Under the pieces are notes generated by a model. It was not told where the DNA came from, did no database searches, and saw nothing but the letters and a program-made list of their open reading frames with translations. A DNA stretch of 64,000 bases from assembly GCF_004920405.1 (NCBI RefSeq), contig NZ_RFLV01000004.1:62001-126000 (forward strand), read 5' to 3'. Positions 1 to 64,000 of the stretch are shown here, one piece after another; the first letter of the stretch is position 1; every line of letters starts with the position of its first letter. A program made the position numbers and the translations under genes. Source of the stretch: Pseudomonas leptonychotis (GTDB lineage Bacteria; Pseudomonadota; Gammaproteobacteria; Pseudomonadales; Pseudomonadaceae).

Positions 1-8
1 GAAACAGC

Positions 9-566
9 ATGTCCGTCGATCTCGTGCATATTCGCCAAGTCATGGCCGAAGCCGATTGCCTGTACAGCAATGCCGAGGTCGAGGTGGCCATCGACACCAT
101 GGCGGCGGCCATCAACAGCGAGATGGCCGACAGTAACCCCGTGGTGTTCTGCGTGATGAACGGTGGGCTGATTTTCTCCGGCAAGCTGCTGCCCAAGCTC
201 AACTTCCCGCTGGAGTTGTCCTACCTGCATGCCACCCGTTATCGCAATGAAACCAGCGGTGGCGAACTGTTCTGGAAGGCCAAGCCGGAAATCTCCTTTA
301 TCGACCGCGACGTGCTGATCATCGACGACATCCTTGATGAAGGGCACACTCTCGGTGCAATCATCGATTTTTGCCGTCATGCCGGTGCCAAGAACGTGCG
401 CATCGCTGTGTTGGTAGACAAGACGCACGACCGCAAGGCACGCCCCGACCTCAAGGCTGATTACGTCGGCATGCCCTGTGTTGATCGCTATGTGTTTGGC
501 TACGGCATGGATTACAAAGGTTACTGGCGCAATGCGCCGGGTATATACGCGGTCAAAGGCCTGTAA
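9..566 (+). CDS. hpt: Hypoxanthine-guanine phosphoribosyltransferase
   Basis: A 185-residue type I phosphoribosyltransferase. It should convert hypoxanthine or guanine plus PRPP to IMP or GMP in cytoplasmic purine salvage. The PRPP-binding motif VLIIDDILDEGHTL is visible at residues 102-115 and the flexible catalytic loop lies near residues 72-82 (YLHATRYRNET). Length and motif fit the Pseudomonas HGPRT family. The WbuC-like cupin gene starts 5 bases after the stop, so the two are probably cotranscribed. The start is only 8 bases from the window edge, so the promoter cannot be seen. Confidence 0.9.
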   Translation: MSVDLVHIRQVMAEADCLYSNAEVEVAIDTMAAAINSEMADSNPVVFCVMNGGLIFSGKLLPKLNFPLELSYLHATRYRNETSGGELFWKAKPEISFIDRDVLIIDDILDEGHTLGAIIDFCRHAGAKNVRIAVLVDKTHDRKARPDLKADYVGMPCVDRYVFGYGMDYKGYWRNAPGIYAVKGL

Positions 567-571
567 AACGT

Positions 572-1045
572 ATGAGCGAACTGCGCTTTCTCGATCAGAC
601 ACTGTTCGGCGATTTGGCCGAGCAAGCGGCGGCTAATCCACGCCAGCGCCAGCACCATAACTTTCACCAGATGGACGAGCCTTGCCATCGCATGGCGGTA
701 GGTTTACAGCCGGCTACTTATATCCCGCCGCACCGCCACCTCTCGGCCGATAAGGCTGAAGCCTTGTTGGTTCTCAAAGGTAGTTTGGGGCTGTTGATCT
801 TTAATGACCGCGGTGAGGTGTTGGCTAAGCGCGTGCTGGCAGCCGGTGGCGAATGTGTTGGCGTCGACGTGCCGCCAAATATTTTCCATGCCTTGGTCGT
901 GCTCGAAGCCGACAGCATTCTGTTCGAATGCAAGGCCGGGCCCTACAAGGCAGTCGGGGCAGGCGAGCAGGCCAGTTGGGCGCCCAAAGAAGGTGAGGCC
1001 GATGCCCCGGCCTATTTAGCCTGGATGCGCGGGCAGTTCGCTTAA
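572..1045 (+). CDS. WbuC-family cupin-fold metalloprotein
   Basis: A 157-residue single-domain cupin. Candidate metal ligands are His54, His56 and Glu63 in the first cupin motif and His106 in the second. The overall pattern (N-terminal strand, HxH motif, C-terminal ECKxGPY segment) matches the WbuC family, which was first noted in O-antigen loci and whose reaction is not established. It follows hpt by 5 bases and probably shares its transcript. The family assignment is good, but no substrate can be inferred from this context. Confidence 0.75.
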   Translation: MSELRFLDQTLFGDLAEQAAANPRQRQHHNFHQMDEPCHRMAVGLQPATYIPPHRHLSADKAEALLVLKGSLGLLIFNDRGEVLAKRVLAAGGECVGVDVPPNIFHALVVLEADSILFECKAGPYKAVGAGEQASWAPKEGEADAPAYLAWMRGQFA

Positions 1046-1146
1046 ACCGGATTGTGCTGATTTCGTCAGTCTGGCCGGGTAAATGGCTCAAGCCGCTCCA
1101 CTGCCTAGGCACCACTCTAATCATTGATTAGCAGAGGAGCCGAACC

Positions 1147-2154
1147 GTGATCCGATTGACCCTGGAACAAGCCCATCAACTCGCGCAGGACATACTGCGC
1201 AGCAATGGTTTTAGCGAACCCCACGTGCAAGCAGTGAGTGCCACCGTGCTCGCGGGGGAGCGCGATGGCTGTGCCTCCCATGGGCTGTATCGGGTGCTCG
1301 GCTGCGTACGCTCGCTAAAGGCCGGCAAGGTGGTTGCTGACGCCCAGCCCGAGGTGTTTGATCAAGCCCCGGCGATCGTTCGTGTTGATGCCCATGGTGG
1401 CTTCTCCCAGTTGGCTTTTCAGGCCGGGTTGCCTGTGTTGTTGGGCAAGGCGCGGGAGGCGGGTATCGCCGCGATGGCGATTAACCATTGCGTACATTTC
1501 TCGGCACTGTGGGTGGAAATCGAAGCCCTGACCGATGCCGGTTTGGTTGCCTTGGCCTTTACCCCCAGCCATGCCTGGGTTGCGCCGGCTGGTGGCAGTA
1601 AGCCGGTGTTTGGCACCAACCCAATTGCGTTCGGCTGGCCTCGGGCCGGCCATAACCCATTTATCTTTGACTTCGCCACCAGTGTGATTGCCCGGGGCGA
1701 CATCGAACTGCATCGGCGTGCCGGTAAGCCACTCCCCGAAGGCTGGGGGATCGATGCCCAGGGCCAGCCCAGCACGGATGCGGCGGCGGTGCTGCAGGGG
1801 GCTATGCACACCTTTGGTGGGCATAAAGGCTCGGCGTTGGCGGCCATGGTTGAACTGATCGCCGGGCCGTTGATAGGCGACCTGACCAGCGCAGAATCCA
1901 AGGCCTACGATGACGGCGGCGACTCTTCGCCTTATCACGGCGAGTTGATCATCGCCCTGGACCCGCAACGCTTCCTCGGCGCGGCTGCCGACGAGCACTT
2001 GGCCCGCGCCGAGACCTTGTTCGAGAGTATTCAGGGGCAGGGCGCACGCTTGCCGTCACAGCGCCGGTATGAGGCGCGCAAGCGCAGTGCCGAGGAGGGC
2101 GTGCAGATCCCTCAGGCGCTGTATGACGACCTCAATGCGCTGATTGTGCGGTGA
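1147..2154 (+). CDS. Ldh2/DpkA-family delta1-pyrroline/piperideine-2-carboxylate reductase
   Basis: A 335-residue member of the malate/L-lactate dehydrogenase (Ldh2) NAD(P)H-dependent family. This fold includes delta1-piperideine-2-carboxylate/delta1-pyrroline-2-carboxylate reductases. The SHG motif (residues 44-46) and the NPIAFG segment near residue 158 are typical. Its position beside the hydroxyproline genes suggests it reduces delta1-pyrroline-2-carboxylate, the product of 3-hydroxyproline dehydration, to L-proline. A good Shine-Dalgarno (AGAGGAG) sits before the GTG at 1147. It converges on the aldehyde dehydrogenase gene, with a strong hairpin between them. Function is inferred from family and context; an ureidoglycolate or malate substrate is not excluded. 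Confidence 0.75.
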   Translation: MIRLTLEQAHQLAQDILRSNGFSEPHVQAVSATVLAGERDGCASHGLYRVLGCVRSLKAGKVVADAQPEVFDQAPAIVRVDAHGGFSQLAFQAGLPVLLGKAREAGIAAMAINHCVHFSALWVEIEALTDAGLVALAFTPSHAWVAPAGGSKPVFGTNPIAFGWPRAGHNPFIFDFATSVIARGDIELHRRAGKPLPEGWGIDAQGQPSTDAAAVLQGAMHTFGGHKGSALAAMVELIAGPLIGDLTSAESKAYDDGGDSSPYHGELIIALDPQRFLGAAADEHLARAETLFESIQGQGARLPSQRRYEARKRSAEEGVQIPQALYDDLNALIVR

Positions 2155-2204
2155 AACGGGCTGCGCCTTCCCACGGTCACGGGTGCTGCGTCTAGCGGAG
2201 CAGG

Positions 2205-2233
2205 CAAAAAAAGCCCCGGCAGTGTGCCGGGGC
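2205..2233 (-). terminator. Rho-independent terminator after lhpG
   Basis: A 9-bp GC-rich stem (GCCCCGGCA pairing with TGCCGGGGC, 2213-2233) is followed on the minus strand by seven T residues. It lies between two convergent genes. The T tract shows that it mainly serves the minus-strand lhpC-lhpG transcript. Confidence 0.85.
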
Positions 2234-2262
2234 AAAACGAGAACCGCAGACCGTGCCGACAA

Positions 2263-3849
2263 CTATCCGGTCACGGGTTCACGCGTACTTTCGCCATCCA
2301 GCAGGCGGGCAATACCGAGCGGGTTGGCGTTCTGCAGGGCTGGGGGCAGTTGTGCATCCGGGCAGTTCTGGTAGCACACCGGGCGCAGAAAACGCTCGAT
2401 TGCCAAACTGCCAACGGAGGTGCCACGCGCGTCGGAAGTGGCCGGGTAGGGGCCGCCATGCACCATGGCGTCACACACCTCGACCCCGGTGGGGTAGCCG
2501 TTAAGCAACAGGCGTCCGGCCTTCTGTTCCAGCAATGGCAATAGTTCCGCGTATTGCTCAAGGTCGCTCGTTTCGGCGATCAGGGTGGCGGTGAGCTGGC
2601 CATGTAAGCCGTGCAACGCTGCGACTAACTCGGCTCGATCAGCCACCTCAATGACGATGCTGGTCGGGCCGAATACCTCCTCCTGTAGCAGCGCATCGCC
2701 TTCGCGCAGCAAACGGGCATCAGCCTTGAACAGTTGCGGCTGAGCCTGATTGCCAACCTGCGGGCGGCCGCTCAGATGCTGCAGCCCAGGATGGGCATGC
2801 AAGCGTTGCAAGCCGTGGCTGTAACTCTGCAGCGTGCCGGCATTGAGCATGCTCTGTGCCGGTTGCTCGTGCATGCACGCGGCGAAGTCGCGCACAAATG
2901 CGCTGAATTCAGCTGAGCGAATACCGATCACCAAACCTGGATTGGTACAGAACTGACCACAACCGAGCACCACCGAGGCCGTCAGTTCAGTGGCTATCTG
3001 TGCGCCGCGCTGCTTTAGTGCGGCCGGTAACAGCACCACCGGGTTGATGCTCGACATCTCGGCAAACACGGGGATGGGTTGTGGCCGCGCGGCAGCCATG
3101 TCGCACAGCGCTCGGCCACCTTTCAGTGAGCCGGTGAAGCCGACAGCCTGGATGGCTGGGTGCTTGACCAAATCGGCGCCCGCGCCGTTGCCGAAGAGCA
3201 TGTTGAACACGCCCGCGGGCATCGCGGTTTTTTCCGCCGCGCGAATAATCGCATCAGCGACACACTCGGCTGTCGCCATGTGGCCGCTGTGGGCTTTGAA
3301 TACCACGGGGCAACCGGCGGCCAATGCCGCAGCGGTATCGCCGCCAGCCGTCGAGAAGGCTAAAGGAAAGTTGCTGGCGCCAAACACGGCCACCGGGCCG
3401 ACGCCGATCTGATACTGGCGCAGGTCGGTGCGGGGTAACGGCAGGCGTTCGGGTAGCGCCCGGTCGATGCGTGCGCCATAAAAATCGCCACGGCGCAGCA
3501 CCTTGGCGAACAGGCGCATCTGCCCGCTGGTGCGGCCGCGTTCACCTTGAAGGCGCGCGGCAGGCAGGGCGGTTTCGCGGCAGACAATGCTGACAAAATC
3601 GTCGCCCAAACTGTCGATCTCGTCGGCAATGGCCTCAAGAAACTCGGCACGCCGACTGGCGGCGAGCGCGCGAAATTGTGGGTAGGCAGCAGCAGCAGCC
3701 TGGGCGGCGGCGGCCACCTCTTCTGCTGTGGCCTGGTGGAACTGATAGGGCAGCGGCTCGCCGCTGCTGGCGTCGACGCTCTGTTGGGTGGTGCTGCCAG
3801 CAAAGCTGCGGCGCCCGGCGATGTAATGGTGTCCAACGAGCTTGAGCAT
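2263..3849 (-). CDS. lhpG: Alpha-ketoglutarate semialdehyde (2,5-dioxovalerate) dehydrogenase
   Basis: A 528-residue aldehyde dehydrogenase of the alpha-ketoglutarate semialdehyde dehydrogenase branch, which is longer than ordinary ALDHs. The nucleophile is Cys301 in GCGQFCTNPG and the general base is Glu264 in VFAEMSSINP. It should oxidise alpha-ketoglutarate semialdehyde to 2-oxoglutarate, the last step of hydroxyproline catabolism, feeding the TCA cycle. It lies downstream of lhpC on the same strand, separated by about 250 bases that carry a TRAP-permease relic. It ends at a strong terminator (2205-2233). The symbol follows the P. aeruginosa lhp naming. Confidence 0.87.
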   Translation of the reverse strand: MLKLVGHHYIAGRRSFAGSTTQQSVDASSGEPLPYQFHQATAEEVAAAAQAAAAAYPQFRALAASRRAEFLEAIADEIDSLGDDFVSIVCRETALPAARLQGERGRTSGQMRLFAKVLRRGDFYGARIDRALPERLPLPRTDLRQYQIGVGPVAVFGASNFPLAFSTAGGDTAAALAAGCPVVFKAHSGHMATAECVADAIIRAAEKTAMPAGVFNMLFGNGAGADLVKHPAIQAVGFTGSLKGGRALCDMAAARPQPIPVFAEMSSINPVVLLPAALKQRGAQIATELTASVVLGCGQFCTNPGLVIGIRSAEFSAFVRDFAACMHEQPAQSMLNAGTLQSYSHGLQRLHAHPGLQHLSGRPQVGNQAQPQLFKADARLLREGDALLQEEVFGPTSIVIEVADRAELVAALHGLHGQLTATLIAETSDLEQYAELLPLLEQKAGRLLLNGYPTGVEVCDAMVHGGPYPATSDARGTSVGSLAIERFLRPVCYQNCPDAQLPPALQNANPLGIARLLDGESTREPVTG

Positions 3850-3872
3850 AAATGGCTCCTCTGGGTGACGGG

Positions 3873-4073
3873 TCAGAACAATTGCCCCGGTAACCAGGTG
3901 GCGAGACCTGGCAACACGAGGACAAGCAGAAACAGCAACAGTTGAATCAGGATGAACGGCACTACAGCGCGGTACATGTGGCCGTAACGGATGTCGGCGG
4001 GCGCAACGGATTTCAGGTAAAAAATCGATGACGCCAGCGGCGGGGTCAGGGCCGCTGGTGCGTTTGCTGCAGG
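3873..4073 (-). pseudogene. Relic of the C-terminus of a TRAP transporter large permease (DctM)
   Basis: In the gap between lhpC and lhpG the minus strand encodes about 65 residues with the typical end of a DctM subunit: a TPPLASSIFYLKSVAP segment, then a GHMYRAVVPFILIQ segment, then a hydrophobic helix and a stop. Nothing upstream encodes the remaining 350 or so residues; the frame runs into the end of lhpC without homology. I read it as the remainder of a deleted TRAP operon that once served this catabolic cluster. A complete, different DctQM pair is at 20534-22365. Confidence 0.7.
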
Positions 4074-4098
4074 CCGCGATCCAAGCGCAGTGCGCCGA

Positions 4099-5046
4099 TC
4101 AGACGCTGCCCTGTTCGGCCGACCAGGTGGCGTACCACTGACGGAACAGCCTGTACTGGGTCTCGGCGTAGTTACGCTGGGCGTCGCTAAGGGCATCGGT
4201 TGCGTTGAAATGCAGGGCATATTCCTGATCGCCGTTGAGCACCATTAGGTACTTGTAATAGAGCACCAGGTCGGTGCCTTCGTCGAAGGACGACAGCACA
4301 TTCAGCGCCTCGGCCAGCTCCAGAGCACGACGCCGTGCGACGGGATCACCCTTGGCGGCCTTCTTGCTCAGCTCGACCAGTTGCAGCACTTCATGCGGCA
4401 GGGCATTACCTATACCGGTAATGGCGCCGGTCGCACCGCAATTGACGAAGCCATGCACCACCTGGGTATCGACGCCGGCCATCAGGATCACGTCCTTGTC
4501 CTGCGAGGTGATGTGCTCGGCGGCGTAGCGCATGTCAGCCGCGCCGCCGAATTCCTTGAAGCCGATCAGGTTGGCGTATTTGCGGCGCAGCTTGAAGAAC
4601 AGCTGAGCACGGGTGGCGAAGCCGTAATACGGGCTGTTGTAGATCACCGCAGGCAGCTTCGGCGCCGCTTCGAGAATGGCGGCGAAGTGCGCTTCCTGGG
4701 CGGCTGGCGAAGCGCCACGGGACAAAACGCGCGGGATCACCATCAGACCGTGGGCGCCGACCTTGGCCGCGTGGGCGGCGTGGGATACGGCTTCGCGGCT
4801 GTTTACCGCACCGGTGCCGACTATGGTTGGGATGCCGGCTGCGACTAGGCGTGCCACGCCTTCCTGGCGCTCGGCTTCGGTCAGCAGTGGCCAGTCACCC
4901 ATGGAGCCGCAGTAGACTACCGCGCTCATGCCTGCTTCGATCAGCTCGTGGCCCTTGCGTACCAAGGCGTCGAAGTCCGGCTTGCGCTCAGCGGTGCAGG
5001 GGGTCATCAGGGCGGGAATGGTGCCGGTAAAAATGGTGCGGCTCAT
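4099..5046 (-). CDS. lhpC: Delta1-pyrroline-4-hydroxy-2-carboxylate deaminase (DHDPS family)
   Basis: A 315-residue TIM-barrel protein of the dihydrodipicolinate synthase/N-acetylneuraminate lyase family. The Schiff-base Lys164 lies in LIGFKEFGG and Tyr136 in VIYNSPYYG. In place of the DHDPS GTTGE signature it has GSMGDWPLLT, as expected for a non-DHDPS member. It should convert delta1-pyrroline-4-hydroxy-2-carboxylate to alpha-ketoglutarate semialdehyde and ammonia, with the product used by lhpG downstream. A perfect palindrome TTCGTATACGAA lies about 31 bases upstream (5077-5088) and is a probable GntR operator. An AGGAGG-like ribosome site precedes the ATG. Confidence 0.87.
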   Translation of the reverse strand: MSRTIFTGTIPALMTPCTAERKPDFDALVRKGHELIEAGMSAVVYCGSMGDWPLLTEAERQEGVARLVAAGIPTIVGTGAVNSREAVSHAAHAAKVGAHGLMVIPRVLSRGASPAAQEAHFAAILEAAPKLPAVIYNSPYYGFATRAQLFFKLRRKYANLIGFKEFGGAADMRYAAEHITSQDKDVILMAGVDTQVVHGFVNCGATGAITGIGNALPHEVLQLVELSKKAAKGDPVARRRALELAEALNVLSSFDEGTDLVLYYKYLMVLNGDQEYALHFNATDALSDAQRNYAETQYRLFRQWYATWSAEQGSV

Positions 5047-5076
5047 GGGTTTGCCTCCTGGGCAGAATTAAAGTAT

Positions 5077-5088
5077 TTCGTATACGAA
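5077..5088. promoter_or_regulatory. Palindromic operator upstream of lhpC
   Basis: TTCGTATACGAA is a perfect 12-bp palindrome in the lhpC leader. The same core occurs before the ABC binding-protein gene (10989-11000) and before the GntR gene itself (16702-16713). A GntR/FCSD repressor site is the simplest reading. Confidence 0.65.
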
Positions 5089-5185
5089 GATAAATAGCCG
5101 TAGTTAGCCATCTGTTTCCCGTGGTTGGGCGTAACGCCCGGTTCGTTGCACCGGCGAGCCGGCAGTTCTAAATCCTCAACACGCC

Positions 5186-6223
5186 TTAGCGCTTCAGCTC
5201 CACTGGCCAGGTATCGGACAAGCGATAGCCCTGCGGCCAGGGGTCATCAGGGTCAAGCAGGTGCTGGTGGGTGCCGGTGATCCAGGCCCGGCCAGACAGG
5301 CAGGGGATGATCGCCGGGCGCCCAGCGACTTCGCTCAGGCTGTCGATTCGGCAATGGAACTCGGAATCAATAATCGAGCGGCCGATAAAGCGTTCGCCGA
5401 CCTGCAATTGACCTCTGGCATGCAATACCGCCATGCGCGCTGAGCAACCGGTGCCCGTGGGCGAGCGGTCGACTTTGCCGGGACGAATCACCACCGCGTT
5501 GGCGGCGCTCAAAATCCCCTCTTGCCGTTGCAATGGGCCGGCCAGTTGGCAAAAAGAAATATGCGCCCAGTCCGGGTTGAGTGGATGGACGAAGCCTAGC
5601 TGCTCGTTGGCTGCGCGGGTGATCTTAAGCCCACAGGCGGCCAGGTCGGCCGCTTCGTCAGCGCCGAGTGAGAAGCCCAGCGCCTGGGCGTCGGCAATGA
5701 CGAAACTGTCGCCGCCATAGGCGGTGTCCACCTGTAGTGAGCCAATACCATCGACCTCAATCCAGGCATCCAGCCGATCGGCGAAAGACGGCACGTTCTT
5801 TATTTCGACCCGTTCGACTTTGCCGTTGCGGCACTGCGCCACGGCTTCGATCAGCCCGCCGGGGGCTTCCAGAATCAGATGGGTTTGCGGCTCGGTCATG
5901 GGCAGGATGCCGCTTTCCAGCAGCACCGTGGCAACGCATAACGAGTTGGAGCCCGACATCGGCGGCGTATCGGCCGGTTCCATGATGATCCAGGCCATCT
6001 GCGCGCGTGGATCTTTGGCTGGTACCAGTAAGTTGACGTGGCGGAACACCCCGCCGCGCGGTTCATTCAGCATGAAGTTGCGCAGGGTTTGATCTTCGGC
6101 GATCCAGCGCGATTGCGCCCACAGCGTATCGCCCGGTGGCGGTGCGACGCCGCCGACTATCACGTCGCCGACTTCGCCTTCGGCATGGCAACTGACCACA
6201 TGTATAACTTTGCTCGAGCGCAT
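5186..6223 (-). CDS. Proline racemase superfamily protein with Ser/Thr in place of both catalytic Cys
   Basis: A 345-residue proline racemase-fold protein. In proline racemases and 4-hydroxyproline epimerases the two acid/base residues are cysteines in MCGH and DRSPCGTG. Here the first motif is MSGSNS (Ser90) and the second DRSPTGTGC (Thr256, with a Cys four residues later). The Thr resembles trans-3-hydroxy-L-proline dehydratases, but those keep the first Cys. A two-thiol racemase mechanism is therefore unlikely; a dehydratase or another hydroxyproline/imino-acid reaction is more plausible. It is the last gene of the ABC transporter/aconitase-X operon, 9 bases after the ATPase gene. The exact substrate is unknown. 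Confidence 0.75.
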
Positions 6224-6232
6224 GCTGCTCTC

Positions 6233-6955
6233 CTAAAGCACGGATTTCAGAAAGTCGGCCGTTTCCGCGTATTGCGGGCTGACCAGCACTTGCTCGGGGG
6301 TACCGATCTCGTGCACCAGGCCGTTGCGGAAGAACGCCACACGGTCCGAGACTTCACGGGCGAAGCTGATCTCATGGGTCACCAGCACCATGGTCATGCC
6401 GTCTTCGGCGAGCATGCGCATAGTGTCCAGCACCTCGCCCACCAACTGCGGGTCGAGAGCGCTGGTGGCCTCGTCAAACAGCATGTAATCCGGTGACATG
6501 GCCAAGGCGCGGGCGATGGCCATACGTTGCTGCTGACCGCCAGAGAGCTTGCCGGGGAACACCTTGAGCTTGTCCGCCAGGCCCACGTGGGTCAGCTGGC
6601 GCACGGCGATGTCCTCAGCCTCAGCTCGGCTTTGGCCGAGTACTTTGCGCGGTGCCAGCATGACGTTCTCCAGCACGGTCAGGTGCGGAAACGCATTCCA
6701 CTGTTGGAAGACGATACCGATCTTCTGCCGCAGGCGATTGAGGTCGGTGGCTTTGTTGTGCACCTCGGTACCGTCGACGCGAATGCTGCCTTGCTGGATG
6801 ACTTCCAAGCCGTTGATGCACATCAACAGGGTCGATTTGCCGGAGCCGGAGCCACCGATGATGGACACCACTTCGCCTTTGTTCACCGTCAGGCTCACGC
6901 CCTTGATGACATCGAGGTCGCCGAAGGATTTGTGTACGTTTTCGATCTCAATCAT
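6233..6955 (-). CDS. Polar amino acid ABC transporter ATP-binding protein
   Basis: A 240-residue ABC ATPase of the HisP/GlnQ type. Walker A is GGSGSGKST, the signature is [15 protein letters not shown] and Walker B is [12 protein letters not shown]. The ATG at 6955 was chosen because [12 protein letters not shown] is the normal family start; it overlaps the permease stop by 8 bases, indicating translational coupling. With the two permeases and the periplasmic protein it forms an importer, most likely for hydroxyproline or a related amino acid, given the surrounding lhp genes. Confidence 0.9.
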
Positions 6956-7604
6956 TTTCCTGCCACCTTTTCTCCAGTTGATTGCCCAAGCGGGCCACCA
7001 CCAGGCTGATGAAGTAGTAGATAAGCCCGGCGATGCACAGCACCAGCAGAGGCTCTTGGATGCGTGTAACGATGATTTGCGAGGCGCGTAGCAGCTCGAC
7101 AATGCCGATCCACATGACCAGGGCGGTGTCTTTCATTACCGACAAGGCCAGGTTGAGCCAGCCAGGGAAGGCGATGCGGGTGGCCATCGGCATGACGATG
7201 TAGCGCAGGTCTTGCCAGTAATTCAGGCCCAGTGAGCGTCCTGCCCGGCGCACGTTGGGTGATACCGCCAGCACGCCGCTACGCACGATCTCGGTGCAGT
7301 AGGCGGCGGCATACACGCCGAGTACGGCGCAGGCGACTGAGAACGCGCTCCAGTCCAAACCGGCAATGCTTTTCAGTGAGTTGAACAAGACAAACTGGAT
7401 CAGCAACGGCACGCTGCGAAAGGCATCCAGCACCCAGGCCAGCGGCAATGTGGCGCGTGGCAAGGTAGCGCGCAGCAGGCCGCAGATAACCCCGCCGGCG
7501 GTGCCCAGCAGCATGGCCCACAAGGTCAGCAGGATGGTGGTCCAGGCCCCTTGCAGCAGAAACAGCAGGTCGGTCGAGGTGATGCTGGTAGTCAACATGG
7601 CCAT
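6948..7604 (-). CDS. Amino acid ABC transporter permease (second)
   Basis: A 218-residue inner-membrane permease of the HisM/GlnP class with about five transmembrane segments. The EAA-like loop is near [15 protein letters not shown]. It overlaps the ATPase gene and starts 7 bases after the first permease stop. It would form a heterodimeric channel with the 7612-8277 product. Confidence 0.88.
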
Positions 7605-7611
7605 TACCCTC

Positions 7612-8277
7612 CTAGTAGCGGAACAGGCGCCAGCCGAGTAGGCGGGCGACCAGTACGATGGCTTTGGCGATCAGGTAGTAAAGAACCGCCGCGAGTGCGA
7701 AGTACTCGAAGGTGCGGAAGGTCTTCACGTTGTAACCCTGGGTGACCCCGGTAAGGTCGTTGTTGAGGCCGACAATGACGCCCAGTGAGGTCATCAATAC
7801 CGCCCAGACCATCTGATTGGTCAGTGGGTAGAACACGATGCGCAGCAACTGCGGGATGATCACCAGCTGGTAGGTCTTGAATGCGCTCATGCCCAACGAG
7901 CGGGCCGCACGCATTTGCGTCTCCGGCACGGCCTTGAGCCCGCCGCGAAAGTTCTCCGCCAGATAGCCCGCATTGTTGAAGGTGATCCCTGCGAGCAATG
8001 CCGCCCAGGAACTGATGTGAATGCCGAACGAGCCGAGGCCGAAGTACAGCAAGTAGATCTGAAACAGCGACGGCGTGTTGCGCGCCACTGATACCCAGGC
8101 GTTGCCGAAGCCGCGGGCTAAAGGGTTTTTTGTTTGCCGCATCAGGGTCAGACATAGGGCGATTAACACGCCGAAGATCATCGACAGGGCGGCGGTTTCG
8201 AAGGTGACCCACGCGCCGCCGAGCATATCGGGCAGCGCCTTGAAGGCCGAGCGCCAGTGGAAGCTGTAATCGAACAT
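7612..8277 (-). CDS. Amino acid ABC transporter permease (first)
   Basis: A 221-residue HisQ/GlnP-class permease. The conserved cytoplasmic loop is AARSLGMSAFKTYQLVIIPQ, which contacts the ATPase. It starts 3 bases after the aconitase-X stop codon, so enzyme and transporter are translated from one message. Specificity cannot be read from the sequence; context points to hydroxyproline isomers. Confidence 0.88.
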   Translation of the reverse strand: MFDYSFHWRSAFKALPDMLGGAWVTFETAALSMIFGVLIALCLTLMRQTKNPLARGFGNAWVSVARNTPSLFQIYLLYFGLGSFGIHISSWAALLAGITFNNAGYLAENFRGGLKAVPETQMRAARSLGMSAFKTYQLVIIPQLLRIVFYPLTNQMVWAVLMTSLGVIVGLNNDLTGVTQGYNVKTFRTFEYFALAAVLYYLIAKAIVLVARLLGWRLFRY

Positions 8278-8280
8278 TGC

Positions 8281-10047
8281 TCAATAACCTCCTTGGCGGG
8301 ATGTTTGGCTCAACCAATTCGGCAGATCGCCGCTGGCTTGGCCGTTACAGGCTGCATCGACGCACGCGGCCAGGCCTGCGAAGTGCACGCGGCGGCCGAC
8401 CAGGCCCGGTGCGTAGTGGGCGTATTTGCCAGAGTTGGTCATCAGGTTTTTGGCGCTGATCGGGAGTACCGGCTCACCGAGCATGCACCAGCAGGTGTCC
8501 GTGACAAATTGCACGCCGAAAGCCTCCAGCGCAGCGACATGGCCGGCGTCTCGCGCTTGCTCAAGCACGTGGCGGCCGCAGGTGATCACCACTGCTACAT
8601 CTGGGTGTTTATCTTTGCCCACGCAGAGCCGGGCTAACGCCGCACATTCACTTAACGAGAAATGCGGATTGCCCAGCGACACCAGGCCGAGGTCTGGGCT
8701 GCTGGCGCTGTTCAGTTCGTGCCAGCTGGCAAGCAGGTCTTGCGCGCTAATATCGAGCTGGCGCTGCGCTGCCATGCCGCCCAGAGCCTGTTCGCAGGTG
8801 GCGGCTTCCGGGGTCACGCCGACGATATGGAACATCGGCGCGCCTGAGGTGGTGGCGAAGGCCGCACCGAAGGCTTTGAGATCATCGCGGCTCGGCTGCG
8901 CCTGCTGCAAACCGCAGATCACGGGGATCTGGCTGCCGGCCAGGGCGCCGATGTGGTAACCGAGCAGCGGGTAGAAGGCGTCGTCCACTTCGCCCAGCGC
9001 CGGCACGTTGATCTGTAACGTGGCCAGCCGTCCTGTGGCCAGGTGACAGCCGATCAGCGGCGCCCGGCCAGTCAGGGCAATGCAGATGTCGAGAAAGTCG
9101 GGGTATTTCTGGGTGCGGGCCGCCAGCACGCTATTGGCAAATACCACGGCGTTGGACTCGGCCCAGACCACCTGATCACCGGCTTCTGGTGCGCTGTCGA
9201 GCAGGTAGGGCGCGCAGGTAAAGCTCAGTTGGGCGCCCATCGCCATATAGGCATCACCCAAGGCGCTGGCCGGCTCGCCAAAGGCCGGGTCAATGCCTTG
9301 GGCGCGCCAGCGTCGTTGGTCTACAGAGATGGCGTTGAGCGTCGTCGGCACCCGCACCTTCGCGCCCCACGCAACCAATTGCTCGGCAAAGCGCAGGCTC
9401 GCCGGGCCGGTATAGATGCAGCCATCGATATGCGCCTGGCTGATGTCGATCAATTCGCGAGCACCTTGCAGTTCCGCCATGCGCAAAACGATCTGCATGG
9501 CGACTTGTGCGGCTTTACCGTGGTCGCCTGCGAGCACGGCGTGGTCGTAGTCGGTCAGCATCAGGTCGCTGTGCTGAGGTGATGTTTCAGCTGTCAGTGA
9601 CGACGCGGGTTGGTCGTCTCTAGGTGCTGTGACGTAGGCGTTGATCTGGCTGCCGTCGACGCGCACAAAGGTGCAGTCGTGCAGGCGTTCGAATGCCGCT
9701 TGGCCGATACAGATAACCGGCAGGCTGCGCTCGAACAGCGCCTGAGCAATCAGAACGCCCAGGCTGAGAATTTCTTCGGGATGCGCCACCACTAGAGCGG
9801 CGGGTGCGTGCCCGTTAAGAATCAGTTCCAGCAATACACTGCTGCCGGTGCAGGAGCCACGGCCGCTGGGAATGGCCAGCACACACCCGCTGATGACGTT
9901 ACCGTTTAAAGGGTGATGGCGGTCGATCACCTCACCGCTGAAGGGGTCGACCCCGCCCCAGAAACTCAGGCCAACATCGGCATACAGCAAATCGCCTTGC
10001 GCGCGGCCACTGACCAGGCTGCGTGCTTGCATAGAAAAATCAGGCAT
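8281..10047 (-). CDS. Aconitase X-type dehydratase (DUF126-DUF521 fusion), probable cis-3-hydroxy-L-proline dehydratase
   Basis: A 588-residue fusion. The N-terminal 150 or so residues are the DUF126 swivelling small-subunit domain (GRAQGDLLYADVGLSFWGG, then SGRGSCTGS). The remainder is the DUF521 large aconitase-like domain with likely cluster or metal cysteines in DTCWCMLGE and ITCGRH. Fused aconitase X proteins have been characterised as cis-3-hydroxy-L-proline dehydratases that give delta1-pyrroline-2-carboxylate. The ATG at 10047 was chosen over an upstream in-frame TTG because GGGAG lies 7 bases before it. It sits between the binding-protein and permease genes, which fits uptake coupled to catabolism. 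Confidence 0.8.
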   Translation of the reverse strand: MPDFSMQARSLVSGRAQGDLLYADVGLSFWGGVDPFSGEVIDRHHPLNGNVISGCVLAIPSGRGSCTGSSVLLELILNGHAPAALVVAHPEEILSLGVLIAQALFERSLPVICIGQAAFERLHDCTFVRVDGSQINAYVTAPRDDQPASSLTAETSPQHSDLMLTDYDHAVLAGDHGKAAQVAMQIVLRMAELQGARELIDISQAHIDGCIYTGPASLRFAEQLVAWGAKVRVPTTLNAISVDQRRWRAQGIDPAFGEPASALGDAYMAMGAQLSFTCAPYLLDSAPEAGDQVVWAESNAVVFANSVLAARTQKYPDFLDICIALTGRAPLIGCHLATGRLATLQINVPALGEVDDAFYPLLGYHIGALAGSQIPVICGLQQAQPSRDDLKAFGAAFATTSGAPMFHIVGVTPEAATCEQALGGMAAQRQLDISAQDLLASWHELNSASSPDLGLVSLGNPHFSLSECAALARLCVGKDKHPDVAVVITCGRHVLEQARDAGHVAALEAFGVQFVTDTCWCMLGEPVLPISAKNLMTNSGKYAHYAPGLVGRRVHFAGLAACVDAACNGQASGDLPNWLSQTSRQGGY

Positions 10048-10109
10048 CTGTAGCTCCCGTACGACCCGCAAGCAGGCCGCACGTTGATGGATGGATTATT
10101 AGCTACGGC

Positions 10110-10928
10110 TCAGTAGTAGACGCCGGGTACCGACAGGTTGGCCGGGGCGATTTCCTTGCCGACCCACTTGTCCCACAGTTCCTGATAACGGCCGGTACGC
10201 ACCTGCTGGTTAACGAACAGGTTCATGTAATTGAGTAAGCCGTATTCGTTACGCTTGGCCGCCAGCGACACGTAATCGATGGTGTAGGGCGCGTCACCGG
10301 CGATCTTCAGGCCTTTGTATTTGCCCGACTTGAGCGTTGCGGCAGCGACGGTGTTGGTCACGACTGTTGCGTCGATGTGCCCTTGGGTGACGGCGAGGAT
10401 GGTGTCGTTGAGGCTCTGGTAGGCGCGGAAGCTACCACCGCCCCAAGCCTTCACGTCTTTCTCCAGGGCGATGGCCTCATAGGTGCCGCTGGTATTGCCG
10501 ACCGGGTGGCTTTTGAGGTCGGCGTAACTGTTAATGCCGCTGTCTGCACGGGTCAGCACAACCATTTGGAAGGCAAAGTAGGGCACGGTCATGCCCACGG
10601 TCTTGGCGCGCTCCAGGGTGTCGGAGGTGGACGCGACGATGACGTCGGCGCGCCCGGAAATGAGCGCAGGGATGCGATCAGGAAAAGGCGTTTCGACCAC
10701 TTCTGGGGTGACGCCAAGCACCTTGGCCAGGTCGCCGCAATAGTCGACGTCGAAACCTACGGGGTTATTCGCTTCATCGCGAAAGCCCATCGGTGGAAAG
10801 TCCAGGGTGACGGCGCAGCGCAGCTTGCCCGACTCAATAATGTCATCGAGCTTGTCGGCCTGGGCCACGTTGATAAAGGAGGTGCTCAGAACAGCTGTGA
10901 GGGCTACGGCGAGTGTGGGGTTTTTCAT
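10110..10928 (-). CDS. Periplasmic amino acid-binding protein of the lhp ABC transporter
   Basis: A 272-residue family 3 solute-binding protein. A signal peptide covers residues 1-23 or so (AVALTAVLSTSFINVAQA, cleaved after AQA). The mature protein opens with the DDIIESGKLRCAVTLDFPPMGF pattern, split here as IIESGKLRCAV and LDFPPMGF. The ATG at 10928 has AGAGG 7 bases upstream; in-frame sequence further 5' is not protein-like. It is the first gene of the operon that continues with aconitase X, both permeases, the ATPase and the racemase-like gene. A GTATAC palindrome lies about 60 bases upstream of the start. Confidence 0.9.
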   Translation of the reverse strand: MKNPTLAVALTAVLSTSFINVAQADKLDDIIESGKLRCAVTLDFPPMGFRDEANNPVGFDVDYCGDLAKVLGVTPEVVETPFPDRIPALISGRADVIVASTSDTLERAKTVGMTVPYFAFQMVVLTRADSGINSYADLKSHPVGNTSGTYEAIALEKDVKAWGGGSFRAYQSLNDTILAVTQGHIDATVVTNTVAAATLKSGKYKGLKIAGDAPYTIDYVSLAAKRNEYGLLNYMNLFVNQQVRTGRYQELWDKWVGKEIAPANLSVPGVYY

Positions 10929-11264
10929 AGGGGCCTCTAGGTCTGGTTGGGTCGAGCATTGGTGTGGATTGAATTTGGTATTGCGGATTTCGTATACGAT
11001 ATTAAATATGCATCGGTCATGCCAGAACGCCCTTAGATGGTTGAGAAGTGCTTTTTGAGGATCGTGTACTGGGCTACAGCGCCTGTGGGCTGGGCGCTGC
11101 GCTACAACGCCGAAGAACACGCAGGGCCGTTACGTCGCGAGCGTGGCCGCGGGCGAAAGGGCGTATCAGCCTCGCGGTGTCACAGAAGGAAGCAGGACGC
11201 GCAGGTGTGCACCGTAACGTTGCGCCGCAGGGTAACAATCGTGACGCAGAGATTTGCGCGAGGG
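10929..11264. other. Intergenic region between the lhp ABC operon and the AraC gene
   Basis: This 336-base stretch contains the GntR-type palindrome (10989-11000) in an AT-rich setting that probably holds the operon promoter. The rest, about 11,040-11,264, encodes nothing convincing on either strand and shows no clear hairpin terminator for the AraC gene. Confidence 0.6.
10989..11000. promoter_or_regulatory. Palindromic operator upstream of the lhp ABC operon
   Basis: TTCGTATACGAT matches the lhpC operator at 11 of 12 positions, and both sites are followed by an AT-rich stretch ending TAAATA. This makes a shared regulator very likely. Confidence 0.65.
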
Positions 11265-12026
11265 TCAGGCGTGGCGTTGGCTGTCGCGGTACTGGCTTGG
11301 GGAGAGTCCGGTAAGGGCTTTGAACTGGCGGCTGAACGCGCTGTGGTCGGTGTAGCCGCAGCGCAGGGCAATTTCGGTGATCGGCAGTTCGCCGGCTAGC
11401 AGCTGTGAGGCCGCACCGAGGCGAGCCTGGTGGATCATCTGCCGTGGCGTGAGTTGGAAAATACGCTTGCACAGCCGTTCGAGTTGAGCGATGGACAGCC
11501 CGGCGATGCTGGCCAGGTGCTTCACCGCGATGGGGTGGGCGTAGTGCTGACGAATATGCGCGTCGACTGCAGCGAGCTTCTGATACGCCGGGTGGCTGGC
11601 CTGCGGCGCTTGTAAGTCATAAGAGATGCCGGCCATGCCGATGATCGTTCCCTGGCGATCCTGTAAGGCCAGTTTGTGAGTCAGGCACCAGCCGGGTTGG
11701 CGGCCTGGGTAGAGGTGCAGCTCAAGCTGATCGCTGAGGGGCGTTCCGACCTCTAACACGCGCCGGTCTTGTTCGGTATACAGCGGGCCGAAGCGCGAGG
11801 GGAAAACTTGCTCGGCGGTTTTGCCAAGCAGTGTTTGCCGCTCTTTCAGCGCGCAGCGTTGCACCAAGGTTTGGTTAACCAGTACGTAGCGCGCTTGGCA
11901 ATCCTTGATAAAAAACACCACCCCGGGCATGGCGTCGAGTAGCGGTGCGATTACCTGCAAACTGCCGAGTAGTTCGTTCAGGTCGCAGGGCGGTGGTAGC
12001 AGTTGGCTTGGGGCGGGAAACAACAT
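11265..12026 (-). CDS. lhpR: AraC-family regulator with N-terminal PAS-like sensor, LhpR-like
   Basis: A 253-residue protein. Residues 20-140 or so resemble a PAS/fold-4 sensor (MPGVVFFIKDCQARYVLVNQ, ending at a GMAGISYDL segment). The C-terminal 100 residues are a double helix-turn-helix of the AraC type (AVKHLASIAGLSIAQLERL and the CGYTDHSAFSRQFKALTG signature). It lies between the transporter operon and the lhpABFE operon, as the hydroxyproline activator does in P. aeruginosa. An activator responding to a hydroxyproline isomer or imino acid intermediate is inferred. Confidence 0.8.
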   Translation of the reverse strand: MLFPAPSQLLPPPCDLNELLGSLQVIAPLLDAMPGVVFFIKDCQARYVLVNQTLVQRCALKERQTLLGKTAEQVFPSRFGPLYTEQDRRVLEVGTPLSDQLELHLYPGRQPGWCLTHKLALQDRQGTIIGMAGISYDLQAPQASHPAYQKLAAVDAHIRQHYAHPIAVKHLASIAGLSIAQLERLCKRIFQLTPRQMIHQARLGAASQLLAGELPITEIALRCGYTDHSAFSRQFKALTGLSPSQYRDSQRHA

Positions 12027-12132
12027 GGGCCGGGTCCAGGCAGAGCGAGTGGATGCCGCTGGTAGCGGCTAGCGGCACCACTCTATAGCTGCGCGCCGGT
12101 CATGGGGAAGTATTGCTAGCCTGCGAGAGGAC

Positions 12133-12298
12133 GTAGGGTGGGTTAGGCGCCTGTCCATGTGACTGGCGTTACACCGATCGTTGCTGCGCCGTAACCCACC
12201 ATCGGCGCAATACATGGCTACCGTCTGGTGGGTTACGCGGCGCGCCATGCTGGCGGTGTCTGATCGTATTGAGCTTGGCGCCGCTAACCCACCCTACC
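12133..12298. repeat. Terminal-inverted-repeat element (GTAGGGTGGGTTAG family)
   Basis: A 166-base noncoding repeat bounded by GTAGGGTGGGTTAGGCG (12133-12149) and its near complement CGCTAACCCACCCTAC (12283-12298). A second inverted pair lies inside it (GTAACCCACCA against TGGTGGGTTAC). About 70 bases of its right half recur at 28160-28234. The TAG stop codon of lhpE (12294-12296) lies inside the right terminal repeat. Confidence 0.75.
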
Positions 12299-13553
12299 CA
12301 TGCACTTGCGCCTCTGCGAGCTGCAGCAGGCTGTCGATACGCGTAGGCGTCAGGGGCATGCGCGGTGTCGGCGTTTGCCAGTCGAACAGATACTCACAGG
12401 CCGCGCCGCAAATACGTCCCTGGCAAGGGCCCATGCCACAGCGACTGTGCAACTTGGCATCGACCCAGCCACTGCGCTCGGCGAGGGCCGAGTAGGGCAC
12501 GTCTTCACAGCGGCAGACCAGTGTGTCGGCCTCGGCCAGCTGTTTCAGCTGTGGATTGAGGGCGAAGCGCCGGTTGAGCTGCGTGGCAAAGGCTTGCCAG
12601 CGTGCGCGTTGCGGCCACAGTGCGCGGGCCTGCTGTTGCTCGCCAACTGCGGCATAGCCGGCGATGGCGCCTTCAACCAGGGCCAATTCGCTGCCGCCAA
12701 AACCGGTGCACTCGCCGGCAGCGTAATGATCGGCCCGGCTGCACGCTTGCCAGTCATCGACGGCAATTGCTTGGTCTGCCACGCGACACCCCAAGGCTTG
12801 GCCCAGCTGAGTATTGGCAATTAGGCCAAAGCCGCAGGCGAGGCGCTCGCAAGGGATTTCTATGATTTTGCCGGACTGGCTTAAGCGCACGGCTTCCAGT
12901 TTCTCGCTGCCGAGTGCGGCCACGACGAAACTGTCGCTGCGATAGTGGCTATCCAGCAGTTGCGTGGCCTGCAGCAGTTTGCCGGGCCAGCGCGCCAGCT
13001 GAAGGGTAAAAGCCGACAGGGCTGCAAGGCTGGCCTGTTCGGTAATGCGCTGGATCTGTGCGCCGGCCTTCCTGGCGCTGGCGGCACTGGCCAATAACAG
13101 CGGGCCACTGCCAGCAATCACCAGGCGTTCACCAGCCAACGGAACGCCACCTTTGACCAGCGCTTGCAGGCCGCCTGCGCCCGTGACACCGGGCAATGTC
13201 CAGCCGGGGAAGGGCAGTAATAGTTCGCGGGCGCCCGTGCAGAGGATGAGTGTGCTGTAGCGAACGTTCCAGGCGCAGTTGTCATCCTCCAGCAGCAACT
13301 GCTGTGGACCAGCGATGGCGACTACGCGGGTTGCAGCAAAAAACTGCACGTTGCTCGCTGCGGCCAACGCCGAGCGGTAGCGGCGCGCGGCGGCAGGTAG
13401 CTGCGCCTGTACGCCATCACGCCAGATTTGCCCACCGGGCGCCGGGTTGTCGTCGATGATGGCGATACGCGCACCGCTGGGGGCGGCTGCCAAGGCGGCG
13501 GCCATACCCGCAGGGCCCGCGCCGATGATCAAGAGGTCGAAGTCGCGGGTCAT
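12294..13553 (-). CDS. lhpE: D-hydroxyproline dehydrogenase, FAD/[2Fe-2S] subunit
   Basis: A 419-residue NAD(P)/FAD-dependent oxidoreductase. The N-terminal Rossmann motif is DFDLLIIGAGPAGMAAALAA. The C-terminus is a BFD-like [2Fe-2S] domain with LVCRCEDVPYSAL and RCGMGPCQGRICG. With LhpF and LhpB it should form the heteromeric dehydrogenase that oxidises cis-4-hydroxy-D-proline to delta1-pyrroline-4-hydroxy-2-carboxylate. The ATG at 13553 overlaps the lhpF stop by 4 bases (ATGA). The stop codon is provided by an inserted repeat element, so the natural C-terminus may be slightly altered. Confidence 0.85.
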   Translation of the reverse strand: MTRDFDLLIIGAGPAGMAAALAAAPSGARIAIIDDNPAPGGQIWRDGVQAQLPAAARRYRSALAAASNVQFFAATRVVAIAGPQQLLLEDDNCAWNVRYSTLILCTGARELLLPFPGWTLPGVTGAGGLQALVKGGVPLAGERLVIAGSGPLLLASAASARKAGAQIQRITEQASLAALSAFTLQLARWPGKLLQATQLLDSHYRSDSFVVAALGSEKLEAVRLSQSGKIIEIPCERLACGFGLIANTQLGQALGCRVADQAIAVDDWQACSRADHYAAGECTGFGGSELALVEGAIAGYAAVGEQQQARALWPQRARWQAFATQLNRRFALNPQLKQLAEADTLVCRCEDVPYSALAERSGWVDAKLHSRCGMGPCQGRICGAACEYLFDWQTPTPRMPLTPTRIDSLLQLAEAQVHG

Positions 13554-13786
13554 GGCTGAGTCTCCACCTGCATGCCGGTACGGCACAGAGTTTGGCAGGC
13601 CAGGCGACGCTGGCCATCGATGCTGACGCGGCATTCCTGACACACGCCCATGCCGCAAAATGGCGCGCGGCGCTGGCCGCTGACCGAGGTCCGGCTGTTG
13701 CCGTCACCGCCGAGGTAGAGCGCCGCTGCGACCGTTGTACCTTGGGCTACCCGCAGCAGTTGGCCATCCAGGCTGAGCTCAATCAT
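13550..13786 (-). CDS. lhpF: D-hydroxyproline dehydrogenase, small [2Fe-2S] subunit
   Basis: A 78-residue plant-type ferredoxin-like protein. Three cysteines are in FCGMGVCQEC and a fourth in RRLACQT, which together would ligate a [2Fe-2S] cluster. It resembles the small subunit of octopine/D-hydroxyproline dehydrogenases. It overlaps both neighbours by 4 bases (lhpB upstream, lhpE downstream), indicating tight coupling and equal stoichiometry. Confidence 0.85.
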   Translation of the reverse strand: MIELSLDGQLLRVAQGTTVAAALYLGGDGNSRTSVSGQRRAPFCGMGVCQECRVSIDGQRRLACQTLCRTGMQVETQP

Positions 13787-14904
13787 CGGTGCTGCTCCTT
13801 GAGTTCAGGTGTGTGGAGAAAACGCTCTGGACGATAAGGCGTGGGGTCGATCGCTGAGAGTTCTCCTAAAAGTTGCTCGGCCAGTAGCTGCGCAGTGCCG
13901 GGTGCCGTGGTGACGCCCAAGCCTTCATGGCCAACGGCGAGCCATAGGCCTGGCTGCTGTGGGTGCGCACCGATCAGCGGCAGACCGTCTGGAGTGGCGG
14001 CACGAAAGCCGGTCCAGCTGCGTATCGCGTTCAGCTGGCCCAGCTCTGGCAGATAGTCGAGGGCGCGTTGCAGCATGCGTGCGAGCACGGCCCCCTCGAC
14101 CTCTGGGCTGAGACTGTCGAATTGGCGCGATGAACCCAGCAGGATCTGTCCGGTCGGTCGCGGCTGGGCGTTGAAGGCGACCGTGGTGCCGCTGGTGACA
14201 TGGGCGCTGGCGGCGTAACCAAGCTCAACCAACTGATGCTGAATACGGCCGGGGTAGCGGTCAGTGATCAGTATGTGGCCCTTCTTCGAGCGAATCGGCA
14301 GCTCAGGGCATAGTTCGCTGGCGTGGATGCCGTTGGCCACTATCACCACCTTGGCCTGTAACCAGCTGCCATCCGCCAGACGTACCCGGTTACCCTCGAC
14401 CGCGCTGACCTGCTCACAGCGTTGGCGAATACGCGCGCCACCTTGAGTCAGCATCCAGCGTGCCGCATTGGGAGCGTAAACGATGCTGTCACCGTTCACC
14501 TTGAGTGCGCCGCTCAGGTCTCGACGCAGCATCGGTTCGGCCTGACGCAGATCTTCTGCATCCAGCAAGTGGCAGGCGACACCTTGAGCACGCAAGGTTT
14601 CGCCCTTGTGCGCGGCGGCCTGCAGTTCTTCCTGGTTCGCCGCCAGCCACAAGGTGCCGCAGTTGCGGTAGGCGCAGTCGGCGGCGAGTTGAGGCGCCCA
14701 CTGCTGCCACAACTCGATGGAGAAGCGACTCAGGGCCAGCTCCGCCGGGTTGTCATCCATCGCGACCAGGTGGCCCATGCCGGCGGCCGTGGCACCGCCA
14801 CGATGGTTGTCCAGCACCACAACATTCATGCCGCGCTGGGCGAGCGTTTTGGCGCAGGCGCTGCCGACTATACCTGCGCCGATAACGATGACATCCGCGT
14901 TCAT
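13783..14904 (-). CDS. lhpB: D-hydroxyproline dehydrogenase, DAO-type FAD subunit
   Basis: A 373-residue D-amino acid oxidase-family flavoprotein. It opens with the FAD-binding motif [20 protein letters not shown] and has a C-terminal [18 protein letters not shown] segment typical of glycine oxidase/DadA-like enzymes. It is the probable substrate-oxidising subunit working with LhpF and LhpE. The ATG at 14904 overlaps the lhpA stop by 4 bases. Gene order lhpA-B-F-E is the same as in P. aeruginosa. Confidence 0.85.
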
Positions 14905-15836
14905 CCGCGAATGCCCCAGGCGAAAGGATCGTTGTCCTCCAGCAGCAGGGTGGCGTCGGCGCTGATATGCGCGCGGCCGCGAATGGTCGGAATAACGCGA
15001 CCCTCGTCTTGCCATTCATAACTGCACTCGAACTGACTGCCAATCACGCTGGCCTGGCGCCACAGGGCGCCGGGTGCCAGCTTGCCATCGGTGGCCAGGC
15101 AGGCCAGTTTGGCGCTGGTGCCGGTGCCACAGGGGGAGCGGTCGTAGGCTTTGCCGGGGCACAGCACAAAGTTGCGGCTGTCTGCTTCGGCGTCGCTGGC
15201 GAATAGCTCGATGTGGTCGATTTCCTCGCCGTCTTCGCCGTGCACAGCTTGTGCGGTCAGCGCTTGGCGCACGGCCCAGCAGTAGTCGGTGAGTGCTTCG
15301 ATATTGTCCCCGGCAATGCGTTGACCATGCTCGGCAATCAGGAAGAACCAGTTACCGCCCCAGGCGATATCGCCGCTGACGCTACCCAGCCCAGGCACCT
15401 GCAGGGTGACAGCCTGGCGATAGCGATAGGCTGGTACGTTGCGCACACTGACCGAGCCATCCGCATGCAACGTGGCCTCGACCGTGCCGACGGGGGTTTC
15501 GATGCGGTGTATTCCCGGTTGAATGCGGCCCAGGTAGGCCAGTGAGGCGACCAAGCCAATGGTGCCGTGGCCGCACATGCCGAGGTAGCCGCTGTTGTTG
15601 AAGAAGATCACGCCACAGCTGGCGCTCGGGTCCAGTGGCTCGCAGAGCAGCGCGCCGACCAAGACATCGCTGCCCCGTGGTTCCAGCACGACAGCGGCGC
15701 GCCAAGCGTCGAAACGTTCGGCCAATAGCTGGCGTCGTTCGAGCATTGTGCCCTGACCTAGATCGGGGAAACCTTCGATCACCAAGCGGGTTGGCTCACC
15801 GCCAGTGTGGGAGTCGATGACGTGGATGCGTTTCAT
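14901..15836 (-). CDS. lhpA: 4-hydroxyproline 2-epimerase
   Basis: A 311-residue proline racemase-fold enzyme with both catalytic cysteines: Cys88 in [10 protein letters not shown] and Cys236 in [10 protein letters not shown]. It interconverts trans-4-hydroxy-L-proline and cis-4-hydroxy-D-proline, the first step of the pathway. ATG 15836 ([15 protein letters not shown]) was preferred over a GTG 12 bases upstream because it is the normal family start. It heads the lhpABFE operon. The ribosome site is weak and lies within a potential hairpin (15842-15871). Confidence 0.92.
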
Positions 15837-15841
15837 GGCTG

Positions 15842-15871
15842 CAGGCACCTGCGTGTAAATAAGGTGCCTGT
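15842..15871 (-). promoter_or_regulatory. Hairpin over the lhpA ribosome-binding site
   Basis: On the message strand CAGGCACC is followed, after a 13-base loop, by GGTGCCTG, a perfect 8-bp stem ending about 6 bases before the lhpA ATG. It covers the only purine-rich ribosome site (AGGTG). It may damp translation or be an operator half-site pair. Confidence 0.5.
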
Positions 15872-15928
15872 AAGACTGGGGTTTCGCTGCCGTGGCGGCT
15901 TGATGACTTTCGTGGTGGGCTATGACGA

Positions 15929-15953
15929 AATCGGCACAGTGGCGTGCCGATTA
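15929..15953. promoter_or_regulatory. Inverted repeat in the lhpA upstream region
   Basis: TCGGCAC and GTGCCGA are separated by 6 bases within the 151-base gap between lhpA and the convergently-ending GntR gene. Spacing and symmetry suit a regulator site, possibly for the AraC protein, or a transcription end for the GntR gene. The role is not decided by sequence. Confidence 0.35.
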
Positions 15954-15987
15954 CTGCGTCTGAATTTTGCGGCGCGGGTAGTTGTGA

Positions 15988-16668
15988 TCAGTTCGGTGTA
16001 AGCCGGTTTGGCAAGTGCTCGTACAGCGTGCGGCAGACACCGATGATGTGCTGCTCGATCAGCATGGCGGCCTTGTCGGCATCCCCCGCGCGACAAGCCT
16101 CAAGGATTTCCCGGTGCTCGTGGTCAGCGCGGTCTTTACCTGCGGACAGGCTCATTTGCATGCGCAGGTAACGCTCGACTTTGTCGTGGATCGAGCGGAT
16201 CAGGTTGATCAAGAAGGGACGCTGGGCCGGCTCATAGAGGCAGGCGTGCAGTGCCCAGTTCAATTCTGCCCAATGGCCGATATCAGTTTCGCCAACGAAC
16301 GCCTGGCAGATGCGCTCGGCTTGGGCGAATGTTGCTTCCGTCATGTTGGGCACCGCCAGACGGATGGCCTGCACTTCTAGCAGCACGCGCACCTCGAAGA
16401 TCTGCGCCAGTTCAGGCTCGGAGATACGTGTGACCACCGCGCCTTTGTTGCGCTGGAACACCACCAGCCCTTCAGCTTCTAGACGCTTGAGCGCTTCGCG
16501 CACGGGGATTTTGCTGACATTGAACAGGCGGGCTACGTCGTCCTGACGAATCGGTTCGTCTTCGTCGAAGTGGCCGCCGATGATGGCCTCACGCAGGTGC
16601 TTGGTGATGACTTCCGAGGCCGTTGGGGTGACGCCTAGGTTGGGCGCATTGAAACTGGGCAGTGGCAA
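15988..16668 (-). CDS. GntR-family (FadR/FCD subfamily) transcriptional regulator
   Basis: A 226-residue regulator. The N-terminal winged helix includes DDVARLFNVSKIPVREALKR and EGLVVFQRNKGAVV. The C-terminal helical FCD domain carries candidate metal ligands (Asp/His in LNWALHACLYEPA, then later His residues in HEHREILEAC). It is the last gene of the hydroxyproline region. A GTATAC palindrome lies 34 bases upstream of its start and matches the sites before lhpC and the ABC operon, so it is likely autoregulated and controls them. The ligand is presumably a pathway intermediate. Confidence 0.85.
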   Translation of the reverse strand: MPLPSFNAPNLGVTPTASEVITKHLREAIIGGHFDEDEPIRQDDVARLFNVSKIPVREALKRLEAEGLVVFQRNKGAVVTRISEPELAQIFEVRVLLEVQAIRLAVPNMTEATFAQAERICQAFVGETDIGHWAELNWALHACLYEPAQRPFLINLIRSIHDKVERYLRMQMSLSAGKDRADHEHREILEACRAGDADKAAMLIEQHIIGVCRTLYEHLPNRLTPN

Positions 16669-16701
16669 GAGGCAGGCCTCGCGTTGGTCAGAAGTGCAGA
16701 T

Positions 16702-16713
16702 ATTGTATACGAG
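16702..16713. promoter_or_regulatory. Palindromic operator upstream of the GntR gene
   Basis: ATTGTATACGAG shares TTNGTATACGA-type symmetry with the perfect palindrome at 5077-5088. Its position 34-45 bases before the GntR start fits autoregulation. Confidence 0.55.
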
Positions 16714-16861
16714 GCGCGTCCTGTTGCGGCTGTAGCGCGCTCATCGCATGCGTTGCCGCACAACTCGCTGGGTTGTTCGCGCACGCCGCTCGCGTTGAGC
16801 GGCGGGGCATGTGGGGGTTACACTGCCGCCCCCCGTGTGGCCTGGTTAGCTGGAGTGAACG

Positions 16862-17149
16862 ATGCGTAAAGACAAGAAACAGGTGATTGGCGAAGAGATT
16901 GGTGACGAGCCGATCAAGCTGTTCCTCGCCGTGGAGCCGGCAGACGCCACGCCGCCGTCGCTGCACAAGCTGGTCAAAGCCTACCGTGGCTTGCGGATTG
17001 ATGATTTCGAGCGCTTTGTCGGTTTCTTCGTTGCAGCGGGTTATGACCTGAATGCTAAAGACGCCCAAGGCCATGACTTTATCGCGCTGATCCAGGATCA
17101 ACGCTTTGCCGAACCCTATATCGAAGTGATTAAAGCCGCCCGCGGCTAA
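16862..17149 (+). CDS. PA4642-family conserved hypothetical protein
   Basis: A 95-residue cytoplasmic protein with no signal peptide or membrane segment. It is acidic and rich in charged residues, with a conserved-looking LVKAYRGLRIDDFERFVGFFVAAG core. I recognise it as the Pseudomonas PA4642 family, which has no known function. The stop codon directly abuts the terminal-inverted-repeat element at 17149-17347. Confidence 0.75.
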   Translation: MRKDKKQVIGEEIGDEPIKLFLAVEPADATPPSLHKLVKAYRGLRIDDFERFVGFFVAAGYDLNAKDAQGHDFIALIQDQRFAEPYIEVIKAARG

Positions 17150-17347
17150 GAACCTACTCAACGTCTGCTGCGCGTCGGCCTTGCTGCGTTAAAAGCAGGT
17201 TCCGCGTGATTCGCTGCGCTCACCCTTCGGGCCAGCCTGCGGCTGTTACTCCGCTGCGCTGCGTTTCTCACCTGCATTGACCAGCCGAGGCTGTTACTAA
17301 CGTAGCGCTTTGCATGGCTCTAGCTCGCGAAACGTTGAGCAGGTTCT
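17149..17347 (+). repeat. Terminal-inverted-repeat (MITE-like) element, copy 1
   Basis: A 199-base noncoding element. The left end AGAACCTACTCAACGT and the complement of the right end AGAACCTGCTCAACGT differ at one position. Next to the left end is CTGCTGCGCGTCGGCCTTG and TGCGTTAAAA; next to the right end is GCTCTAGCTCGCGA. Both subterminal blocks recur in copy 2 (33957-34098). The interior differs between copies. It begins at the stop codon of the PA4642-family gene. Confidence 0.75.
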
Positions 17348-17479
17348 GTATCTCTCTCCCTACTTGAGCCTCGTACTGATCGAGGCTCAGTCCTGCTGAG
17401 ACCCACTCTGCTTCTTGTTGATAATCACGCAAATCAATAGTGCTGGGCGGCCCTAGACGACCGGTCATATCCTTGCGGC

Positions 17480-18073
17480 ATGAACTCCAGTATCCGTGTC
17501 GACAAGCGTGACCTGATCCTCGCCAAAGGCGCCGAGGTGATGACCCGTCGTGGTTATCACGGTGCCGGCGTGCAGGAAATCGTCCAGGCCGCCGGCGTGC
17601 CCAAGGGTTCCTTCTACCACTACTTCGCCAGTAAAGAAGACTTTGCCCTGCAGGCCCTGCAGCAGGTTTACCAGCCGCGCCTGGCGCGTTATGCCGAAGC
17701 CTTAGGCAATCCGGCGGTGAGCCCGCGCGAGCGCATCCTCGGTTATTACACCGAGCTGGTGGAGCACTTCGCCCGCCAGGAGCGCCTGGAGTACCACTGC
17801 TTTATTGGCAGCCTGAGTTTTGAAATGGCCGAGTTGTCGCCAACCTTGGGCGCGCAGGTCGATGCGATTCTGCAAGCCTCGGCGGACACCCTGCAGAGCT
17901 GTCTGGAACAGGCGCAGGCGGCTGGCGAACTACCGGTCGGTGAGGACTGCCGCAACCTGGCGAGCTTTATCACCAATGCCTGGCAAGGCGCGCTGACCCG
18001 GCTCAAGGTGGCGAACAACAGCCGCGCCCTGACTGACTTTATCCAACGCCTGCAGCTGTTGTTGCAGGCCTGA
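17480..18073 (+). CDS. TetR-family transcriptional regulator
   Basis: A 197-residue TetR protein. The N-terminal helix-turn-helix is in GVQEIVQAAGVPKGSFYHYFASKEDFAL (residues about 31-58), shown here as IVQAAGVPKGSFYHYF. The C-terminal ligand domain is of the NemR/AcrR-like TetR_C type. It lies 52 bases upstream of an old yellow enzyme gene on the same strand, the arrangement of NemR with NemA, so it probably represses that reductase and senses electrophiles. Confidence 0.85.
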   Translation: MNSSIRVDKRDLILAKGAEVMTRRGYHGAGVQEIVQAAGVPKGSFYHYFASKEDFALQALQQVYQPRLARYAEALGNPAVSPRERILGYYTELVEHFARQERLEYHCFIGSLSFEMAELSPTLGAQVDAILQASADTLQSCLEQAQAAGELPVGEDCRNLASFITNAWQGALTRLKVANNSRALTDFIQRLQLLLQA

Positions 18074-18125
18074 TCGCAACCCCTATTAACCAGTTGCGGC
18101 GCTGTGGCCGCCCCGAGGAATGATG

Positions 18126-19235
18126 ATGACCGATCCTGTTAAAGCGCTGTTCCAACCCTTTACCCTGGGCAACCTGGAGCTGCCGACCCGTGTGGTCATG
18201 GCGCCGATGACCCGTTCCTTCTCCCCTGGCGGTGTGCCGAACAGCAAGGTCATCGAGTATTACCGTCGCCGCGCTGCTGCTGGTGTTGGCCTGATCGTTA
18301 CCGAAGGCACCACGGTTGGCCACAAGGCCAGTAACGGCTACCCGAACGTGCCGCGTTTTTACGGTGAGGATGCTCTGGCCGGTTGGAAAAAGGTTGTCGA
18401 CGCTGTGCATGCAGAAGGCGGCAAGATCGTTCCGCAGCTGTGGCACGTGGGCAATGTGCGCAAGCTGGGCACCGAGCCGGATGCCAGCGTTCCAGGCTAC
18501 GGTCCGAGCGAGAAAATCAAGGAAGGCACTGTCGTGGTTCACGGCATGACCCAGGACGACATCAACGAGGTCATCGCGGCATTCGCCCAGGCCGCCAAAG
18601 ATGCTCAGAGCATCGGCATGGACGGCGTGGAAATCCACGGCGCTCACGGTTATCTGGTCGATCAGTTTTTCTGGGAAGGCACTAACAAGCGCACCGACGA
18701 ATACGGCGGCGATCTGGCCCAGCGCTCGCGCTTTGCCATCGAGCTGATCCAGGCTGTGCGCGCCGCCGTAGGCCCGGACTTCCCGATCATTTTCCGTTTC
18801 TCGCAGTGGAAGCAGCAGGATTACAGCGCACGTCTGACCCAGACCTCGGAAGAACTGGGCGCTTTCCTCAAGCCGTTGTCTGACGCCGGCGTGGACATTT
18901 TCCACTGCTCGACCCGCCGCTTCTGGGAGCCTGAATTCGAAGGTTCTGACCTTAACCTGGCAGGCTGGACACGCCAGCTGACCGGCAAGCCAACCATCAC
19001 CGTCGGCAGCGTCGGCCTGGATGGCGAGTTCCTGCAGTTTATGGTCAACACCGACAAGGTGGCTCAGCCAGCCAGCCTGGAGAACCTGCTGGAGCGTTTG
19101 AACAAGCAGGAGTTTGACCTGGTTGCCGTAGGTCGTGCCCTGCTGGTTGATCCGGATTGGGCGGTGAAAGTGCGTGATGGCCGCGAGCAGGACATTCTGC
19201 CGTTCAGCCGTGATGCGCTGATGAGCCTGGTTTAA
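18126..19235 (+). CDS. Old yellow enzyme-family NADH:flavin oxidoreductase
   Basis: A 369-residue FMN-dependent TIM-barrel ene-reductase. Visible are the FMN-binding start LPTRVVMAPMTRS, the substrate-site HGAHGYLVDQFFWEGTN segment and PQLWHVGN. Such enzymes reduce activated alkenes, quinones or nitro compounds using NAD(P)H. Three consecutive ATGs occur at 18120, 18123 and 18126; the third is chosen because GAGGA lies 6 bases before it. It probably forms an operon with the TetR gene and ends at a strong terminator. Confidence 0.88.
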   Translation: MTDPVKALFQPFTLGNLELPTRVVMAPMTRSFSPGGVPNSKVIEYYRRRAAAGVGLIVTEGTTVGHKASNGYPNVPRFYGEDALAGWKKVVDAVHAEGGKIVPQLWHVGNVRKLGTEPDASVPGYGPSEKIKEGTVVVHGMTQDDINEVIAAFAQAAKDAQSIGMDGVEIHGAHGYLVDQFFWEGTNKRTDEYGGDLAQRSRFAIELIQAVRAAVGPDFPIIFRFSQWKQQDYSARLTQTSEELGAFLKPLSDAGVDIFHCSTRRFWEPEFEGSDLNLAGWTRQLTGKPTITVGSVGLDGEFLQFMVNTDKVAQPASLENLLERLNKQEFDLVAVGRALLVDPDWAVKVRDGREQDILPFSRDALMSLV

Positions 19236-19312
19236 GCACCAGCCTCGAAGCGGCTGCTGATGCGTTAGTTATTCGTTTTTCGTGTGCGCCGCAAAACGGC
19301 GCAACACTCCTC

Positions 19313-19339
19313 AAGCCCCGGCACATAGGGGCTTTTTTT
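19313..19339 (+). terminator. Rho-independent terminator after the OYE gene
   Basis: AAGCCCC and GGGGCTT pair across an 8-base loop and are followed by a run of seven T residues. It ends the tetR-OYE transcript. Confidence 0.9.
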
Positions 19340-19420
19340 CGCCTGCTAAAAGGTTATCGGCGGCGGGCAGCCAGCGCTGCATTGACTACGCTTGCCACTG
19401 ACCCACCACAAGGACTCGTC

Positions 19421-20368
19421 ATGAAGCGGTTTGCCAAGGTTCTACTCAGTGTTGTGCTGCTGGTGTTGTTAACGGTAACGGCGGCAGTCGCCTGGTATTG
19501 GGCGCCGGATCGTCAGGTGGCGGAGCTCAAGCCACGCTGGGCGCTGGCGCCGTCGCAGTTTGTAGCCATCGACGGCATGCTGGTGCACCTGCGCGACCAA
19601 GGCCCGCGTGATGATCCTGCGCCTATCGTGTTGCTGCACGGCACCTCAGCCAGTTTGCATACGTGGGAAGGCTGGGTGGCGGTTTTGCAGGATAAACGAC
19701 GGGTGATCAGCCTGGATCTGCCGGGTTTTGGTTTAACTGGGCCATTCCCTGACGGCGATTACCGCATGAGCCACTACAGCGCCTTCCTCGCCAACGTGCT
19801 GGAGCAATTACAGGTGCCGCGCGCGGTGGTCGCCGGCAACAGTTTTGGTGGGCAACTGGCCTGGCAGTTTGCCCTGGACCATCCGCAGCGGGTCGAGCGT
19901 CTGGTGCTGGTGGACGCCGCCGGTTACCCGCGCAATGCCACGTCTATGCCTATTGGCTTTCGTCTGGCGCAGATCCCCGCGCTGGCTCCAGTGATGGCCA
20001 ACGTGCTGCCCCGGCCGATGATCGAGGCGAGCATCCGTAACGTCTATGGCGACCCGGGCCAGGTCAGTGATGAACTGATTGATCGCTACTATGAGCTGAC
20101 CCTGCGCGCTGGTAATCGCGACGCCTTGCGTCAGCGCTTTATCCAGGTCGAAGCGGGGCAGAGTTACACCCGTATCAGCGAACTCAAAATGCCGACGTTG
20201 ATTCTCTGGGGTGGCCGCGATGAGCTGATTCCGCCGGTCAACGCCGAGCGCTTCAAACGCGATATCAAGGGCAGCCGTCTGGTGTTGTTTGACGAGCTAG
20301 GCCATGTGCCCCAAGAAGAGGACCCCGCGCGCACCGTGGCGGTGCTGATGGGCTTTCTAGAAGGCTAG
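19421..20368 (+). CDS. Alpha/beta hydrolase (membrane-anchored or exported)
   Basis: A 315-residue alpha/beta hydrolase. A hydrophobic N-terminal segment (VLLSVVLLVLLTVTAAVAW) suggests a signal anchor. The nucleophile elbow is GNSFGG, the acid is Asp in GGRDELIP and the histidine is in ELGHVPQEE; the oxyanion HGTSAS motif is also present. The ATG at 19421 was chosen for its AAGGA ribosome site; an upstream in-frame start would spoil the signal sequence. An esterase or lipase-like activity is likely, but the substrate is unknown. It appears monocistronic. Confidence 0.82.
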   Translation: MKRFAKVLLSVVLLVLLTVTAAVAWYWAPDRQVAELKPRWALAPSQFVAIDGMLVHLRDQGPRDDPAPIVLLHGTSASLHTWEGWVAVLQDKRRVISLDLPGFGLTGPFPDGDYRMSHYSAFLANVLEQLQVPRAVVAGNSFGGQLAWQFALDHPQRVERLVLVDAAGYPRNATSMPIGFRLAQIPALAPVMANVLPRPMIEASIRNVYGDPGQVSDELIDRYYELTLRAGNRDALRQRFIQVEAGQSYTRISELKMPTLILWGGRDELIPPVNAERFKRDIKGSRLVLFDELGHVPQEEDPARTVAVLMGFLEG

Positions 20369-20533
20369 CAGGGTTTTACGGCAGCTTTTTGCTACGCACT
20401 AAGCTGCTGATTTTTCGAGAGAGATTACCTGCGCAAAAGAGTTGGCGTGCTTTGTGCTGGTGCTGTCAGCGCTGGTTGGCTTTGCTCAATCATGGTCTAG
20501 GCTCTCGGAATAACAATTATTCGGCGGTGCAGT

Positions 20534-21040
20534 ATGCCCAAGGCCATCAGGCTGTTTGTGCACGCAGTGGAAACGCTTAACCGCGTAGTCGGGCGCTTCG
20601 CCATGTACCTGATCTTCGCCATTCTCGGCGTGCTGCTGTACTCCTCGATCAGCAAAACCTTCTTTCTGCCGGCAGCCTGGACGCTGGAGTCGGCGCAGTT
20701 TCTGATGGTTGCCTACTTCCTCTTGGGCGGCGCCTACTCCATGCAGCTTGATGCTCATGTGCGTATGGACCTGTTCTACAGCCGTTGGTCGCCACGGGCT
20801 CGGGCGATCATCGATGCGATCACCATCGGCTTTCTGATTTTCTATTTGGTATTCCTGCTCTACGGCGGTATTTCCTCGACCCAATACGCCCTGGAATACG
20901 GCGAAACCAGTTACTCGGCCTGGTCGCCACCCATGGCGCCGATCAAGATCATCATGTGCATCGGCATCGCCCTGATGCTGCTGCAGGCCATCGCCACCCT
21001 GTTCAAGGACATTGCCGCCGCCCGAGGGGAATCGTTGTAA
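20534..21040 (+). CDS. TRAP transporter small permease (DctQ)
   Basis: A 168-residue integral membrane protein with four predicted helices and the DctQ-like WTLESAQFLMVAYFLLGGAY segment. It is the small membrane subunit of a tripartite ATP-independent periplasmic transporter. Its TAA stop shares one base with the dctM ATG at 21040. Confidence 0.88.
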   Translation: MPKAIRLFVHAVETLNRVVGRFAMYLIFAILGVLLYSSISKTFFLPAAWTLESAQFLMVAYFLLGGAYSMQLDAHVRMDLFYSRWSPRARAIIDAITIGFLIFYLVFLLYGGISSTQYALEYGETSYSAWSPPMAPIKIIMCIGIALMLLQAIATLFKDIAAARGESL

Positions 21041-22365
21041 TGGAGTACGAGCTGATCGCCCTGCTGATGTTCTCCACGATGATGTTGCTGCTACTTACCG
21101 GCAAGCGCGTGTTTGGCGCGATCGGCTTTGTCGCGGTGGCGGCGGCGCTGTTGTTATGGGGCGATGGTGGGTCCGAAATGGCCTTCAGCGCGGCCATGAA
21201 ATTGATGAAGTGGTACCCGCTGCTGACCCTGCCGTTGTTCGTGTTTATGGGCTACATGCTCTCCGAGTCGGGGCTGGCCGAAGACCTCTACAAGATGTTC
21301 CACGTGTGGATGGGCCCGCTCAATGGTGGCCTGGCCATCGGCACCATCGGCCTGATGGTGGCGATCTCGGCAATGAATGGCCTAAGCGTGGCCGGCATGG
21401 CCATCGGCGCCAGCATTGCTTTGCCAGAACTGCTGCGCCGTGGCTACGACAAGATCATGGTCACCGGGGTGATCCAGGCCGGCAGCTCCCTGGGTATCCT
21501 GATTCCGCCCAGCGTGGTGCTGGTGCTGTACGGCATGATCGCTCGCCAGCCCGTCGGCCAGCTGTGGTTGGCCGGCGTATTGCCCGGCCTGCTGATGGCG
21601 GGGCTGTTTATCCTCTATATCGCCGTGCGTTGCCGCCTGCAACCTGAGTTGGGCCCTGCTTTGTCCGAAGAAGAGCGTGGGCAGATCAGCCGGCGCGAGA
21701 AGCTGCTGTTACTCAAGGCCGGCATCGCACCGCTGTTTATCTTCTTCTGCATGACCGGGCTGTTTCTGATGGGCATTACCAGCCTGGTGGAAAGCTCGGC
21801 GGTGGGCGCGGCGGCGGCCACCCTGATGGCGCTGGTCAAGGGCCGTTTGACCCGCAGTGTGATGGAAGAAACCCTGCGCAAGACCCTCGGCATCAGCTGC
21901 ATGTTTATGTGGATCATCCTCGCCGCCCTGTGCTTCGGCGCGGTATTCGACGGCCTCGGTGCGGTCAAGGCGATTGAGGCGTTCTTCCTCGAAAGCCTGG
22001 GGCTGGGGCCTTGGCAGGTGCTGATACTGATGCAGCTGTCATTCATCATCATGGGCATGTTTCTCGATGACACTGCCATGCTGGTGATCGTCGCCCCCCT
22101 CTATATTCCTTTGGTCGGCGCTCTGGGCTTTGATCTGGTTTGGTATGGCGTGCTCTACACCATCACCTGCCAGATCGCCTATATGACCCCGCCATTCGGC
22201 TACAACCTGTTCCTGATGCGCGCCATGGCTCCGCCGGAAGTCTCGCTGCGCGACATCTACGTGTCGGTTACCCCATTCGTGCTGATCATGGTGCTGGCGC
22301 TGGTGCTGGTCATGGTCTTCCCGCAGATCGCCCTGTGGTTACCGCAGTGGCATTACGGCGGGTGA
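21040..22365 (+). CDS. TRAP transporter large permease (DctM)
   Basis: A 441-residue ion-transporter-superfamily permease with 11-12 transmembrane helices. Family motifs include SLGILIPPSVVLVLYG, FLDDTAMLVIVAPLY and the C-terminal YMTPPFGYNLFLMRA. The ATG at 21040 was chosen because it overlaps the dctQ stop; an upstream in-frame start would read through dctQ in another frame. It works with the DctP protein 210 bases downstream. Confidence 0.92.
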   Translation: MEYELIALLMFSTMMLLLLTGKRVFGAIGFVAVAAALLLWGDGGSEMAFSAAMKLMKWYPLLTLPLFVFMGYMLSESGLAEDLYKMFHVWMGPLNGGLAIGTIGLMVAISAMNGLSVAGMAIGASIALPELLRRGYDKIMVTGVIQAGSSLGILIPPSVVLVLYGMIARQPVGQLWLAGVLPGLLMAGLFILYIAVRCRLQPELGPALSEEERGQISRREKLLLLKAGIAPLFIFFCMTGLFLMGITSLVESSAVGAAAATLMALVKGRLTRSVMEETLRKTLGISCMFMWIILAALCFGAVFDGLGAVKAIEAFFLESLGLGPWQVLILMQLSFIIMGMFLDDTAMLVIVAPLYIPLVGALGFDLVWYGVLYTITCQIAYMTPPFGYNLFLMRAMAPPEVSLRDIYVSVTPFVLIMVLALVLVMVFPQIALWLPQWHYGG

Positions 22366-22575
22366 GCACATGAGTTTCAGCAGTAGGCCAGCGCAGTTGT
22401 ACCTATAGAAGCCAGTGAGGATTGCAGCGGCGCAGTGCCGCTTATGCCGTACGCAATCCTCAAGGGCTTTGTCGAAATCAGGTGCAGGTTGCCCCTCTGA
22501 AAACCCTGCCAGCGCCCCGTGGGCCAGGCAGTGCGGTTGTATGCCATCTGAATCGACAAGCCTGGAGATAACAGC

Positions 22576-23625
22576 ATGAGTACGAGACGCAGTTTTCTAA
22601 AAACCGCCGCGGTGGCCACCGGGGCAGCCGGGGCAACGGCATTGGGTTCGGCGCATATCTACGCCGCCGAGCCGAAGAAAATCGTGTGGCGCTTGCAGAC
22701 CTACGCCGGCGCGGCCTTGGGCGAGCATGTAATCAAACCGTCCATCGATGCCTTCAATAAGGCCGCCAATGGCGAGATGGAAATTCAGCTGTATTACGCC
22801 GACCAGCTGGTGCCTACCGGTGAGCTGTTCCGCGCCATGCAGAAGGGCACCATCGACGCGGTGCAGAGTGATGACGACTCCATTGCCGCGCCGGTGGATA
22901 TCTCGGTGTTCGGCGGCTATTTCCCGTTTGCCACCCGTTACAGCCTTGATGTGCCCGTACTGTTCGAAAAATATGGCCTCAACGAGATCTGGGCCGAGGC
23001 CTACGGTGAGGTTAAAGGCGTGACTTGGCTCGGCGCCGGCGCCTGGGACCCGTGCCACTTCGCCACGGTGGAGCCGATTACCAAGCTTGAGCACCTCAAG
23101 GGCAAGCGCATCTTCACCTTCCCTACGGCCGGCAAGTTTCTCTCCCGTTTCGGTGTCATTCCGGTGACTCTGCCTTGGGAAGATGTCGAGGTGGCGATGC
23201 AAACCGGCGAGCTGGATGGCATCGCCTGGTCCGGCATCACCGAGGACTACACCGTTGGCTGGGCCAACGTGACCAAGTACTTCCTCACCAACAACATCTC
23301 CGGTGCCTGGTGCGGCTCCTACTTCGCCAACTCAGATCGCTGGGCCGAGGTGCCGGAGCACCTGAAAACCCTGTTCAAACTGTGCATGGACAGCTCCAAC
23401 TATTACCGTCAGCACTGGTACTGGGGTGGCGAGGCGCAGCTGCGAGTTGAAGGCGGCAAGCTGCAACTGACCTCCATCCCGGCCGAAGAATGGGCCACGG
23501 TGGAAGCCGAGGCGCTGAAGTTCTGGGATGAGATTGCCAAAACCAGCCCACGCTGCGCCCGCGTGGTGGAGATCTTCAAGAAGTACAACGCACTCATGGC
23601 CAAAGCGGGCGCGCCTTATCGTTGA
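22576..23625 (+). CDS. TRAP transporter periplasmic binding protein (DctP)
   Basis: A 349-residue DctP-family protein. The N-terminus STRRSFLKTAAVATGAAGA is a twin-arginine (Tat) signal, cleaved near SAHIYAAEP. The mature part has the DctP features GELFRAMQKGTIDA and a GELDGIAWSG segment. It captures the substrate for DctQM. The subfamily resembles those for carboxylate or keto-acid substrates (TakP-like), but the ligand cannot be read from the sequence. A terminator follows at 23652. Confidence 0.9.
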   Translation: MSTRRSFLKTAAVATGAAGATALGSAHIYAAEPKKIVWRLQTYAGAALGEHVIKPSIDAFNKAANGEMEIQLYYADQLVPTGELFRAMQKGTIDAVQSDDDSIAAPVDISVFGGYFPFATRYSLDVPVLFEKYGLNEIWAEAYGEVKGVTWLGAGAWDPCHFATVEPITKLEHLKGKRIFTFPTAGKFLSRFGVIPVTLPWEDVEVAMQTGELDGIAWSGITEDYTVGWANVTKYFLTNNISGAWCGSYFANSDRWAEVPEHLKTLFKLCMDSSNYYRQHWYWGGEAQLRVEGGKLQLTSIPAEEWATVEAEALKFWDEIAKTSPRCARVVEIFKKYNALMAKAGAPYR

Positions 23626-23651
23626 TGGCGTTGAGTGACCTGTACTAACCA

Positions 23652-23680
23652 CGCCCGCGCCGCAAGACGCGGGCGTTTTA
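23652..23680 (+). terminator. Terminator after dctP
   Basis: CGCCCGCG pairs with CGCGGGCG around an 8-base loop, followed by TTTTA. It separates the TRAP transporter transcript from the downstream ligase gene. Confidence 0.8.
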
Positions 23681-23922
23681 CGCTGTGCCGCGTGTTACCT
23701 GGCAATGCGCTTGCCGCATGCCGCCGCAGATATTTGCCCGATCAACCAGCCAACTCGGCAATCCTGTACCACACTAACTGGGTTTTTCCCGGCCGTTCTA
23801 ACAGGCGTTGAGTGGTAGTCGGGGCGCATGATGTGGTGGTTGCGGGGCTGCGCTTAGACTCTGTTGTTGCCTGCAGGACTGACACCGGACGTCAGCCATA
23901 ACAACAAGAGGCAGGTGCATTT

Positions 23923-25296
23923 ATGCTCAATCCGCGAGACGTGAAAACCGCCCTGGATGCCAAGCGCATTGTCGAGGAGCGGGGCCTTAGCCATATCAAG
24001 GTGGGGGTGTTCGATAACGATGGGGTGATGCGCGGCAAATACCTTAGCCGCAGCAAGTTCTTCTCGGCCCTCGATAGCGGCTTTGCCTTCTGCGATGTGG
24101 TGCTCGGCTGGGATGTGAAGGACCAGCTCTACGACAACGCCCAATACACCGGCTGGCACACCGGCTACCCCGATGCCCCTGTGCGTGTGCTGCCACACAC
24201 TTGCCGTGAGTTGCCCTTTGAAAACGGCATGTTGCTGTTTATCTGCGAGTTTGCCGAGGCGGCAGAAAAGGTCTGCCCACGCGCCACCCTGCGCCGCGTA
24301 GTGGAGCGCTGCAAGACCATGGGCTTTGATGCCTTTGCCGCGCTGGAATACGAATTCTTTATGTTCGATGAAACCCCGGAGTCGGCCCGCGCCAAGGGCT
24401 TTCGCGATCTAAAGCCATTTACGCCGGACTGGTTCGGTTATTCGATGATCCGCAACTCGGTGCATGCCGAGCTGTACCACGAAATTCTCGAAATGGCCGA
24501 ACGCATGGACTTCCCCATCGAAGGCCTGCACACCGAAACTGGTCCCGGCGTATTGGAAGCGGCGATTGCCTATGACCGCGCCGAGGCCGCAGCGGACAAG
24601 GGCGCATTGTTTAAAACCTTTATGAAGGTGCTGGCCCAGCGCAACGGTCTGATGGCCACCTTTATGGCCAAATGGTCGGGCAAATATCCGGGGCAGAGTG
24701 GGCATATTCATGTGTCGCTGCGCGATCTGGCCAGCGGCAAGTCGGCGTTTTACGACCCAACTCAGGCGCACAACATGAGCAAGCTGCAGCGGCATTTTCT
24801 CGCCGGCCAGCAGCGTTTGATGCCGGAGTTTCTGTGCATGGTCGCGCCAACCTTGAACAGTTACCGACGGATGATTCCCGGCTTCTGGGCGCCCACCGAC
24901 GCCACCTGGGGCGTGGAGAATCGCACCGCTGCATTGCGGGTGATTCCCGGTACTGACAAATCGCAGCGCCAGGAATATCGCCTCGGCGCTGCTGACGGTA
25001 ATCCCTATCTAGCTCTCTCGGTGGCACTCGGCTCCGGTTTGTACGGGGTGATGCAGGAATGGGAGCCGACTGAGCCTGTGGTGGGCAACGCCTATGCCAT
25101 GAAGCATCCGGAAGAGCTGGCTCTGCCACGCACGCTGTGGGATGCCGCGCAGCGCTTGAAGGCATCGACGGCGGCGCGCGAATTGTTTGGCGACGAGTTC
25201 GTCGAGCACTTTGCCGCCAGCCGCGAGTGGGAAGAGCGCGAATACCGCCGCCATGTCAGCGATTGGGAGCTGGATCGCTACTTCGAAATTATTTGA
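23923..25296 (+). CDS. Glutamine synthetase-family gamma-glutamyl ligase
   Basis: A 457-residue glutamine synthetase-fold enzyme of the PuuA/PauA type. ATP and metal-binding segments are ALEYEFFMFDET, HTETGPGVLEAAI and GQSGHIHVSL. It lacks the adenylylation region of true GlnA and has a divergent N-terminal beta-grasp. Members ligate glutamate to amines or amino alcohols. The downstream aldehyde and iron-dependent alcohol dehydrogenases suggest a gamma-glutamyl amino alcohol as intermediate. The TRAP transporter upstream may bring in the substrate or a related compound. The substrate is unproven. Confidence 0.82.
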   Translation: MLNPRDVKTALDAKRIVEERGLSHIKVGVFDNDGVMRGKYLSRSKFFSALDSGFAFCDVVLGWDVKDQLYDNAQYTGWHTGYPDAPVRVLPHTCRELPFENGMLLFICEFAEAAEKVCPRATLRRVVERCKTMGFDAFAALEYEFFMFDETPESARAKGFRDLKPFTPDWFGYSMIRNSVHAELYHEILEMAERMDFPIEGLHTETGPGVLEAAIAYDRAEAAADKGALFKTFMKVLAQRNGLMATFMAKWSGKYPGQSGHIHVSLRDLASGKSAFYDPTQAHNMSKLQRHFLAGQQRLMPEFLCMVAPTLNSYRRMIPGFWAPTDATWGVENRTAALRVIPGTDKSQRQEYRLGAADGNPYLALSVALGSGLYGVMQEWEPTEPVVGNAYAMKHPEELALPRTLWDAAQRLKASTAARELFGDEFVEHFAASREWEEREYRRHVSDWELDRYFEII

Positions 25297-25346
25297 TGCC
25301 CTGCCTAGCAAGGCTCACAGATAGACACAGGGGCTAGAGGCGCTGG

Positions 25347-25414
25347 GTAGGGTGGATGACGCTGTTTTCATCCACCCGTGTATCGGTTGATGGGTAAAGC
25401 GCCATCCGCCCTAC
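25347..25414. repeat. Short inverted-repeat element (GTAGGGTGGATG family)
   Basis: A 68-base sequence bounded by GTAGGGTGGATG and CATCCGCCCTAC, with an inner inverted pair around GGATGA/TCATCC. It is related in its ends to the elements at 12133-12298 and 28160-28234. It lies between the ligase and aldehyde dehydrogenase genes. Confidence 0.6.
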
Positions 25415-25470
25415 GAGATCCAGGCTTGTAGATACACAACAGACCTACCTGTTGTTGGTGACAGGACTCT

Positions 25471-26871
25471 ATGGTGCAAGCAATGAGCAAACTGCAATGC
25501 ATATCCCCCATCGACGGCTCGGTGTATGTCGAGCGTCATCTGGCCTCAAACCCAGAGATCCAGGCGGCGTTAGTCAAGGCCGAATTGGCGCAGGTGGCCT
25601 GGAAAAATACCCCTCTGGCCGAGCGCATCGCCATCGGCCGCAAGGCGATTACCGCGTTTGCCGCCAAGGAAAACCAGTTGGCTGAAGAGCTGTGCTGGAT
25701 GATGGGCCGGCCAATTCGTTATGCGGCTGGCGAGGTGCGCGGCTTTGTTGAGCGCGCCAGCTATATGGCCGACATTGCCGAGCAGGCACTGGCCGATATT
25801 CCGGTGCCGGAAAAACCCGGATTTATTCGCTTTATTCGTCGTGAGCCGCTGGGTGTGGCGCTGGTGATTGCCCCCTGGAATTACCCCTATCTGACGGCGG
25901 TGAATGCGGTGATGCCGGCGCTGTTGGCAGGCAATGCGGTGTTGCTTAAACATTCTGCGCAAACGCCGCTGTGCAGCGAGCGCATGGTTGAGGCCTTTAT
26001 TGAGGCTGGCTTACCGGAGGGCGTGTTCCAGTACCTGCACCTCAGTCATGGGGAAACCGAGGCGCTGATCCAGGCGCCGACCATCGCCCACGTCGCTTTC
26101 ACCGGTTCGGTGCCGGGCGGCACCATGGTCGAGCGCGTGGCGGTGGGGCGCTTCCTCAGTGTCGGCCTGGAACTGGGCGGCAAAGACCCCGCTTACGTAC
26201 GTGCCGATGCCGACCTTGCGCATGCGGTGGAAACCACCATCGACGGCGCTTTTTTCAACTCCGGGCAGTCCTGTTGCGGTATCGAACGCATCTATGTGCA
26301 CGAATCGCTCTTTGGGGCCTTCGTCGAGCAAGCGGTGGCGCTGGTCAAGCAATACACACTCGGTCGTTCCGATGATCCGGACACCACCCTCGGCCCATTG
26401 GTGCGTGCTGATGCAGCGGATTTCGTCCGTGGGCAAATTCACGATGCCATCGAGCAAGGCGCACAGGCGCATCTAGTGCCCGCCGACTTTGCCCTCGACC
26501 ATCCCGGCTCCCAATACCTTGCACCGCAGGTACTGACCAATGTGCACCACGGCATGCGAGTGATGACCGAGGAATCCTTCGGCCCGGTGGTTGGCATCCA
26601 GCAGGTCAAGGATGACGAAGAAGCCCTGGCCCTGATGAACGACAGCGAGTTTGGTCTTACCGCCGCGATATTCAGTCGTGACGTGGATGCCGCCATGGCC
26701 CTGGCCGACCGAGTGCAAGCCGGCACGGTGTTCCTCAACCGCTGCGATTATCTCGACCCGGCGCTGGCCTGGACCGGGGTGAAAAACTCCGGGCGTGGCT
26801 GCACCCTGTCTAGCGTCGGCTTTGAGCACGTCACCCGGCCGAAATCCTTCCACTTCAAGACTCAGCTGTGA
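25471..26871 (+). CDS. NAD(P)-dependent aldehyde dehydrogenase
   Basis: A 466-residue ALDH. The nucleophile Cys lies in FNSGQSCCGIER, the base Glu in GLELGGKDPAY and the cofactor asparagine in APWNYPY. It most likely oxidises the aldehyde made by the adjacent iron alcohol dehydrogenase, plausibly a gamma-glutamyl aminoaldehyde. The ATG at 25471 has AGGA 4 bases upstream; the next ATG (25483) is also possible. The alcohol dehydrogenase starts 7 bases after its stop. Confidence 0.88.
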   Translation: MVQAMSKLQCISPIDGSVYVERHLASNPEIQAALVKAELAQVAWKNTPLAERIAIGRKAITAFAAKENQLAEELCWMMGRPIRYAAGEVRGFVERASYMADIAEQALADIPVPEKPGFIRFIRREPLGVALVIAPWNYPYLTAVNAVMPALLAGNAVLLKHSAQTPLCSERMVEAFIEAGLPEGVFQYLHLSHGETEALIQAPTIAHVAFTGSVPGGTMVERVAVGRFLSVGLELGGKDPAYVRADADLAHAVETTIDGAFFNSGQSCCGIERIYVHESLFGAFVEQAVALVKQYTLGRSDDPDTTLGPLVRADAADFVRGQIHDAIEQGAQAHLVPADFALDHPGSQYLAPQVLTNVHHGMRVMTEESFGPVVGIQQVKDDEEALALMNDSEFGLTAAIFSRDVDAAMALADRVQAGTVFLNRCDYLDPALAWTGVKNSGRGCTLSSVGFEHVTRPKSFHFKTQL

Positions 26872-26878
26872 GGCGCAC

Positions 26879-28048
26879 ATGGACCTGAATCATTACCGCA
26901 TGAATTGGAATTACCCGACCTCGGTGCGCGTTGGTGTCGGCCGCATCAGCGAACTACCAGCGGCCTGTCGCCAGCTGGGCATGCAGGCCCCGCTGCTGGT
27001 CACCGATCCCGGTCTGGCTGCGCTGCCGATGATTGATCGGGCGCTGTTGCAGTGCCGTGATGATGGCCTCAAGACCGGCCTGTTCCATGGCATCAAGGGC
27101 AACCCCACCGGCGATAACGTGATGGCCGGGGTGGCTGCGTTCAAAGCCGGCAAGCATGACGGCGTGATCGCTTTTGGCGGTGGTTCGGCGCTGGATGCGG
27201 GCAAGGCCATCGCCCTGATGGCTGGGCAGAATCGTCCGTTGTGGGATTTCGAAGACATTGGCGACAACTGCGAGCGCGTCAATGTAGCCGGTATGGCTCC
27301 AGTGGTGGCGGTGCCGACCACCGCCGGTACTGGCTCGGAAGTCGGTCGGGCCTCGGTGATTACCGATGATGCCGCGCATATCAAGCGCATCATCTTTCAT
27401 GCGCGCATGTTGCCGGCGCTGGTGATTCTCGACCCGGAGTTGACGGTTGGCTTGCCGGCCAAGATTACCGCGGCTACGGGTATGGACGCGCTGTCGCATA
27501 ACCTTGAAGCCTTTTGCTCTCCGCTGTTCCACCCCATGGCCGAAGGCATTGCTTTGGAGGGTATGCGCCTGGTGCAGGAGTATCTGCCGCGCGCGGTAGC
27601 TAAAGGCACAGATGTCGAAGCGCGCTTACAGATGTTGGTGGCGTCGAGCATGGGCGCCACCGCATTCCAACGCGGCCTGGGCGCCATGCATGCGCTGGCT
27701 CACCCGCTCGGTGCGCTGTATGACGCCCACCATGGTTTACTCAATGCGGTGCTGATGCCCTATGTGCTGGTGGCTAATCGAGAACGAATCGAGCCACAGA
27801 TGGAGAAAATGGCGCGCTATCTGAACCTGCCTAAGTCAGGTTTTACGGGCGTGCTGGAGTGGGTGATGACGCTGCGTGAGCAGGTCGGCATTCCACATAG
27901 CCTGGGCGAGATCGGTATCGATGACACGCGTATCGAGCAGGTCGGGCAGATGGCCGAGGTTGACCCATCGGCCGGCACCAATCCGATTGCCTTTACCGCT
28001 GCGCAGTACAGTCAGTTGTTCGAAAAAGCCCTGCGCGGCACCCTTTAA
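26879..28048 (+). CDS. Iron-containing alcohol dehydrogenase
   Basis: A 389-residue group III alcohol dehydrogenase. The NAD motif is GGGSALDAGKA and the conserved PTTAGTGSEVGRASV is present. Iron-ligand histidines lie in GMDALSHNLEAF and HALAHPLGALYDAHHG. The ATG at 26879 (MDLNHYRMNWNYP) was preferred because the upstream in-frame residues overlap the ALDH gene. Sequential action with the ALDH (alcohol to aldehyde to acid) on a gamma-glutamylated amino alcohol is the simplest model. Confidence 0.88.
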   Translation: MDLNHYRMNWNYPTSVRVGVGRISELPAACRQLGMQAPLLVTDPGLAALPMIDRALLQCRDDGLKTGLFHGIKGNPTGDNVMAGVAAFKAGKHDGVIAFGGGSALDAGKAIALMAGQNRPLWDFEDIGDNCERVNVAGMAPVVAVPTTAGTGSEVGRASVITDDAAHIKRIIFHARMLPALVILDPELTVGLPAKITAATGMDALSHNLEAFCSPLFHPMAEGIALEGMRLVQEYLPRAVAKGTDVEARLQMLVASSMGATAFQRGLGAMHALAHPLGALYDAHHGLLNAVLMPYVLVANRERIEPQMEKMARYLNLPKSGFTGVLEWVMTLREQVGIPHSLGEIGIDDTRIEQVGQMAEVDPSAGTNPIAFTAAQYSQLFEKALRGTL

Positions 28049-28087
28049 TCTGCGATCGGCCAGGCGCTGGTTGTTAAGCAGCCAGTC

Positions 28088-28141
28088 GTAGCCTGGATGC
28101 AATCCAGGGGGATGGATTTCCCCGGATTTTATCCGGGTTAC
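28088..28141. repeat. Imperfect inverted repeat (GTAGCCTGGAT family)
   Basis: GTAGCCTGGAT and ATCCGGGTTAC bound a 54-base palindromic stretch after the alcohol dehydrogenase gene. A related fragment (GTAGCCCGGATGCAATC) occurs at 33922. These look like dispersed intergenic repeats; this copy may also act as a transcription end. Confidence 0.55.
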
Positions 28142-28159
28142 AGGCTTAAGCGACCTTGC

Positions 28160-28234
28160 GTAGGGTGGGTTACGCGGCGCTCCACAATGGCGGTGCCTGA
28201 TTGCTCTGCGCTAGGCACCGCTAACCCCTCCTGC
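28160..28234. repeat. Partial copy of the GTAGGGTGGGTTAG repeat
   Basis: GTAGGGTGGGTTACGCGGCG through GGTGCCTGATTG to GCTAACCCCTCCTGC aligns, with scattered changes, to the right half of the element at 12133-12298. The left half is absent and the right terminus is eroded. Confidence 0.6.
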
Positions 28235-28412
28235 GCGGTTCGCCCGTTTACTGCGTAGCGCCTGGCTGCGTTGTAGCGAACAGATACATGACTCCCCAGT
28301 TCTTCGCTTGCGCTGCCGGCGCGTGACTCCTTATAGTCCGCCGGCACTTAAGCGCCCGGCTTGCGTCAGTACCGGCTGCAAGCAGGGCCTGTTACCGCAA
28401 TGGTGAGAGGCC

Positions 28413-29336
28413 ATGATCGAAATAAAAAACCTAACCAAGCGTTTTGCCCAGCACACCGCTGTCGACGACCTGTCCTTCAGCGTTCAGGCCGGTGAAGTCC
28501 TCGGCTTTCTCGGCCCCAACGGCGCCGGTAAATCCACCACCATGAAGATGCTCACCGGCTTTTTGGCGCCGACCTCCGGCACCGCCAGCATCCTCGGTTT
28601 TGATATCCAGAAAGACACCCTCAAGGCTCAGCGGCAGATCGGTTATCTGCCCGAGGGCGCGCCGTGCTACGGCGATATGACGGTGCGCAGCTTCCTCGAA
28701 TTTATCGCCGAGGTGCGCGGTTTCAAGGGCGCCGAGAAGTGCGAACGGGTAGCCAAGGCCGTGGCCCAGGTCGAGCTTGAGGCGGTGCTGGAACAGAGCA
28801 TTGAAACCCTGTCCAAGGGCTTTAAGCGCCGCGTCGGTCTGGCCCAGGCGATTTTGCACGACCCCAAGGTGCTGATCCTCGACGAGCCCACCGATGGCCT
28901 CGACCCGAACCAGAAGCATCAGGTGCGCAAACTGATCCAGAGCCTGGCCTACGACAAGATCGTGATCATTTCCACCCACATCCTCGAAGAGGTCTCGGCC
29001 GTATGCACCCGCGCGGTGGTGATCGCCCACGGCAAGCTGCTGGCTGACGGCACACCGTTGGAGCTGGAAAGCCGCTCGCGCTATCACCAGGCGGTGACCT
29101 TGGTGGCTGAAGAGCCGCTGGATCAAGACGCGCTGGCGGCACTGCCGGGCGTTGCCGGGGTGGAAGAAAACGCCTTGGAACACAGCCTGAGTATTCTGGC
29201 CAAGCCGGGCGAAGTGATCTTCGCGCAGGTCAATGCGCTGATCGCTGAACGTGGTTGGAAAGTGCGTGAGCTAAATGTCGAACGCGGACGGCTGGATGAA
29301 GTGTTCCGCAGCCTGACCCGGGGGGAGGGGCTATGA
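28413..29336 (+). CDS. ABC transporter ATP-binding protein (GldA-like)
   Basis: A 307-residue ABC-2 type ATPase. Walker A is GPNGAGKST, the signature is LSKGFKRRVGLAQAIL and Walker B is VLILDEPTDGLD. The C-terminal extension is typical of NosF/GldA-like exporters. It overlaps the permease start by 4 bases. The next two genes encode the membrane partner and a Gldg-family protein. In Bacteroidetes the relatives serve gliding; in Pseudomonas the role of this system is not established. Confidence 0.87.
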   Translation: MIEIKNLTKRFAQHTAVDDLSFSVQAGEVLGFLGPNGAGKSTTMKMLTGFLAPTSGTASILGFDIQKDTLKAQRQIGYLPEGAPCYGDMTVRSFLEFIAEVRGFKGAEKCERVAKAVAQVELEAVLEQSIETLSKGFKRRVGLAQAILHDPKVLILDEPTDGLDPNQKHQVRKLIQSLAYDKIVIISTHILEEVSAVCTRAVVIAHGKLLADGTPLELESRSRYHQAVTLVAEEPLDQDALAALPGVAGVEENALEHSLSILAKPGEVIFAQVNALIAERGWKVRELNVERGRLDEVFRSLTRGEGL

Positions 29337-30067
29337 GTCAGTTACCGGTAATTTTCAAACGTGAGCTGGCGAGCTACTTCGCCACGCCGCTGGCGTATGT
29401 GTTTATCCTGATTTTTCTGGTGCTGTCCGGGGTGTTCACCTTCTACCTCGGTGGCTTCTTTGAAAGCGGCCAGGCCAGCCTCGCGCCGTTTTTCAACTTC
29501 CACCCCTGGCTCTATCTGTTCCTAGTGCCGGCAATTGCCATGCGCCTGTGGGCCGAAGAGCGCAAGAGCGGCACCATCGAGTTGCTGATGACCCTGCCGA
29601 TCACCCGTTTCGATGCGGTCACCGGCAAGTTTCTCGCCGCCTGGGTATTCGCCGGCCTGGCCTTGCTGCTGACCTTCCCGATGGTGATCACCGTCAACTA
29701 CCTCGGTGAGCCGGATAACGGCGCGATCATCACCGGCTATATCGGCAGTTGGCTGCTGGCCGGGGCTTACCTGGCAATTGGTTCGTGCATGTCGGCGCTG
29801 GCGAAGAATCAGGTGATCGCCTTTATTCTGTCGGTCAGCGTGTGCTTTCTGTTTATCGTCAGCGGCTTCCCCATGGTGCTCGATGGCTTCAGCGCCTGGG
29901 CCCCGCAGTGGATGATCGACGCCGTGGCCTCACTGAGCTTCCTCACCCGTTTCGATGCGATCAGCAAAGGCGTGATTGACCTGCGCGATTTGCTGTATTT
30001 CCTCACCCTGATTGCCGCCTGGTTGGCGGCGACCGCGGTGGTTATCGACCTGAAAAAAGCTGATTGA
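29333..30067 (+). CDS. ABC-2 type permease (GldF-like)
   Basis: A 244-residue membrane protein with six predicted helices. The characteristic MRLWAEERKSGTIELLMTLP segment occurs after the second helix. It begins inside the ATPase stop (ATGA) and is followed 8 bases later by the Gldg-family gene. Confidence 0.85.
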   Translation: MSQLPVIFKRELASYFATPLAYVFILIFLVLSGVFTFYLGGFFESGQASLAPFFNFHPWLYLFLVPAIAMRLWAEERKSGTIELLMTLPITRFDAVTGKFLAAWVFAGLALLLTFPMVITVNYLGEPDNGAIITGYIGSWLLAGAYLAIGSCMSALAKNQVIAFILSVSVCFLFIVSGFPMVLDGFSAWAPQWMIDAVASLSFLTRFDAISKGVIDLRDLLYFLTLIAAWLAATAVVIDLKKAD

Positions 30068-30075
30068 GGACGCCC

Positions 30076-31911
30076 ATGAAAAAGCTGATGGTTTCCAGCG
30101 CCGGGCTTGTACTCATTGCCCTGGCGTTTCTCGCGTTCAACCTGTTCTCCAGCCTGAGCCTTAGCGGCGCACGCCTGGACCTGACCGAGCAGAAGCTCTA
30201 CACCCTCTCAAGCGGTACCGAGCAGATTTTGGCTGACTTGGACGAGCCCGTGGAGTTGAGCTTTTTTTACTCCGACACTGCCACCAAGGACCTGCCGGCC
30301 CTGCGCACCTACGCCAAACGCGTTGAGGAAATGCTCAAGGCTTACCAGCGTGAAGCGGGTGACAAGCTCAAACTGACGATTATCGACCCCGAGCCGTTCT
30401 CCGAGGAGGAAGACAAGGCGGCTGAGTTCGGCTTGCAGGGTATCCCGCTGCAGCAGGGTGGCGACTCGATCTACTTCGGTCTGGCCGGCAAAAATGCCGA
30501 AGGTCAGGTGCAGGTGATCCCGTTCTTCGCCCTGGATCAGGAAGAGTTTCTGGAGTACGAACTCAGCCGACTGGTGCAGAGCCTGGCCAAACCGGAGCGG
30601 CCGGTGGTGGGTGTGTTGGCTGGGCTGCAGGTCAATGGTGGCTTCGACATGGCCGCGCGTCAGCCGACGCCGGCCTGGATGCTGATCGAGGAAATTCGCC
30701 AGCTGTTCCAGATCGAAAGCCTCAAGCGTGACGTGGATTTGATCCCGGAAAACGTCTCCGTGCTGCTGCTGATTCACCCTAAGCAACTGCCCGAGCAGAC
30801 CCTGTATGCCATCGACCAGTTCGTGCTGCGTGGCGGCAAGCTACTGACCTTCGTTGACCCCTATAGCGAAGCGGATACCCAGGCCGAGATGCCGGGTGAA
30901 GCAGTCATCGACAAAGCCTCCGATCTGCCGGCGTTGTTCAAGGCCTGGGGCCTGCGCATGGTGCCGGATCAGGTGCTCGGCGATGGTTCCTACGCCATGT
31001 CCGTGAACATGGGCCAGGGTCAGCGCCCGGTGCGCCATGCGGCTTGGCTGAGCCTGCCGAAGAATGCCCTGGATAAGGACGACATCAGCACCGCTTCGCT
31101 GGAAACCATTACGGTCGCCACGGCGGGCATCCTGGAACCGCTGGAAGGCGCGCAAACCCAGTTCACTCCGCTGATTCGCAGCTCACAGTACGCCATGCCG
31201 TTTGATGCGAAACGCTTCGGCATGCTGGCCAACCCCGAAGAGCTGATCCGCGAGCTGCAACCCACTGGTGAGCGCTACACCCTGGCGGCGCGCATCAGCG
31301 GTCCGGCGCAGTCGGCTTATCCTGACGGCATCGAAGGGCAGAAGGATGGCCTCAAGCAGGCGGACAATATCAACGTGATTGTCGTCGCTGATACCGACAT
31401 GCTCACCGATCGCATGTGGGTGCAGGTGCAGGACTTCTTCGGTCAGCGCATCCCGCAGCCATGGGCCGACAACGCCGGCTTTGCGATCAACGCGCTGGAT
31501 AACCTGGCCGGTTCCGAAGCGCTGATCAGCGTGCGCTCGCGCGGGCGCTTTACCCGTCCGTTCGAGGTGGTGGATGCGATCCAGCGTGACGCTGAGGTCA
31601 AGTTCCGCGAGAAGGAACAAGCCCTGCAAGCGCAACTGGCTGACACCGAGCAAAAGCTGGCGCAGCTGCAGCAGAGTGACGACCCCAGTAAAGCGTTGGA
31701 GCTGACGCCGGAACAGCAAGCGGCGGTGCAGCAGTTTGTGCAGCAGAAACTGGCGATCCGCAAAGAGCTGCGCAACGTGCGCTACCAGCTCAATGCCGAT
31801 ATTGAGGCGTTGGGCGGCACGCTCAAGTTCCTCAATATCGCCCTGGTGCCGCTGGTATTGACGCTGGGTGTGCTGGCGCTGTGGTTGTGGCGTCGGCGCA
31901 AGCACGGCTGA
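30076..31911 (+). CDS. Gldg-family ABC-associated protein (DUF7088/Gld-type)
   Basis: A 611-residue protein. An N-terminal membrane helix (residues about 6-28) is followed by a periplasmic GldG-like domain beginning ARLDLTEQKLYTLSSGT. A C-terminal coiled coil rich in Gln/Glu (about residues 510-580) leads to a final transmembrane helix and an RRRKHG tail. The ATG at 30076 was chosen for GAGGA 7 bases upstream. It is the last gene of the operon: a strong terminator begins 15 bases after the stop. The DUF4340 gene that usually follows in related operons, as I recall them, is absent. Confidence 0.82.
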   Translation: MKKLMVSSAGLVLIALAFLAFNLFSSLSLSGARLDLTEQKLYTLSSGTEQILADLDEPVELSFFYSDTATKDLPALRTYAKRVEEMLKAYQREAGDKLKLTIIDPEPFSEEEDKAAEFGLQGIPLQQGGDSIYFGLAGKNAEGQVQVIPFFALDQEEFLEYELSRLVQSLAKPERPVVGVLAGLQVNGGFDMAARQPTPAWMLIEEIRQLFQIESLKRDVDLIPENVSVLLLIHPKQLPEQTLYAIDQFVLRGGKLLTFVDPYSEADTQAEMPGEAVIDKASDLPALFKAWGLRMVPDQVLGDGSYAMSVNMGQGQRPVRHAAWLSLPKNALDKDDISTASLETITVATAGILEPLEGAQTQFTPLIRSSQYAMPFDAKRFGMLANPEELIRELQPTGERYTLAARISGPAQSAYPDGIEGQKDGLKQADNINVIVVADTDMLTDRMWVQVQDFFGQRIPQPWADNAGFAINALDNLAGSEALISVRSRGRFTRPFEVVDAIQRDAEVKFREKEQALQAQLADTEQKLAQLQQSDDPSKALELTPEQQAAVQQFVQQKLAIRKELRNVRYQLNADIEALGGTLKFLNIALVPLVLTLGVLALWLWRRRKHG

Positions 31912-31926
31912 TTGCACTTGTACCTA

Positions 31927-31960
31927 CAAAGGGCCGCATGATGCGGCCCTTTGTTTTATT
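31927..31960 (+). terminator. Terminator of the Gld-type operon
   Basis: CAAAGGGCCGCAT and ATGCGGCCCTTTG form a 12-13 bp stem with almost no loop, followed by TTTTATT. Very strong. Confidence 0.92.
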
Positions 31961-31980
31961 GGCTGTTTGCGATGAGGTAT

Positions 31981-32046
31981 GTAGGAGGGGCTTCAGCCGC
32001 GAAAAAAGCGATTAACAGCCTGCCGCTAAATCGCCTCCCACAGGTA
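31981..32046. repeat. REP-like element
   Basis: GTAGGAGGGGCTTCAGCCGCGA, shown here as GTAGGAGGGGCTTCAGC plus CGCGA, and the opposed CGCCTCCCAC about 40 bases later resemble the Pseudomonas REP pair that is also found inside hrpA (40097-40162). It lies in the intergenic space before the tautomerase gene. Confidence 0.6.
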
Positions 32047-32195
32047 CCTCAATGCTTCGAGCAGTGGCTCGAATGGGCTGAGCGCGGCGATACCCATGCT
32101 GTCGTTGACACGCCATAATGCGCCCGCGCCATTGCGCCAAGCGGATCGCCGTGACCGATCTAACCAGTCCTGTTTCCCTGTTTGAGGATTATTAG

Positions 32196-32384
32196 ATGCC
32201 TACCCTTCTGGTCAAAATATTCGAAGGCCGTTCCGACGAGATCAAGCGCGAGTACGCCAAAGCCCTTACCGAAGCCTCGACTCGCGTTCTCGGCTGCGAT
32301 GCCGACGCAGTGGATGTGATTTTCGAGGAGGTGAAGAAAAGCGATTGGGCCAGCGCTGGCGTGATGTGGTCTGAACGCGACTAG
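32196..32384 (+). CDS. 4-oxalocrotonate tautomerase-family protein
   Basis: A 62-residue tautomerase superfamily member. Pro2 becomes the N-terminal catalytic proline after Met removal, and the PTLLVKIFEGRSDEIKREYA start is typical. The usual second basic residue (Arg11/Arg39 of 4-OT) may be Arg12 here. It is a stand-alone gene before a convergent DUF5064 gene. The substrate is unknown, possibly a 2-hydroxymuconate-like enol acid. Confidence 0.8.
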   Translation: MPTLLVKIFEGRSDEIKREYAKALTEASTRVLGCDADAVDVIFEEVKKSDWASAGVMWSERD

Positions 32385-32556
32385 CGCTGAGCCGGGGATG
32401 GGTGATGCCGTTGCACGGTTAGCCCATCCGCAGGTTGCGCGATGGGGTTAAGTATCTGGCGAGGTTGTCCTTGCACGGCGTGGTATGACCGACCACGACG
32501 GAGCGGAGTTCGCTGTGGTGGCCGTGGACGGTCCGAGCGGTTGTTACACCGCCCGC

Positions 32557-32922
32557 TTAGCTGATGTGGTCGAGATTGACGGGCTCCCCGGAGGTGGCAT
32601 GCAGCTGCTGGCGAATATCGGCGAACACTTTGTCGTATTCGTCGTGGCTGCGCATGATCGGGCTGGCACTGGGTGGTAGGCCGTGTTTAGCGGCGATCCG
32701 GGTGGCGACGCTGGCGAAGTTGAAGGCAACATCGCGATGCAGTTCGAATTCCTCCTCGAAATGTCGGTCCTGCACCTCGCCGATCAAGCGCATATGCAGC
32801 ATGGGGCCTTCTTGCGGGTCTTGGCGCACCTCGTAGTAGAAGTCGATAGAGAAGGGCAGTGCCAGCCGCAGGCTTTCAGAACGGTCGAGGTTGCTGCGGT
32901 GTAGATGGCCAGGGGTGAACAT
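32557..32922 (-). CDS. DUF5064-family protein, downstream of arcC
   Basis: A 121-residue soluble protein beginning MFTPGHLHRSNLDRSE, which I recognise as the Pseudomonas DUF5064 family. It contains an acidic FEEEFELHRD segment and no membrane helix. It begins 48 bases after the arcC stop, with AGGAG before the ATG, so it is probably the last gene of the arcDABC transcript. Its function is not known. Confidence 0.78.
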   Translation of the reverse strand: MFTPGHLHRSNLDRSESLRLALPFSIDFYYEVRQDPQEGPMLHMRLIGEVQDRHFEEEFELHRDVAFNFASVATRIAAKHGLPPSASPIMRSHDEYDKVFADIRQQLHATSGEPVNLDHIS

Positions 32923-32970
32923 GTTGAAGCGCTCCTGTAGGGCATGCAGGGCCGACGCCCTGCGGTCGGG

Positions 32971-33897
32971 TCAGTAGCAACGGATGCCGTTGCTTGCCAG
33001 GCTGATGCGGGTGCCGGAGGTGCCCTTGACGATGGCTTCGATGTTCTCCAACGAGCCGATGACCGCGCTGCTGCCGGTGTTACGGACGAACTCGCAAGCG
33101 GCCTGTACCTTGGGCCCCATTGAGCCAGCGGCGAAGCCGAGCTTGTCCATCTCGTCGGGGTGCGCTTCGGCGATGGATGCCTGCGTTGGTTTGCCCCAGT
33201 CGATATAGGCGCCGTCGACGTCAGTGGCGATCACCAGCAGGTCGCAATTGAGCTGTTCGGCGAGCAGCGCCGAACACAGGTCCTTGTCGATCACTGCCTC
33301 TACGCCGCGCAGTTGATTACCGTCATACATGGTGGGAATCCCGCCGCCGCCGGCACAGATCACCACGCTGCCTTTTTCCAGCAGCCATTTGATCGGGCGG
33401 ATTTCGAAGATGCGCTGTGGTCTGGGGCTGGCCACTACGCGGCGGTACTTGTCGCCGTCGGGGGCGATGCTCCAGCCCTTTTCGGCGGCCAGGCGCTCGG
33501 CCTCTTCCTTGCTGTAGACCGGGCCGATGGGTTTACTCGGGTTCTTGAAGGCCGGATCGGCGCTATCCACCTCGACCTGGGTGAGGAGGGTGGCGAAGGG
33601 CACTTCGAATGGCAGCAGGTTGCCGAGTTCCTGCTCAATCATGTAGCCGATCATGCCTTCGGTCTCGGCTCCGAGCACGTCCAGCGGAAAGGGATTGCTG
33701 GGGTCGTAGGCATTGCCTTGCAACGCCAGTAGGCCGACCTGTGGGCCGTTGCCATGGGCGATCACCAGTTCGTTGCCGGGCGCCACCTTGGCGATCTGCT
33801 CGCAGGCGATGCGCACGTTCTCGCGCTGGTTCTCGGCGCTCATGGCTTCACCACGGCGGAGCAGGGCGTTGCCGCCCAGAGCGATGACTAATCGCAT
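32971..33897 (-). CDS. arcC: Carbamate kinase
   Basis: A 308-residue amino acid kinase-family enzyme. It starts [17 protein letters not shown] and has the nucleotide/substrate loops [11 protein letters not shown] and [11 protein letters not shown]. It makes ATP and carbamate from carbamoyl phosphate and ADP, the energy-yielding step of the arginine deiminase pathway. It is separated from arcB by about 200 bases containing an inserted repeat, unlike the compact spacing expected for this operon. Confidence 0.95.
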
Positions 33898-33921
33898 GGT
33901 TGGATCTCCTTGTTCGATAGT

Positions 33922-33947
33922 GCGTAGCCCGGATGCAATCAGGGCTA
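33922..33947 (-). repeat. Small hairpin (GTAGCCC/GGGCTAC) between arcB and arcC
   Basis: GTAGCCC and GGGCTAC pair around an 11-base loop. The sequence GTAGCCCGGATGCAATC links it to the repeat at 28088-28141. It may weaken read-through into arcC or stabilise the upstream mRNA. Confidence 0.5.
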
Positions 33948-33956
33948 CGGCTATTC

Positions 33957-34098
33957 AGAACCGGTTTAAAGTCTCGCGAGCTAGAGCAATGCAAGGCAAA
34001 ACAGACGAGGGCGCGGAGTCTACGAGTTGTAAATGAGCAGCCCGAGCCTGTTTTTAACGCAACAGTGCCGACGCGCAGCAGACTTTCAGCCGGTTCTT
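33957..34098 (-). repeat. Terminal-inverted-repeat (MITE-like) element, copy 2
   Basis: Read on the minus strand, AGAACCGGCTGAAAGTCT opens the element at the arcB stop codon and its near complement closes it at 33957. The internal blocks CTGCTGCGCGTCGGC, TTGCGTTAAAA and GCTCTAGCTCGCGA match copy 1 (17149-17347). It is shorter (142 bases) and has a different interior. Orientation relative to the upstream gene is the same as in copy 1. Confidence 0.75.
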
Positions 34099-35107
34099 AG
34101 ATGTCGGCCAGAGTTGAGACCAATATCGCCTTGATGGTGTGCATGCGGTTTTCCGCCTGCTCGAAGGCAATGTTGTAGGGCGACTCGAAGACTTCCTCGG
34201 TAACTTCGATACCGCCCGCCAGATGCGGGTACTGATCGGCGATCTGCTTGCCGATCTTGGTTTCGCTGTTGTGGAAGGCTGGCAGGCAGTGCATGAACTT
34301 GGCCCGTGGGTTACCGGTGGCCTTCATGATGTCCATGTTGACCTGGTATGACAGCAGCTCTTCGATGCGTTCGCTCCAGGCTTCCACGGGCTCGCCCATG
34401 GATACCCAAACGTCGGTGTGGACGAAATCGACCCCCTTGACTGCTTCCTTCGGGTCTTCGGTGAGGCTGATGCGCGCGCCGCTTTCCTCGGCGAACTGCT
34501 TGCACGCGGCGATATGTTCATCGCTCGGCCACAGCGCCTTGGGGGCGGCGATACGCACATCCATGCCGAGCTTGGCACCGATCAGCAACAGCGAGTTACC
34601 CATGTTGTTACGCGCATCGCCCAGGTAGGCGTAGCTGATTTCGTGCAGGGGCTTGTCGCTGTGCTCGCGCATGGTCATCACGTCGGCGAGCATCTGGGTC
34701 GGGTGGTATTCGTCGGTCAGGCCGTTGAACACCGGCACTCCTGCGTACTGGGCGAGGTCTTCGACGATCTCCTGCTTGAAGCCACGGTATTCGATGGCGT
34801 CATACATGCGACCGAGCACGCGAGCGGTATCTTTCATCGATTCCTTGTGGCCGATCTGCGAGGAGTTGGGGTCGATGTAGGTGACATTGGCGCCCTGGTC
34901 GTAAGCGGCCACCTCGAAGGCGCAGCGGGTACGGGTGGAGGCCTTCTCGAAGATCAGCGCGATGTTCTTGCGCTGCAGATGCTGTTGTTCGGTGCCGGTG
35001 TATTTGGCGCGCTTGAGGTCGCGCGCAAGGTCGAGCAGGTAACGCAGCTCGCGGGCACTGTGGTGCATCAGGCTGAGCAGGTGGCGGTTGTGCATATTGA
35101 AAGCCAT
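34097..35107 (-). CDS. arcB: Ornithine carbamoyltransferase, catabolic
   Basis: A 336-residue enzyme. The carbamoyl phosphate site is STRTRCAFE, the ornithine-side loop is MGEPVEAW and the closing motif HCLPAFHN. It matches catabolic OTCases (start [17 protein letters not shown]), which run citrulline phosphorolysis to ornithine and carbamoyl phosphate. The TAA stop touches the end of an inserted repeat. It lies 65 bases after arcA. Confidence 0.96.
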
Positions 35108-35172
35108 GGATCTTTCTCCTTATGGGCATCTGAAAGCACCCTGCGGCGGGTAGCCGTAGGGGCAAGGCTTGG

Positions 35173-36423
35173 TCAGTAGTCGATGGGGTCGCGGATAATC
35201 GGGCACGTCATGCAGTGGCCGCCGCCGCGGCCGCGCCCCAGCTCGCTGGCGCTGATGGTGATGACTTCCACGCCAGCCTTGCGCAGCAGAGTATTGGTGT
35301 AGGTGTTGCGGTCGTAACCGACCACCACACCCGGTTCCAGGCAGACCACGTTGTTGCCGTCGTCCCACTGTTCACGCTCGGCTTCGTAGCTGTCGCCGCC
35401 GGTTTGCACCACGCGCAGTTTCTTCAGATTGAGGGAGTCGGCGACTACTTCGAGGAAGGTTTTTTCCTCGCGGCGTACATCGATGCCGCCGGGACGACTC
35501 TCGTCCGGCCGCAGGATGAAGGGCACGATGCCGTTCACCACATCCGGGAAGATGGTCACCAGGTCGCGGTCACAGAAGCTGAACACGGTGTCCAGGTGCA
35601 TGGCGGCGCGGGAGTTGCCCAGGCCAGCCACCACTACCCGTTCAGCTGCGCCCTTGGCAAACAGTGCGCGGGCCACCTGGCCGATGGCCTGGTGCGAGGT
35701 GCGCTCGCCCATGCCGATCAGTACGGTGCCGTTACCGATGGGCATCACGTCGCCGCCTTCCAGCGTCGCTGAACCATGGTCTTGGTCCGGATCGCCGTAC
35801 CAGATATCGAACGCCTCGTTGGCGAAGTCCGGGTGGAATTTGTAGATGGCGGTGGTCAGCAGGGTTTCCTGCCGGCGCGCCGGCCAGTGCATGGGGTTAA
35901 GGGTTACCCCTCCGTAGATCCAGCAGGTGGTGTCGCGGGTGAACTGGGTATTGGGCAGTGGCGCGAAGATAAAGCTGGATTCGCCGAGGTAGGCGTTGAA
36001 CATCTTTGCCGCGTCCGAATCCTTGTGTTTGGCCAGGTCGGCGCCGGAGACTCCGCCGATCAGGAATTCGGCGATTCTGCGTGGCTCCAGCCCTTCGATA
36101 AAGGAACGTACCTCGTCCTGCAGGCCGATGCCGACGCTGTTGGGGCTGATCTTGCGGTCGAGGATCCATTTCAGGGCCTCAGGGTGTTTGACTGTTTCCT
36201 CCAGCAGGTTGTGCATCTCCAGCACTTCGATGTCGCGTTCGCGCATCTTGGTCATAAAGTCGAAGTGGTCACGCTTGGCCTGCGACACCCAGATCACGTC
36301 ATCGAACAGCAACTCGTCGCAGTTGTTCGGGGTCAGGCGTAGGTGGGCCAGGCCTGGTGAACAGACCATTACCTTGTGCAGTTTGCCGGCTTCGGAATGA
36401 ACGCCGAGGGCTTTCTTGGACAT
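35173..36423 (-). CDS. arcA: Arginine deiminase
   Basis: A 416-residue guanidino-group-modifying enzyme. The catalytic Cys lies near the C-terminus in [15 protein letters not shown], with the conserved His/Asp pair in the central [11 protein letters not shown] and [10 protein letters not shown] regions. It hydrolyses arginine to citrulline and ammonia. The ATG at 36423 ([11 protein letters not shown]) has AGGAG upstream; the longer in-frame extension overlaps arcD. It is the second gene of arcDABC. Confidence 0.96.
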
Positions 36424-36439
36424 ACTGAACTCCTGTTCG

Positions 36440-37867
36440 TTAGAGGCTAAGGGTGCCGTCATACAGCCCGTAGGCGGCGATGGCGGCGCCTATCAGCACG
36501 GCGGTGAAGATGATTTTTTCGACGCCAGTGAAGATGGGTTGGCCCAGCTCGCGTTTGGCCTTGGCGAATAGCAGGGCGCCAGGGGCATAGAGCAGGGCGG
36601 AGAGCAGCAGGTACTGGATGCCTCCGGCATAGAGCAGCCAGATGGCGTAGAGCAGGGCAATGCTGCCGATCAGCAGGTCCTTGTTGCGCTGACCGCGAGC
36701 GTGCTCGTAGCTTTCGCCGCGTATCGTCAGCAGCACGGCGTAGGCGGCGGACCAGAGGTAGGGCACCAGAATCATCGAGGTGGCCAGGTACAGCAGGCTG
36801 AGGTAGGTGGAGCTGCTGAACAGGGTGATGACCAGAAACAGCTGGATCAGCCCGTTGGTTAGCCACAGTGCGTTGGCCGGCACCTGATTGGCGTTCTCCT
36901 TGCGCAGAAACGCCGGCATGGTGTGGTCACGCGCGGCGGCGAAGAGAATCTCCGCACACAGCAAGGTCCAGGACAGCAGGGCACCGGCCAGCGAAACGAC
37001 CAGGCCGATGGCGATAAATACAGCGCCCCAGCGGCCGACCACATGCTCAAGCACGTAGGCCATGGAGGGGTTCTTCAGCCCAGCCAGTTCGGCCTGGTTC
37101 ATGATGCCCAGCGACAACACATTGACCAGCATCAGTAGCAGAAGCACGCTGGCGAAGCCGATCACGGTGGCCTTGCCGACATCGCTGCGTTTCTCGGCGC
37201 GGGCCGAATAGACGCTGGCACCTTCGATGCCGATAAACACCCATACGGTGACCAGCATCATGTTGCGCACCTGGTTCATCACGCTGCCCAGGTCCGGGTT
37301 GCCCAAGCCCCAGATGTCCGCAGTGAACACCTCAAACTTGAAGGCGATGGCGGCGATCACGATGAATAGCACCAGCGGCACCATCTTCGCGATGGTGGTC
37401 ACGAAGTTGATAAAGGCCGCTTCCTTGATCCCGCGCAGCACCAGAAAGTGCACACCCCAGAGCACCAGAGAGGCACCAATCACCGCCGGCACAGTATTGC
37501 CTTCACCGAAAACCGGGAAGAAGTAGCCGAGGGTGGAGAACAACAGAACGAAGTAACTGACGTTGCCCAGCCAGGCGCTGATCCAGTAGCCCCAGGCCGA
37601 GGAAAAGCCCATGTAGTCGCCGAAGCCGGCCTTGGCGTAGGCGTAGACACCGGAATCCAGCTCCGGCTTGCGGTTGGCTAGGGTCTGAAAGACGAAGGCC
37701 AGGGTCAGCATGCCGACCGCAGTGATGGCCCAGCCGATCAGCACGGCCCCGACCCCGGCGCTGGCTGCCATGTTCTGCGGCAGGGAGAAAATCCCGCCGC
37801 CGACCATGGAGCCGACTACCAAGGCGACTAATGCGCCTAGGCGCAATTTTTGTGTCGAATCAGGCAT
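36440..37867 (-). CDS. arcD: Arginine:ornithine antiporter
   Basis: A 475-residue APC-superfamily antiporter with about 13 transmembrane helices. The family motif [16 protein letters not shown] is at the first helix. It exchanges extracellular arginine for ornithine across the inner membrane. The ATG at 37867 was chosen because GGAGG lies 7 bases upstream. It heads the operon; an Anr-like box lies about 60 bases upstream. Confidence 0.95.
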
Positions 37868-38244
37868 TTCACATACCTCCATGTCAGGGAACAGGGGGGT
37901 ATTGAGCGCTCTTGCAGGGCGACCGTAGTGACTTGGGTCAATAGACCGCGATTAAGCGCACAAACGCGCTCCGATGCCGGTCAATCGCAGCCTAAAGAGA
38001 GCAATAAGAGTTGCGCGATTACTCTACGGCGGGGCTCTTGGCAAGGTCGGATTGTTGCAGGCCTAGTCAGCTTTTATGGCCATGCAAGGGCGGGGCATGA
38101 AGATTTTTTTCACACGGGAAGATGGCGAAGGCTGATCATTTGCCTCGATCCCTGAGATTTATGGGGTTCCTGACCTCACTCGGCAAATCTGCGACAATCG
38201 CCACCCTTTTGCTCTTCCCCCTGACCCCACCCCGCGATTACCTG
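37868..38244. other. Divergent arcD-hrpA intergenic region
   Basis: This 377-base gap holds the arcD promoter (Anr-like site 37928-37941, possible -10 near 37899-37904) and presumably the hrpA promoter. In-frame sequence upstream of the hrpA ATG at 38245 does not look like protein. No RNA gene was seen. Confidence 0.6.
37928..37941 (-). promoter_or_regulatory. Candidate Anr (FNR-type) box upstream of arcD
   Basis: On the arcD strand TTGACCCAAGTCAC matches the Anr/FNR consensus TTGAT-N4-ATCAA at 7 of 10 defined positions. Its centre is about 33 bases upstream of a possible -10 (CAATAC), close to class II spacing. The P. aeruginosa arc operon is known to be Anr-activated under oxygen limitation. 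A second, equally imperfect match is at 37971-37984. Confidence 0.4.
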
Positions 38245-41200
38245 ATGACCGAAGCCACGCCCGCCGTTGACCAACTGCTGAAAAACCTCGACCAGACGCT
38301 GCTGGGTGATCGTCATCGCCTGCGCCGCCAGTTGCATGAGCTGCGTAAGCAGAATCCGGTGGATGAAGCCAAGCTGGCGCAGTGGCTGCAGCGCTTTGAG
38401 GCCTCCGTGGCCAAAGTCGAGGCGCGCCGGCTGAGTGTGCCGGCGATGCGTTATGACGATGCGCTGCCGATTGCCGCCAAGCGTGACGAGATCAAGGCTG
38501 CCATCAGTAAACACCAAGTGGTGGTGATCGCCGGCGAGACCGGCTCGGGTAAAACCACTCAGCTGCCGAAAATCTGTCTGGAGCTAGGTCGCGGCGTACA
38601 TGGGCTGATTGGTCACACCCAGCCGCGGCGTCTGGCGGCGCGCAGCGTGGCGACAAGGGTGGCGGAAGAAATTGGCACGCCGCTGGGCGAGTTGGTCGGC
38701 TATCAAGTGCGCTTCGAGGATCAGAGCAACGAGCGCAGCCTGATCAAGCTGATGACCGACGGCATCCTGCTGGCCGAGACCCAGCACGACCGCTACCTGG
38801 AAAAGTACGACACGATCATTGTCGACGAAGCTCACGAACGCAGCCTGAACATCGACTTCCTCCTGGGCTTTCTGAAAACCCTGCTGGTGCGCCGGCCTGA
38901 CCTGAAACTGATCATTACCTCGGCCACCATCGACCTGCAGCGTTTCTCCGAACACTTCGATGGCGCGCCGATTGTCGAGGTGTCTGGCCGCACCTTCCCG
39001 GTGGACACCTGGTACCGTCCGCTGGCCGCCGAGCAGGATGAGGAGGGCAATCGGGTCGAAGAAGACCTGTCGGTTGACCAGGCGATTCTCGCCACCCTCG
39101 ATGAAATTGCCGCGTTTGAAAAGAGTGAAGGCACACGCCCAGGCGACGTCTTGGTGTTCCTGCCCGGCGAGCGTGAAATTCGCGACGCCGCCGAGGTGCT
39201 GCGCAAGGCCAACCTGCGCATGACCGAGGTGCTGCCGCTGTATGCGCGCCTGACCCCAGCCGAGCAGCAGAAGATTTTCGCGCCCATGGGTGCCCGCAAA
39301 ATCGTGCTGGCCACCAACGTCGCGGAAACCTCGCTGACCGTGCCGGGCATTCGCTATGTAATCGACAGCGGTACGGCGCGTATCAGCCGCTACAGCTACC
39401 GCGCCAAGGTGCAGCGCCTGCCGATTGAAGCCATCAGCCAAGCCAGTGCCAATCAGCGCAAGGGCCGTTGCGGGCGGGTTGAGCCGGGCATCTGTATTCG
39501 CTTGTTCAGTGAGGAGGACTTCATCGGCCGGCCGGCTTTTACCGATCCGGAAATCCTCCGCACCAACCTGGCCGCGGTGATTTTGCAGATGCTGCACCTG
39601 CGCCTCGGCGAGATCGAAGCCTTCCCCTTTATCGAACCACCAGACGGCAAAGCCATCAGCGACGGCTTCAACCTGTTGCAGGAACTCTCGGCGGTGAACC
39701 GCGAGGGTCAGCTCACCCCGCTGGGCCGCCAGTTGGCCCGTTTGCCGGTGGACCCGCGCCTGGGCCGCATGGTGCTGGAAGGGGCCAAACAGGGCAGCCT
39801 GGAAGAAATCCTGATCATCGCCAGTGCGCTGTCGGTACAAGATGTGCGCGAGCGTCCGTCCGACCGTCAGCAGGCGGCCGACCAAGCCCACGCGCAGTGG
39901 AAGGATGTCGACTCTGACTTCGCCGCGCTGATCAATCTCTGGCGCGGCTTTGAAGAGCAGCGCCAGGCGTTGGGCTCAAGCGCGCTGCGTAGCTGGTGTC
40001 GGAAGAACTTCCTCAACTATTTGCGCCTGCGTGAATGGCGTGATTCCCACCGCCAGTTGGTGCTGATTACCCGTGATCTGCAGCTGCAAGCACCCAGTGG
40101 GAGCGGCTTCAGCCGCGATGCAAACTCGCAAAAAACCAGTCGCGGCCAAGGCTCCTCCCACAAGGGAGTGCCAGCCGATGCGCATCCGCAACCGACCACC
40201 GACAGCAAGGTCAATGTCATCGTCCGTGAGCAGGCCGAGGCCGGCGAGGCCGCGCAACGAGCCAAAGGCTACGCCGCCGTGCATAAGGCGATTCTCGCCG
40301 GGCTGCTTAGCCAGATCGGTCAAAAGACTGAAGACGGCGACTACCTCGGCGCCCGCCAACGGCGTTTCTGGGTGCATCCGTCTTCGGTGATCGGCCGCAA
40401 GAAACCTACGTGGCTGATGGCTGCCGAGCTGGTGGAAACCACCAAGTTGTTCGCGCGCATGGTGGCCAAGATTGAACCGGATTGGATCGAGCCCTTGGCC
40501 GGCCATCTGATCAAGAAAAACCATATGGAACCGCACTGGGAGAAGAAGCGCGGCCAGGTAGTCGCTTATGAGCAAATCAGCCTCTACGGCATGATTGTCG
40601 TGGGTCGCCGCGCCGTGCATTTCGGCCCGATTGAGCCGGTGGTCTCGCGTGAACTGTTTATCCGCGAAGGCCTGGTGGGCGGTGAAATGCACAGCCGCGC
40701 CAAGTGCCTGACCGCCAACCGTCAGCTGCTGGAAAAGCTCGACGAGCTGGAAGCCAAGGCGCGTCGGCGCGACATTCTCGCCGACGAAGAAACCCTGTTC
40801 GCTTATTACGAGGCACGCCTGCCGTCGGAGATTTACCAGAGCGCCACCTTCGACAGTTGGTACAAAACCGAAAGCGCGAAAAATCCGCAGCTGTTGATCA
40901 TGCGCGAGGAGGACGTGCTCGCCCGCGATGCCAAAGAGGTCACCGCCGCGCAATACCCGGACACCTTGAGTTTGGGTGAATTGACCCTGCCACTGACCTA
41001 TCACTTCGAACCCAATCACCCGCGCGACGGCGTGACCTTGCGGGTGCCCGCACCTTTGCTGCCGCAACTGCCGACTGAGCGACTGGAATGGCTGGTGCCG
41101 GGCCTGCTGGAGGCCAAGTGCATGGCTCTGGTGCGCGGCCTGCCCAAGGCGCTGCGCAAGAACTTTGTGCCGGTGCCGGACTTTGTCGGTGCGGCCTTAA

Positions 41201-42321
41201 GCAAAGTGCAGTTTGCCGAAGGCAGCTTGTCGCTTTCCTTGGGCCGCGAGCTGACGCGCATGACCGGTGCGCGGGTCAGCGACGAGGCATGGGCCGAGTC
41301 CGAAGCGCAGCTGGAAGGGCATCTGCGGATGAATATCGAGGTGGTCGACAACCAGGGCAAGCCCTTGGGCGAAGGCCGCGATCTGGCTGAGCTGACCGCG
41401 CGTTTCAGCGAAGCGACGCAGGCCGGTCTGGCCCTGCCGAAAACCGCCAAGAGTCAGCAGCCGGTCGAAGCCAAAGCCTTTAGTGAAGTTGCAGCCAAGA
41501 CCCAGCAGCAGGTCGCGGGTCTGTCCATGACGGTTTACCCGGCGCTGGTGGAAGAGGCGGGCGTGGTCAAGGAAGGGCGCTTCCCCACCTTGGCCGAAGC
41601 CGAGTTTCAGCATCGTCGTGCGCTGCAACGCTTGCTGCTGCAGCAACTGGCCGAGCCGGCGAAGTTTCTGCGTAATAAATTACCGGGGCTGACCGAACTG
41701 GCGTTGCTCTACCGCGACATGGGCCGGGTCGATGCGTTGGTCGAAGACATCCTGCTCGCCAGCCTCGACAGCTGCATCCTCGACGGTGAGGCCAATCTGC
41801 CGCGCGACGGTGCCGGGCTGGCGGCGCTGGCCGAGCGCAAGCGTGGCGACTGGGCCGAGCATGCCGAGCGTTTAGCCAAGCTGACGCTGGAAGTGCTTAA
41901 GCTCTGGCACGGTTTGCAAAAGCGGTTCAAAGGAAAAATCGACCTGGCTCAGGCGATGGCGCTGAACGATATCAAGCAGCAACTGAGCAACCTGGTGTAC
42001 CCCGGCTTCGTTCGCGAAACCCCGACCCAGTGGCTCAAGGAGATGCCGCGTTACCTCAAAGCCATCGAGCAGCGTTTTGACAAAATTGGCAGCCAGGTGC
42101 AACGCGACCGTGTGTGGAGCGGCGAGTTAGGCGGTTACTGGGAGCAGTACCAGGCGCGTTTGGCCAAGCACAGTCAGGAAGGTAAGCGCGATGCGCAGCT
42201 GGTGCTGTATCGCTGGCTGCTGGAGGAGTACCGCGTGTCGTTGTTTGCCCAACAGCTGGGTACCAAGCTACCGGTGTCGGATAAGCGTCTGAGTAAACAG
42301 TGGAGTAGTGTGGACGCCTGA
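38245..42321 (+). CDS. hrpA: ATP-dependent RNA helicase HrpA
   Basis: A 1358-residue DEAH-box helicase. The domain order is Walker A GETGSGKTTQ, DEAH box VDEAHERS, SAT motif SATIDLQRF, motif VI NQRKGRCGR, then the helicase-associated and DUF3418 C-terminal regions. The ATG at 38245 (MTEATPAVDQLL) was chosen as the normal family start. Residues about 618-640 are encoded by an inserted REP pair (40097-40162) that keeps the frame, in a linker between the helicase core and the C-terminal domain. HrpA relatives act on stalled or collided ribosomes. Confidence 0.93.
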   Translation: MTEATPAVDQLLKNLDQTLLGDRHRLRRQLHELRKQNPVDEAKLAQWLQRFEASVAKVEARRLSVPAMRYDDALPIAAKRDEIKAAISKHQVVVIAGETGSGKTTQLPKICLELGRGVHGLIGHTQPRRLAARSVATRVAEEIGTPLGELVGYQVRFEDQSNERSLIKLMTDGILLAETQHDRYLEKYDTIIVDEAHERSLNIDFLLGFLKTLLVRRPDLKLIITSATIDLQRFSEHFDGAPIVEVSGRTFPVDTWYRPLAAEQDEEGNRVEEDLSVDQAILATLDEIAAFEKSEGTRPGDVLVFLPGEREIRDAAEVLRKANLRMTEVLPLYARLTPAEQQKIFAPMGARKIVLATNVAETSLTVPGIRYVIDSGTARISRYSYRAKVQRLPIEAISQASANQRKGRCGRVEPGICIRLFSEEDFIGRPAFTDPEILRTNLAAVILQMLHLRLGEIEAFPFIEPPDGKAISDGFNLLQELSAVNREGQLTPLGRQLARLPVDPRLGRMVLEGAKQGSLEEILIIASALSVQDVRERPSDRQQAADQAHAQWKDVDSDFAALINLWRGFEEQRQALGSSALRSWCRKNFLNYLRLREWRDSHRQLVLITRDLQLQAPSGSGFSRDANSQKTSRGQGSSHKGVPADAHPQPTTDSKVNVIVREQAEAGEAAQRAKGYAAVHKAILAGLLSQIGQKTEDGDYLGARQRRFWVHPSSVIGRKKPTWLMAAELVETTKLFARMVAKIEPDWIEPLAGHLIKKNHMEPHWEKKRGQVVAYEQISLYGMIVVGRRAVHFGPIEPVVSRELFIREGLVGGEMHSRAKCLTANRQLLEKLDELEAKARRRDILADEETLFAYYEARLPSEIYQSATFDSWYKTESAKNPQLLIMREEDVLARDAKEVTAAQYPDTLSLGELTLPLTYHFEPNHPRDGVTLRVPAPLLPQLPTERLEWLVPGLLEAKCMALVRGLPKALRKNFVPVPDFVGAALSKVQFAEGSLSLSLGRELTRMTGARVSDEAWAESEAQLEGHLRMNIEVVDNQGKPLGEGRDLAELTARFSEATQAGLALPKTAKSQQPVEAKAFSEVAAKTQQQVAGLSMTVYPALVEEAGVVKEGRFPTLAEAEFQHRRALQRLLLQQLAEPAKFLRNKLPGLTELALLYRDMGRVDALVEDILLASLDSCILDGEANLPRDGAGLAALAERKRGDWAEHAERLAKLTLEVLKLWHGLQKRFKGKIDLAQAMALNDIKQQLSNLVYPGFVRETPTQWLKEMPRYLKAIEQRFDKIGSQVQRDRVWSGELGGYWEQYQARLAKHSQEGKRDAQLVLYRWLLEEYRVSLFAQQLGTKLPVSDKRLSKQWSSVDA
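40097..40162 (+). repeat. REP pair inserted in frame within hrpA
   Basis: GTGGGAGCGGCTTCAGCCGC opens the element and its inverted, slightly diverged partner (GCGGCCAAGGCTCCTCCCAC) closes it. The 66 bases equal 22 codons and are read as a Ser/Gly/Lys-rich stretch. Related REP-like sequence is intergenic at 31981-32046. Confidence 0.8.
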
Positions 42322-42406
42322 CCGGTATTTTTGCTGATCGCTGCCATCTGCTTCGCCAGGTGGCTAGATTCGAGAACCGCATACTAACCCTGCATGAGTT
42401 GTCCTC

Positions 42407-43204
42407 TTGGCTGCAGTCTTTATTGGTCTATCAGCATTGTTGCGCCAATGCCTATTCGCCGCGCCGCTACTGGTGTTACTGCCAGCCTTGGCCGTGGCGA
42501 ATTGCCAGAAAACCTTACGCTGGGCCGACGATCCACCCTTTAGCATGCGGGCGGAAGACGGTTCTGTCGTAGGTATCTATGTCGATGCTAACCGCGAGGT
42601 GTTGGAGCGCCTGGGTTGCGAAGTGCGGTTGCGTAAGCTGCCTTGGGGCCGTGCGCTTAAAGAGCTTGAGATCGGTCGGCTGGATATTTTGCCGGGCGCT
42701 TTCAAGCGTCCAGAGCGTGAGGTTTATGCGCACTTCTCCGGCACCATTTTGCCGCCCTCGCGCAATATTCTGTTCATGCACCGGCTCGCCCTGGCACGCT
42801 GGCCGATTAGCCAGCTCTTAGCGCTACAGCACAGCGATTTTCGTTTGGGGGCACAGATCAACGTCTCTTACGGTGCAGACTTCGAGCATCTGATGCGGAA
42901 TCAAGCATGGGCCGAGCGGGTATTTATGTCCGCCAACCGACTCAACCTGTGGCGCATGATGGGTAAAGGCCGGATTGACGGCGTGATTGCTGATGAAAAT
43001 ACCGGTGCCTATGAAATTCATCAGCTAGGCCTGCAGAGCGAGATAAAACCTTCCAATGTTGTGGTGTCCAGTGAGGCTGCTGAAGTGGCATTCAGCAAGA
43101 AAACCACAGACTCAGCCTTTGTCCAGGCTTATGCCGATGCGCTACGTGAGCTGGTGGCGAGCGGCAGTTATGCACGGATCGTGCAGCGCTATGTGAGGCC
43201 GTAA
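42407..43204 (+). CDS. Family 3 periplasmic solute-binding protein, orphan
   Basis: A 265-residue protein. The N-terminal hydrophobic signal is LLRQCLFAAPLLVLLPALAVA; the mature part begins with a KTLRWADDPPFSM segment typical of amino acid-binding (SBP_bac_3) proteins. It has no permease or ATPase neighbour, as is common for Pseudomonas stand-alone members. The start is uncertain: TTG 42407 opens the frame, TTG 42437 or 42440 would give a shorter signal, and no clear ribosome site distinguishes them. Confidence 0.75.
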   Translation: MAAVFIGLSALLRQCLFAAPLLVLLPALAVANCQKTLRWADDPPFSMRAEDGSVVGIYVDANREVLERLGCEVRLRKLPWGRALKELEIGRLDILPGAFKRPEREVYAHFSGTILPPSRNILFMHRLALARWPISQLLALQHSDFRLGAQINVSYGADFEHLMRNQAWAERVFMSANRLNLWRMMGKGRIDGVIADENTGAYEIHQLGLQSEIKPSNVVVSSEAAEVAFSKKTTDSAFVQAYADALRELVASGSYARIVQRYVRP

Positions 43205-43344
43205 ACGGCAGCGCTTTCCCTGACGACGTCTGTATATCCGCAGCAGTTCGCTTGCTTTATTAACGGTTGGCGCGGTTGTGTGATGTTTGGCTGATTAGAG
43301 AAACCACGCCATCGCTAAAACGGATGGTGGGAGTGCAATAGCCC

Positions 43345-43364
43345 CGAGAGCCGGGGCTGGTTGG
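43345..43364 (-). terminator. GC hairpin downstream of the Cys/His-motif gene
   Basis: AGCCCCGG and CCGGGGCT-type halves (AGCCCC/GGGGCT core) pair around a short loop about 50 bases after the stop codon. There is no long T run, so it may be a weak terminator or an mRNA end stabiliser. Confidence 0.45.
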
Positions 43365-43414
43365 GATCGAGCCGCAACGGCCGTTGGCGGCAGGCTGAAA
43401 TTGGCCAGCAGTGT

Positions 43415-43741
43415 TTAAACGAATACCTGCCGAGCCATCCCGCGTGGGATGCGGTTTCTACCCGGCAGTTGTTCCAGGCGTTGCTGCCATTGTGCTCGGG
43501 GTTTCAGGGCAGTGGTTGGCTTTACCAACTCAGCCGTTGCGGCAGCGGCCTTCGCAGCTTTTGCCGCGGCTCTGAGTTCAGCAAGACTTGGGGTTTTACG
43601 GACAGGCTCAGCAGTACCTTTCTCAACGCTGCGCAGGCACAGCTTGCATGAAACCTGAGTTACATCCTGAGTACTGCTCAGGTTTGAGCCAGTGCGTCCA
43701 CATGCGACATTTTCCGCGGACGCGGCGTAGTGAATAGCCAA
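43415..43741 (-). CDS. Small Cys/His-motif protein with Ala/Lys-rich helix
   Basis: A 108-residue protein of unknown function. His4, Cys14, Cys32 and Cys35 form an H-x9-C-x17-C-x2-C pattern like a small zinc ribbon, as seen in some phage-borne proteins. Residues about 51-70 are a basic Ala-rich helix (ELRAAAKAAKAAAA). The start is placed at TTG 43741 because GGAG lies 9 bases before it and the zinc-motif region begins there; upstream codons have no such support. A GC-rich hairpin at 43345-43364 follows the gene. It is unlike its neighbours in composition. Confidence 0.5.
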   Translation of the reverse strand: MAIHYAASAENVACGRTGSNLSSTQDVTQVSCKLCLRSVEKGTAEPVRKTPSLAELRAAAKAAKAAAATAELVKPTTALKPRAQWQQRLEQLPGRNRIPRGMARQVFV

Positions 43742-44049
43742 CGTGTTATCTCCTGCATTTTTGGGGCGCGGGATTTTACACGGTTCGCTTAGCACGCCAA
43801 CGGCTTATCGTTGCGTCGTGGCAGAGTTATGGGTACGGCCGAATAGTGGCGCCATGTCCAAGCCTGCGCAGTTGTGCGTGGTAACGCTCTGGTCCTGGAT
43901 TTCACTTGGCCGTGACAGTTGCTAGGCAGGTTGGTAGATAAATACACGATAGGCCGCAGTCGGCGCAGAAGCGGACAGTCGTGATAAGCAATGGGCCTAT
44001 CGCTTCGCTTCACTGGTTGCCGATTTAGTGTGGTGACATCCAGCTGAGT
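43742..44049. other. Intergenic region before the mer module
   Basis: This 308-base stretch contains the first copy of the 15-base sequence CAGAAGCGGACAGTC (43966-43980). No convincing gene is seen. Base composition is lower in GC than the flanking core genes. Confidence 0.5.
43966..43980 (+). repeat. Direct repeat flanking the mer module, left copy
   Basis: CAGAAGCGGACAGTC, identical to 45524-45538 in the same orientation, brackets merR-merT-merP and the GDCCVxCC gene. Confidence 0.6.
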
Positions 44050-44448
44050 TCACTCCCCATCTAGTGCATTAATGATAGGGCAAGCGGCACCGCCATCGCC
44101 TACATCACATTGCTGCACCAGTCCGCCAAGGACCTTCTGCATGGCTGCAAGGTCGGCCATTTTTTGCTGAATCAAGGTCATCTTCCGCACAGCCAGTGCA
44201 CGTGTCTGAACACAAGTGCACCCAGCATCTAACGTCAGCAATGCGCCGACCTCATCTAGAGTGAAGCCAAGCGCCTGTGCTCGCTTGATGAATCGCACCC
44301 GTTTGATCTGCTCAGGTAGGTAGCGCCGATAGCCCCCCAGCGGTTTTGGCGGCTCATCCATAAGGCCGCGTCGCTGGTAATAGCGAATCGACTCGATGTT
44401 CACCCCGGCAGCTTCCGCCAGTTTGCCGATAGTCAGTGTCGTTGCCAT
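44050..44448 (-). CDS. merR: Mercuric resistance regulator MerR
   Basis: A 132-residue MerR-family regulator. The HTH lies in LTIGKLAEAAGVNIESIRYY. The three Hg(II)-ligand cysteines are Cys79, Cys114 and Cys123; their spacings (35 and 9) equal those of Tn501 MerR Cys82, Cys117 and Cys126. An extra Cys77 makes a GCTC motif. The ATG at 44448 is used rather than the preceding GTG. It is divergent from merT, with a classic MerR-type promoter between. Confidence 0.93.
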   Translation of the reverse strand: MATTLTIGKLAEAAGVNIESIRYYQRRGLMDEPPKPLGGYRRYLPEQIKRVRFIKRAQALGFTLDEVGALLTLDAGCTCVQTRALAVRKMTLIQQKMADLAAMQKVLGGLVQQCDVGDGGAACPIINALDGE

Positions 44449-44458
44449 CACAAACCCC

Positions 44459-44489
44459 TTGATTCCGTACTCAGGTACAGAGTTTAGAG
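44459..44489 (+). promoter_or_regulatory. merTP promoter with MerR operator
   Basis: A -35 of TTGATT (44459-44464) and a -10 of TTAGAG (44484-44489) are separated by 19 bases, the over-long spacer that MerR untwists. The spacer holds the dyad CCGTAC-TCAG-GTACAG, close to the Tn501 operator CCGTAC-ATGA-GTACGG. Confidence 0.88.
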
Positions 44490-44523
44490 TAACGCCTAGT
44501 TGGATAGGTTCAAGGAGATCGCG

Positions 44524-44871
44524 ATGACTCAGTTCACCGGTAAAGGCTCGCTTATCGCGAGTGTATTGGCCGCCATTGGTGCGTCGCTTTGTTGTGTCGG
44601 GCCGCTCGTATTGTTGGCGCTTGGTATCAGCGGATCATGGATCGGCAGCCTGACGGCGATGGAGCCATACCGACCTTTCTTCATCGGTCTGACTTTGCTG
44701 TTTCTAGGGCTGGCTTTCCGCAAGCTTTACCTGAAACCACTGGCGTGCCCAGCAGGCACGGCCTGTGCAGATCCGCACACGACTACTCGGCAGCGACGCA
44801 TATTCTGGATCGTAACGGGGCTGCTACTGGGGCTGTTGGTCGTGCCGTGGTTCGCCCCACTGTTCTATTGA
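44524..44871 (+). CDS. merT: Mercuric ion transport protein MerT
   Basis: A 115-residue inner-membrane protein with three predicted helices. The vicinal pair Cys23-Cys24 (SLCCVGP) is in the first helix; Cys75 and Cys81 lie in the cytoplasmic loop (PLACPAGTACADP). It takes Hg(II) from MerP into the cytoplasm. The ATG at 44524 has AAGGAG 6 bases upstream. merP starts 12 bases after its stop. Confidence 0.92.
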   Translation: MTQFTGKGSLIASVLAAIGASLCCVGPLVLLALGISGSWIGSLTAMEPYRPFFIGLTLLFLGLAFRKLYLKPLACPAGTACADPHTTTRQRRIFWIVTGLLLGLLVVPWFAPLFY

Positions 44872-44883
44872 AGGAGACTCACC

Positions 44884-45159
44884 ATGCGAAAATTGCTACT
44901 GGCTGTGCTCGTCGCCTTACCCATAGTGACGCTGGCGGCTGCAGCGGAAACCATTACGCTCGAGGTGCTAAAGATGACCTGTGCGGTCTGCCCGATCACG
45001 GTCAAGAAGTCACTGGAAAAGCTGCCAGGAGTAAGTGCCGTCAAAGTCGATTTTGATGAGAAAACGGCGATCGTCACTTTTGACCCGGCTATAACAAACT
45101 CCGAGGCGCTGACTGCAGCAACTACGAACGCGGGTTATCCCTCCTCAGTGCACAAGTGA
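44884..45159 (+). CDS. merP: Periplasmic mercuric ion-binding protein MerP
   Basis: A 91-residue protein: a signal peptide (cleaved near LAAAAE) followed by a ferredoxin-like HMA domain. The metal motif is MTCAVCP (Cys33, Cys36), where most HMA domains have MxCxxC. It passes Hg(II) to MerT. The next gene starts 7 bases after the stop. Confidence 0.93.
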   Translation: MRKLLLAVLVALPIVTLAAAAETITLEVLKMTCAVCPITVKKSLEKLPGVSAVKVDFDEKTAIVTFDPAITNSEALTAATTNAGYPSSVHK

Positions 45160-45166
45160 GGCGGTG

Positions 45167-45379
45167 ATGAGCGCCATAATTCTCGAATCGGTATTAACTT
45201 GCCCGCACTGTGGTCATGCCCAGCAGGAAACCATGCCCACAGATGCATGCCAGTTCTACTACGAATGCTTGAACTGCAAGACGTTACTAAGACCGCAAGC
45301 GGGCCACTGTTGTGTTTTCTGCTCGTTCGGCTCAGTGCCATGCCCGCCAATTCAGCAGCAGCAGCGAGGGTGCTGCTGA
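45167..45379 (+). CDS. GDCCVxCC-type cysteine-rich protein
   Basis: A 70-residue protein with ten cysteines. They form CPHC, CLNC and GHCCVFCSFGSVPCPP motifs, the last being the GDCCVxCC signature with His for Asp. Genes of this type accompany merTP in several mercury loci, and a role in mercury handling is assumed. It starts at ATG 45167 (GTG 45164 is possible). It is the last gene of the module; no merA follows. Confidence 0.8.
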   Translation: MSAIILESVLTCPHCGHAQQETMPTDACQFYYECLNCKTLLRPQAGHCCVFCSFGSVPCPPIQQQQRGCC

Positions 45380-45737
45380 GCGGGTTTGCACACGGTTACC
45401 ATTTCCTGAGACTCACTAGCATCCTGGAGGATTCTCAGAATGGAGAATGAGTACTGATATTTTGACTAACCTGACCGTCTGCAACGGGTCGGAAACGACC
45501 TGTCACGAGAGGCTGTTAGCGGCCAGAAGCGGACAGTCAGATCCCATATTGATGCAAATCACCTGTCTGTCGCACCTATCTGTCAGGACAAACATCCTGC
45601 TCTATCGTGGCTATAAGGGGAGGAAGTGAATTATTTTTAATCGCTGGTCGCGCTGGGGTTCAAATACCAGCTTGGCTCATCAAAATTTGTTCACTCCGCC
45701 CCCCTTTGGTTTTTCGCTGGCATGCCGTCACCAGCGC
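45380..45737. other. Intergenic region after the mer module
   Basis: This 358-base gap holds the second copy of the 15-base direct repeat (45524-45538). Short open frames here have no ribosome sites or recognisable products. It probably marks the right edge of an acquired segment. Confidence 0.5.
45524..45538 (+). repeat. Direct repeat flanking the mer module, right copy
   Basis: CAGAAGCGGACAGTC, identical to 43966-43980, about 1.56 kb apart. Confidence 0.6.
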
Positions 45738-46478
45738 TTACAACCCATACTTCAGTAACAAATCCTGGTAAGCCGACCCTGATTTGACCTTTTCTAGCGC
45801 ACGCGTGAACTGACTCACCAGTGCATCCTCAGTCCCCAGAGTAAAGGCAAGATAGCCTTCGCCAGCCAACTCGGTGAGCTCAAAAAGCCTCTCAACTTGA
45901 CTGAAATCCAAGCCCAAACGCTGGGTCGCGTAGAACAGCATGGTGGGATCTTCGGGCAGAAGGTCAAACCGGCCGTGGAAGAATTTGCGGATATTGGATT
46001 CATCATTGTTGGCAATATCCAGATTGGCGGCCAAACCCTGTTTACTCAGATAACGAAACCGGCTGCCTTGCGCAGCAACGCCGATTCGATACTGGCCCAG
46101 CTCGCTGACACTGCTCGCCTGCACATCCTGGCGCGACTTGAGTCGATAGACGACTATCTTAAAGGGCACCAAAGACCCGACCCAACGGTAGTCCAGTTCA
46201 CTTTCTTGATTGCGGTAGACGGTAAAGATCAGGTTATTGGGCTGCTCCAGCACACAGCATTCAATTCTTGGCCAGGGTTGCAGCTTGATCGGTACCTTGC
46301 TGCCCGCCTCTTTGAGCACCAGCTGTACGACCTCGACAGCAAAGCCAGCAGCTTGCCCCGAGCTGCTATCAAGGTACTGGTAAGGTGCTTCCTCCGGAGC
46401 GTAGACCCCAATCTCCGTCGCCCATACCCTGCCACTGAGCAATGCCAGTCCAAAGCAAATCAGAACCTTAATAACCAT
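45738..46478 (-). CDS. Family 3 periplasmic solute-binding protein, orphan
   Basis: A 246-residue SBP_bac_3-type protein. The signal peptide VLICFGLALLSGRVWA is cleaved before TEIGVYAPEE. Binding-fold landmarks include YQYLDSSSGQAAGFAVE and an ELGQYRIGVAAQGSR segment. No transport genes are adjacent. It is a different paralogue from 42407-43204. Some stand-alone members act as sensors or scavengers; the ligand is unknown. Confidence 0.82.
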   Translation of the reverse strand: MVIKVLICFGLALLSGRVWATEIGVYAPEEAPYQYLDSSSGQAAGFAVEVVQLVLKEAGSKVPIKLQPWPRIECCVLEQPNNLIFTVYRNQESELDYRWVGSLVPFKIVVYRLKSRQDVQASSVSELGQYRIGVAAQGSRFRYLSKQGLAANLDIANNDESNIRKFFHGRFDLLPEDPTMLFYATQRLGLDFSQVERLFELTELAGEGYLAFTLGTEDALVSQFTRALEKVKSGSAYQDLLLKYGL

Positions 46479-46858
46479 TCAGATCAACCTGCTCCCAGTC
46501 CGCTTAAGCTGCCACCGCAGCGTCTGCCTGGTCCAACGCAAAAGAGCGGAAACGCACAATTAATTGCGTTCCTCTCCGCGGCTTCCAGGCTCATACCCAT
46601 ACCACTGACTTGCAGTTGTACTCTAGAGCTAATGGCCGGTGCACCGACCCGCCGGACAGCTTCTGCACCCGTTTCAACGCCTGAATCCAACACATAAGTG
46701 CAACGCTGACCCCTGAATATACGGAATCGCCCCTAGTTTCATAGCCATATCTGAGAGTCCGCTTTGGGTCGACTTCAGTCGGATCCCCTACACTGCCCGG
46801 CAGAATCGCGCGCCGATCTGGCCGTCCGTGCCGGACGCTGGTGGTGAAGGGGCTGAAA
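46479..46858. other. Intergenic region with duplicated trmK leader
   Basis: This 380-base gap is noncoding. Its last 65 or so bases (from about 46,792) align without gaps to the leader of intact trmK (from about 51,699), including the ribosome-site region AAGGGGCTG. Confidence 0.6.
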
Positions 46859-47065
46859 TTGAACGAGTGGGCATTGTTCAAGCGTCTGGAGTGCGTAGTC
46901 GCGCATGTGCCGGCAGGTGCGCGGCTGGCCGATATTGGCTCTGATCACTGCTACCTACCTGTGGCATTGATGTGCCGCGGCGTGATCACGGTGGTGGCCG
47001 GCGAGGTGGCGTTGACGCCGTTTCACGCGGCTGAACGATCCGTGCGCGAGAGCGAGCTGGAATAA
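46859..47065 (+). pseudogene. Truncated copy of the trmK 5' end
   Basis: These 68 codons match the N-terminal 69 of trmK at 51763-52458, including VPAGARLADIGSDH, YLPVALM and GEVALTPFHAAERSVRES. One codon is missing internally. Homology ends abruptly at ESELE, where a TAA follows. Both copies start at an equivalent TTG; the later Met of intact trmK (51784) is Lys here, which supports the TTG as the start in both. SAM-binding motif I remains but the catalytic part is gone, so it cannot be a functional methyltransferase. Confidence 0.85.
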
Positions 47066-47097
47066 CTAGGGACAGACCACAATTAATCCTCAAACCT

Positions 47098-47126
47098 CAC
47101 CACCACCACCACCACCACCACCACCA
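47098..47126 (-). repeat. Trinucleotide (CAC)n tract
   Basis: Nine and two-thirds uninterrupted CAC units, read GTG/GGT on the minus strand, start 16 bases after the stop of the StpA-like gene. It is a simple-sequence repeat prone to slippage, in noncoding sequence. Confidence 0.9.
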
Positions 47127-47141
47127 ACAGCAGCCAGCTTC

Positions 47142-48419
47142 CTACCGTCCCACATACCCCTCAGCCAACGCACAGAAAAATTCCACGTATTGCCTATGCC
47201 CACCACAAAAAATCACATCCAGTTTTAGCGGGTCTGCGCTGTCGCTGATGCCTGCGAAGGCTGGCCAGGGTGCCAGGCTGGGGTCGTTTGTGCAGCATTG
47301 CAGGTGCGCCAGATCGATGCCGGGGCGGGCGACTTCGCCGTTGCTGCTGTCGATATAGGCCAGGGTGTTGTTGCTGTCGAAGGCTTCGCCGAGTCGCTGC
47401 ACCAGGCTAAGAAAGCCGCGGTCGCTGCCGCCGCGCAGTTGTTGCTGTTGGCCGTCTAGGGTGCGGGTGTTGGAGGTGACGGTGTCGCCGACGCCGAGGA
47501 TGCGCGGCATCAGCGCCGGGTCGAAATGCTCGCGGGCCAGTTGCAGTAGCGCGCCCTGGTCGCGCGGGGCCTGGCGGGCGTTGAAGTGTTCGCCCAGCGG
47601 GTAGTGCCCGGTGCGTTGCTGGTAGTAGTGGTTGAGGATCAGCAGCACGCCGACTTCCTTGATCGCGCCCTTGAGCATGAACTGGAAGTCGGTGCTGCCG
47701 GCGTCATCGCCATCGCTGTATTTGAGCCGTTCGTGGCCCTGGGCGTCGTGCCCGAGATTGGGCGCGTAGTGGACGAAGAAGGCGTCCACCAGGTCAGCCT
47801 GGCTGGCTTGCTGTTGCAAGGCGCTCATAAAGTCGGCGACCGCTTGCTGCAATTGCCGGTAAAGCGTCGGTTGGGCACTGAAGCGTTGGTAGAGGCTATT
47901 GAGGTTGAGGGTCGGCGAGGCGAGGTTGTCCAGCACGCTGGCACCGACCAGGGCGGTGATCTCGGCCGCGGCGAGGGCGTAGGGCGGGGCGGCCAGCAGT
48001 TCGGTGAGAAAGCGCGTGGCCTTGTCCGGCACGCCTTGCAGAAAGGCCAACTCGGCTGCGCTGACGCCTGGATGGCTGACCCTGGCGAAGCGATCCTGCA
48101 ACTGCACGCCACCGGCGGCCAGCCCCGGCAGGTAAAGGCCCTGTTCGCGGGCATGGTTGGGGTCGTCGAAGGCTTTGTCGATTATGTCGTTCACTCCGCG
48201 GATGCCGATATGCTCGCCGTTGGTCAGTACCTGGAAACACCCGGCCAGACGCGCCGCGGCCTGGACATAGCGGCGCTCGATGGTGCGGGTCAGTGGGTCG
48301 CGCACCAGATCCATGCAGACGCCGTCCAGGTCCTGGATGATCAGCAGTTTGTCGGTCGCGAGAAGGGATTCGAGCAGGCGCGGGTGGTCGAGGGAGAAGC
48401 GTTGGTTGTGGGTAGTCAT
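47142..48419 (-). CDS. stpA: Glucosylglycerol 3-phosphatase (StpA/GgpP-like)
   Basis: A 425-residue protein closely resembling cyanobacterial StpA in length and motif. The HAD-like nucleophile motif is IIQDLDGVCMDLV near residues 26-38, followed by DPLTRTIERRYV; later segments include GVGDTVTSNTRTLDG. StpA dephosphorylates glucosylglycerol phosphate in osmolyte synthesis. No glucosylglycerol-phosphate synthase gene is in the window, so it is either an orphan or serves a synthase elsewhere. It is transcribed alone. Confidence 0.8.
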   Translation of the reverse strand: MTTHNQRFSLDHPRLLESLLATDKLLIIQDLDGVCMDLVRDPLTRTIERRYVQAAARLAGCFQVLTNGEHIGIRGVNDIIDKAFDDPNHAREQGLYLPGLAAGGVQLQDRFARVSHPGVSAAELAFLQGVPDKATRFLTELLAAPPYALAAAEITALVGASVLDNLASPTLNLNSLYQRFSAQPTLYRQLQQAVADFMSALQQQASQADLVDAFFVHYAPNLGHDAQGHERLKYSDGDDAGSTDFQFMLKGAIKEVGVLLILNHYYQQRTGHYPLGEHFNARQAPRDQGALLQLAREHFDPALMPRILGVGDTVTSNTRTLDGQQQQLRGGSDRGFLSLVQRLGEAFDSNNTLAYIDSSNGEVARPGIDLAHLQCCTNDPSLAPWPAFAGISDSADPLKLDVIFCGGHRQYVEFFCALAEGYVGR

Positions 48420-48675
48420 GGGGGCATCTTACGCACAGTGTTGGGCTTGACCAATGTTGAGGCCGGGATGTTGATGGTTGATCAAAAAAATGGGACGGCC
48501 ATTAGGCGGCCTGCTGTTGGCCGACAGTTGCCGGTCATGAAGGGCAGAAGTCGGCCAAAAGCCGCCATTCAACAATTCGGTGGCATATGTAGCGGAAGCC
48601 GAGAGGAAGAGAAATTATTTGATTGTCACGTCCAAGTAACGGCTCATTGCACGTGACAACACTGCACTTCAGCAC

Positions 48676-48804
48676 TTAATCGTGAGCATGGCCGTGGCTT
48701 TCGACTTCGGACTGGGTTTCCGGCTCGTCGGCGCCACATGCCGACAGTAGGCCAAACAGGCAAACCAACAGCAGGGAGCGGGTCTGGGTAGCTGTGATTT
48801 TCAT
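48676..48804 (-). CDS. Small lipoprotein with His-rich C-terminus
   Basis: A 42-residue lipoprotein. After MKITATQTR and a hydrophobic core (SLLLVCLFGLL) comes the lipobox LSAC, then an acidic linker and the tail VESHGHAHD, a likely metal ligand cluster. AGGAA lies 6 bases before the ATG at 48804. It is the distal gene of the HupE operon, 72 bases after the anchor-protein gene and behind a hairpin. The mature peptide would be about 20 residues on the outer or inner membrane. Metal binding is inferred from the histidines and neighbours. Confidence 0.72.
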   Translation of the reverse strand: MKITATQTRSLLLVCLFGLLSACGADEPETQSEVESHGHAHD

Positions 48805-48838
48805 CGTCTATTCCTTTTGATTTCGATCATGAATGTAG

Positions 48839-48872
48839 AAGCCCCCAGTGCCTGATGACGCTGGGGGCTTTC
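48839..48872 (-). terminator. Hairpin between the anchor-protein and lipoprotein genes
   Basis: AGCCCCCAG and CTGGGGGCT pair around a 14-base loop directly after the anchor-protein stop region. There is only a short T tract (TTCT) on either strand, so partial termination (attenuation) before the lipoprotein gene is likely. Confidence 0.6.
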
Positions 48873-48876
48873 TGCC

Positions 48877-49539
48877 TTAAATAACTCGTTTAACGCTCAG
48901 GTACTCGCCTTTGGTCTTGAGCGTGATGGTCACATCGCTGTTGCTGCGGTTGCGCCAGAACCAGCCATGGGTGCCGTCGAAGATGGCGGTGAATTCGCCT
49001 TTGTCGCCCTTGACCTGCTTGCCCTTGCTGTAGCTGTGGAAGTAGCCATTCGGGCCGTTGTAGGGCTCGCCATGGGTGTCGTGGTTGACCGGAGCACCAT
49101 CGGTTGTCCATTCGTAGCTGACCGTGGTCTTGTCCAGCATTTCCAGTTTGATTTCACTGGCCTCGCCCGGCTTCAGTGTGACGGTCACTTCATCGGACTT
49201 CAGGGCTGGCTTAGGCTCAGCTACAGGCTCTACAGCAGGTACTGCTGCAACGGGCTCTTGAGCCACAGGCTGAACAGGCGCAGGGGCTTCTACGACTGGG
49301 GCAGTCGCGGGTTGAATAGCTGCATCCGCTACCGCTTCTTCGGTCAGGGTTTTCTTTATTTCGCCCATCTGGGTCAGGCCGAGTAAGCGACCAGCCCCCG
49401 TTGGGTCGATGGCGTACTCCGACGGCATCACCACGGTGACTAGCAAGACCGCAGCAACAACTATGGCAATAACGGTGGAGCGCAGCAGTTGGCGGCTGGT
49501 AGGCAATTCGCTTTGGGTCGGAAGCTTGGTATTGAACAT
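48877..49539 (-). CDS. Membrane-anchored periplasmic protein of the HupE operon
   Basis: A 220-residue protein often annotated only as a transmembrane anchor protein. One transmembrane helix (about residues 21-41, STVIAIVVAAVLLVTVVMP) is followed by a Pro/Ala/Val/Glu-rich linker (about 70-112) and a C-terminal beta-type domain containing His residues in NHDTHGEPYNGPNGYFHSYS. It starts 12 bases after hupE. It may present metal to, or sense metal for, the permease. No biochemical function is known to me. Confidence 0.7.
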   Translation of the reverse strand: MFNTKLPTQSELPTSRQLLRSTVIAIVVAAVLLVTVVMPSEYAIDPTGAGRLLGLTQMGEIKKTLTEEAVADAAIQPATAPVVEAPAPVQPVAQEPVAAVPAVEPVAEPKPALKSDEVTVTLKPGEASEIKLEMLDKTTVSYEWTTDGAPVNHDTHGEPYNGPNGYFHSYSKGKQVKGDKGEFTAIFDGTHGWFWRNRSNSDVTITLKTKGEYLSVKRVI

Positions 49540-49551
49540 GCGGAGAATTCC

Positions 49552-50289
49552 TTATTGAGAGACGATCAGGCCGGTGAGCTGGTAACCCATCAAGAGGAAA
49601 CCGGCGCTCATCATGGCGACGTTGGCGGTGTAGGCATGACGCCAGAAGCTGGCGGTGCGTCGCCAGTAGCCCATGACAATCAGGATGGCGCTCAAGGCCA
49701 GAAGCTGGCCGATTTCGACGCCGACATTAAAGGCGATCAGGTTGGTGATCAGGCCGTCTGCCGAGATCTCATATTCCTGAATCTTGGTCGCCAGACCAAA
49801 GCCATGCAGCAAACCGAAAATCAGCGTGGCCGCTTGGGTGTTCGGCTGGTGGCCGAACCAGCGCTGAAATGCACCTAGGTTATCCAGCGCCTTGTACACC
49901 ACCGAGAAACCGATGATGGCGTCGATCACATAGGAGCTGATGTTGATTTCCGCCAGTACGCCCAACAACAGCGTCACGGTGTGACCCACGGCGAACAGCG
50001 TGACGTAGAGCCCCACGTCCTTCAGGCGGTAGAGAAAGAAGATCACCCCGAAGAGGAACAGCAGGTGGTCGTAGCCGGTGATCATGTGCTTTGCGCCCAT
50101 GTAGATGAACGGCAGCACCATCACCCCGGAGCTTTCCTGGATAAAGCCCTTGTCGCCCTCGGCAACGGCGTGGGCCAGTGCGTCAGGCATGCCGAGAAAC
50201 AGCAATGCCGTGAACAGCAGCAACAGTAGTAACGAGCGATTCGGGCGCACGGCAGATACGTCCATTGCGCCCATAGATAGCGAATGCAT
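49552..50289 (-). CDS. hupE: HupE/UreJ-family metal permease
   Basis: A 245-residue integral membrane protein with a signal-like first helix and six or seven further segments. HupE-type histidine motifs are KHMITGYDHLLFLFG, AVGHTVTLLLG and GLLHGFGLA. The family is associated with Ni(II)/Co(II) import. AGGA lies 8 bases before the ATG at 50289. It is in an operon with a DUF2946-like gene upstream and the anchor-protein gene downstream, opposite an InrS/CsoR-type repressor. Confidence 0.82.
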   Translation of the reverse strand: MHSLSMGAMDVSAVRPNRSLLLLLLFTALLFLGMPDALAHAVAEGDKGFIQESSGVMVLPFIYMGAKHMITGYDHLLFLFGVIFFLYRLKDVGLYVTLFAVGHTVTLLLGVLAEINISSYVIDAIIGFSVVYKALDNLGAFQRWFGHQPNTQAATLIFGLLHGFGLATKIQEYEISADGLITNLIAFNVGVEIGQLLALSAILIVMGYWRRTASFWRHAYTANVAMMSAGFLLMGYQLTGLIVSQ

Positions 50290-50336
50290 GGTTGAGTCCT
50301 AAATTAAAGGGGGCTTGGGCCGCATAGCAGCCCGTT

Positions 50337-50696
50337 TCAGAGCACGAATGTGGGGCGTGGTGGCCGCTCGATCAGGAAGATCGGACTGGGAGGAATGGAG
50401 TAGCGAGGGGTTTCTATCGGCTGCGCACGCTCTGGCAGCGTGCTTATGCTCAGCAGCGAGGTCAGGTGTGGTGTTTCATGCAGATGGTCGGCGGTCAGCG
50501 GCGAGTGGCAGTGATCCCCGTACGCAGCACAGGCCAGCGTCTCGTCACCATGCGCATGTGAATGAGCACCGTCATTGCCGCTCAAGGAAGGCTGGCTCGA
50601 TCCCATAAACAGCGCAGAGGTATGTCCAGCCCAAGCCAGCAATATGGCTAGAGCAAGGGCAAAAATCACCTTGGTACTGATGGGATTGCTGAGCAT
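50337..50696 (-). CDS. DUF2946/CzcI-like small His-rich exported protein
   Basis: A 119-residue protein. It has an N-terminal hydrophobic segment (VIFALALAILLAWAGHTSA), a His/Asp-rich middle (NDGAHSHAHGDET and GDHCHSPLTADHLHETPHL) and a Pro-rich tail ending IERPPRP. This plan resembles the DUF2946/CzcI proteins next to metal-resistance genes. It is the first gene of the operon, and its start is 61 bases from the G-tract operator. Metal binding in the periplasm is inferred. Confidence 0.6.
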   Translation of the reverse strand: MLSNPISTKVIFALALAILLAWAGHTSALFMGSSQPSLSGNDGAHSHAHGDETLACAAYGDHCHSPLTADHLHETPHLTSLLSISTLPERAQPIETPRYSIPPSPIFLIERPPRPTFVL

Positions 50697-50756
50697 ATTG
50701 TGGTTCTTTCGATGCCTAAGCGGATGGCTTTTCTGGAGGGGTGATCGGTTTGACCG

Positions 50757-50775
50757 TATCCCCCGGGGGGGGATA
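50757..50775. promoter_or_regulatory. G-tract dyad operator of the CsoR/RcnR/InrS class
   Basis: TATCCCCC followed by GGGGGGGGATA forms an 8-bp dyad with a 3-base centre (TAT-C5-G8-ATA). CsoR/RcnR-family repressors recognise such C/G tracts flanked by AT steps. It lies midway between the divergent DUF2946-like and repressor genes, so both can be controlled by it. Confidence 0.75.
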
Positions 50776-50796
50776 GCATGCGAGCGTAATTCATCG

Positions 50797-51102
50797 ATGC
50801 ACGAGACTCAAGGCATGAGCGATCACGAACACGGCCACCAGCACCAAAGTCATGGCGACATCATCAAAAGGTTGAAGCGTGCGGAGGGTCACCTGCGCAG
50901 CATCGTCACCATGATCGAAGACAGCCGAGCCTGCGTGGACATCGCCCAGCAGCTGCATGCCGTGGAAAAAGCCGTTTGCCAGGCCAAGCGTGTGCTTATC
51001 CAAGACCATATCGACCACTGCCTGGAACATACGGTCGAAGCACTTGCGATAGGCGAGCGCGCATCACTCGAAGATTTCAAGCAAATCACCAAGTACCTCT
51101 GA
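50797..51102 (+). CDS. Metal-sensing repressor, CsoR/RcnR (DUF156) family, InrS-like
   Basis: A 101-residue all-helical regulator. The N-terminal His-rich segment is DHEHGHQHQSHGD. The predicted metal triad is Cys46 (SRACVDIA), His71 and Cys75 (QDHIDHCLEH); the 25- and 4-residue spacings match CsoR/InrS (Cys-His-Cys) rather than RcnR (Cys-His-His). With the N-terminal histidines this most resembles the Ni(II) sensor InrS. Such repressors release DNA on metal binding. Start ATG 50797 or 50815; neither has a strong ribosome site. Confidence 0.85.
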   Translation: MHETQGMSDHEHGHQHQSHGDIIKRLKRAEGHLRSIVTMIEDSRACVDIAQQLHAVEKAVCQAKRVLIQDHIDHCLEHTVEALAIGERASLEDFKQITKYL

Positions 51103-51135
51103 GGCGGCTCAACACTAACGGCGAGGAGATGCAGG

Positions 51136-51486
51136 ATGGCATGGCTAATCAGCAAATATTTCCTGACCGCAGTCGTGGTCGTTGTGGTTTCGGAGATCGC
51201 GAAGCGTAGTGACAAATTTGGGGGACTTATTGCGGCGTTGCCCCTGATCACCGTATTGACGCTTATCTGGCTAAACGTTGAAAACCAGCCAGCAGAAAAG
51301 ATCGCTAACCATGCGTGGTACACCTTCTGGTACGTGTTGCCCACCTTGCCGACGCTACTCGCGTTCCCCATGCTTCTGACCCGCTTCGGCTTCTGGCCAG
51401 CTCTGCTGATCTACATCGTCGCTACCGCTGCTTGTTTCGGTTTGTTTGCCTTGTGCGTCCGTCGTTTTGGCATCGAACTGCTATAG
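51136..51486 (+). CDS. DUF3147-family membrane protein
   Basis: A 116-residue protein with four predicted transmembrane helices and the SEIAKRSDKFGGLIAALPL segment characteristic of DUF3147. GAGGAG lies 7 bases before the ATG at 51136. It follows the repressor gene by 33 bases and is probably cotranscribed, so it may belong to the same metal response. The function is unknown. Confidence 0.75.
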   Translation: MAWLISKYFLTAVVVVVVSEIAKRSDKFGGLIAALPLITVLTLIWLNVENQPAEKIANHAWYTFWYVLPTLPTLLAFPMLLTRFGFWPALLIYIVATAACFGLFALCVRRFGIELL

Positions 51487-51762
51487 GCCAATTAAGTACA
51501 TCGCCCCTTGTCTGCTTATGCGTTGAAGGGCATGTGGCGCTGTAATGTCTACTAATTGGCCGACTTCTGCCTATCCCCACCGGCAGTTATGGGTCGATAA
51601 CAGCCCATTACTAAGTTTCGTTATTAGTGCTCCCCTGAAGCCTAGGCTCGGGGCGGATGCATAGCGCTGGTCGCAGAAATTTGCCATACACGGCGTTGCT
51701 CGACAAAATCGCGGCCCGATTTGGCCCAATGGCCGGACGTCGATGCTAAGAAGGGGCTGGAG

Positions 51763-52458
51763 TTGAATGAGCTGACATTGTCCATGCGCCTGGAACGTGT
51801 AGCGGCGCATGTGCCGGCCGGGGCGCGGCTGGCTGATATTGGTTCGGACCACGCTTATCTGCCGGTAGCATTGATGCGCCGTGGTGCCATCGAAACTGCG
51901 GTGGCGGGGGAGGTGGCTTTGACGCCGTTCCACGCGGCCGAACGCAGCGTGCGCGAGAGCGACTTGAGCCAACTCATCAGCGTGCGCCTGGCAGATGGTT
52001 TGGCGGCGATTGAGACGGGCGACGCAATCACGGCAATCAGCATTTGCGGAATGGGCGGCGAGCGGATTCGCGACATTCTGGACAGCGGCAAGGCGCACCT
52101 GAGTGGTCAGGAACGTTTGATCCTGCAGCCCAACGGCGGCGAACAGCCACTGCGCCAATGGCTGATGGACAATGGCTACCGCATCCTCTGCGAGGAAGTG
52201 CTGCGAGAGAATCGCTTTGCCTACGAAATCATCGTTGCCGAACGCTCTGGCCCGGTGCTGTACAGCGCCGAAGAGCTGTACTTTGGCCCGCTGCAGATGC
52301 AGGCACGTAGCCCTGCGTTCCTGGCCAAATGGCAACGCATGCTGCGTCTGAAGCAGCAGACCCTGGCCGACTTCGCTCACGCGCGGCAGGCTGTGCCCGA
52401 GGAGAAGGTGCAGAAGGTTGCCCAGCAAGCGCAGTGGATTATTCAGCTGCTGGCGTAA
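51763..52458 (+). CDS. trmK: tRNA (adenine(22)-N1)-methyltransferase
   Basis: A 231-residue class I SAM methyltransferase. Motif I is ARLADIGSDHAYLP, the catalytic-region motif SICGMGGERI is intact, and the C-terminal helices include the LKQQTLADFA segment. TrmK makes m1A22 in tRNA. The start is set at TTG 51763 (LNELTLSMRLERV), 8 bases after AAGG, and is supported by the equivalent TTG in the truncated copy at 46859. ATG 51784 is the alternative. Confidence 0.85.
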   Translation: MNELTLSMRLERVAAHVPAGARLADIGSDHAYLPVALMRRGAIETAVAGEVALTPFHAAERSVRESDLSQLISVRLADGLAAIETGDAITAISICGMGGERIRDILDSGKAHLSGQERLILQPNGGEQPLRQWLMDNGYRILCEEVLRENRFAYEIIVAERSGPVLYSAEELYFGPLQMQARSPAFLAKWQRMLRLKQQTLADFAHARQAVPEEKVQKVAQQAQWIIQLLA

Positions 52459-52502
52459 GCCTGGCTCAGACGGCGGGTGCGTTACAGGCTATGCCCGACC
52501 TT

Positions 52503-52544
52503 GGAGCGCACTGCGCAGGCCGAGCCTTTATTCAAGTGCGCTCC
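52503..52544. repeat. Long inverted repeat downstream of trmK
   Basis: GGAGCGCACT and AGTGCGCTCC form a perfect 10-bp stem with a 22-base loop. A second inverted pair (GGCTGCC/GGCAGCC) follows at about 52,554-52,580. Without a T run they may stabilise or end the trmK message. Confidence 0.55.
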
Positions 52545-52711
52545 CAGGCCGCTGGCTGCCACTCGTGACAAGCGGCAGCCGTACCCAATAGTCTGGGAAA
52601 CGCCGATTTTTACGGTATGGCAGGCGCTGCGGGCCCCATCAACCGACCCGCTTGTTGGGTGGGTCGAGACAGTGGCTGTAGCGCCTGCGGGTAATGTTTC
52701 AGCGCCATGCT

Positions 52712-53212
52712 CTATGCGTAGGCGCCTGCCGAGTACGTCAGCTCGTAGCTGTGGCTGTAAATCTCCAGGATGTTGCCGAACGGGTCTTCCATGTAAACCA
52801 TGCGGTAAGGTTTTTCCCCTGGGAAGTACTCGCGTACCGGCATGCGCTGCTTACCGCCGGCAGCGACAATTTTAGCGGCCAGGCCTTCGACGTCCGGGTC
52901 CTGGACGCAGAAGTGGAAAATGCCGGTCTTCCAGTATTCGAAGTTGTTCTCTGGTTTTACCGCGTTGCGGAATTGGAAGATTTCTACGCCAATGCGATCG
53001 CCGGTGGACATGTGGGCGATGCGAAACGAGCCCCAGCCGGCACCGAAGACGTCAGTGCACATCACACCGATGGCTGAGTCGTCTTCGCTGATGGTGGTCG
53101 CCGGCATGATCAGGTACCAGCCCATGACCTCGGTGTAGAACTTCACGGCGGCGTCGAGATCGGTGACCGACAGGCCGATGTGGGAAAAACTGCGTGGGTA
53201 AACGGGAGACAT
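52712..53212 (-). CDS. VOC-family (glyoxalase/dioxygenase fold) protein
   Basis: A 166-residue vicinal oxygen chelate protein. It has two beta-alpha-beta-beta-beta modules: FSHIGLSVTDLDAAVKFYTE near the start and FHFCVQDPDVEGLAAKI in the middle, ending at YMEDPFGNILEIYSH. Metal ligands are probably His12 or so, the central His and Glu of NILEIY. The ATG at 53212 has GAGG 8 bases upstream. It is divergent from the LysR gene at 53309, which probably regulates it. The substrate is unknown. Confidence 0.82.
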   Translation of the reverse strand: MSPVYPRSFSHIGLSVTDLDAAVKFYTEVMGWYLIMPATTISEDDSAIGVMCTDVFGAGWGSFRIAHMSTGDRIGVEIFQFRNAVKPENNFEYWKTGIFHFCVQDPDVEGLAAKIVAAGGKQRMPVREYFPGEKPYRMVYMEDPFGNILEIYSHSYELTYSAGAYA

Positions 53213-53308
53213 AACCAATACCTCGTGTTGAGTGGGTAGTGGTCAGTTTAGGTAGGGCTGGCCATAATCAAAATAATCATCAGGTTATGGTTTTGATAAG
53301 AGATCGTT

Positions 53309-54199
53309 ATGCTAAACCCACAATGGCTGCGCACCTTCGCCACCCTTGTTGAACAGGGTAACTTCACTCGCACTGCCGAGCAGTTGGACTTGACTCAAGC
53401 CGCCGTCAGCCAGCATGTGCAGCGGCTTGAGGAGCGTTTGGGGCCGCTGTTGATTCGTCGGCCACGGCAACTTGAGCTGACGCCTGCGGGCCACGCCTTG
53501 TTGGCTTATTGCGAGGAAGTGGGCGCCGCTGATCAGCGTTTGCAGCAACGCTTGTCCGAGTCTGATGCTGAGCAGGGCGAGGTTGGCTTGATCAGCCCGG
53601 GCAGCATTGGCCTGGCGTTGTATCCGCTTTTGCTGGAGGTTCAGCAGGCCCATCCAGGGTTGAGCATCCGCCACCGTTTTGCACCGGATCACGAGGTGCT
53701 CAATGGCGTTTTGGAAAACCGTTTCGAGTTGGGTTTGGTGACGCTTAAGCCTGACGATCCGCGTCTGGCCGTGAGTCGTTTCGCTGAGGAACCGCTGGAG
53801 CTGGTGGTGCCGGCCGGTGAGCAGGTTAAAGGCTGGAGCGACCTTGAACGGCTGGGCTTTATCGACCATCCGGATGGTCAGGCCATGGCCGGGCGCTTGC
53901 TCAGTCGGCAGTTTCCCGGTAGCCCGGGCGTGCGTAACTTACCCAGTCGAGGTTTTATCAATCAGATTGGTCTGATCCTTGAGCCCGTTTCACGTGGCTT
54001 GGGGTTTAGCGTATTGCCGCGTTATGCGCGCCTAGCGTTTGCTCGACCGGAGTCCATTCAGGTGGTTGCCGGGGCGACTCCGTTGATCGATACCCTGTGG
54101 CTGCTGCACCGCGCAGAATGGCCCTTGTCGGCGCGTGCTGAATTAACCCTAAACCGCATCAGGCCCTATTTCTTGCCAGCACAGGATCTAAGCCAGTAA
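53309..54199 (+). CDS. LysR-family transcriptional regulator
   Basis: A 296-residue LTTR. The HTH is FTRTAEQLDLTQAAVSQHVQ (residues about 19-38) and the C-terminal half is the periplasmic-binding-type effector domain. It is 96 bases from the divergent VOC gene, the usual LTTR/target layout; an AT-rich intergenic dyad near 53,262-53,297 may be its site. Confidence 0.88.
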   Translation: MLNPQWLRTFATLVEQGNFTRTAEQLDLTQAAVSQHVQRLEERLGPLLIRRPRQLELTPAGHALLAYCEEVGAADQRLQQRLSESDAEQGEVGLISPGSIGLALYPLLLEVQQAHPGLSIRHRFAPDHEVLNGVLENRFELGLVTLKPDDPRLAVSRFAEEPLELVVPAGEQVKGWSDLERLGFIDHPDGQAMAGRLLSRQFPGSPGVRNLPSRGFINQIGLILEPVSRGLGFSVLPRYARLAFARPESIQVVAGATPLIDTLWLLHRAEWPLSARAELTLNRIRPYFLPAQDLSQ

Positions 54200-54339
54200 C
54201 GGCTTGAAAAGCTATGCCCTTATCTGCCGGCGCCTGTTACGACGCCTCATTACAGTGCTAGGCAGATCAGTCGCTAATGTGGCGCAGACCACGATTTAAC
54301 AAATCGCGGCCTACCTCGCAGGAGGGGCTTGGCCGTGCG

Positions 54340-54735
54340 CTACTCCGGCAGTTTGGCAATCACTTTGATCTCGAAGTCGAAGCCAGACAGCCAGGTTACG
54401 CCGAGAGCGGTCACTGTTGGGTAAGGTGCTTCGCCCCAGTATTCGGCCGCTACTTCCCAGATGGTTTCGAATTTCGAGTTGGGGTCGACCATAAAGATGG
54501 TCGTGTCGACCACATCATCGAAACTGCAGCCCGCTTCGGCCAGGATCGCATTGAGGTTGGCGAAGGTAAGGCGTACCTGCGTGCCTAGGTCCGGCTCGGG
54601 CGAACCATCCTTGCGGCTGCCAACTTGACCGGATACGAACAGAAAGCCGTTAGAGCGAATCGCTGGCGAGTAGCGATGCAGTTCGTACAGTGCATGGCGG
54701 TTAGGTGGGAATACCACATCACGTTTACTGGTCAT
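54340..54735 (-). CDS. RidA/YjgF-family protein
   Basis: A 131-residue Rid-superfamily protein. Visible are FLFVSGQVGSRKDGS, a TIFMVDPNSKFETI segment and a C-terminal DFEIKVIAKLPE. The arginine that defines true RidA imine deaminases (in the C-terminal AxVxR segment) is not evident, so this is probably an Rid4-7 type member. The ATG at 54735 was chosen as the family start. It is divergent from the LysR gene at 54876. Confidence 0.8.
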   Translation of the reverse strand: MTSKRDVVFPPNRHALYELHRYSPAIRSNGFLFVSGQVGSRKDGSPEPDLGTQVRLTFANLNAILAEAGCSFDDVVDTTIFMVDPNSKFETIWEVAAEYWGEAPYPTVTALGVTWLSGFDFEIKVIAKLPE

Positions 54736-54875
54736 TGCATGCCTCCATCGGGGCCATTGCGGCCCTTTGTTTACGATGGAGTCACTATAAAAAGACGGTC
54801 GGTACCGATAAACCAGCAACTCTAGCCATGACTGTTTGTAGAATCCAAACAATCTAGACCTGAATGAGACGTGAA

Positions 54876-55796
54876 ATGGACCGTTTCGATGCGATGCAGG
54901 CCTTTGCCCGAGTGGTGGAAACCGGCAGTTTCACCAAGGCGGCAGCTACCTTGCACATGAGCAAGACCAGCGTGACGCAACTCGTCCAGCAACTGGAGGC
55001 GCGATTGCGTGTGCGACTGCTTAACCGCACCACGCGCAAGGTTAACGTCACCGCCGATGGTGCGGCCTACTACGAACGTGTCAAACGCTTGCTGGCCGAT
55101 ATGGACGATGCCGAAACCAGCCTATCCAGTGCGTCGATGGCACCGCGCGGGCGGCTGCGGGTGGATGTGCCCAGCCCGCTTGCGCGCATGCTGCTGATCC
55201 CGGCTTTGCCAGCGTTCTATGCACGCTACCCGGAGATCCAGCTGACCATGGGCGTGAGTGATCGCATCGTTGACATCATTGGCGAGAACGTCGACTGCGT
55301 GGTACGTGGTGGCGAGATCACTGATCAGTCCCTGGTGGCGCGACATGTGGGCGATCTGCAGCTTGGGGTCTACGCGGCGCCGAGCTATCTACAGCGTTCT
55401 GGTACCCCAATACACCCACGTGAGCTGGAAGAGGATAGCCACAGTACGGTGGGTTTTCTCTGGTCACGCACAGGCAAGGCTCTACCCTACGTGATGCAAC
55501 GGGGCGAGGAACGTATCGAGGCTCAGGGCCGCCCACTGCTGACAGTCGATGATGGCAACGCCTACCTCGCCGCCGGCCTCGCCGGCCTGGGTATGCTCTG
55601 GCTCCCCCAATACATGGCCAAGCCGCATCTGACTGCAGGCGAGTTACAGCCGTTGTTCGAGGACTGGAAAATGGCACCAATGCCTATGTATCTAGCCTTC
55701 CCGCCAAGCCGACATGTTAGTGCCAAACTGCGGGTATTTATCGACTGGGTGATGGTGTTGATGGACGAGCATGCGCCTGTGATTGAACGGGGTTGA
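54876..55796 (+). CDS. LysR-family transcriptional regulator
   Basis: A 306-residue LTTR. It begins MDRFDAMQAFARVVETGSFT with the HTH in AAATLHMSKTSVTQLVQQLE. It belongs to the group with simple effector domains often next to oxidoreductase or Rid genes. ATG 54876 is preferred as the family start; ATG 54864 is in frame just upstream. It probably controls the divergent RidA-like gene. Confidence 0.87.
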   Translation: MDRFDAMQAFARVVETGSFTKAAATLHMSKTSVTQLVQQLEARLRVRLLNRTTRKVNVTADGAAYYERVKRLLADMDDAETSLSSASMAPRGRLRVDVPSPLARMLLIPALPAFYARYPEIQLTMGVSDRIVDIIGENVDCVVRGGEITDQSLVARHVGDLQLGVYAAPSYLQRSGTPIHPRELEEDSHSTVGFLWSRTGKALPYVMQRGEERIEAQGRPLLTVDDGNAYLAAGLAGLGMLWLPQYMAKPHLTAGELQPLFEDWKMAPMPMYLAFPPSRHVSAKLRVFIDWVMVLMDEHAPVIERG

Positions 55797-55982
55797 TTGA
55801 GGCCGCTTTTGCTAACTGTTGCCAGTCAGCTGCGTCTATGGAATCTGAGGTGATTCATGCTGTCGTTGACGCGCTCTGCGTACAGGCTCAGGACTAAGCT
55901 GCGTGCAATCGGTGGGGTTGTAGTTGTTGAAACCATTGGTTAAGTAACTTTCTACGTTAAGTCTCGAAGCTAGGCGGTGAGT

Positions 55983-56897
55983 GTGGATAGGTTTCAGGAG
56001 ATGACGGTACTGCTGGCCGTTGCTGAGGCGCAAAGCTTTGCTGGCGGCGCCAAGCTGATGGGTATGTCGCCGCCCAGTGTGACCCGGGTGATTGCCGGCT
56101 TGGAGAAGCGCCTGGGGACGCTGTTGTTGGCGCGCAGCACGCGCAGCCTGCGCCTGACCGAGGCAGGTCGGCGCTATGTGGAGGACTGCAAGCGCATCCT
56201 CCTGGAGCTGGAAGAAGCCGAAGAGCTGGCCACCGGCAGCAGCATTCGGGCACGGGGTAACCTGACTGTGACGGCGCCGGTTATGTTTGGCGAGCTGTAC
56301 CTGATTCCGCTGATTACCGAGTACCTGTCGGCGCATCCACAGGTGACGATCAATGCGTTGTTGGTGGATCGCCTGGTGAATATGGTGGAGGAGGGCGTGG
56401 ATGTCGCGATCCGCATCGGTCAGTTGCCGGAAACTGGCCTGCAGGCCATCAAGGTGGGGCACATTCGCCCAGTTATTTGCGCCGCACCGGCCTTTCTTGA
56501 GCGCTTTGGCCGACCGCAAGAGCCTAAGGCGGTCATGGCCGCGCCCATCGTGATGTCCTCTGCCAGCAGTCTGCTCACCGACTGGCAGTTCAACCTGGGC
56601 ACCAGCTCCCTCACGCTGCACCCCAAGCCGCGCCTGATGGTGAGCTCCAATCAGGCGGCAATCAATGCCGCGCGCCTGGGTTGGGGGCTTACGCGGGTGC
56701 TGTCATACCAGGTGGCCGAACTGGTCGCGAAGGGCGAGTTGGAAATCATCCTCGATACCTTTGAGGCAGCGGCACTGCCGGTGCATGTGCTCTATCAAGG
56801 CGGCGGACGGGTACCCGCCAAGGTGCGTACTTTTGTCGACTTTTGTGCCGGCCGGTTTCTGCAAGATCCAGCGCTGCAAAAGGTCGGGAGCGCCTAG
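55983..56897 (+). CDS. LysR-family transcriptional regulator (tandem pair, first)
   Basis: A 304-residue LTTR. The HTH is in AGGAKLMGMSPPSVTRVIAG. The start is assigned to GTG 55983 (MDRFQEMTVLLAV) with AGG 8 bases upstream; GTG 55977 is also in frame. The second LysR gene begins 4 bases after its stop. The two proteins are related along their length (for example VGHIRPVICAAPA here and VGRVRPIVCGAPA in the next), suggesting a tandem duplication. Confidence 0.85.
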   Translation: MDRFQEMTVLLAVAEAQSFAGGAKLMGMSPPSVTRVIAGLEKRLGTLLLARSTRSLRLTEAGRRYVEDCKRILLELEEAEELATGSSIRARGNLTVTAPVMFGELYLIPLITEYLSAHPQVTINALLVDRLVNMVEEGVDVAIRIGQLPETGLQAIKVGHIRPVICAAPAFLERFGRPQEPKAVMAAPIVMSSASSLLTDWQFNLGTSSLTLHPKPRLMVSSNQAAINAARLGWGLTRVLSYQVAELVAKGELEIILDTFEAAALPVHVLYQGGGRVPAKVRTFVDFCAGRFLQDPALQKVGSA

Positions 56898-56900
56898 CGC

Positions 56901-57803
56901 ATGAGTCGCTATCGGCAGATGCAGGTGTTCGAAGCCGTGGTGCAAGCCGGCAGCCTGGCAGCGGCCGCGCGTCAGCTTGATCTGTCGCCTGCGACCATCA
57001 TGCGCAGCATTGGCGCACTGGAAGCACGCCTTAATAACCCCCTGTTGCTGCGCGGGCCGCGCGGCGTCGAGCTGAGCCCGGCGGGTGAGCAGTTTGCTGT
57101 GAGTTGTCGGCAGATTCTTGAGCAAACTGCGGTTGCCGAGCGCTCCGCCGCCGGCTTGCATGCATGCCCTGCCGGGCAGTTGACCGTCGCATTACCGCTG
57201 CTGATGGATCAGCAGGTGTTTATGCCAATCGCCCTCGACTATCTGGCAGCTTTCCCCGAGGTGCAGCTGGTCACCCAGGCCAGCGAAGGCGTGCCCAAAC
57301 TGCTTGAAGAAGGCATTGATATCGCCTTGGTGGTGGGCCATTTGCCGAACTCTTCCGGGTTCGCCATGCCGGTGGGCAGGGTGCGGCCAATTGTCTGCGG
57401 TGCTCCCGCTTACCTGGCCAAGTGGGGTCGCCCGCAGACGCCAGACGATCTCAAAGGGCACCGCAGCGTGTTGACCACGGCAGCCGGCCAACAAAGTGAA
57501 TGGCGCTTTCGCTGCGAGCGCGCCACGCGCGTGGTTAAACCTGCGCCAGTGCTGACCTGCACCACCCAACGTGCGGCCATCCATGCCGCGACCCTGGGCT
57601 TGGGCCTGATTCGCTGCATGAGCTATGAGGCGCACCATGAACTGCAGAGCGGTTTGCTTGAGCCGGTATTGAGCGATTTTGTCAGCCAGGACCTGCCCGC
57701 GCAGTTGATCTACCGTGACGGACGCCGGGCCGAGGCGCGGGTACGTACCTTTATCGACTTCGCCACGCCAAAGCTGCGCGCTCACCCCGCATTTCTTGGC
57801 TGA
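56901..57803 (+). CDS. LysR-family transcriptional regulator (tandem pair, second)
   Basis: A 300-residue LTTR. The HTH is in AAARQLDLSPATIMRSIGAL. It is cotranscribed with the preceding paralogue and lies upstream of the GST and PNPOx-like/reductase fusion genes on the same strand. One or both regulators may govern those genes, but no divergent target arrangement is present to confirm it. Confidence 0.87.
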   Translation: MSRYRQMQVFEAVVQAGSLAAAARQLDLSPATIMRSIGALEARLNNPLLLRGPRGVELSPAGEQFAVSCRQILEQTAVAERSAAGLHACPAGQLTVALPLLMDQQVFMPIALDYLAAFPEVQLVTQASEGVPKLLEEGIDIALVVGHLPNSSGFAMPVGRVRPIVCGAPAYLAKWGRPQTPDDLKGHRSVLTTAAGQQSEWRFRCERATRVVKPAPVLTCTTQRAAIHAATLGLGLIRCMSYEAHHELQSGLLEPVLSDFVSQDLPAQLIYRDGRRAEARVRTFIDFATPKLRAHPAFLG

Positions 57804-57984
57804 CAAGGCGCGGCAGCCATGCCCGTGTGGCAGCCGCATTCTTTTAGAAAACGAAATTATGCATTGCTTTGCATGGTGATTCTGCTTAACCGCAAGCGGG
57901 CGCAGCATGGACCCACCAGCGCAAGAGTCGTCGACTTGGTTTGACGCCGCGCTGACTTCCCTGACCCCCATACGGAGCCGCACC

Positions 57985-58614
57985 ATGTCCCAGCCAGCTA
58001 TCAAACTCTATCGTCACCCACTTTCCGGCCACGCCCATCGCGTCGAGTTGTTGCTGTCACTGTTAAAACTGCCCACCGAGTTGGTGTTTGTCGACCTGGC
58101 CAATGGTGCGCACAAAAAACCTGAATTCCTCGCCATCAACGCCTTTGGGCAAGTGCCCGTTATCGATGACAGTGGCATTATCCTCAGCGACTCCAACGCC
58201 ATCCTCGTCTATCTGGCGAAGAAGTATGGCAACGGTAGCTGGCTGGCTGAAGATCCCCTAGCCGCTGCGCGTATTCAGCGCTGGCTGTCGGTGGCGGCTG
58301 GCCAGCTCGCCTTTGGCCCGGCATCTGCTCGGCTGATCACGGTGTTCGGTGCGCCATTGAATGCCGAGGAGGTGATCGCGCGTTCCCATGCTTTGCTCAA
58401 CGTAATGGACGGCGAACTGGCCAGCACACCTTTTCTGGCGGGCGCTGCCGCCACCATCGCCGATGTTGCCAACTACACCTATATCGCCCATGCGCCGGAA
58501 GGCAATGTCTCGCTGCAGGCCTACCCGAATGTGCGCGCTTGGCTGGAAAGGGTCCAAGCCCTGCCAGGTTTTGTGCCCATGCAACCTACTGCAGCAGGCC
58601 TGCAAGCCGCCTGA
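57985..58614 (+). CDS. Glutathione S-transferase family protein
   Basis: A 209-residue GST. The N-terminal thioredoxin-like domain starts [16 protein letters not shown] and carries the cis-Pro/glutathione motif FGQVPVIDD and [10 protein letters not shown]; the C-terminal all-helical domain follows from residue 85 or so. The ATG at 57985 has ACGGAG upstream. It lies 52 bases before the three-domain oxidoreductase gene, probably in one operon, suggesting detoxification of an electrophile. Confidence 0.87.
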
Positions 58615-58666
58615 GTCCGCCACAGGCTGCCGGGTACCCGGCAGCCGCTCTTGAGGAGCGCGTTCC

Positions 58667-60727
58667 ATGGACCATCTGCCCAAACACCGCCGCTCGCCCT
58701 GGCATGCAGGGGAGAAAACGCTTCAAGAAATCTATAGCGTTTCCGAACGTATGGAGGTGATTGGGCAGAAGGTCATCCGCGATCACATGCCCGACCAGCA
58801 CCGCGAGTTCTATCAGCAATTACCGTTTATGCTGGTCGGCGCGGTCGATGCAGAGCAGCGGCCCTGGGCCACTCTGCTTGAGGGGCCAGAAGGCTTCGTG
58901 ACCTCAGTCGATCCGCAGCAGTTGTTACTGGCTGTTCAACCCGACGCGCAGGACCCGGCCGCCAGCGGGCTGCAACCCGGCCACGCCATTGGCCTGCTCG
59001 GCATCGAGCTGCATACACGCCGGCGCAATCGCATCAACGGGGTGATCCAGCAGGTTTCTGCCGATGGCCTGGCCGTTGCGGTCGAGCACTCCTACGGCAA
59101 CTGCCCCAAGTACATCCAGGCACGCACTTATACCCGCACATCGGAGCCACTGAAGAACCGCGCCGTGCGCGAGGATTTCACAGCACTGAATACCCGCACC
59201 ACCGAGCTGATCCGTGCGGCCGACACCTTCTTTATCGCCAGCTACTTCGACCATGACGCGCACAGCCGCTCGGTGGATGTATCGCATCGCGGCGGTCGCG
59301 CCGGCTTTGTCAAAGTCGAAGGCAACCGGCTGACCATTCCCGACTACGCCGGCAACCTGTTCTTCAATACCTTGGGCAACCTGCAGGCCAATCCTGTCGC
59401 CGGCTTGCTGTTTGTCGATTTTGCCAGCGGCGACATGTTGCAACTCACCGGCCGCACCGAGCTGATTCTCGATAGCCCAATGATCCAAGCATGTGAAAGC
59501 GCCGAGCGCCTGTGGACCTTCGAGGTTGAACAGGTGGTATTGCGCCCGGCTGCGACATCGCTGCGCTGGGAATTTCACGATTACGCGCCGACCAGTCTGG
59601 CCACCGGCACTTGGGCAGACGCGGACGAGAAGCGGCGGCAAAGCGAGCAACGTCGGCAATGGCAACAGTGGCGCGTGATGCAGGTACAGCAGGAGAGTAA
59701 GGACATCCGCTCGTTCGTTATCCAGCCGCTGAATAAGGTTGCGGTTGCTTTTACCCCAGGGCAGCACGTGCCGGTACGCATAGTGCCAAGTGGCGCTGAG
59801 GCGCCGCTGATTCGTACCTACAGCGTTTCCAGCGCGCCGTCCGACGGGCATATCCGCATCAGCGTCAAGGCTCAGGGCCCGGCCTCGCATCACCTGCATA
59901 ACCATGTGCAGGTGGGGGATGTGCTGGAGGCTCGCCCACCCATGGGCAGCTTCACCCTGATCGAGGAAACCGAGCGCCCCGTGGTGTTGATCGCTGCCGG
60001 GGTTGGCATCACGCCCTTGCTCTCGATGCTCCGGGAGCTGGCCGCGCAAAACCATCAGCTCAAGCGGCAACGCCATGTGCATCTGTTCCACAGTGCAAGA
60101 AGCCTGGAGGACTTGCCTTTCCAGGCCGAACTCAAGGCGCTGCAGCAACGTAATGCCGAGCACCTGCATATCCATCGTGCATTAAGCAGCCCAGGCACTG
60201 AATCGGTTGCTAGCCGTGACTTTGAGATAAGCGGCCGTCTCGACTTTGCCCAGGTTAAAGCGCGGCTGCCGCTGGATGACTACGACTTTTACCTGTGCGG
60301 CCCAGCCGGTTTTTTGCAGGCCATGTACGACGGGCTGCGGGCGCTGAACATTGTTGATGAGCGCATCCACGCCGAGGCATTCGGCCCCTCGACACTGCAA
60401 CGCCTGACGGTCGAACCGCTTGCCGCAGCGGTCCAGTTACCCGCTGCCAGCGCACCGGTGCCGGTCTATTTCGCCTCGTCGGCGAAGGAGGCGCGCTGGG
60501 CGCCGGGCAGTGGCAGCCTGCTGGAACTGGCCGAAAGCCGTGGTCTGAACCCCGACTTCAGCTGCCGTGGCGGCTCTTGCGGCACCTGCAAAGCGCGCCT
60601 GGTCAGCGGCAACGTGCACTACCCCAATCCTCCGGCACAACTGCCGGAGAGTGGCAACGTGCTGATCTGCTGCGCCATACCGGCGCAGCAGGACGGCGTT
60701 ATCCAACCCCTGGTACTTGATCTCTAG
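58667..60727 (+). CDS. PNPOx-like/ferredoxin reductase/[2Fe-2S] ferredoxin fusion oxidoreductase
   Basis: A 686-residue three-part enzyme. Residues 30-320 or so are a pyridoxamine-phosphate-oxidase-like flavin domain (SRSVDVSHRGGRAGFVKVEG). Residues about 335-575 are an FNR-type reductase with FAD motif RTYSVSSAP and nucleotide motif VVLIAAGVGITPLLSML. The C-terminus is a plant-type ferredoxin, with cysteines in DFSCRGGSCGTCKARL and VLICCAIP. A continuous NAD(P)H-to-FAD-to-iron-sulfur-to-flavin electron path is implied. GAGGAG precedes the ATG. The substrate is unknown; it is paired with a GST. Confidence 0.85.
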   Translation: MDHLPKHRRSPWHAGEKTLQEIYSVSERMEVIGQKVIRDHMPDQHREFYQQLPFMLVGAVDAEQRPWATLLEGPEGFVTSVDPQQLLLAVQPDAQDPAASGLQPGHAIGLLGIELHTRRRNRINGVIQQVSADGLAVAVEHSYGNCPKYIQARTYTRTSEPLKNRAVREDFTALNTRTTELIRAADTFFIASYFDHDAHSRSVDVSHRGGRAGFVKVEGNRLTIPDYAGNLFFNTLGNLQANPVAGLLFVDFASGDMLQLTGRTELILDSPMIQACESAERLWTFEVEQVVLRPAATSLRWEFHDYAPTSLATGTWADADEKRRQSEQRRQWQQWRVMQVQQESKDIRSFVIQPLNKVAVAFTPGQHVPVRIVPSGAEAPLIRTYSVSSAPSDGHIRISVKAQGPASHHLHNHVQVGDVLEARPPMGSFTLIEETERPVVLIAAGVGITPLLSMLRELAAQNHQLKRQRHVHLFHSARSLEDLPFQAELKALQQRNAEHLHIHRALSSPGTESVASRDFEISGRLDFAQVKARLPLDDYDFYLCGPAGFLQAMYDGLRALNIVDERIHAEAFGPSTLQRLTVEPLAAAVQLPAASAPVPVYFASSAKEARWAPGSGSLLELAESRGLNPDFSCRGGSCGTCKARLVSGNVHYPNPPAQLPESGNVLICCAIPAQQDGVIQPLVLDL

Positions 60728-60741
60728 CGAGGTGCCGCGAC

Positions 60742-60981
60742 ATGAACAGAGAACAATTCACCCGCTCGAAAAGTGACGCATTTGCAGCCTGGAGCCCCGA
60801 AGCCACAAGTGACGGCTACCAATCGTCCACACCGTCACAGCTGCACGAATCGCTTGGGGAATGGGAGGCAAATTATCTGCTTCCACAATTGCTACTCGGT
60901 GCTGAGTACCCGGCGCGCACCACGGAACTCTTGGTGCCTGGCTGGTGGCATCGCCTTTTGAGCGGCTGGCGGGCGCTATAA
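60742..60981 (+). CDS. Hypothetical protein following the fusion oxidoreductase
   Basis: A 79-residue soluble protein that I do not recognise. GAGGTG lies 6 bases before its ATG and it begins 14 bases after the preceding stop, so it is probably translated as part of the operon. The N-terminal half is Ser/Glu-rich and polar; the C-terminal part has aromatic residues (VPGWWHRLLSGWRAL) that could form an amphipathic helix. No cysteine is present. Confidence 0.5.
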   Translation: MNREQFTRSKSDAFAAWSPEATSDGYQSSTPSQLHESLGEWEANYLLPQLLLGAEYPARTTELLVPGWWHRLLSGWRAL

Positions 60982-61078
60982 ATGAGCGTCCACCTGCTCA
61001 ATCGAAAGGCGCTGACACTCTGCAACAGCGGGGCGGTTTTCCTTCACGACAATTCTTCATCAAATAGGAGCAACCACC

Positions 61079-61555
61079 ATGTCCACTGCTGAAATTCGCC
61101 AACCGGTTCCACCCTTTACCCAGGAGTCAGCGCTGTTAAAAGTCCGCCTCGCCGAAGATGGCTGGAACAGCCGCGATGCGGCCAAAGTGGCCTTGGCCTA
61201 TACCCCGGATACCCAATGGCGCAACCGCGCGGAGTTCGTCACCAGCCGTGCCGAGGCGCAGGCGTTTTTAGAACGTAAATGGCACAAGGAACTGGAGTAT
61301 CGGTTGATCAAGGAGCTGTGGGCGTTTACCGATAACCGCATCTCCGTGCGTTATGCCTACGAATGGCACGACGACTCGGGAAACTGGTTCCGTTCCTACG
61401 GCAATGAGAACTGGGAGTTCGTCGAGAACGGGCTGATGGCGCATCGATTTGCCTGCATCAATGACTTGCCCATTCAGGAGTCCGAGCGCAAATTCCGCTG
61501 GCCATTGGGGCGTCGCCCGGATGACCATCCGGGGCTGTCGCAGTTGGGGTTGTAA
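61079..61555 (+). CDS. DUF1348 (NTF2-like/SnoaL-type) protein
   Basis: A 158-residue protein of the DUF1348 family, a NTF2-like cone fold. Its features are [35 protein letters not shown] and [21 protein letters not shown]. It is downstream of the GST/oxidoreductase operon on the same strand with AGGAG before its ATG. The function of the family is not established. A bidirectional terminator follows. Confidence 0.82.
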
Positions 61556-61576
61556 CGGCAAGTGACCTGCACGACT

Positions 61577-61613
61577 AAACGGGATTGACGCCTGGCGCAC
61601 CAATCCCGTTTTG
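61577..61613. terminator. Bidirectional terminator between the DUF1348 and amidase genes
   Basis: AAACGGGATTG and CAATCCCGTTT form a perfect 11-bp stem with a 13-base loop and T-rich sequence at the 3' side on both strands. It lies between convergent genes. Confidence 0.85.
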
Positions 61614-61615
61614 CG

Positions 61616-63325
61616 TTAGCCCCGCGGGAGCGGCGGCGTGCGTGGCGGCACCAGGCGCTTCGAGCCGGTGGATTCAAACGCGGCGGCAAAGCGCAGCAGC
61701 GCCGAGTCGTCGTAGGCGCGGCCGGCGAAGGTCAGGCCTACTGGCATGCCGATATCGGCCATCACGCCCATCGGTACGGTGACGGTGGGCACGCCGAGGT
61801 GGCGGATGGCGAGGTTGCCGTTGGCCACCCACACACCGTTGCTCCAGGCGATGTCTGCGGACTGCGGGTTTACATCGGCATCTGCCGGGCCAACGTCGGC
61901 GACGGTGGGGAACAGCACGGCATCGAGGCCGAGGTTATCCATCCAGTCTTCCAGGTCCAGCTTGCGGGTGTGTTCCAGGCCACGCAGGCCGTCGGGCAAG
62001 GTTTCAATTTCGTCCCAGTTCTTCAGGCCGCGCTTGGCCATGTTGACGTATTCATCCATGCCGGCGGCCAGGTCGCCTTCGCGGTTGGGCAAGGTGCCAG
62101 GATCGTGGGGGAAAATCTGCGGGCCGTCGACGTCGGCCAGGCGGTTGAGTTTGGGGTCGCCGTTGGCCTGGAGGAAGTCGTCGAAGGCCCAGCCGCTGAG
62201 CTCCCACAGCTCGTCATGGAGAAACTCCGGGGTGACGATGCCGCGGTTGTACACGGTCGGCGCTCCGGGGCGGTCGCCTTCGCAATTGGACACCAGTGGG
62301 AAATCGACTTCGATGACTTCGGCACCGGCTGCTTGCAGCGCCTTGCGCGCTTGTTCCCAGAGGGCGATCACCGTGGCGCGGGTGTGAATGCGTTGGCCGG
62401 TTGGGCCGCCGATGCCTGGTGCTTCACTGCTGCCCGCGTGTTCATCCTTGTTGATAAACATGCGCGGTACGCCGAAGCGTTTGCCGGCCAGTGCTGCGGC
62501 GCTGGCGGCGAGATCGGCATAAGAAACTGGGCGTACCAAGGACGCCGCGGGAATTGGCACCCAGGGCTGCAGGCGCCACAAGTCGCCGCGTGTATCGGCA
62601 TCATCCGCGACTATGACATCCAGCACGGCGAGCAGGTCGGCCATGGTGCGGGCATAGGGCACGACGACGTCCATGGTCGGCGTCAGCGGCCAGTTGCCGC
62701 GCACCGAGATCACCCCACGCGACGGTGTGTAGGCGCACAGGCCGTTGTTCGAGGCCGGGCCGCGCCCGCTGGACCAGGTTTCCTCGGCCAGGCCAAAGGC
62801 GGCAAAGCTGGCCGCTGTGGCGGTGCCGGCGCCGTTGGACGAACCTGAAGCGAAGGGTGCGGTGAGGTAATTGGCGTTATACGGGCTTTCTGCCCGCCCA
62901 TAGACGCCGCGCTGCATGCCGCCGTTGGCCATGGGCGGCATATTGGTTTTGCCCAGGCAGATGGCCCCGGCGCCGCGCAGGCGTTCGATGGTGAAGGCGT
63001 CGCGATGGGCGACGAGGTTTTTGAACGCCGGGCTGCCGGACGCGGCGGTAAGCCCCTTGACCAGATAGCTGTCCTTGGCGGTGTAGGGAATGCCATCCAG
63101 CGGGCCTAGGGTCTCGCCACGGGCGCGACGTGCATCGGAGGCTTCGGCCTCCTTGAGTGCATCGGGGTTGCGTACCACCAGCGCGTTGAGCTGAGTCGGT
63201 GTGTCGGAACCGTTATAGGCGTCGATACGGGCGAGGTAGGCCTGCACCAGTTCGACCGCCGTGGTCTGGCCGGCTTCGAGCGCGGCGCGCAGTTCGGCAA
63301 TGGAAACCTCAGTTACCTCGATCAT
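61616..63325 (-). CDS. Amidase signature-family enzyme
   Basis: A 569-residue amidase. The Ser-cisSer-Lys triad is visible as Lys in YTAKDSY, cis-Ser in ASGSSNGAGTATAA and nucleophile Ser in EETWSSGRGPAS. The N-terminal part has the typical IDAYNGSDTPTQLNALV segment. It hydrolyses an amide of unknown structure. The start codon at 63325 is 55 bases from a GTATAC-containing site like the GntR operators in the lhp region. It ends at the shared terminator. Confidence 0.87.
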   Translation of the reverse strand: MIEVTEVSIAELRAALEAGQTTAVELVQAYLARIDAYNGSDTPTQLNALVVRNPDALKEAEASDARRARGETLGPLDGIPYTAKDSYLVKGLTAASGSPAFKNLVAHRDAFTIERLRGAGAICLGKTNMPPMANGGMQRGVYGRAESPYNANYLTAPFASGSSNGAGTATAASFAAFGLAEETWSSGRGPASNNGLCAYTPSRGVISVRGNWPLTPTMDVVVPYARTMADLLAVLDVIVADDADTRGDLWRLQPWVPIPAASLVRPVSYADLAASAAALAGKRFGVPRMFINKDEHAGSSEAPGIGGPTGQRIHTRATVIALWEQARKALQAAGAEVIEVDFPLVSNCEGDRPGAPTVYNRGIVTPEFLHDELWELSGWAFDDFLQANGDPKLNRLADVDGPQIFPHDPGTLPNREGDLAAGMDEYVNMAKRGLKNWDEIETLPDGLRGLEHTRKLDLEDWMDNLGLDAVLFPTVADVGPADADVNPQSADIAWSNGVWVANGNLAIRHLGVPTVTVPMGVMADIGMPVGLTFAGRAYDDSALLRFAAAFESTGSKRLVPPRTPPLPRG

Positions 63326-63379
63326 GCTGTCACCGCTGGCTGTTGAAGATGGCTGTTCATATTGGTTCTCGTAGCGTTG

Positions 63380-63390
63380 TTGTATACGCG
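63380..63390. promoter_or_regulatory. Possible GntR-type site upstream of the amidase gene
   Basis: TTGTATACGCG shares TTGTATACG with the site before the GntR gene (16702-16713). It is only partly palindromic and could be a chance match or the target of another GntR protein. Confidence 0.3.
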
Positions 63391-63414
63391 TGGAATGGCT
63401 TGCTGGTGTCTATT

Positions 63415-64000
63415 TTAGCCGCGTGCCGGCGTGGCCAGGCCTTTGATCACAGCAGGGCGAGCGACAAAAGCCTGCAGTGCACGCTGCACATTGCTAAAGC
63501 GTTCAAACTCCACCAGCTCGGCGGCTTCGTAGAAGCCGATCAGGTTTCTCACCCAGGGGAACACGGCGATGTCGGCGATGCTGTAGTGCTCGCCCATGAT
63601 CCAGTCGCGGCCTTGCAGGCGCTGGTCGAGTACGCCGAGCAAGCGCTGGGATTCGGCCACGTAACGGTCGCGTGGACGTTTATCCGGGTAGTCCTTGCCG
63701 GCGAATTTGTGGAAAAAACCAAGCTGGCCGAACATCGGGCCGATGCCGCCCATCTGCCACATCAACCACTGGATGGTTTCGTAGCGGGTGGCGGCATCCT
63801 GGGCCAATAGCTGGCCGGTCTTTTCCGCCAGGTAGAGCAGAATCGCCCCGGACTCGAACAGTGCCAGCGGCTGACCGTCTGGACCGTTGGGGTCGAGGAT
63901 GGCCGGGATCTTGTTGTTGGGGTTGAGCGAGAGAAACTCATCGCTGAGTTGGTCGTTGCTGTCGAAGCTGACCAGGTGCGGCTCATAGGCCAGGCCGATT
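63415..64000 (-). CDS. Glutathione S-transferase, nu-class-like (5' end outside window)
   Basis: At least 194 residues are present; the N-terminus lies beyond the right edge. The visible part begins within the thioredoxin-like domain (PNNKIPAILDPNG, then ALFESGAILLYLAEK) and contains the long helical domain with WLMWQMGGIGPMFGQLG and HYSIADIAVFPWVRN, features of YghU/YfcG-type nu-class GSTs. These often have disulfide reductase activity. It is on the same strand as, and 89 bases upstream of, the amidase gene. Confidence 0.85.
   Translation of the reverse strand, partial: IGLAYEPHLVSFDSNDQLSDEFLSLNPNNKIPAILDPNGPDGQPLALFESGAILLYLAEKTGQLLAQDAATRYETIQWLMWQMGGIGPMFGQLGFFHKFAGKDYPDKRPRDRYVAESQRLLGVLDQRLQGRDWIMGEHYSIADIAVFPWVRNLIGFYEAAELVEFERFSNVQRALQAFVARPAVIKGLATPARG

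Follow-up and report, generated by a model that had tools for sequence, protein, structure and literature searches.

A candidate metal-detoxification cassette of Pseudomonas leptonychotis with a HupE_UreJ_2 membrane protein and an NreA/MreA-type repressor

Organization of the locus

The window, a 64,000-nucleotide stretch of Pseudomonas leptonychotis contig NZ_RFLV01000004.1, contains six genes between positions 48676 and 51486, all present where the initial annotation had placed them. Four lie on the minus strand: (i) a small lipoprotein of 42 aa (48676..48804), whose translation has an LLSAC lipobox and an HGHAHD tail; (ii) a membrane-anchored protein of 220 aa (48877..49539), with a single N-terminal hydrophobic segment and a conserved C-terminal part; (iii) a HupE_UreJ_2 (PF13795) membrane protein of 245 aa (49552..50289; E 1.2e-55); and (iv) a small His-rich exported protein of 119 aa (50337..50696), which carries the motifs HxH and DHxHET and a C-terminal ERPPR. 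Two genes lie on the plus strand, an NreA/MreA-type repressor of the CsoR/RcnR family (95 aa from the ATG at 50815, or 101 aa from that at 50797, ending at 51102) and a DUF3147-type small membrane protein of 116 aa (51136..51486). The latter reaches 188.8 bits against NCBIfam NF006751 (cut-off 154), and its match to Pfam DUF3147 has an E-value of only 0.021, below the cut-off. According to Pfam and NCBIfam, none of the six genes encodes a known exporter. The space between the anchor and lipoprotein genes can be folded into a hairpin, a prediction made without a control.

The locus was compared with the best 80 of at least 425 confirmed relatives, a set that leans toward close relatives and in which several distant members are metagenome bins. 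DUF3147 has seven matches among these 80, and those of loci L028-L031 may be false frames.

The repressor and its operator

The repressor (50815..51102) matches PF02583 with an E-value of 9.6e-22 (77.6 bits; cut-off 22.8) and is the sole match to this family in the genome. Within the CsoR/RcnR family, its sequence places it in the NreA/NcrB/MreA branch. Depending on the alignment, it is identical to the Ni-responsive NreA of Mesorhizobium in 59/93 to 60/95 columns; the corresponding values are 55/89 for NcrB, 19/85 for RcnR and 17/89 for FrmR. A small FastTree tree joins it to NreA and NcrB and keeps RcnR and FrmR apart; nodes within this branch are weakly supported. The initial annotation had called the protein InrS-like, and InrS is indeed its best match among solved structures (23/71 identical, counted by eye), but NreA is far closer. 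The metal ligands that it named, Cys46, His71 and Cys75, are correct for the 101-aa reading and become Cys40, His65 and Cys69 in the 95-aa reading, in which C40, H65 and C69, plus H68, correspond to C38, H63 and C67, plus H66, of NreA. Among the best 80 of at least 425 relatives, the C-H-H-C set is kept by all 33 divergently oriented repressors, and a repressor with this set is present in 39 loci; a higher figure of 42/80 was set aside as a headline count, because 5 of 44 matches lack the C-H-H-C set. A plasmid copy of the cassette encodes a repressor that is 100% identical to that of the window over 95 aa and is labelled 'mreA' by AMRFinder.

The C/G-tract dyad noted in the intergenic region is real, reading TATCCCCCGGGGGGGGATA at 50757-50775. 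Its half-sites, TATCC-N9-GGATA, are those of the published NreA operator (PMC12724321), and it sits between the -35 and -10 hexamers of the putative repressor promoter (plus strand, 50750..50779; TTGACC, 18 nt, TAGCAT). The 4.39-Mb genome contains the pattern TATCC-N9-GGATA three times, and the copy at 50757-50775 is the sole one with C/G tracts. Of the 33 relatives with a divergent repressor, drawn from the best 80 of at least 425, 31 have the dyad with at most one mismatch, vs. 28/660 base-shuffled regions, the shuffles preserving base counts but not C or G runs. The promoter search returned one promoter-like site where shuffled sequences gave a mean of 1.6, and is hence not significant alone; most flanks of the divergent loci have similar hexamers in the corresponding position. 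On the minus strand, no convincing match to a promoter consensus was found.

HupE_UreJ_2 and its anchored partner

The HupE protein (49552..50289) scores 187.9 bits with PF13795 (cut-off 24.5) and is the sole match to this family in the genome at E ≤ 0.001. No match to PF04955, the family of known Ni/Co importers, was reported at a maximum E-value of 10, a search whose HMMER filters remove most matches with E-values higher than about 0.1; for comparison, the same profile gives 202 bits for a UreJ from another genome of the genus. On these profile matches, the protein is a member of PF13795 and lies outside PF04955. Characterised HupE/UreJ proteins import Ni or Co, according to the available text of PMC7689651 and PMC2667541, and the importer signature given in the former is HPXXGXDH. 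This signature reads HMITGYDH in the window protein, and its methionine (M69) is invariant in 57 aligned HupE_UreJ_2 proteins, as are H40, H68, D74, H75, H103 and H162. Our search of the literature found no published experiment on a HupE_UreJ_2 protein.

The anchored protein (48877..49539) is conserved in its C-terminal part, which includes W144, H156, Y170 and the motif GxHGWFWRNR (189-198). It has no Pfam or NCBIfam family, 59 relatives yielding just scattered weak matches, and NCBI names its relatives 'transmembrane anchor protein'. Neither the HupE profile nor the anchor profile found a credible match among solved structures. The anchor gene lies directly 3' of hupE in 80/80 loci (the best 80 of at least 425 relatives). 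Co-occurrence within the genus, which the initial annotation had raised for all six genes, was surveyed in 199 genomes: the hupE-anchor pair holds at 26 of the 28 strong HupE places and is broken at two, where no anchor adjoins. One further genome (G093) has the anchor gene and no HupE match. PF13795 matches occur in 129 genomes, most of them weak only, and one weak match that was inspected proved to be a PF04955 protein.

Small histidine-bearing proteins

Conserved histidines are found in the exported protein, the anchor and the lipoprotein. Relatives of the lipoprotein (48676..48804) occur in 17/80 loci, and all 17 end in HGH[AS]H[DE]; the exported protein (50337..50696) has matches in 52/80 (both among the best 80 of at least 425 relatives). 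Under a strict filter for adjacency to hupE, the latter count is 47/80 of the same best 80 of at least 425, including doubtful reading frames in L060 and L085; the filter lost the matches of L028-L031 and L086, among others, owing to the hupE start that was used. The exported protein has no credible Pfam or NCBIfam match. The earlier description of it as DUF2946-like did not survive, as PF11162 gives no match to it and only weak matches to 3/36 aligned members (best E 0.012). A CzcI-like identity was likewise rejected, the CzcI family being absent from its NCBIfam matches.

Distribution and neighbourhood

The cassette is widespread and mobile, with 460 plasmid records. Of the 54 loci with full flanks (among the best 80 of at least 425), 42 have an exporter gene of the MFS, RND, RcnA/NicO, P-type ATPase or CDF type no more than 8 kb away, a count made without a random-locus control. 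The exporter names belong to BLAST clusters of which one representative each was checked; the MFS representative scores under the TIGR00900 cut-off, and that of the P-type ATPases looks copper-type, not nickel-type. In 10/54 full-flank loci from the same best 80 of at least 425, neither an exporter nor a repressor is nearby. The sole formal test of this company concerns NicO/RcnA genes: within the genus, 16/24 module-bearing genomes have one, vs. 33/175 of the remainder (Fisher p = 3.5e-6, ignoring kinship). Plasmid copies adjoin ncc, nirA/ncrA-ncrB-rcnA, nreA-rcnA, RND or chrBA genes, and the exporter types beside copies of the cassette include NreB/NcrA, RcnA, Ncc and DmeF. A copy in Roseovarius is near multicopper oxidase and SCO genes, and a chrA cluster neighbours the cassette in 16/80 loci (best 80 of at least 425). 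A further neighbour cluster, antisense to hupE and the anchor gene in 29 loci, was judged spurious and ignored.

Relation to known systems

A close and tested regulator comes from the Ni tolerance operon nreAXY of Mesorhizobium (PMC12724321), which shares with the window the repressor branch, the C-H-H-C set and a 19-bp TATCC...GGATA operator in the promoter spacer. However, the nreAXY repressor shares its operon with two efflux genes, whereas that of the window is divergent from a HupE-anchor operon with no known exporter. A cluster of Sphingobium sp. ba1 is similar in gene content: the available text of PMC5557971 describes Ni induction of a HupE/UreJ gene, with the strongest up-regulation seen, together with a small His-rich ORF and a divergent NreA-like gene, and mentions no anchored partner. 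This cluster, compared here by its published description, additionally has NreB and an RND pump. In P. putida KT2440, as far as the available text of PMC3056050 describes it, the mreA-mrdH metal locus is flanked by mobile elements and MreA is similar to NreA-like proteins (compared by description); its partner MrdH unites an RcnA with a CzcB domain and is no HupE_UreJ_2 protein. The ncrABC/nirABCD plasmids of Klebsiella and Enterobacter, the source of the NcrB compared above, carry a hypothetical protein, hupE and anchor set upstream on the same plasmid, but their repressor is flanked by nirA/ncrA and rcnA, some 4 kb away from the hupE set. E. coli rcnR-rcnA-rcnB follows the same plan of a divergent metal repressor, a Ni/Co exporter in the membrane and a partner in the periplasm; it differs in its distant RcnR, in that RcnA is a NicO protein, and in that RcnB is annotated as periplasmic and is not a HupE partner.

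The locus is thus less novel than the undescribed module that was initially suggested, as NreA, NcrB and MreA repressors are known, the plasmid copy already bears the label 'mreA', and Ni induction of a similar cluster is reported in the available text of PMC5557971. What stands of that suggestion is the HupE-anchor pair, for which no assigned function was found in the literature.

Proposed function and alternatives

Gene order, family membership, operator conservation, the near-constant HupE-anchor pairing and the exporter company are read from the DNA; our inferences are which metal is involved, which way it is transported and what the anchored and small proteins do. The reading that we hold to be somewhat better than even is a horizontally moving, Ni(/Co)-derepressed metal-detoxification cassette with ordinary regulatory logic and an outward or membrane-holding HupE with an anchored partner. 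At low metal, the repressor would bind the 19-bp C/G operator and block the promoter of its own gene, with the divergent promoter probably blocked too. Cytosolic Ni(II), or possibly Co(II), Zn(II) or Cu, would fill the Cys40-His65-Cys69 site, release the repressor from DNA and allow the operon for the His-rich exported protein, HupE_UreJ_2, its anchored periplasmic partner and the His-tailed lipoprotein to be made. HupE_UreJ_2 could then move Ni/Co out of the cytoplasm or hold it at the membrane, with the anchored domain as its putative obligate periplasmic partner and the small His-rich proteins as candidate buffers of envelope metal. The initial annotation had left a choice between export or sequestration and an unusual repressor logic. 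The NreA-type repressor with its operator, the exporter company and the published Ni induction of the Sphingobium cluster favour the former; the latter is not needed, because the permease is a PF13795 protein outside the importer family PF04955, and was rejected.

Several other readings share part of this evidence. An ordinary logic that responds mainly to copper, zinc, cadmium or several metals instead of nickel is somewhat unlikely. According to the available text of PMC11978298, the CsoR/MreA of P. putida has a Kd of 5.5 uM for Cu(II) vs. 125 uM for Ni(II), and earlier work cited there found that Cd, Ni, Zn and Co act as inducers; the Roseovarius neighbours would also fit copper. However, neighbours of the NreB/NcrA, RcnA, Ncc and DmeF types and the Ni response of the close NreA (PMC12724321) argue for nickel. 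Sequestration instead of export, in which HupE_UreJ_2 and the His-bearing proteins would retain surplus Ni within the membrane and periplasm, is unlikely. The Sphingobium authors propose it for their own HupE/UreJ-like protein, and work cited in the available text of PMC5557971 links heterologous hupE or ureJ to Ni accumulation in E. coli; the conserved histidines of the three envelope proteins would also fit sequestration. Yet a polytopic protein with invariant His and Asp residues suggests transport more than bulk binding, and the His-rich parts are optional, since the lipoprotein and the exported protein are found in just 17 and 52, respectively, of the best 80 of at least 425 loci.

Survival of excess metal is probably what the cassette serves, more so than metal import. 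A true Ni/Co importer that supplies urease or another enzyme with Ni, with metal release as an unusual positive feedback, would agree with the reported import by HupE/UreJ proteins and with the urease alpha gene of this genome; it is nonetheless very unlikely, given the PF13795 assignment without a PF04955 match, the altered signature, the frequent exporters among the neighbours, the harm of uptake induced by excess metal, and the switching on of efflux by the close NreA (PMC12724321). The frequent chrA neighbour and the many plasmid records would fit a passenger of mobile elements, travelling with chromate and mercury genes and lacking a metal role of its own, but operator conservation and near-constant gene pairing across wide distances indicate selection for function under a metal repressor, and such a passenger is hardly credible.

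A more specific form of the detoxification reading is possible, if short of probable: that HupE_UreJ_2 and the anchor are an unrecognised two-part Gram-negative exporter, distinct from RcnA/NicO, NreB, CDF, P-type and RND pumps. This relative of importers would work outward, or load a periplasmic sink, and hand metal on to small His-rich carriers through the anchored domain and its conserved histidines; such a pair could be what a Ni-type repressor mainly controls, which seems to be the situation in this genome. A role as a helper of RcnA cannot hold here, because the locus has no known pump and a genome-wide search for NicO gave no match.

Since the cassette lies beside the sole CsoR-family repressor of a genome with no NicO (RcnA) gene, its function could be tested here without an RcnA background. 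If the proposal is true, a common mobile metal cassette contains a transporter and a partner protein that are both uncharacterised. If the protein is part of detoxification, the name 'HupE/UreJ family protein', which suggests a nickel importer, would mislead for hundreds of plasmid and chromosomal genes.

Organization of the locus

Translation and profile matches recover all six genes that the initial annotation placed at 48676–51486. Four lie on the minus strand and encode a His-rich exported protein (50337–50696), a HupE-type permease (49552–50289), a membrane-anchored protein (the anchor; 48877–49539), and a His-tailed lipoprotein (48676–48804), with intergenic gaps of 47, 12, and 72 bases. 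The divergent plus-strand pair encodes a CsoR/RcnR-family repressor (50815–51102, or from 50797) and a DUF3147-type protein (51136–51486). In the genome carrying the window (4.39 Mb, 29 contigs), PF13795 and PF02583 each have a single match, both in this cassette. The anchor-lipoprotein gap (48805–48876) contains a strong hairpin (−25.7 kcal/mol for the gap, folded without a control); similar hairpins occur in several relatives, and it is a possible candidate attenuator.

Two copies of the trmK 5′ end bracket the cassette: a fragment upstream (46794–47055) and, downstream, the matching part (51697–51962) of the full gene (77% identical, 267 columns). The arrangement looks as if the intervening stretch had been inserted next to trmK together with a second 5′ end. 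This stretch also holds a gene (47142–48419) of the type encoding glucosylglycerol 3-phosphatase, a salt-tolerance enzyme (TIGR02399, 476.9 bits; cut-off 365.5), with no match among the other fetched loci; a CAC/ACC trinucleotide run (about 47097–47126) separates it from the trmK fragment. In the related locus L099 of a congeneric genome (G014, 2204–8642), the cassette also adjoins trmK, in the orientation opposite to the window, and two other genes separate the first and second copies of the exported-protein gene.

The permease and its partners

The permease matches PF13795 (HupE_UreJ_2), with no PF04955 (HupE_UreJ) match listed up to an E-value of 10; a comparison UreJ from another genome of the genus scores 202 bits with PF04955 and weakly with PF13795. 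The HupE/UreJ signature, HPXXGXDH (PMC7689651), reads HMITGYDH here, and in an alignment of 57 proteins this methionine is invariant, as are His40, His68, Asp74, His75, His103, and His162. By inspection, without a signal-peptide program, His40 directly follows an AxA-type cleavage site, so the mature permease may start with histidine. Rhizobium HupE is reportedly a diffusion facilitator for nickel uptake. Family resemblance supports Ni/Co as substrate and leaves the direction of transport unsupported.

The anchor is encoded directly 3′ of hupE in 80/80 related loci (the best 80 of at least 425 relatives in GTDB genomes), a pairing established at the sequence level. Most of these loci are from Pseudomonadota; the Desulfobacterota-, Planctomycetes-, Blastocatellia-, and Zixibacteria-type members are metagenome bins, whose contigs may be misassigned. 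Co-occurrence also holds within the genus, where 199 genomes contain 28 strong PF13795 places (26 genomes): 26 of these adjoin an anchor gene, and 23 have a PF02583 gene no more than 1.6 kb away. The two places without an anchor (genomes G021 and G130) encode longer, divergent proteins in a different gene setting, and in genome G093, which has an anchor gene, no HupE match is found. Divergent HupE_UreJ_2 proteins lacking an anchored neighbor are encoded in loci L097 (1154–2152) and L098 (4170–5411). Both are flanked by a 302/303-aa gene and a 738-aa gene, which represents a second genomic context for the family. No Pfam family was found for the anchor, 59 relatives giving just scattered weak matches. 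Its conserved features are Trp144, His156, Tyr170, and GxHGWFWRNR, and because positive residues precede its single hydrophobic segment, the bulk of the protein is suggested to be periplasmic.

The small proteins are less constant among the best 80 of at least 425 relatives. The exported protein (hallmarks HxH, DHxHET, and a terminal ERPPR) has matches in 52/80 loci, or 47/80 under a strict hupE-adjacency filter that admits two doubtful frames (L060, L085) and loses some likely ones. The lipoprotein is found in 17/80, ending in HGH[AS]H[DE] in all 17.

The repressor and its operator

The repressor had been called InrS-like. InrS is its top solved-structure match (23/71 identical, counted by eye on the alignment), but the Ni-responsive NreA of Mesorhizobium (PMC12724321) is much closer (60/95 columns). 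NcrB of an Enterobacter plasmid is identical at 55/89, compared with 19/85 for E. coli RcnR and 17/89 for FrmR; on these identities the protein is assigned to the NreA/NcrB/MreA branch. Its Cys40, His65, and Cys69 align with the NreA ligands Cys38, His63, and Cys67, and the C-H-H-C set is kept in 33/33 divergent repressors of related loci (from the best 80 of at least 425). NcrB is the repressor of ncrABC, and cells that have lost it are more resistant to nickel (PMC8545094). MreA, which resembles NreA-like proteins (PMC3056050), is the P. putida CsoR, reported to bind copper more tightly than nickel (PMC11978298).

The C/G-tract dyad noted between the repressor and the divergent operon is present at 50757–50775 as TATCCCCCGGGGGGGGATA, flanked by TTGACC and TAGCAT; the NreA operator is TATCCtctcgggggGGATA, flanked by TTG and TAGNAT promoter elements (PMC12724321). 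With at most one mismatch, the dyad occurs in 31/33 loci with a divergent repressor (from the best 80 of at least 425), compared with 28/660 base-shuffled control regions; in the other two (L025, L026), the TATCC half is retained and the second half is degenerate. Six loci (L022–L027) have an extra NreA-type operator at least about 3 kb downstream of hupE, where it separates an MFS gene from chrB; L042 and L043 have an extra copy next to an MFS gene. The same repressor may thus also control these genes, namely MFS (efflux) and chromate genes in L022–L027.

Neighboring metal genes

Exporter clusters (MFS, RND, RcnA, other NicO, P-type ATPase, CDF) lie within 8 kb in 42/54 loci whose flanks each extend 8 kb or more (from the best 80 of at least 425), and within 3 kb in 37/54; 10/54 have neither exporter nor repressor. 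Cluster representatives include a NicO/PRK10019 "nickel/cobalt efflux transporter", a CusA/CzcA-type RND protein, DmeF, an apparently copper-type P-type ATPase, and an MFS protein scoring under the TIGR00900 cut-off. Within the genus, NicO is found in 16/24 module-bearing vs. 33/175 other genomes (p = 3.5e–6) and PF02583 in 24/24 vs. 91/175 (p = 7e–7), both values ignoring kinship; at 14/28 places (by eye), hupE has a NicO gene no more than 3 kb away. A HupE relative occurs in 460/72,556 plasmid records. The cassette adjoins ncc genes on a Cupriavidus plasmid, nirA/ncrA-ncrB-rcnA in Enterobacter, NreA-RcnA in NT-25, RND genes in Acinetobacter, an MFS gene and copper-type genes in Roseovarius, and chrBA on further named plasmids.

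Unlike most of its relatives, the window carries no known pump next to the cassette, and a genome-wide exporter search confined to NicO gave no match; what the repressor mainly controls here may therefore be the cassette itself.

Proposed role

In Sphingobium sp. ba1, a Ni-induced cluster comprises a divergent NreA-like gene, NreB, a small His-rich ORF, an RND pump, and a HupE/UreJ gene, the last with the highest up-regulation, for which the authors suggest accumulation (PMC5557971); this HupE is likened to the window permease by published description, not by sequence. No publication on the function of the HupE-anchor pair was found in the literature searched, which omits most subscription journals. 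The best-supported reading is that metal excess would release the repressor from DNA, and that the operon, once expressed, would aid the clearance or binding of metal in the envelope. The sequences show the type of repressor, the operator, the HupE-anchor pairing, and the neighboring metal genes; we infer the identity of the metal, export by HupE, and chaperone-like roles. The regulatory half of the cassette is already known; the HupE_UreJ_2-anchor cassette, uncharacterized in the literature searched, is a widespread variant within nickel/cobalt resistance.
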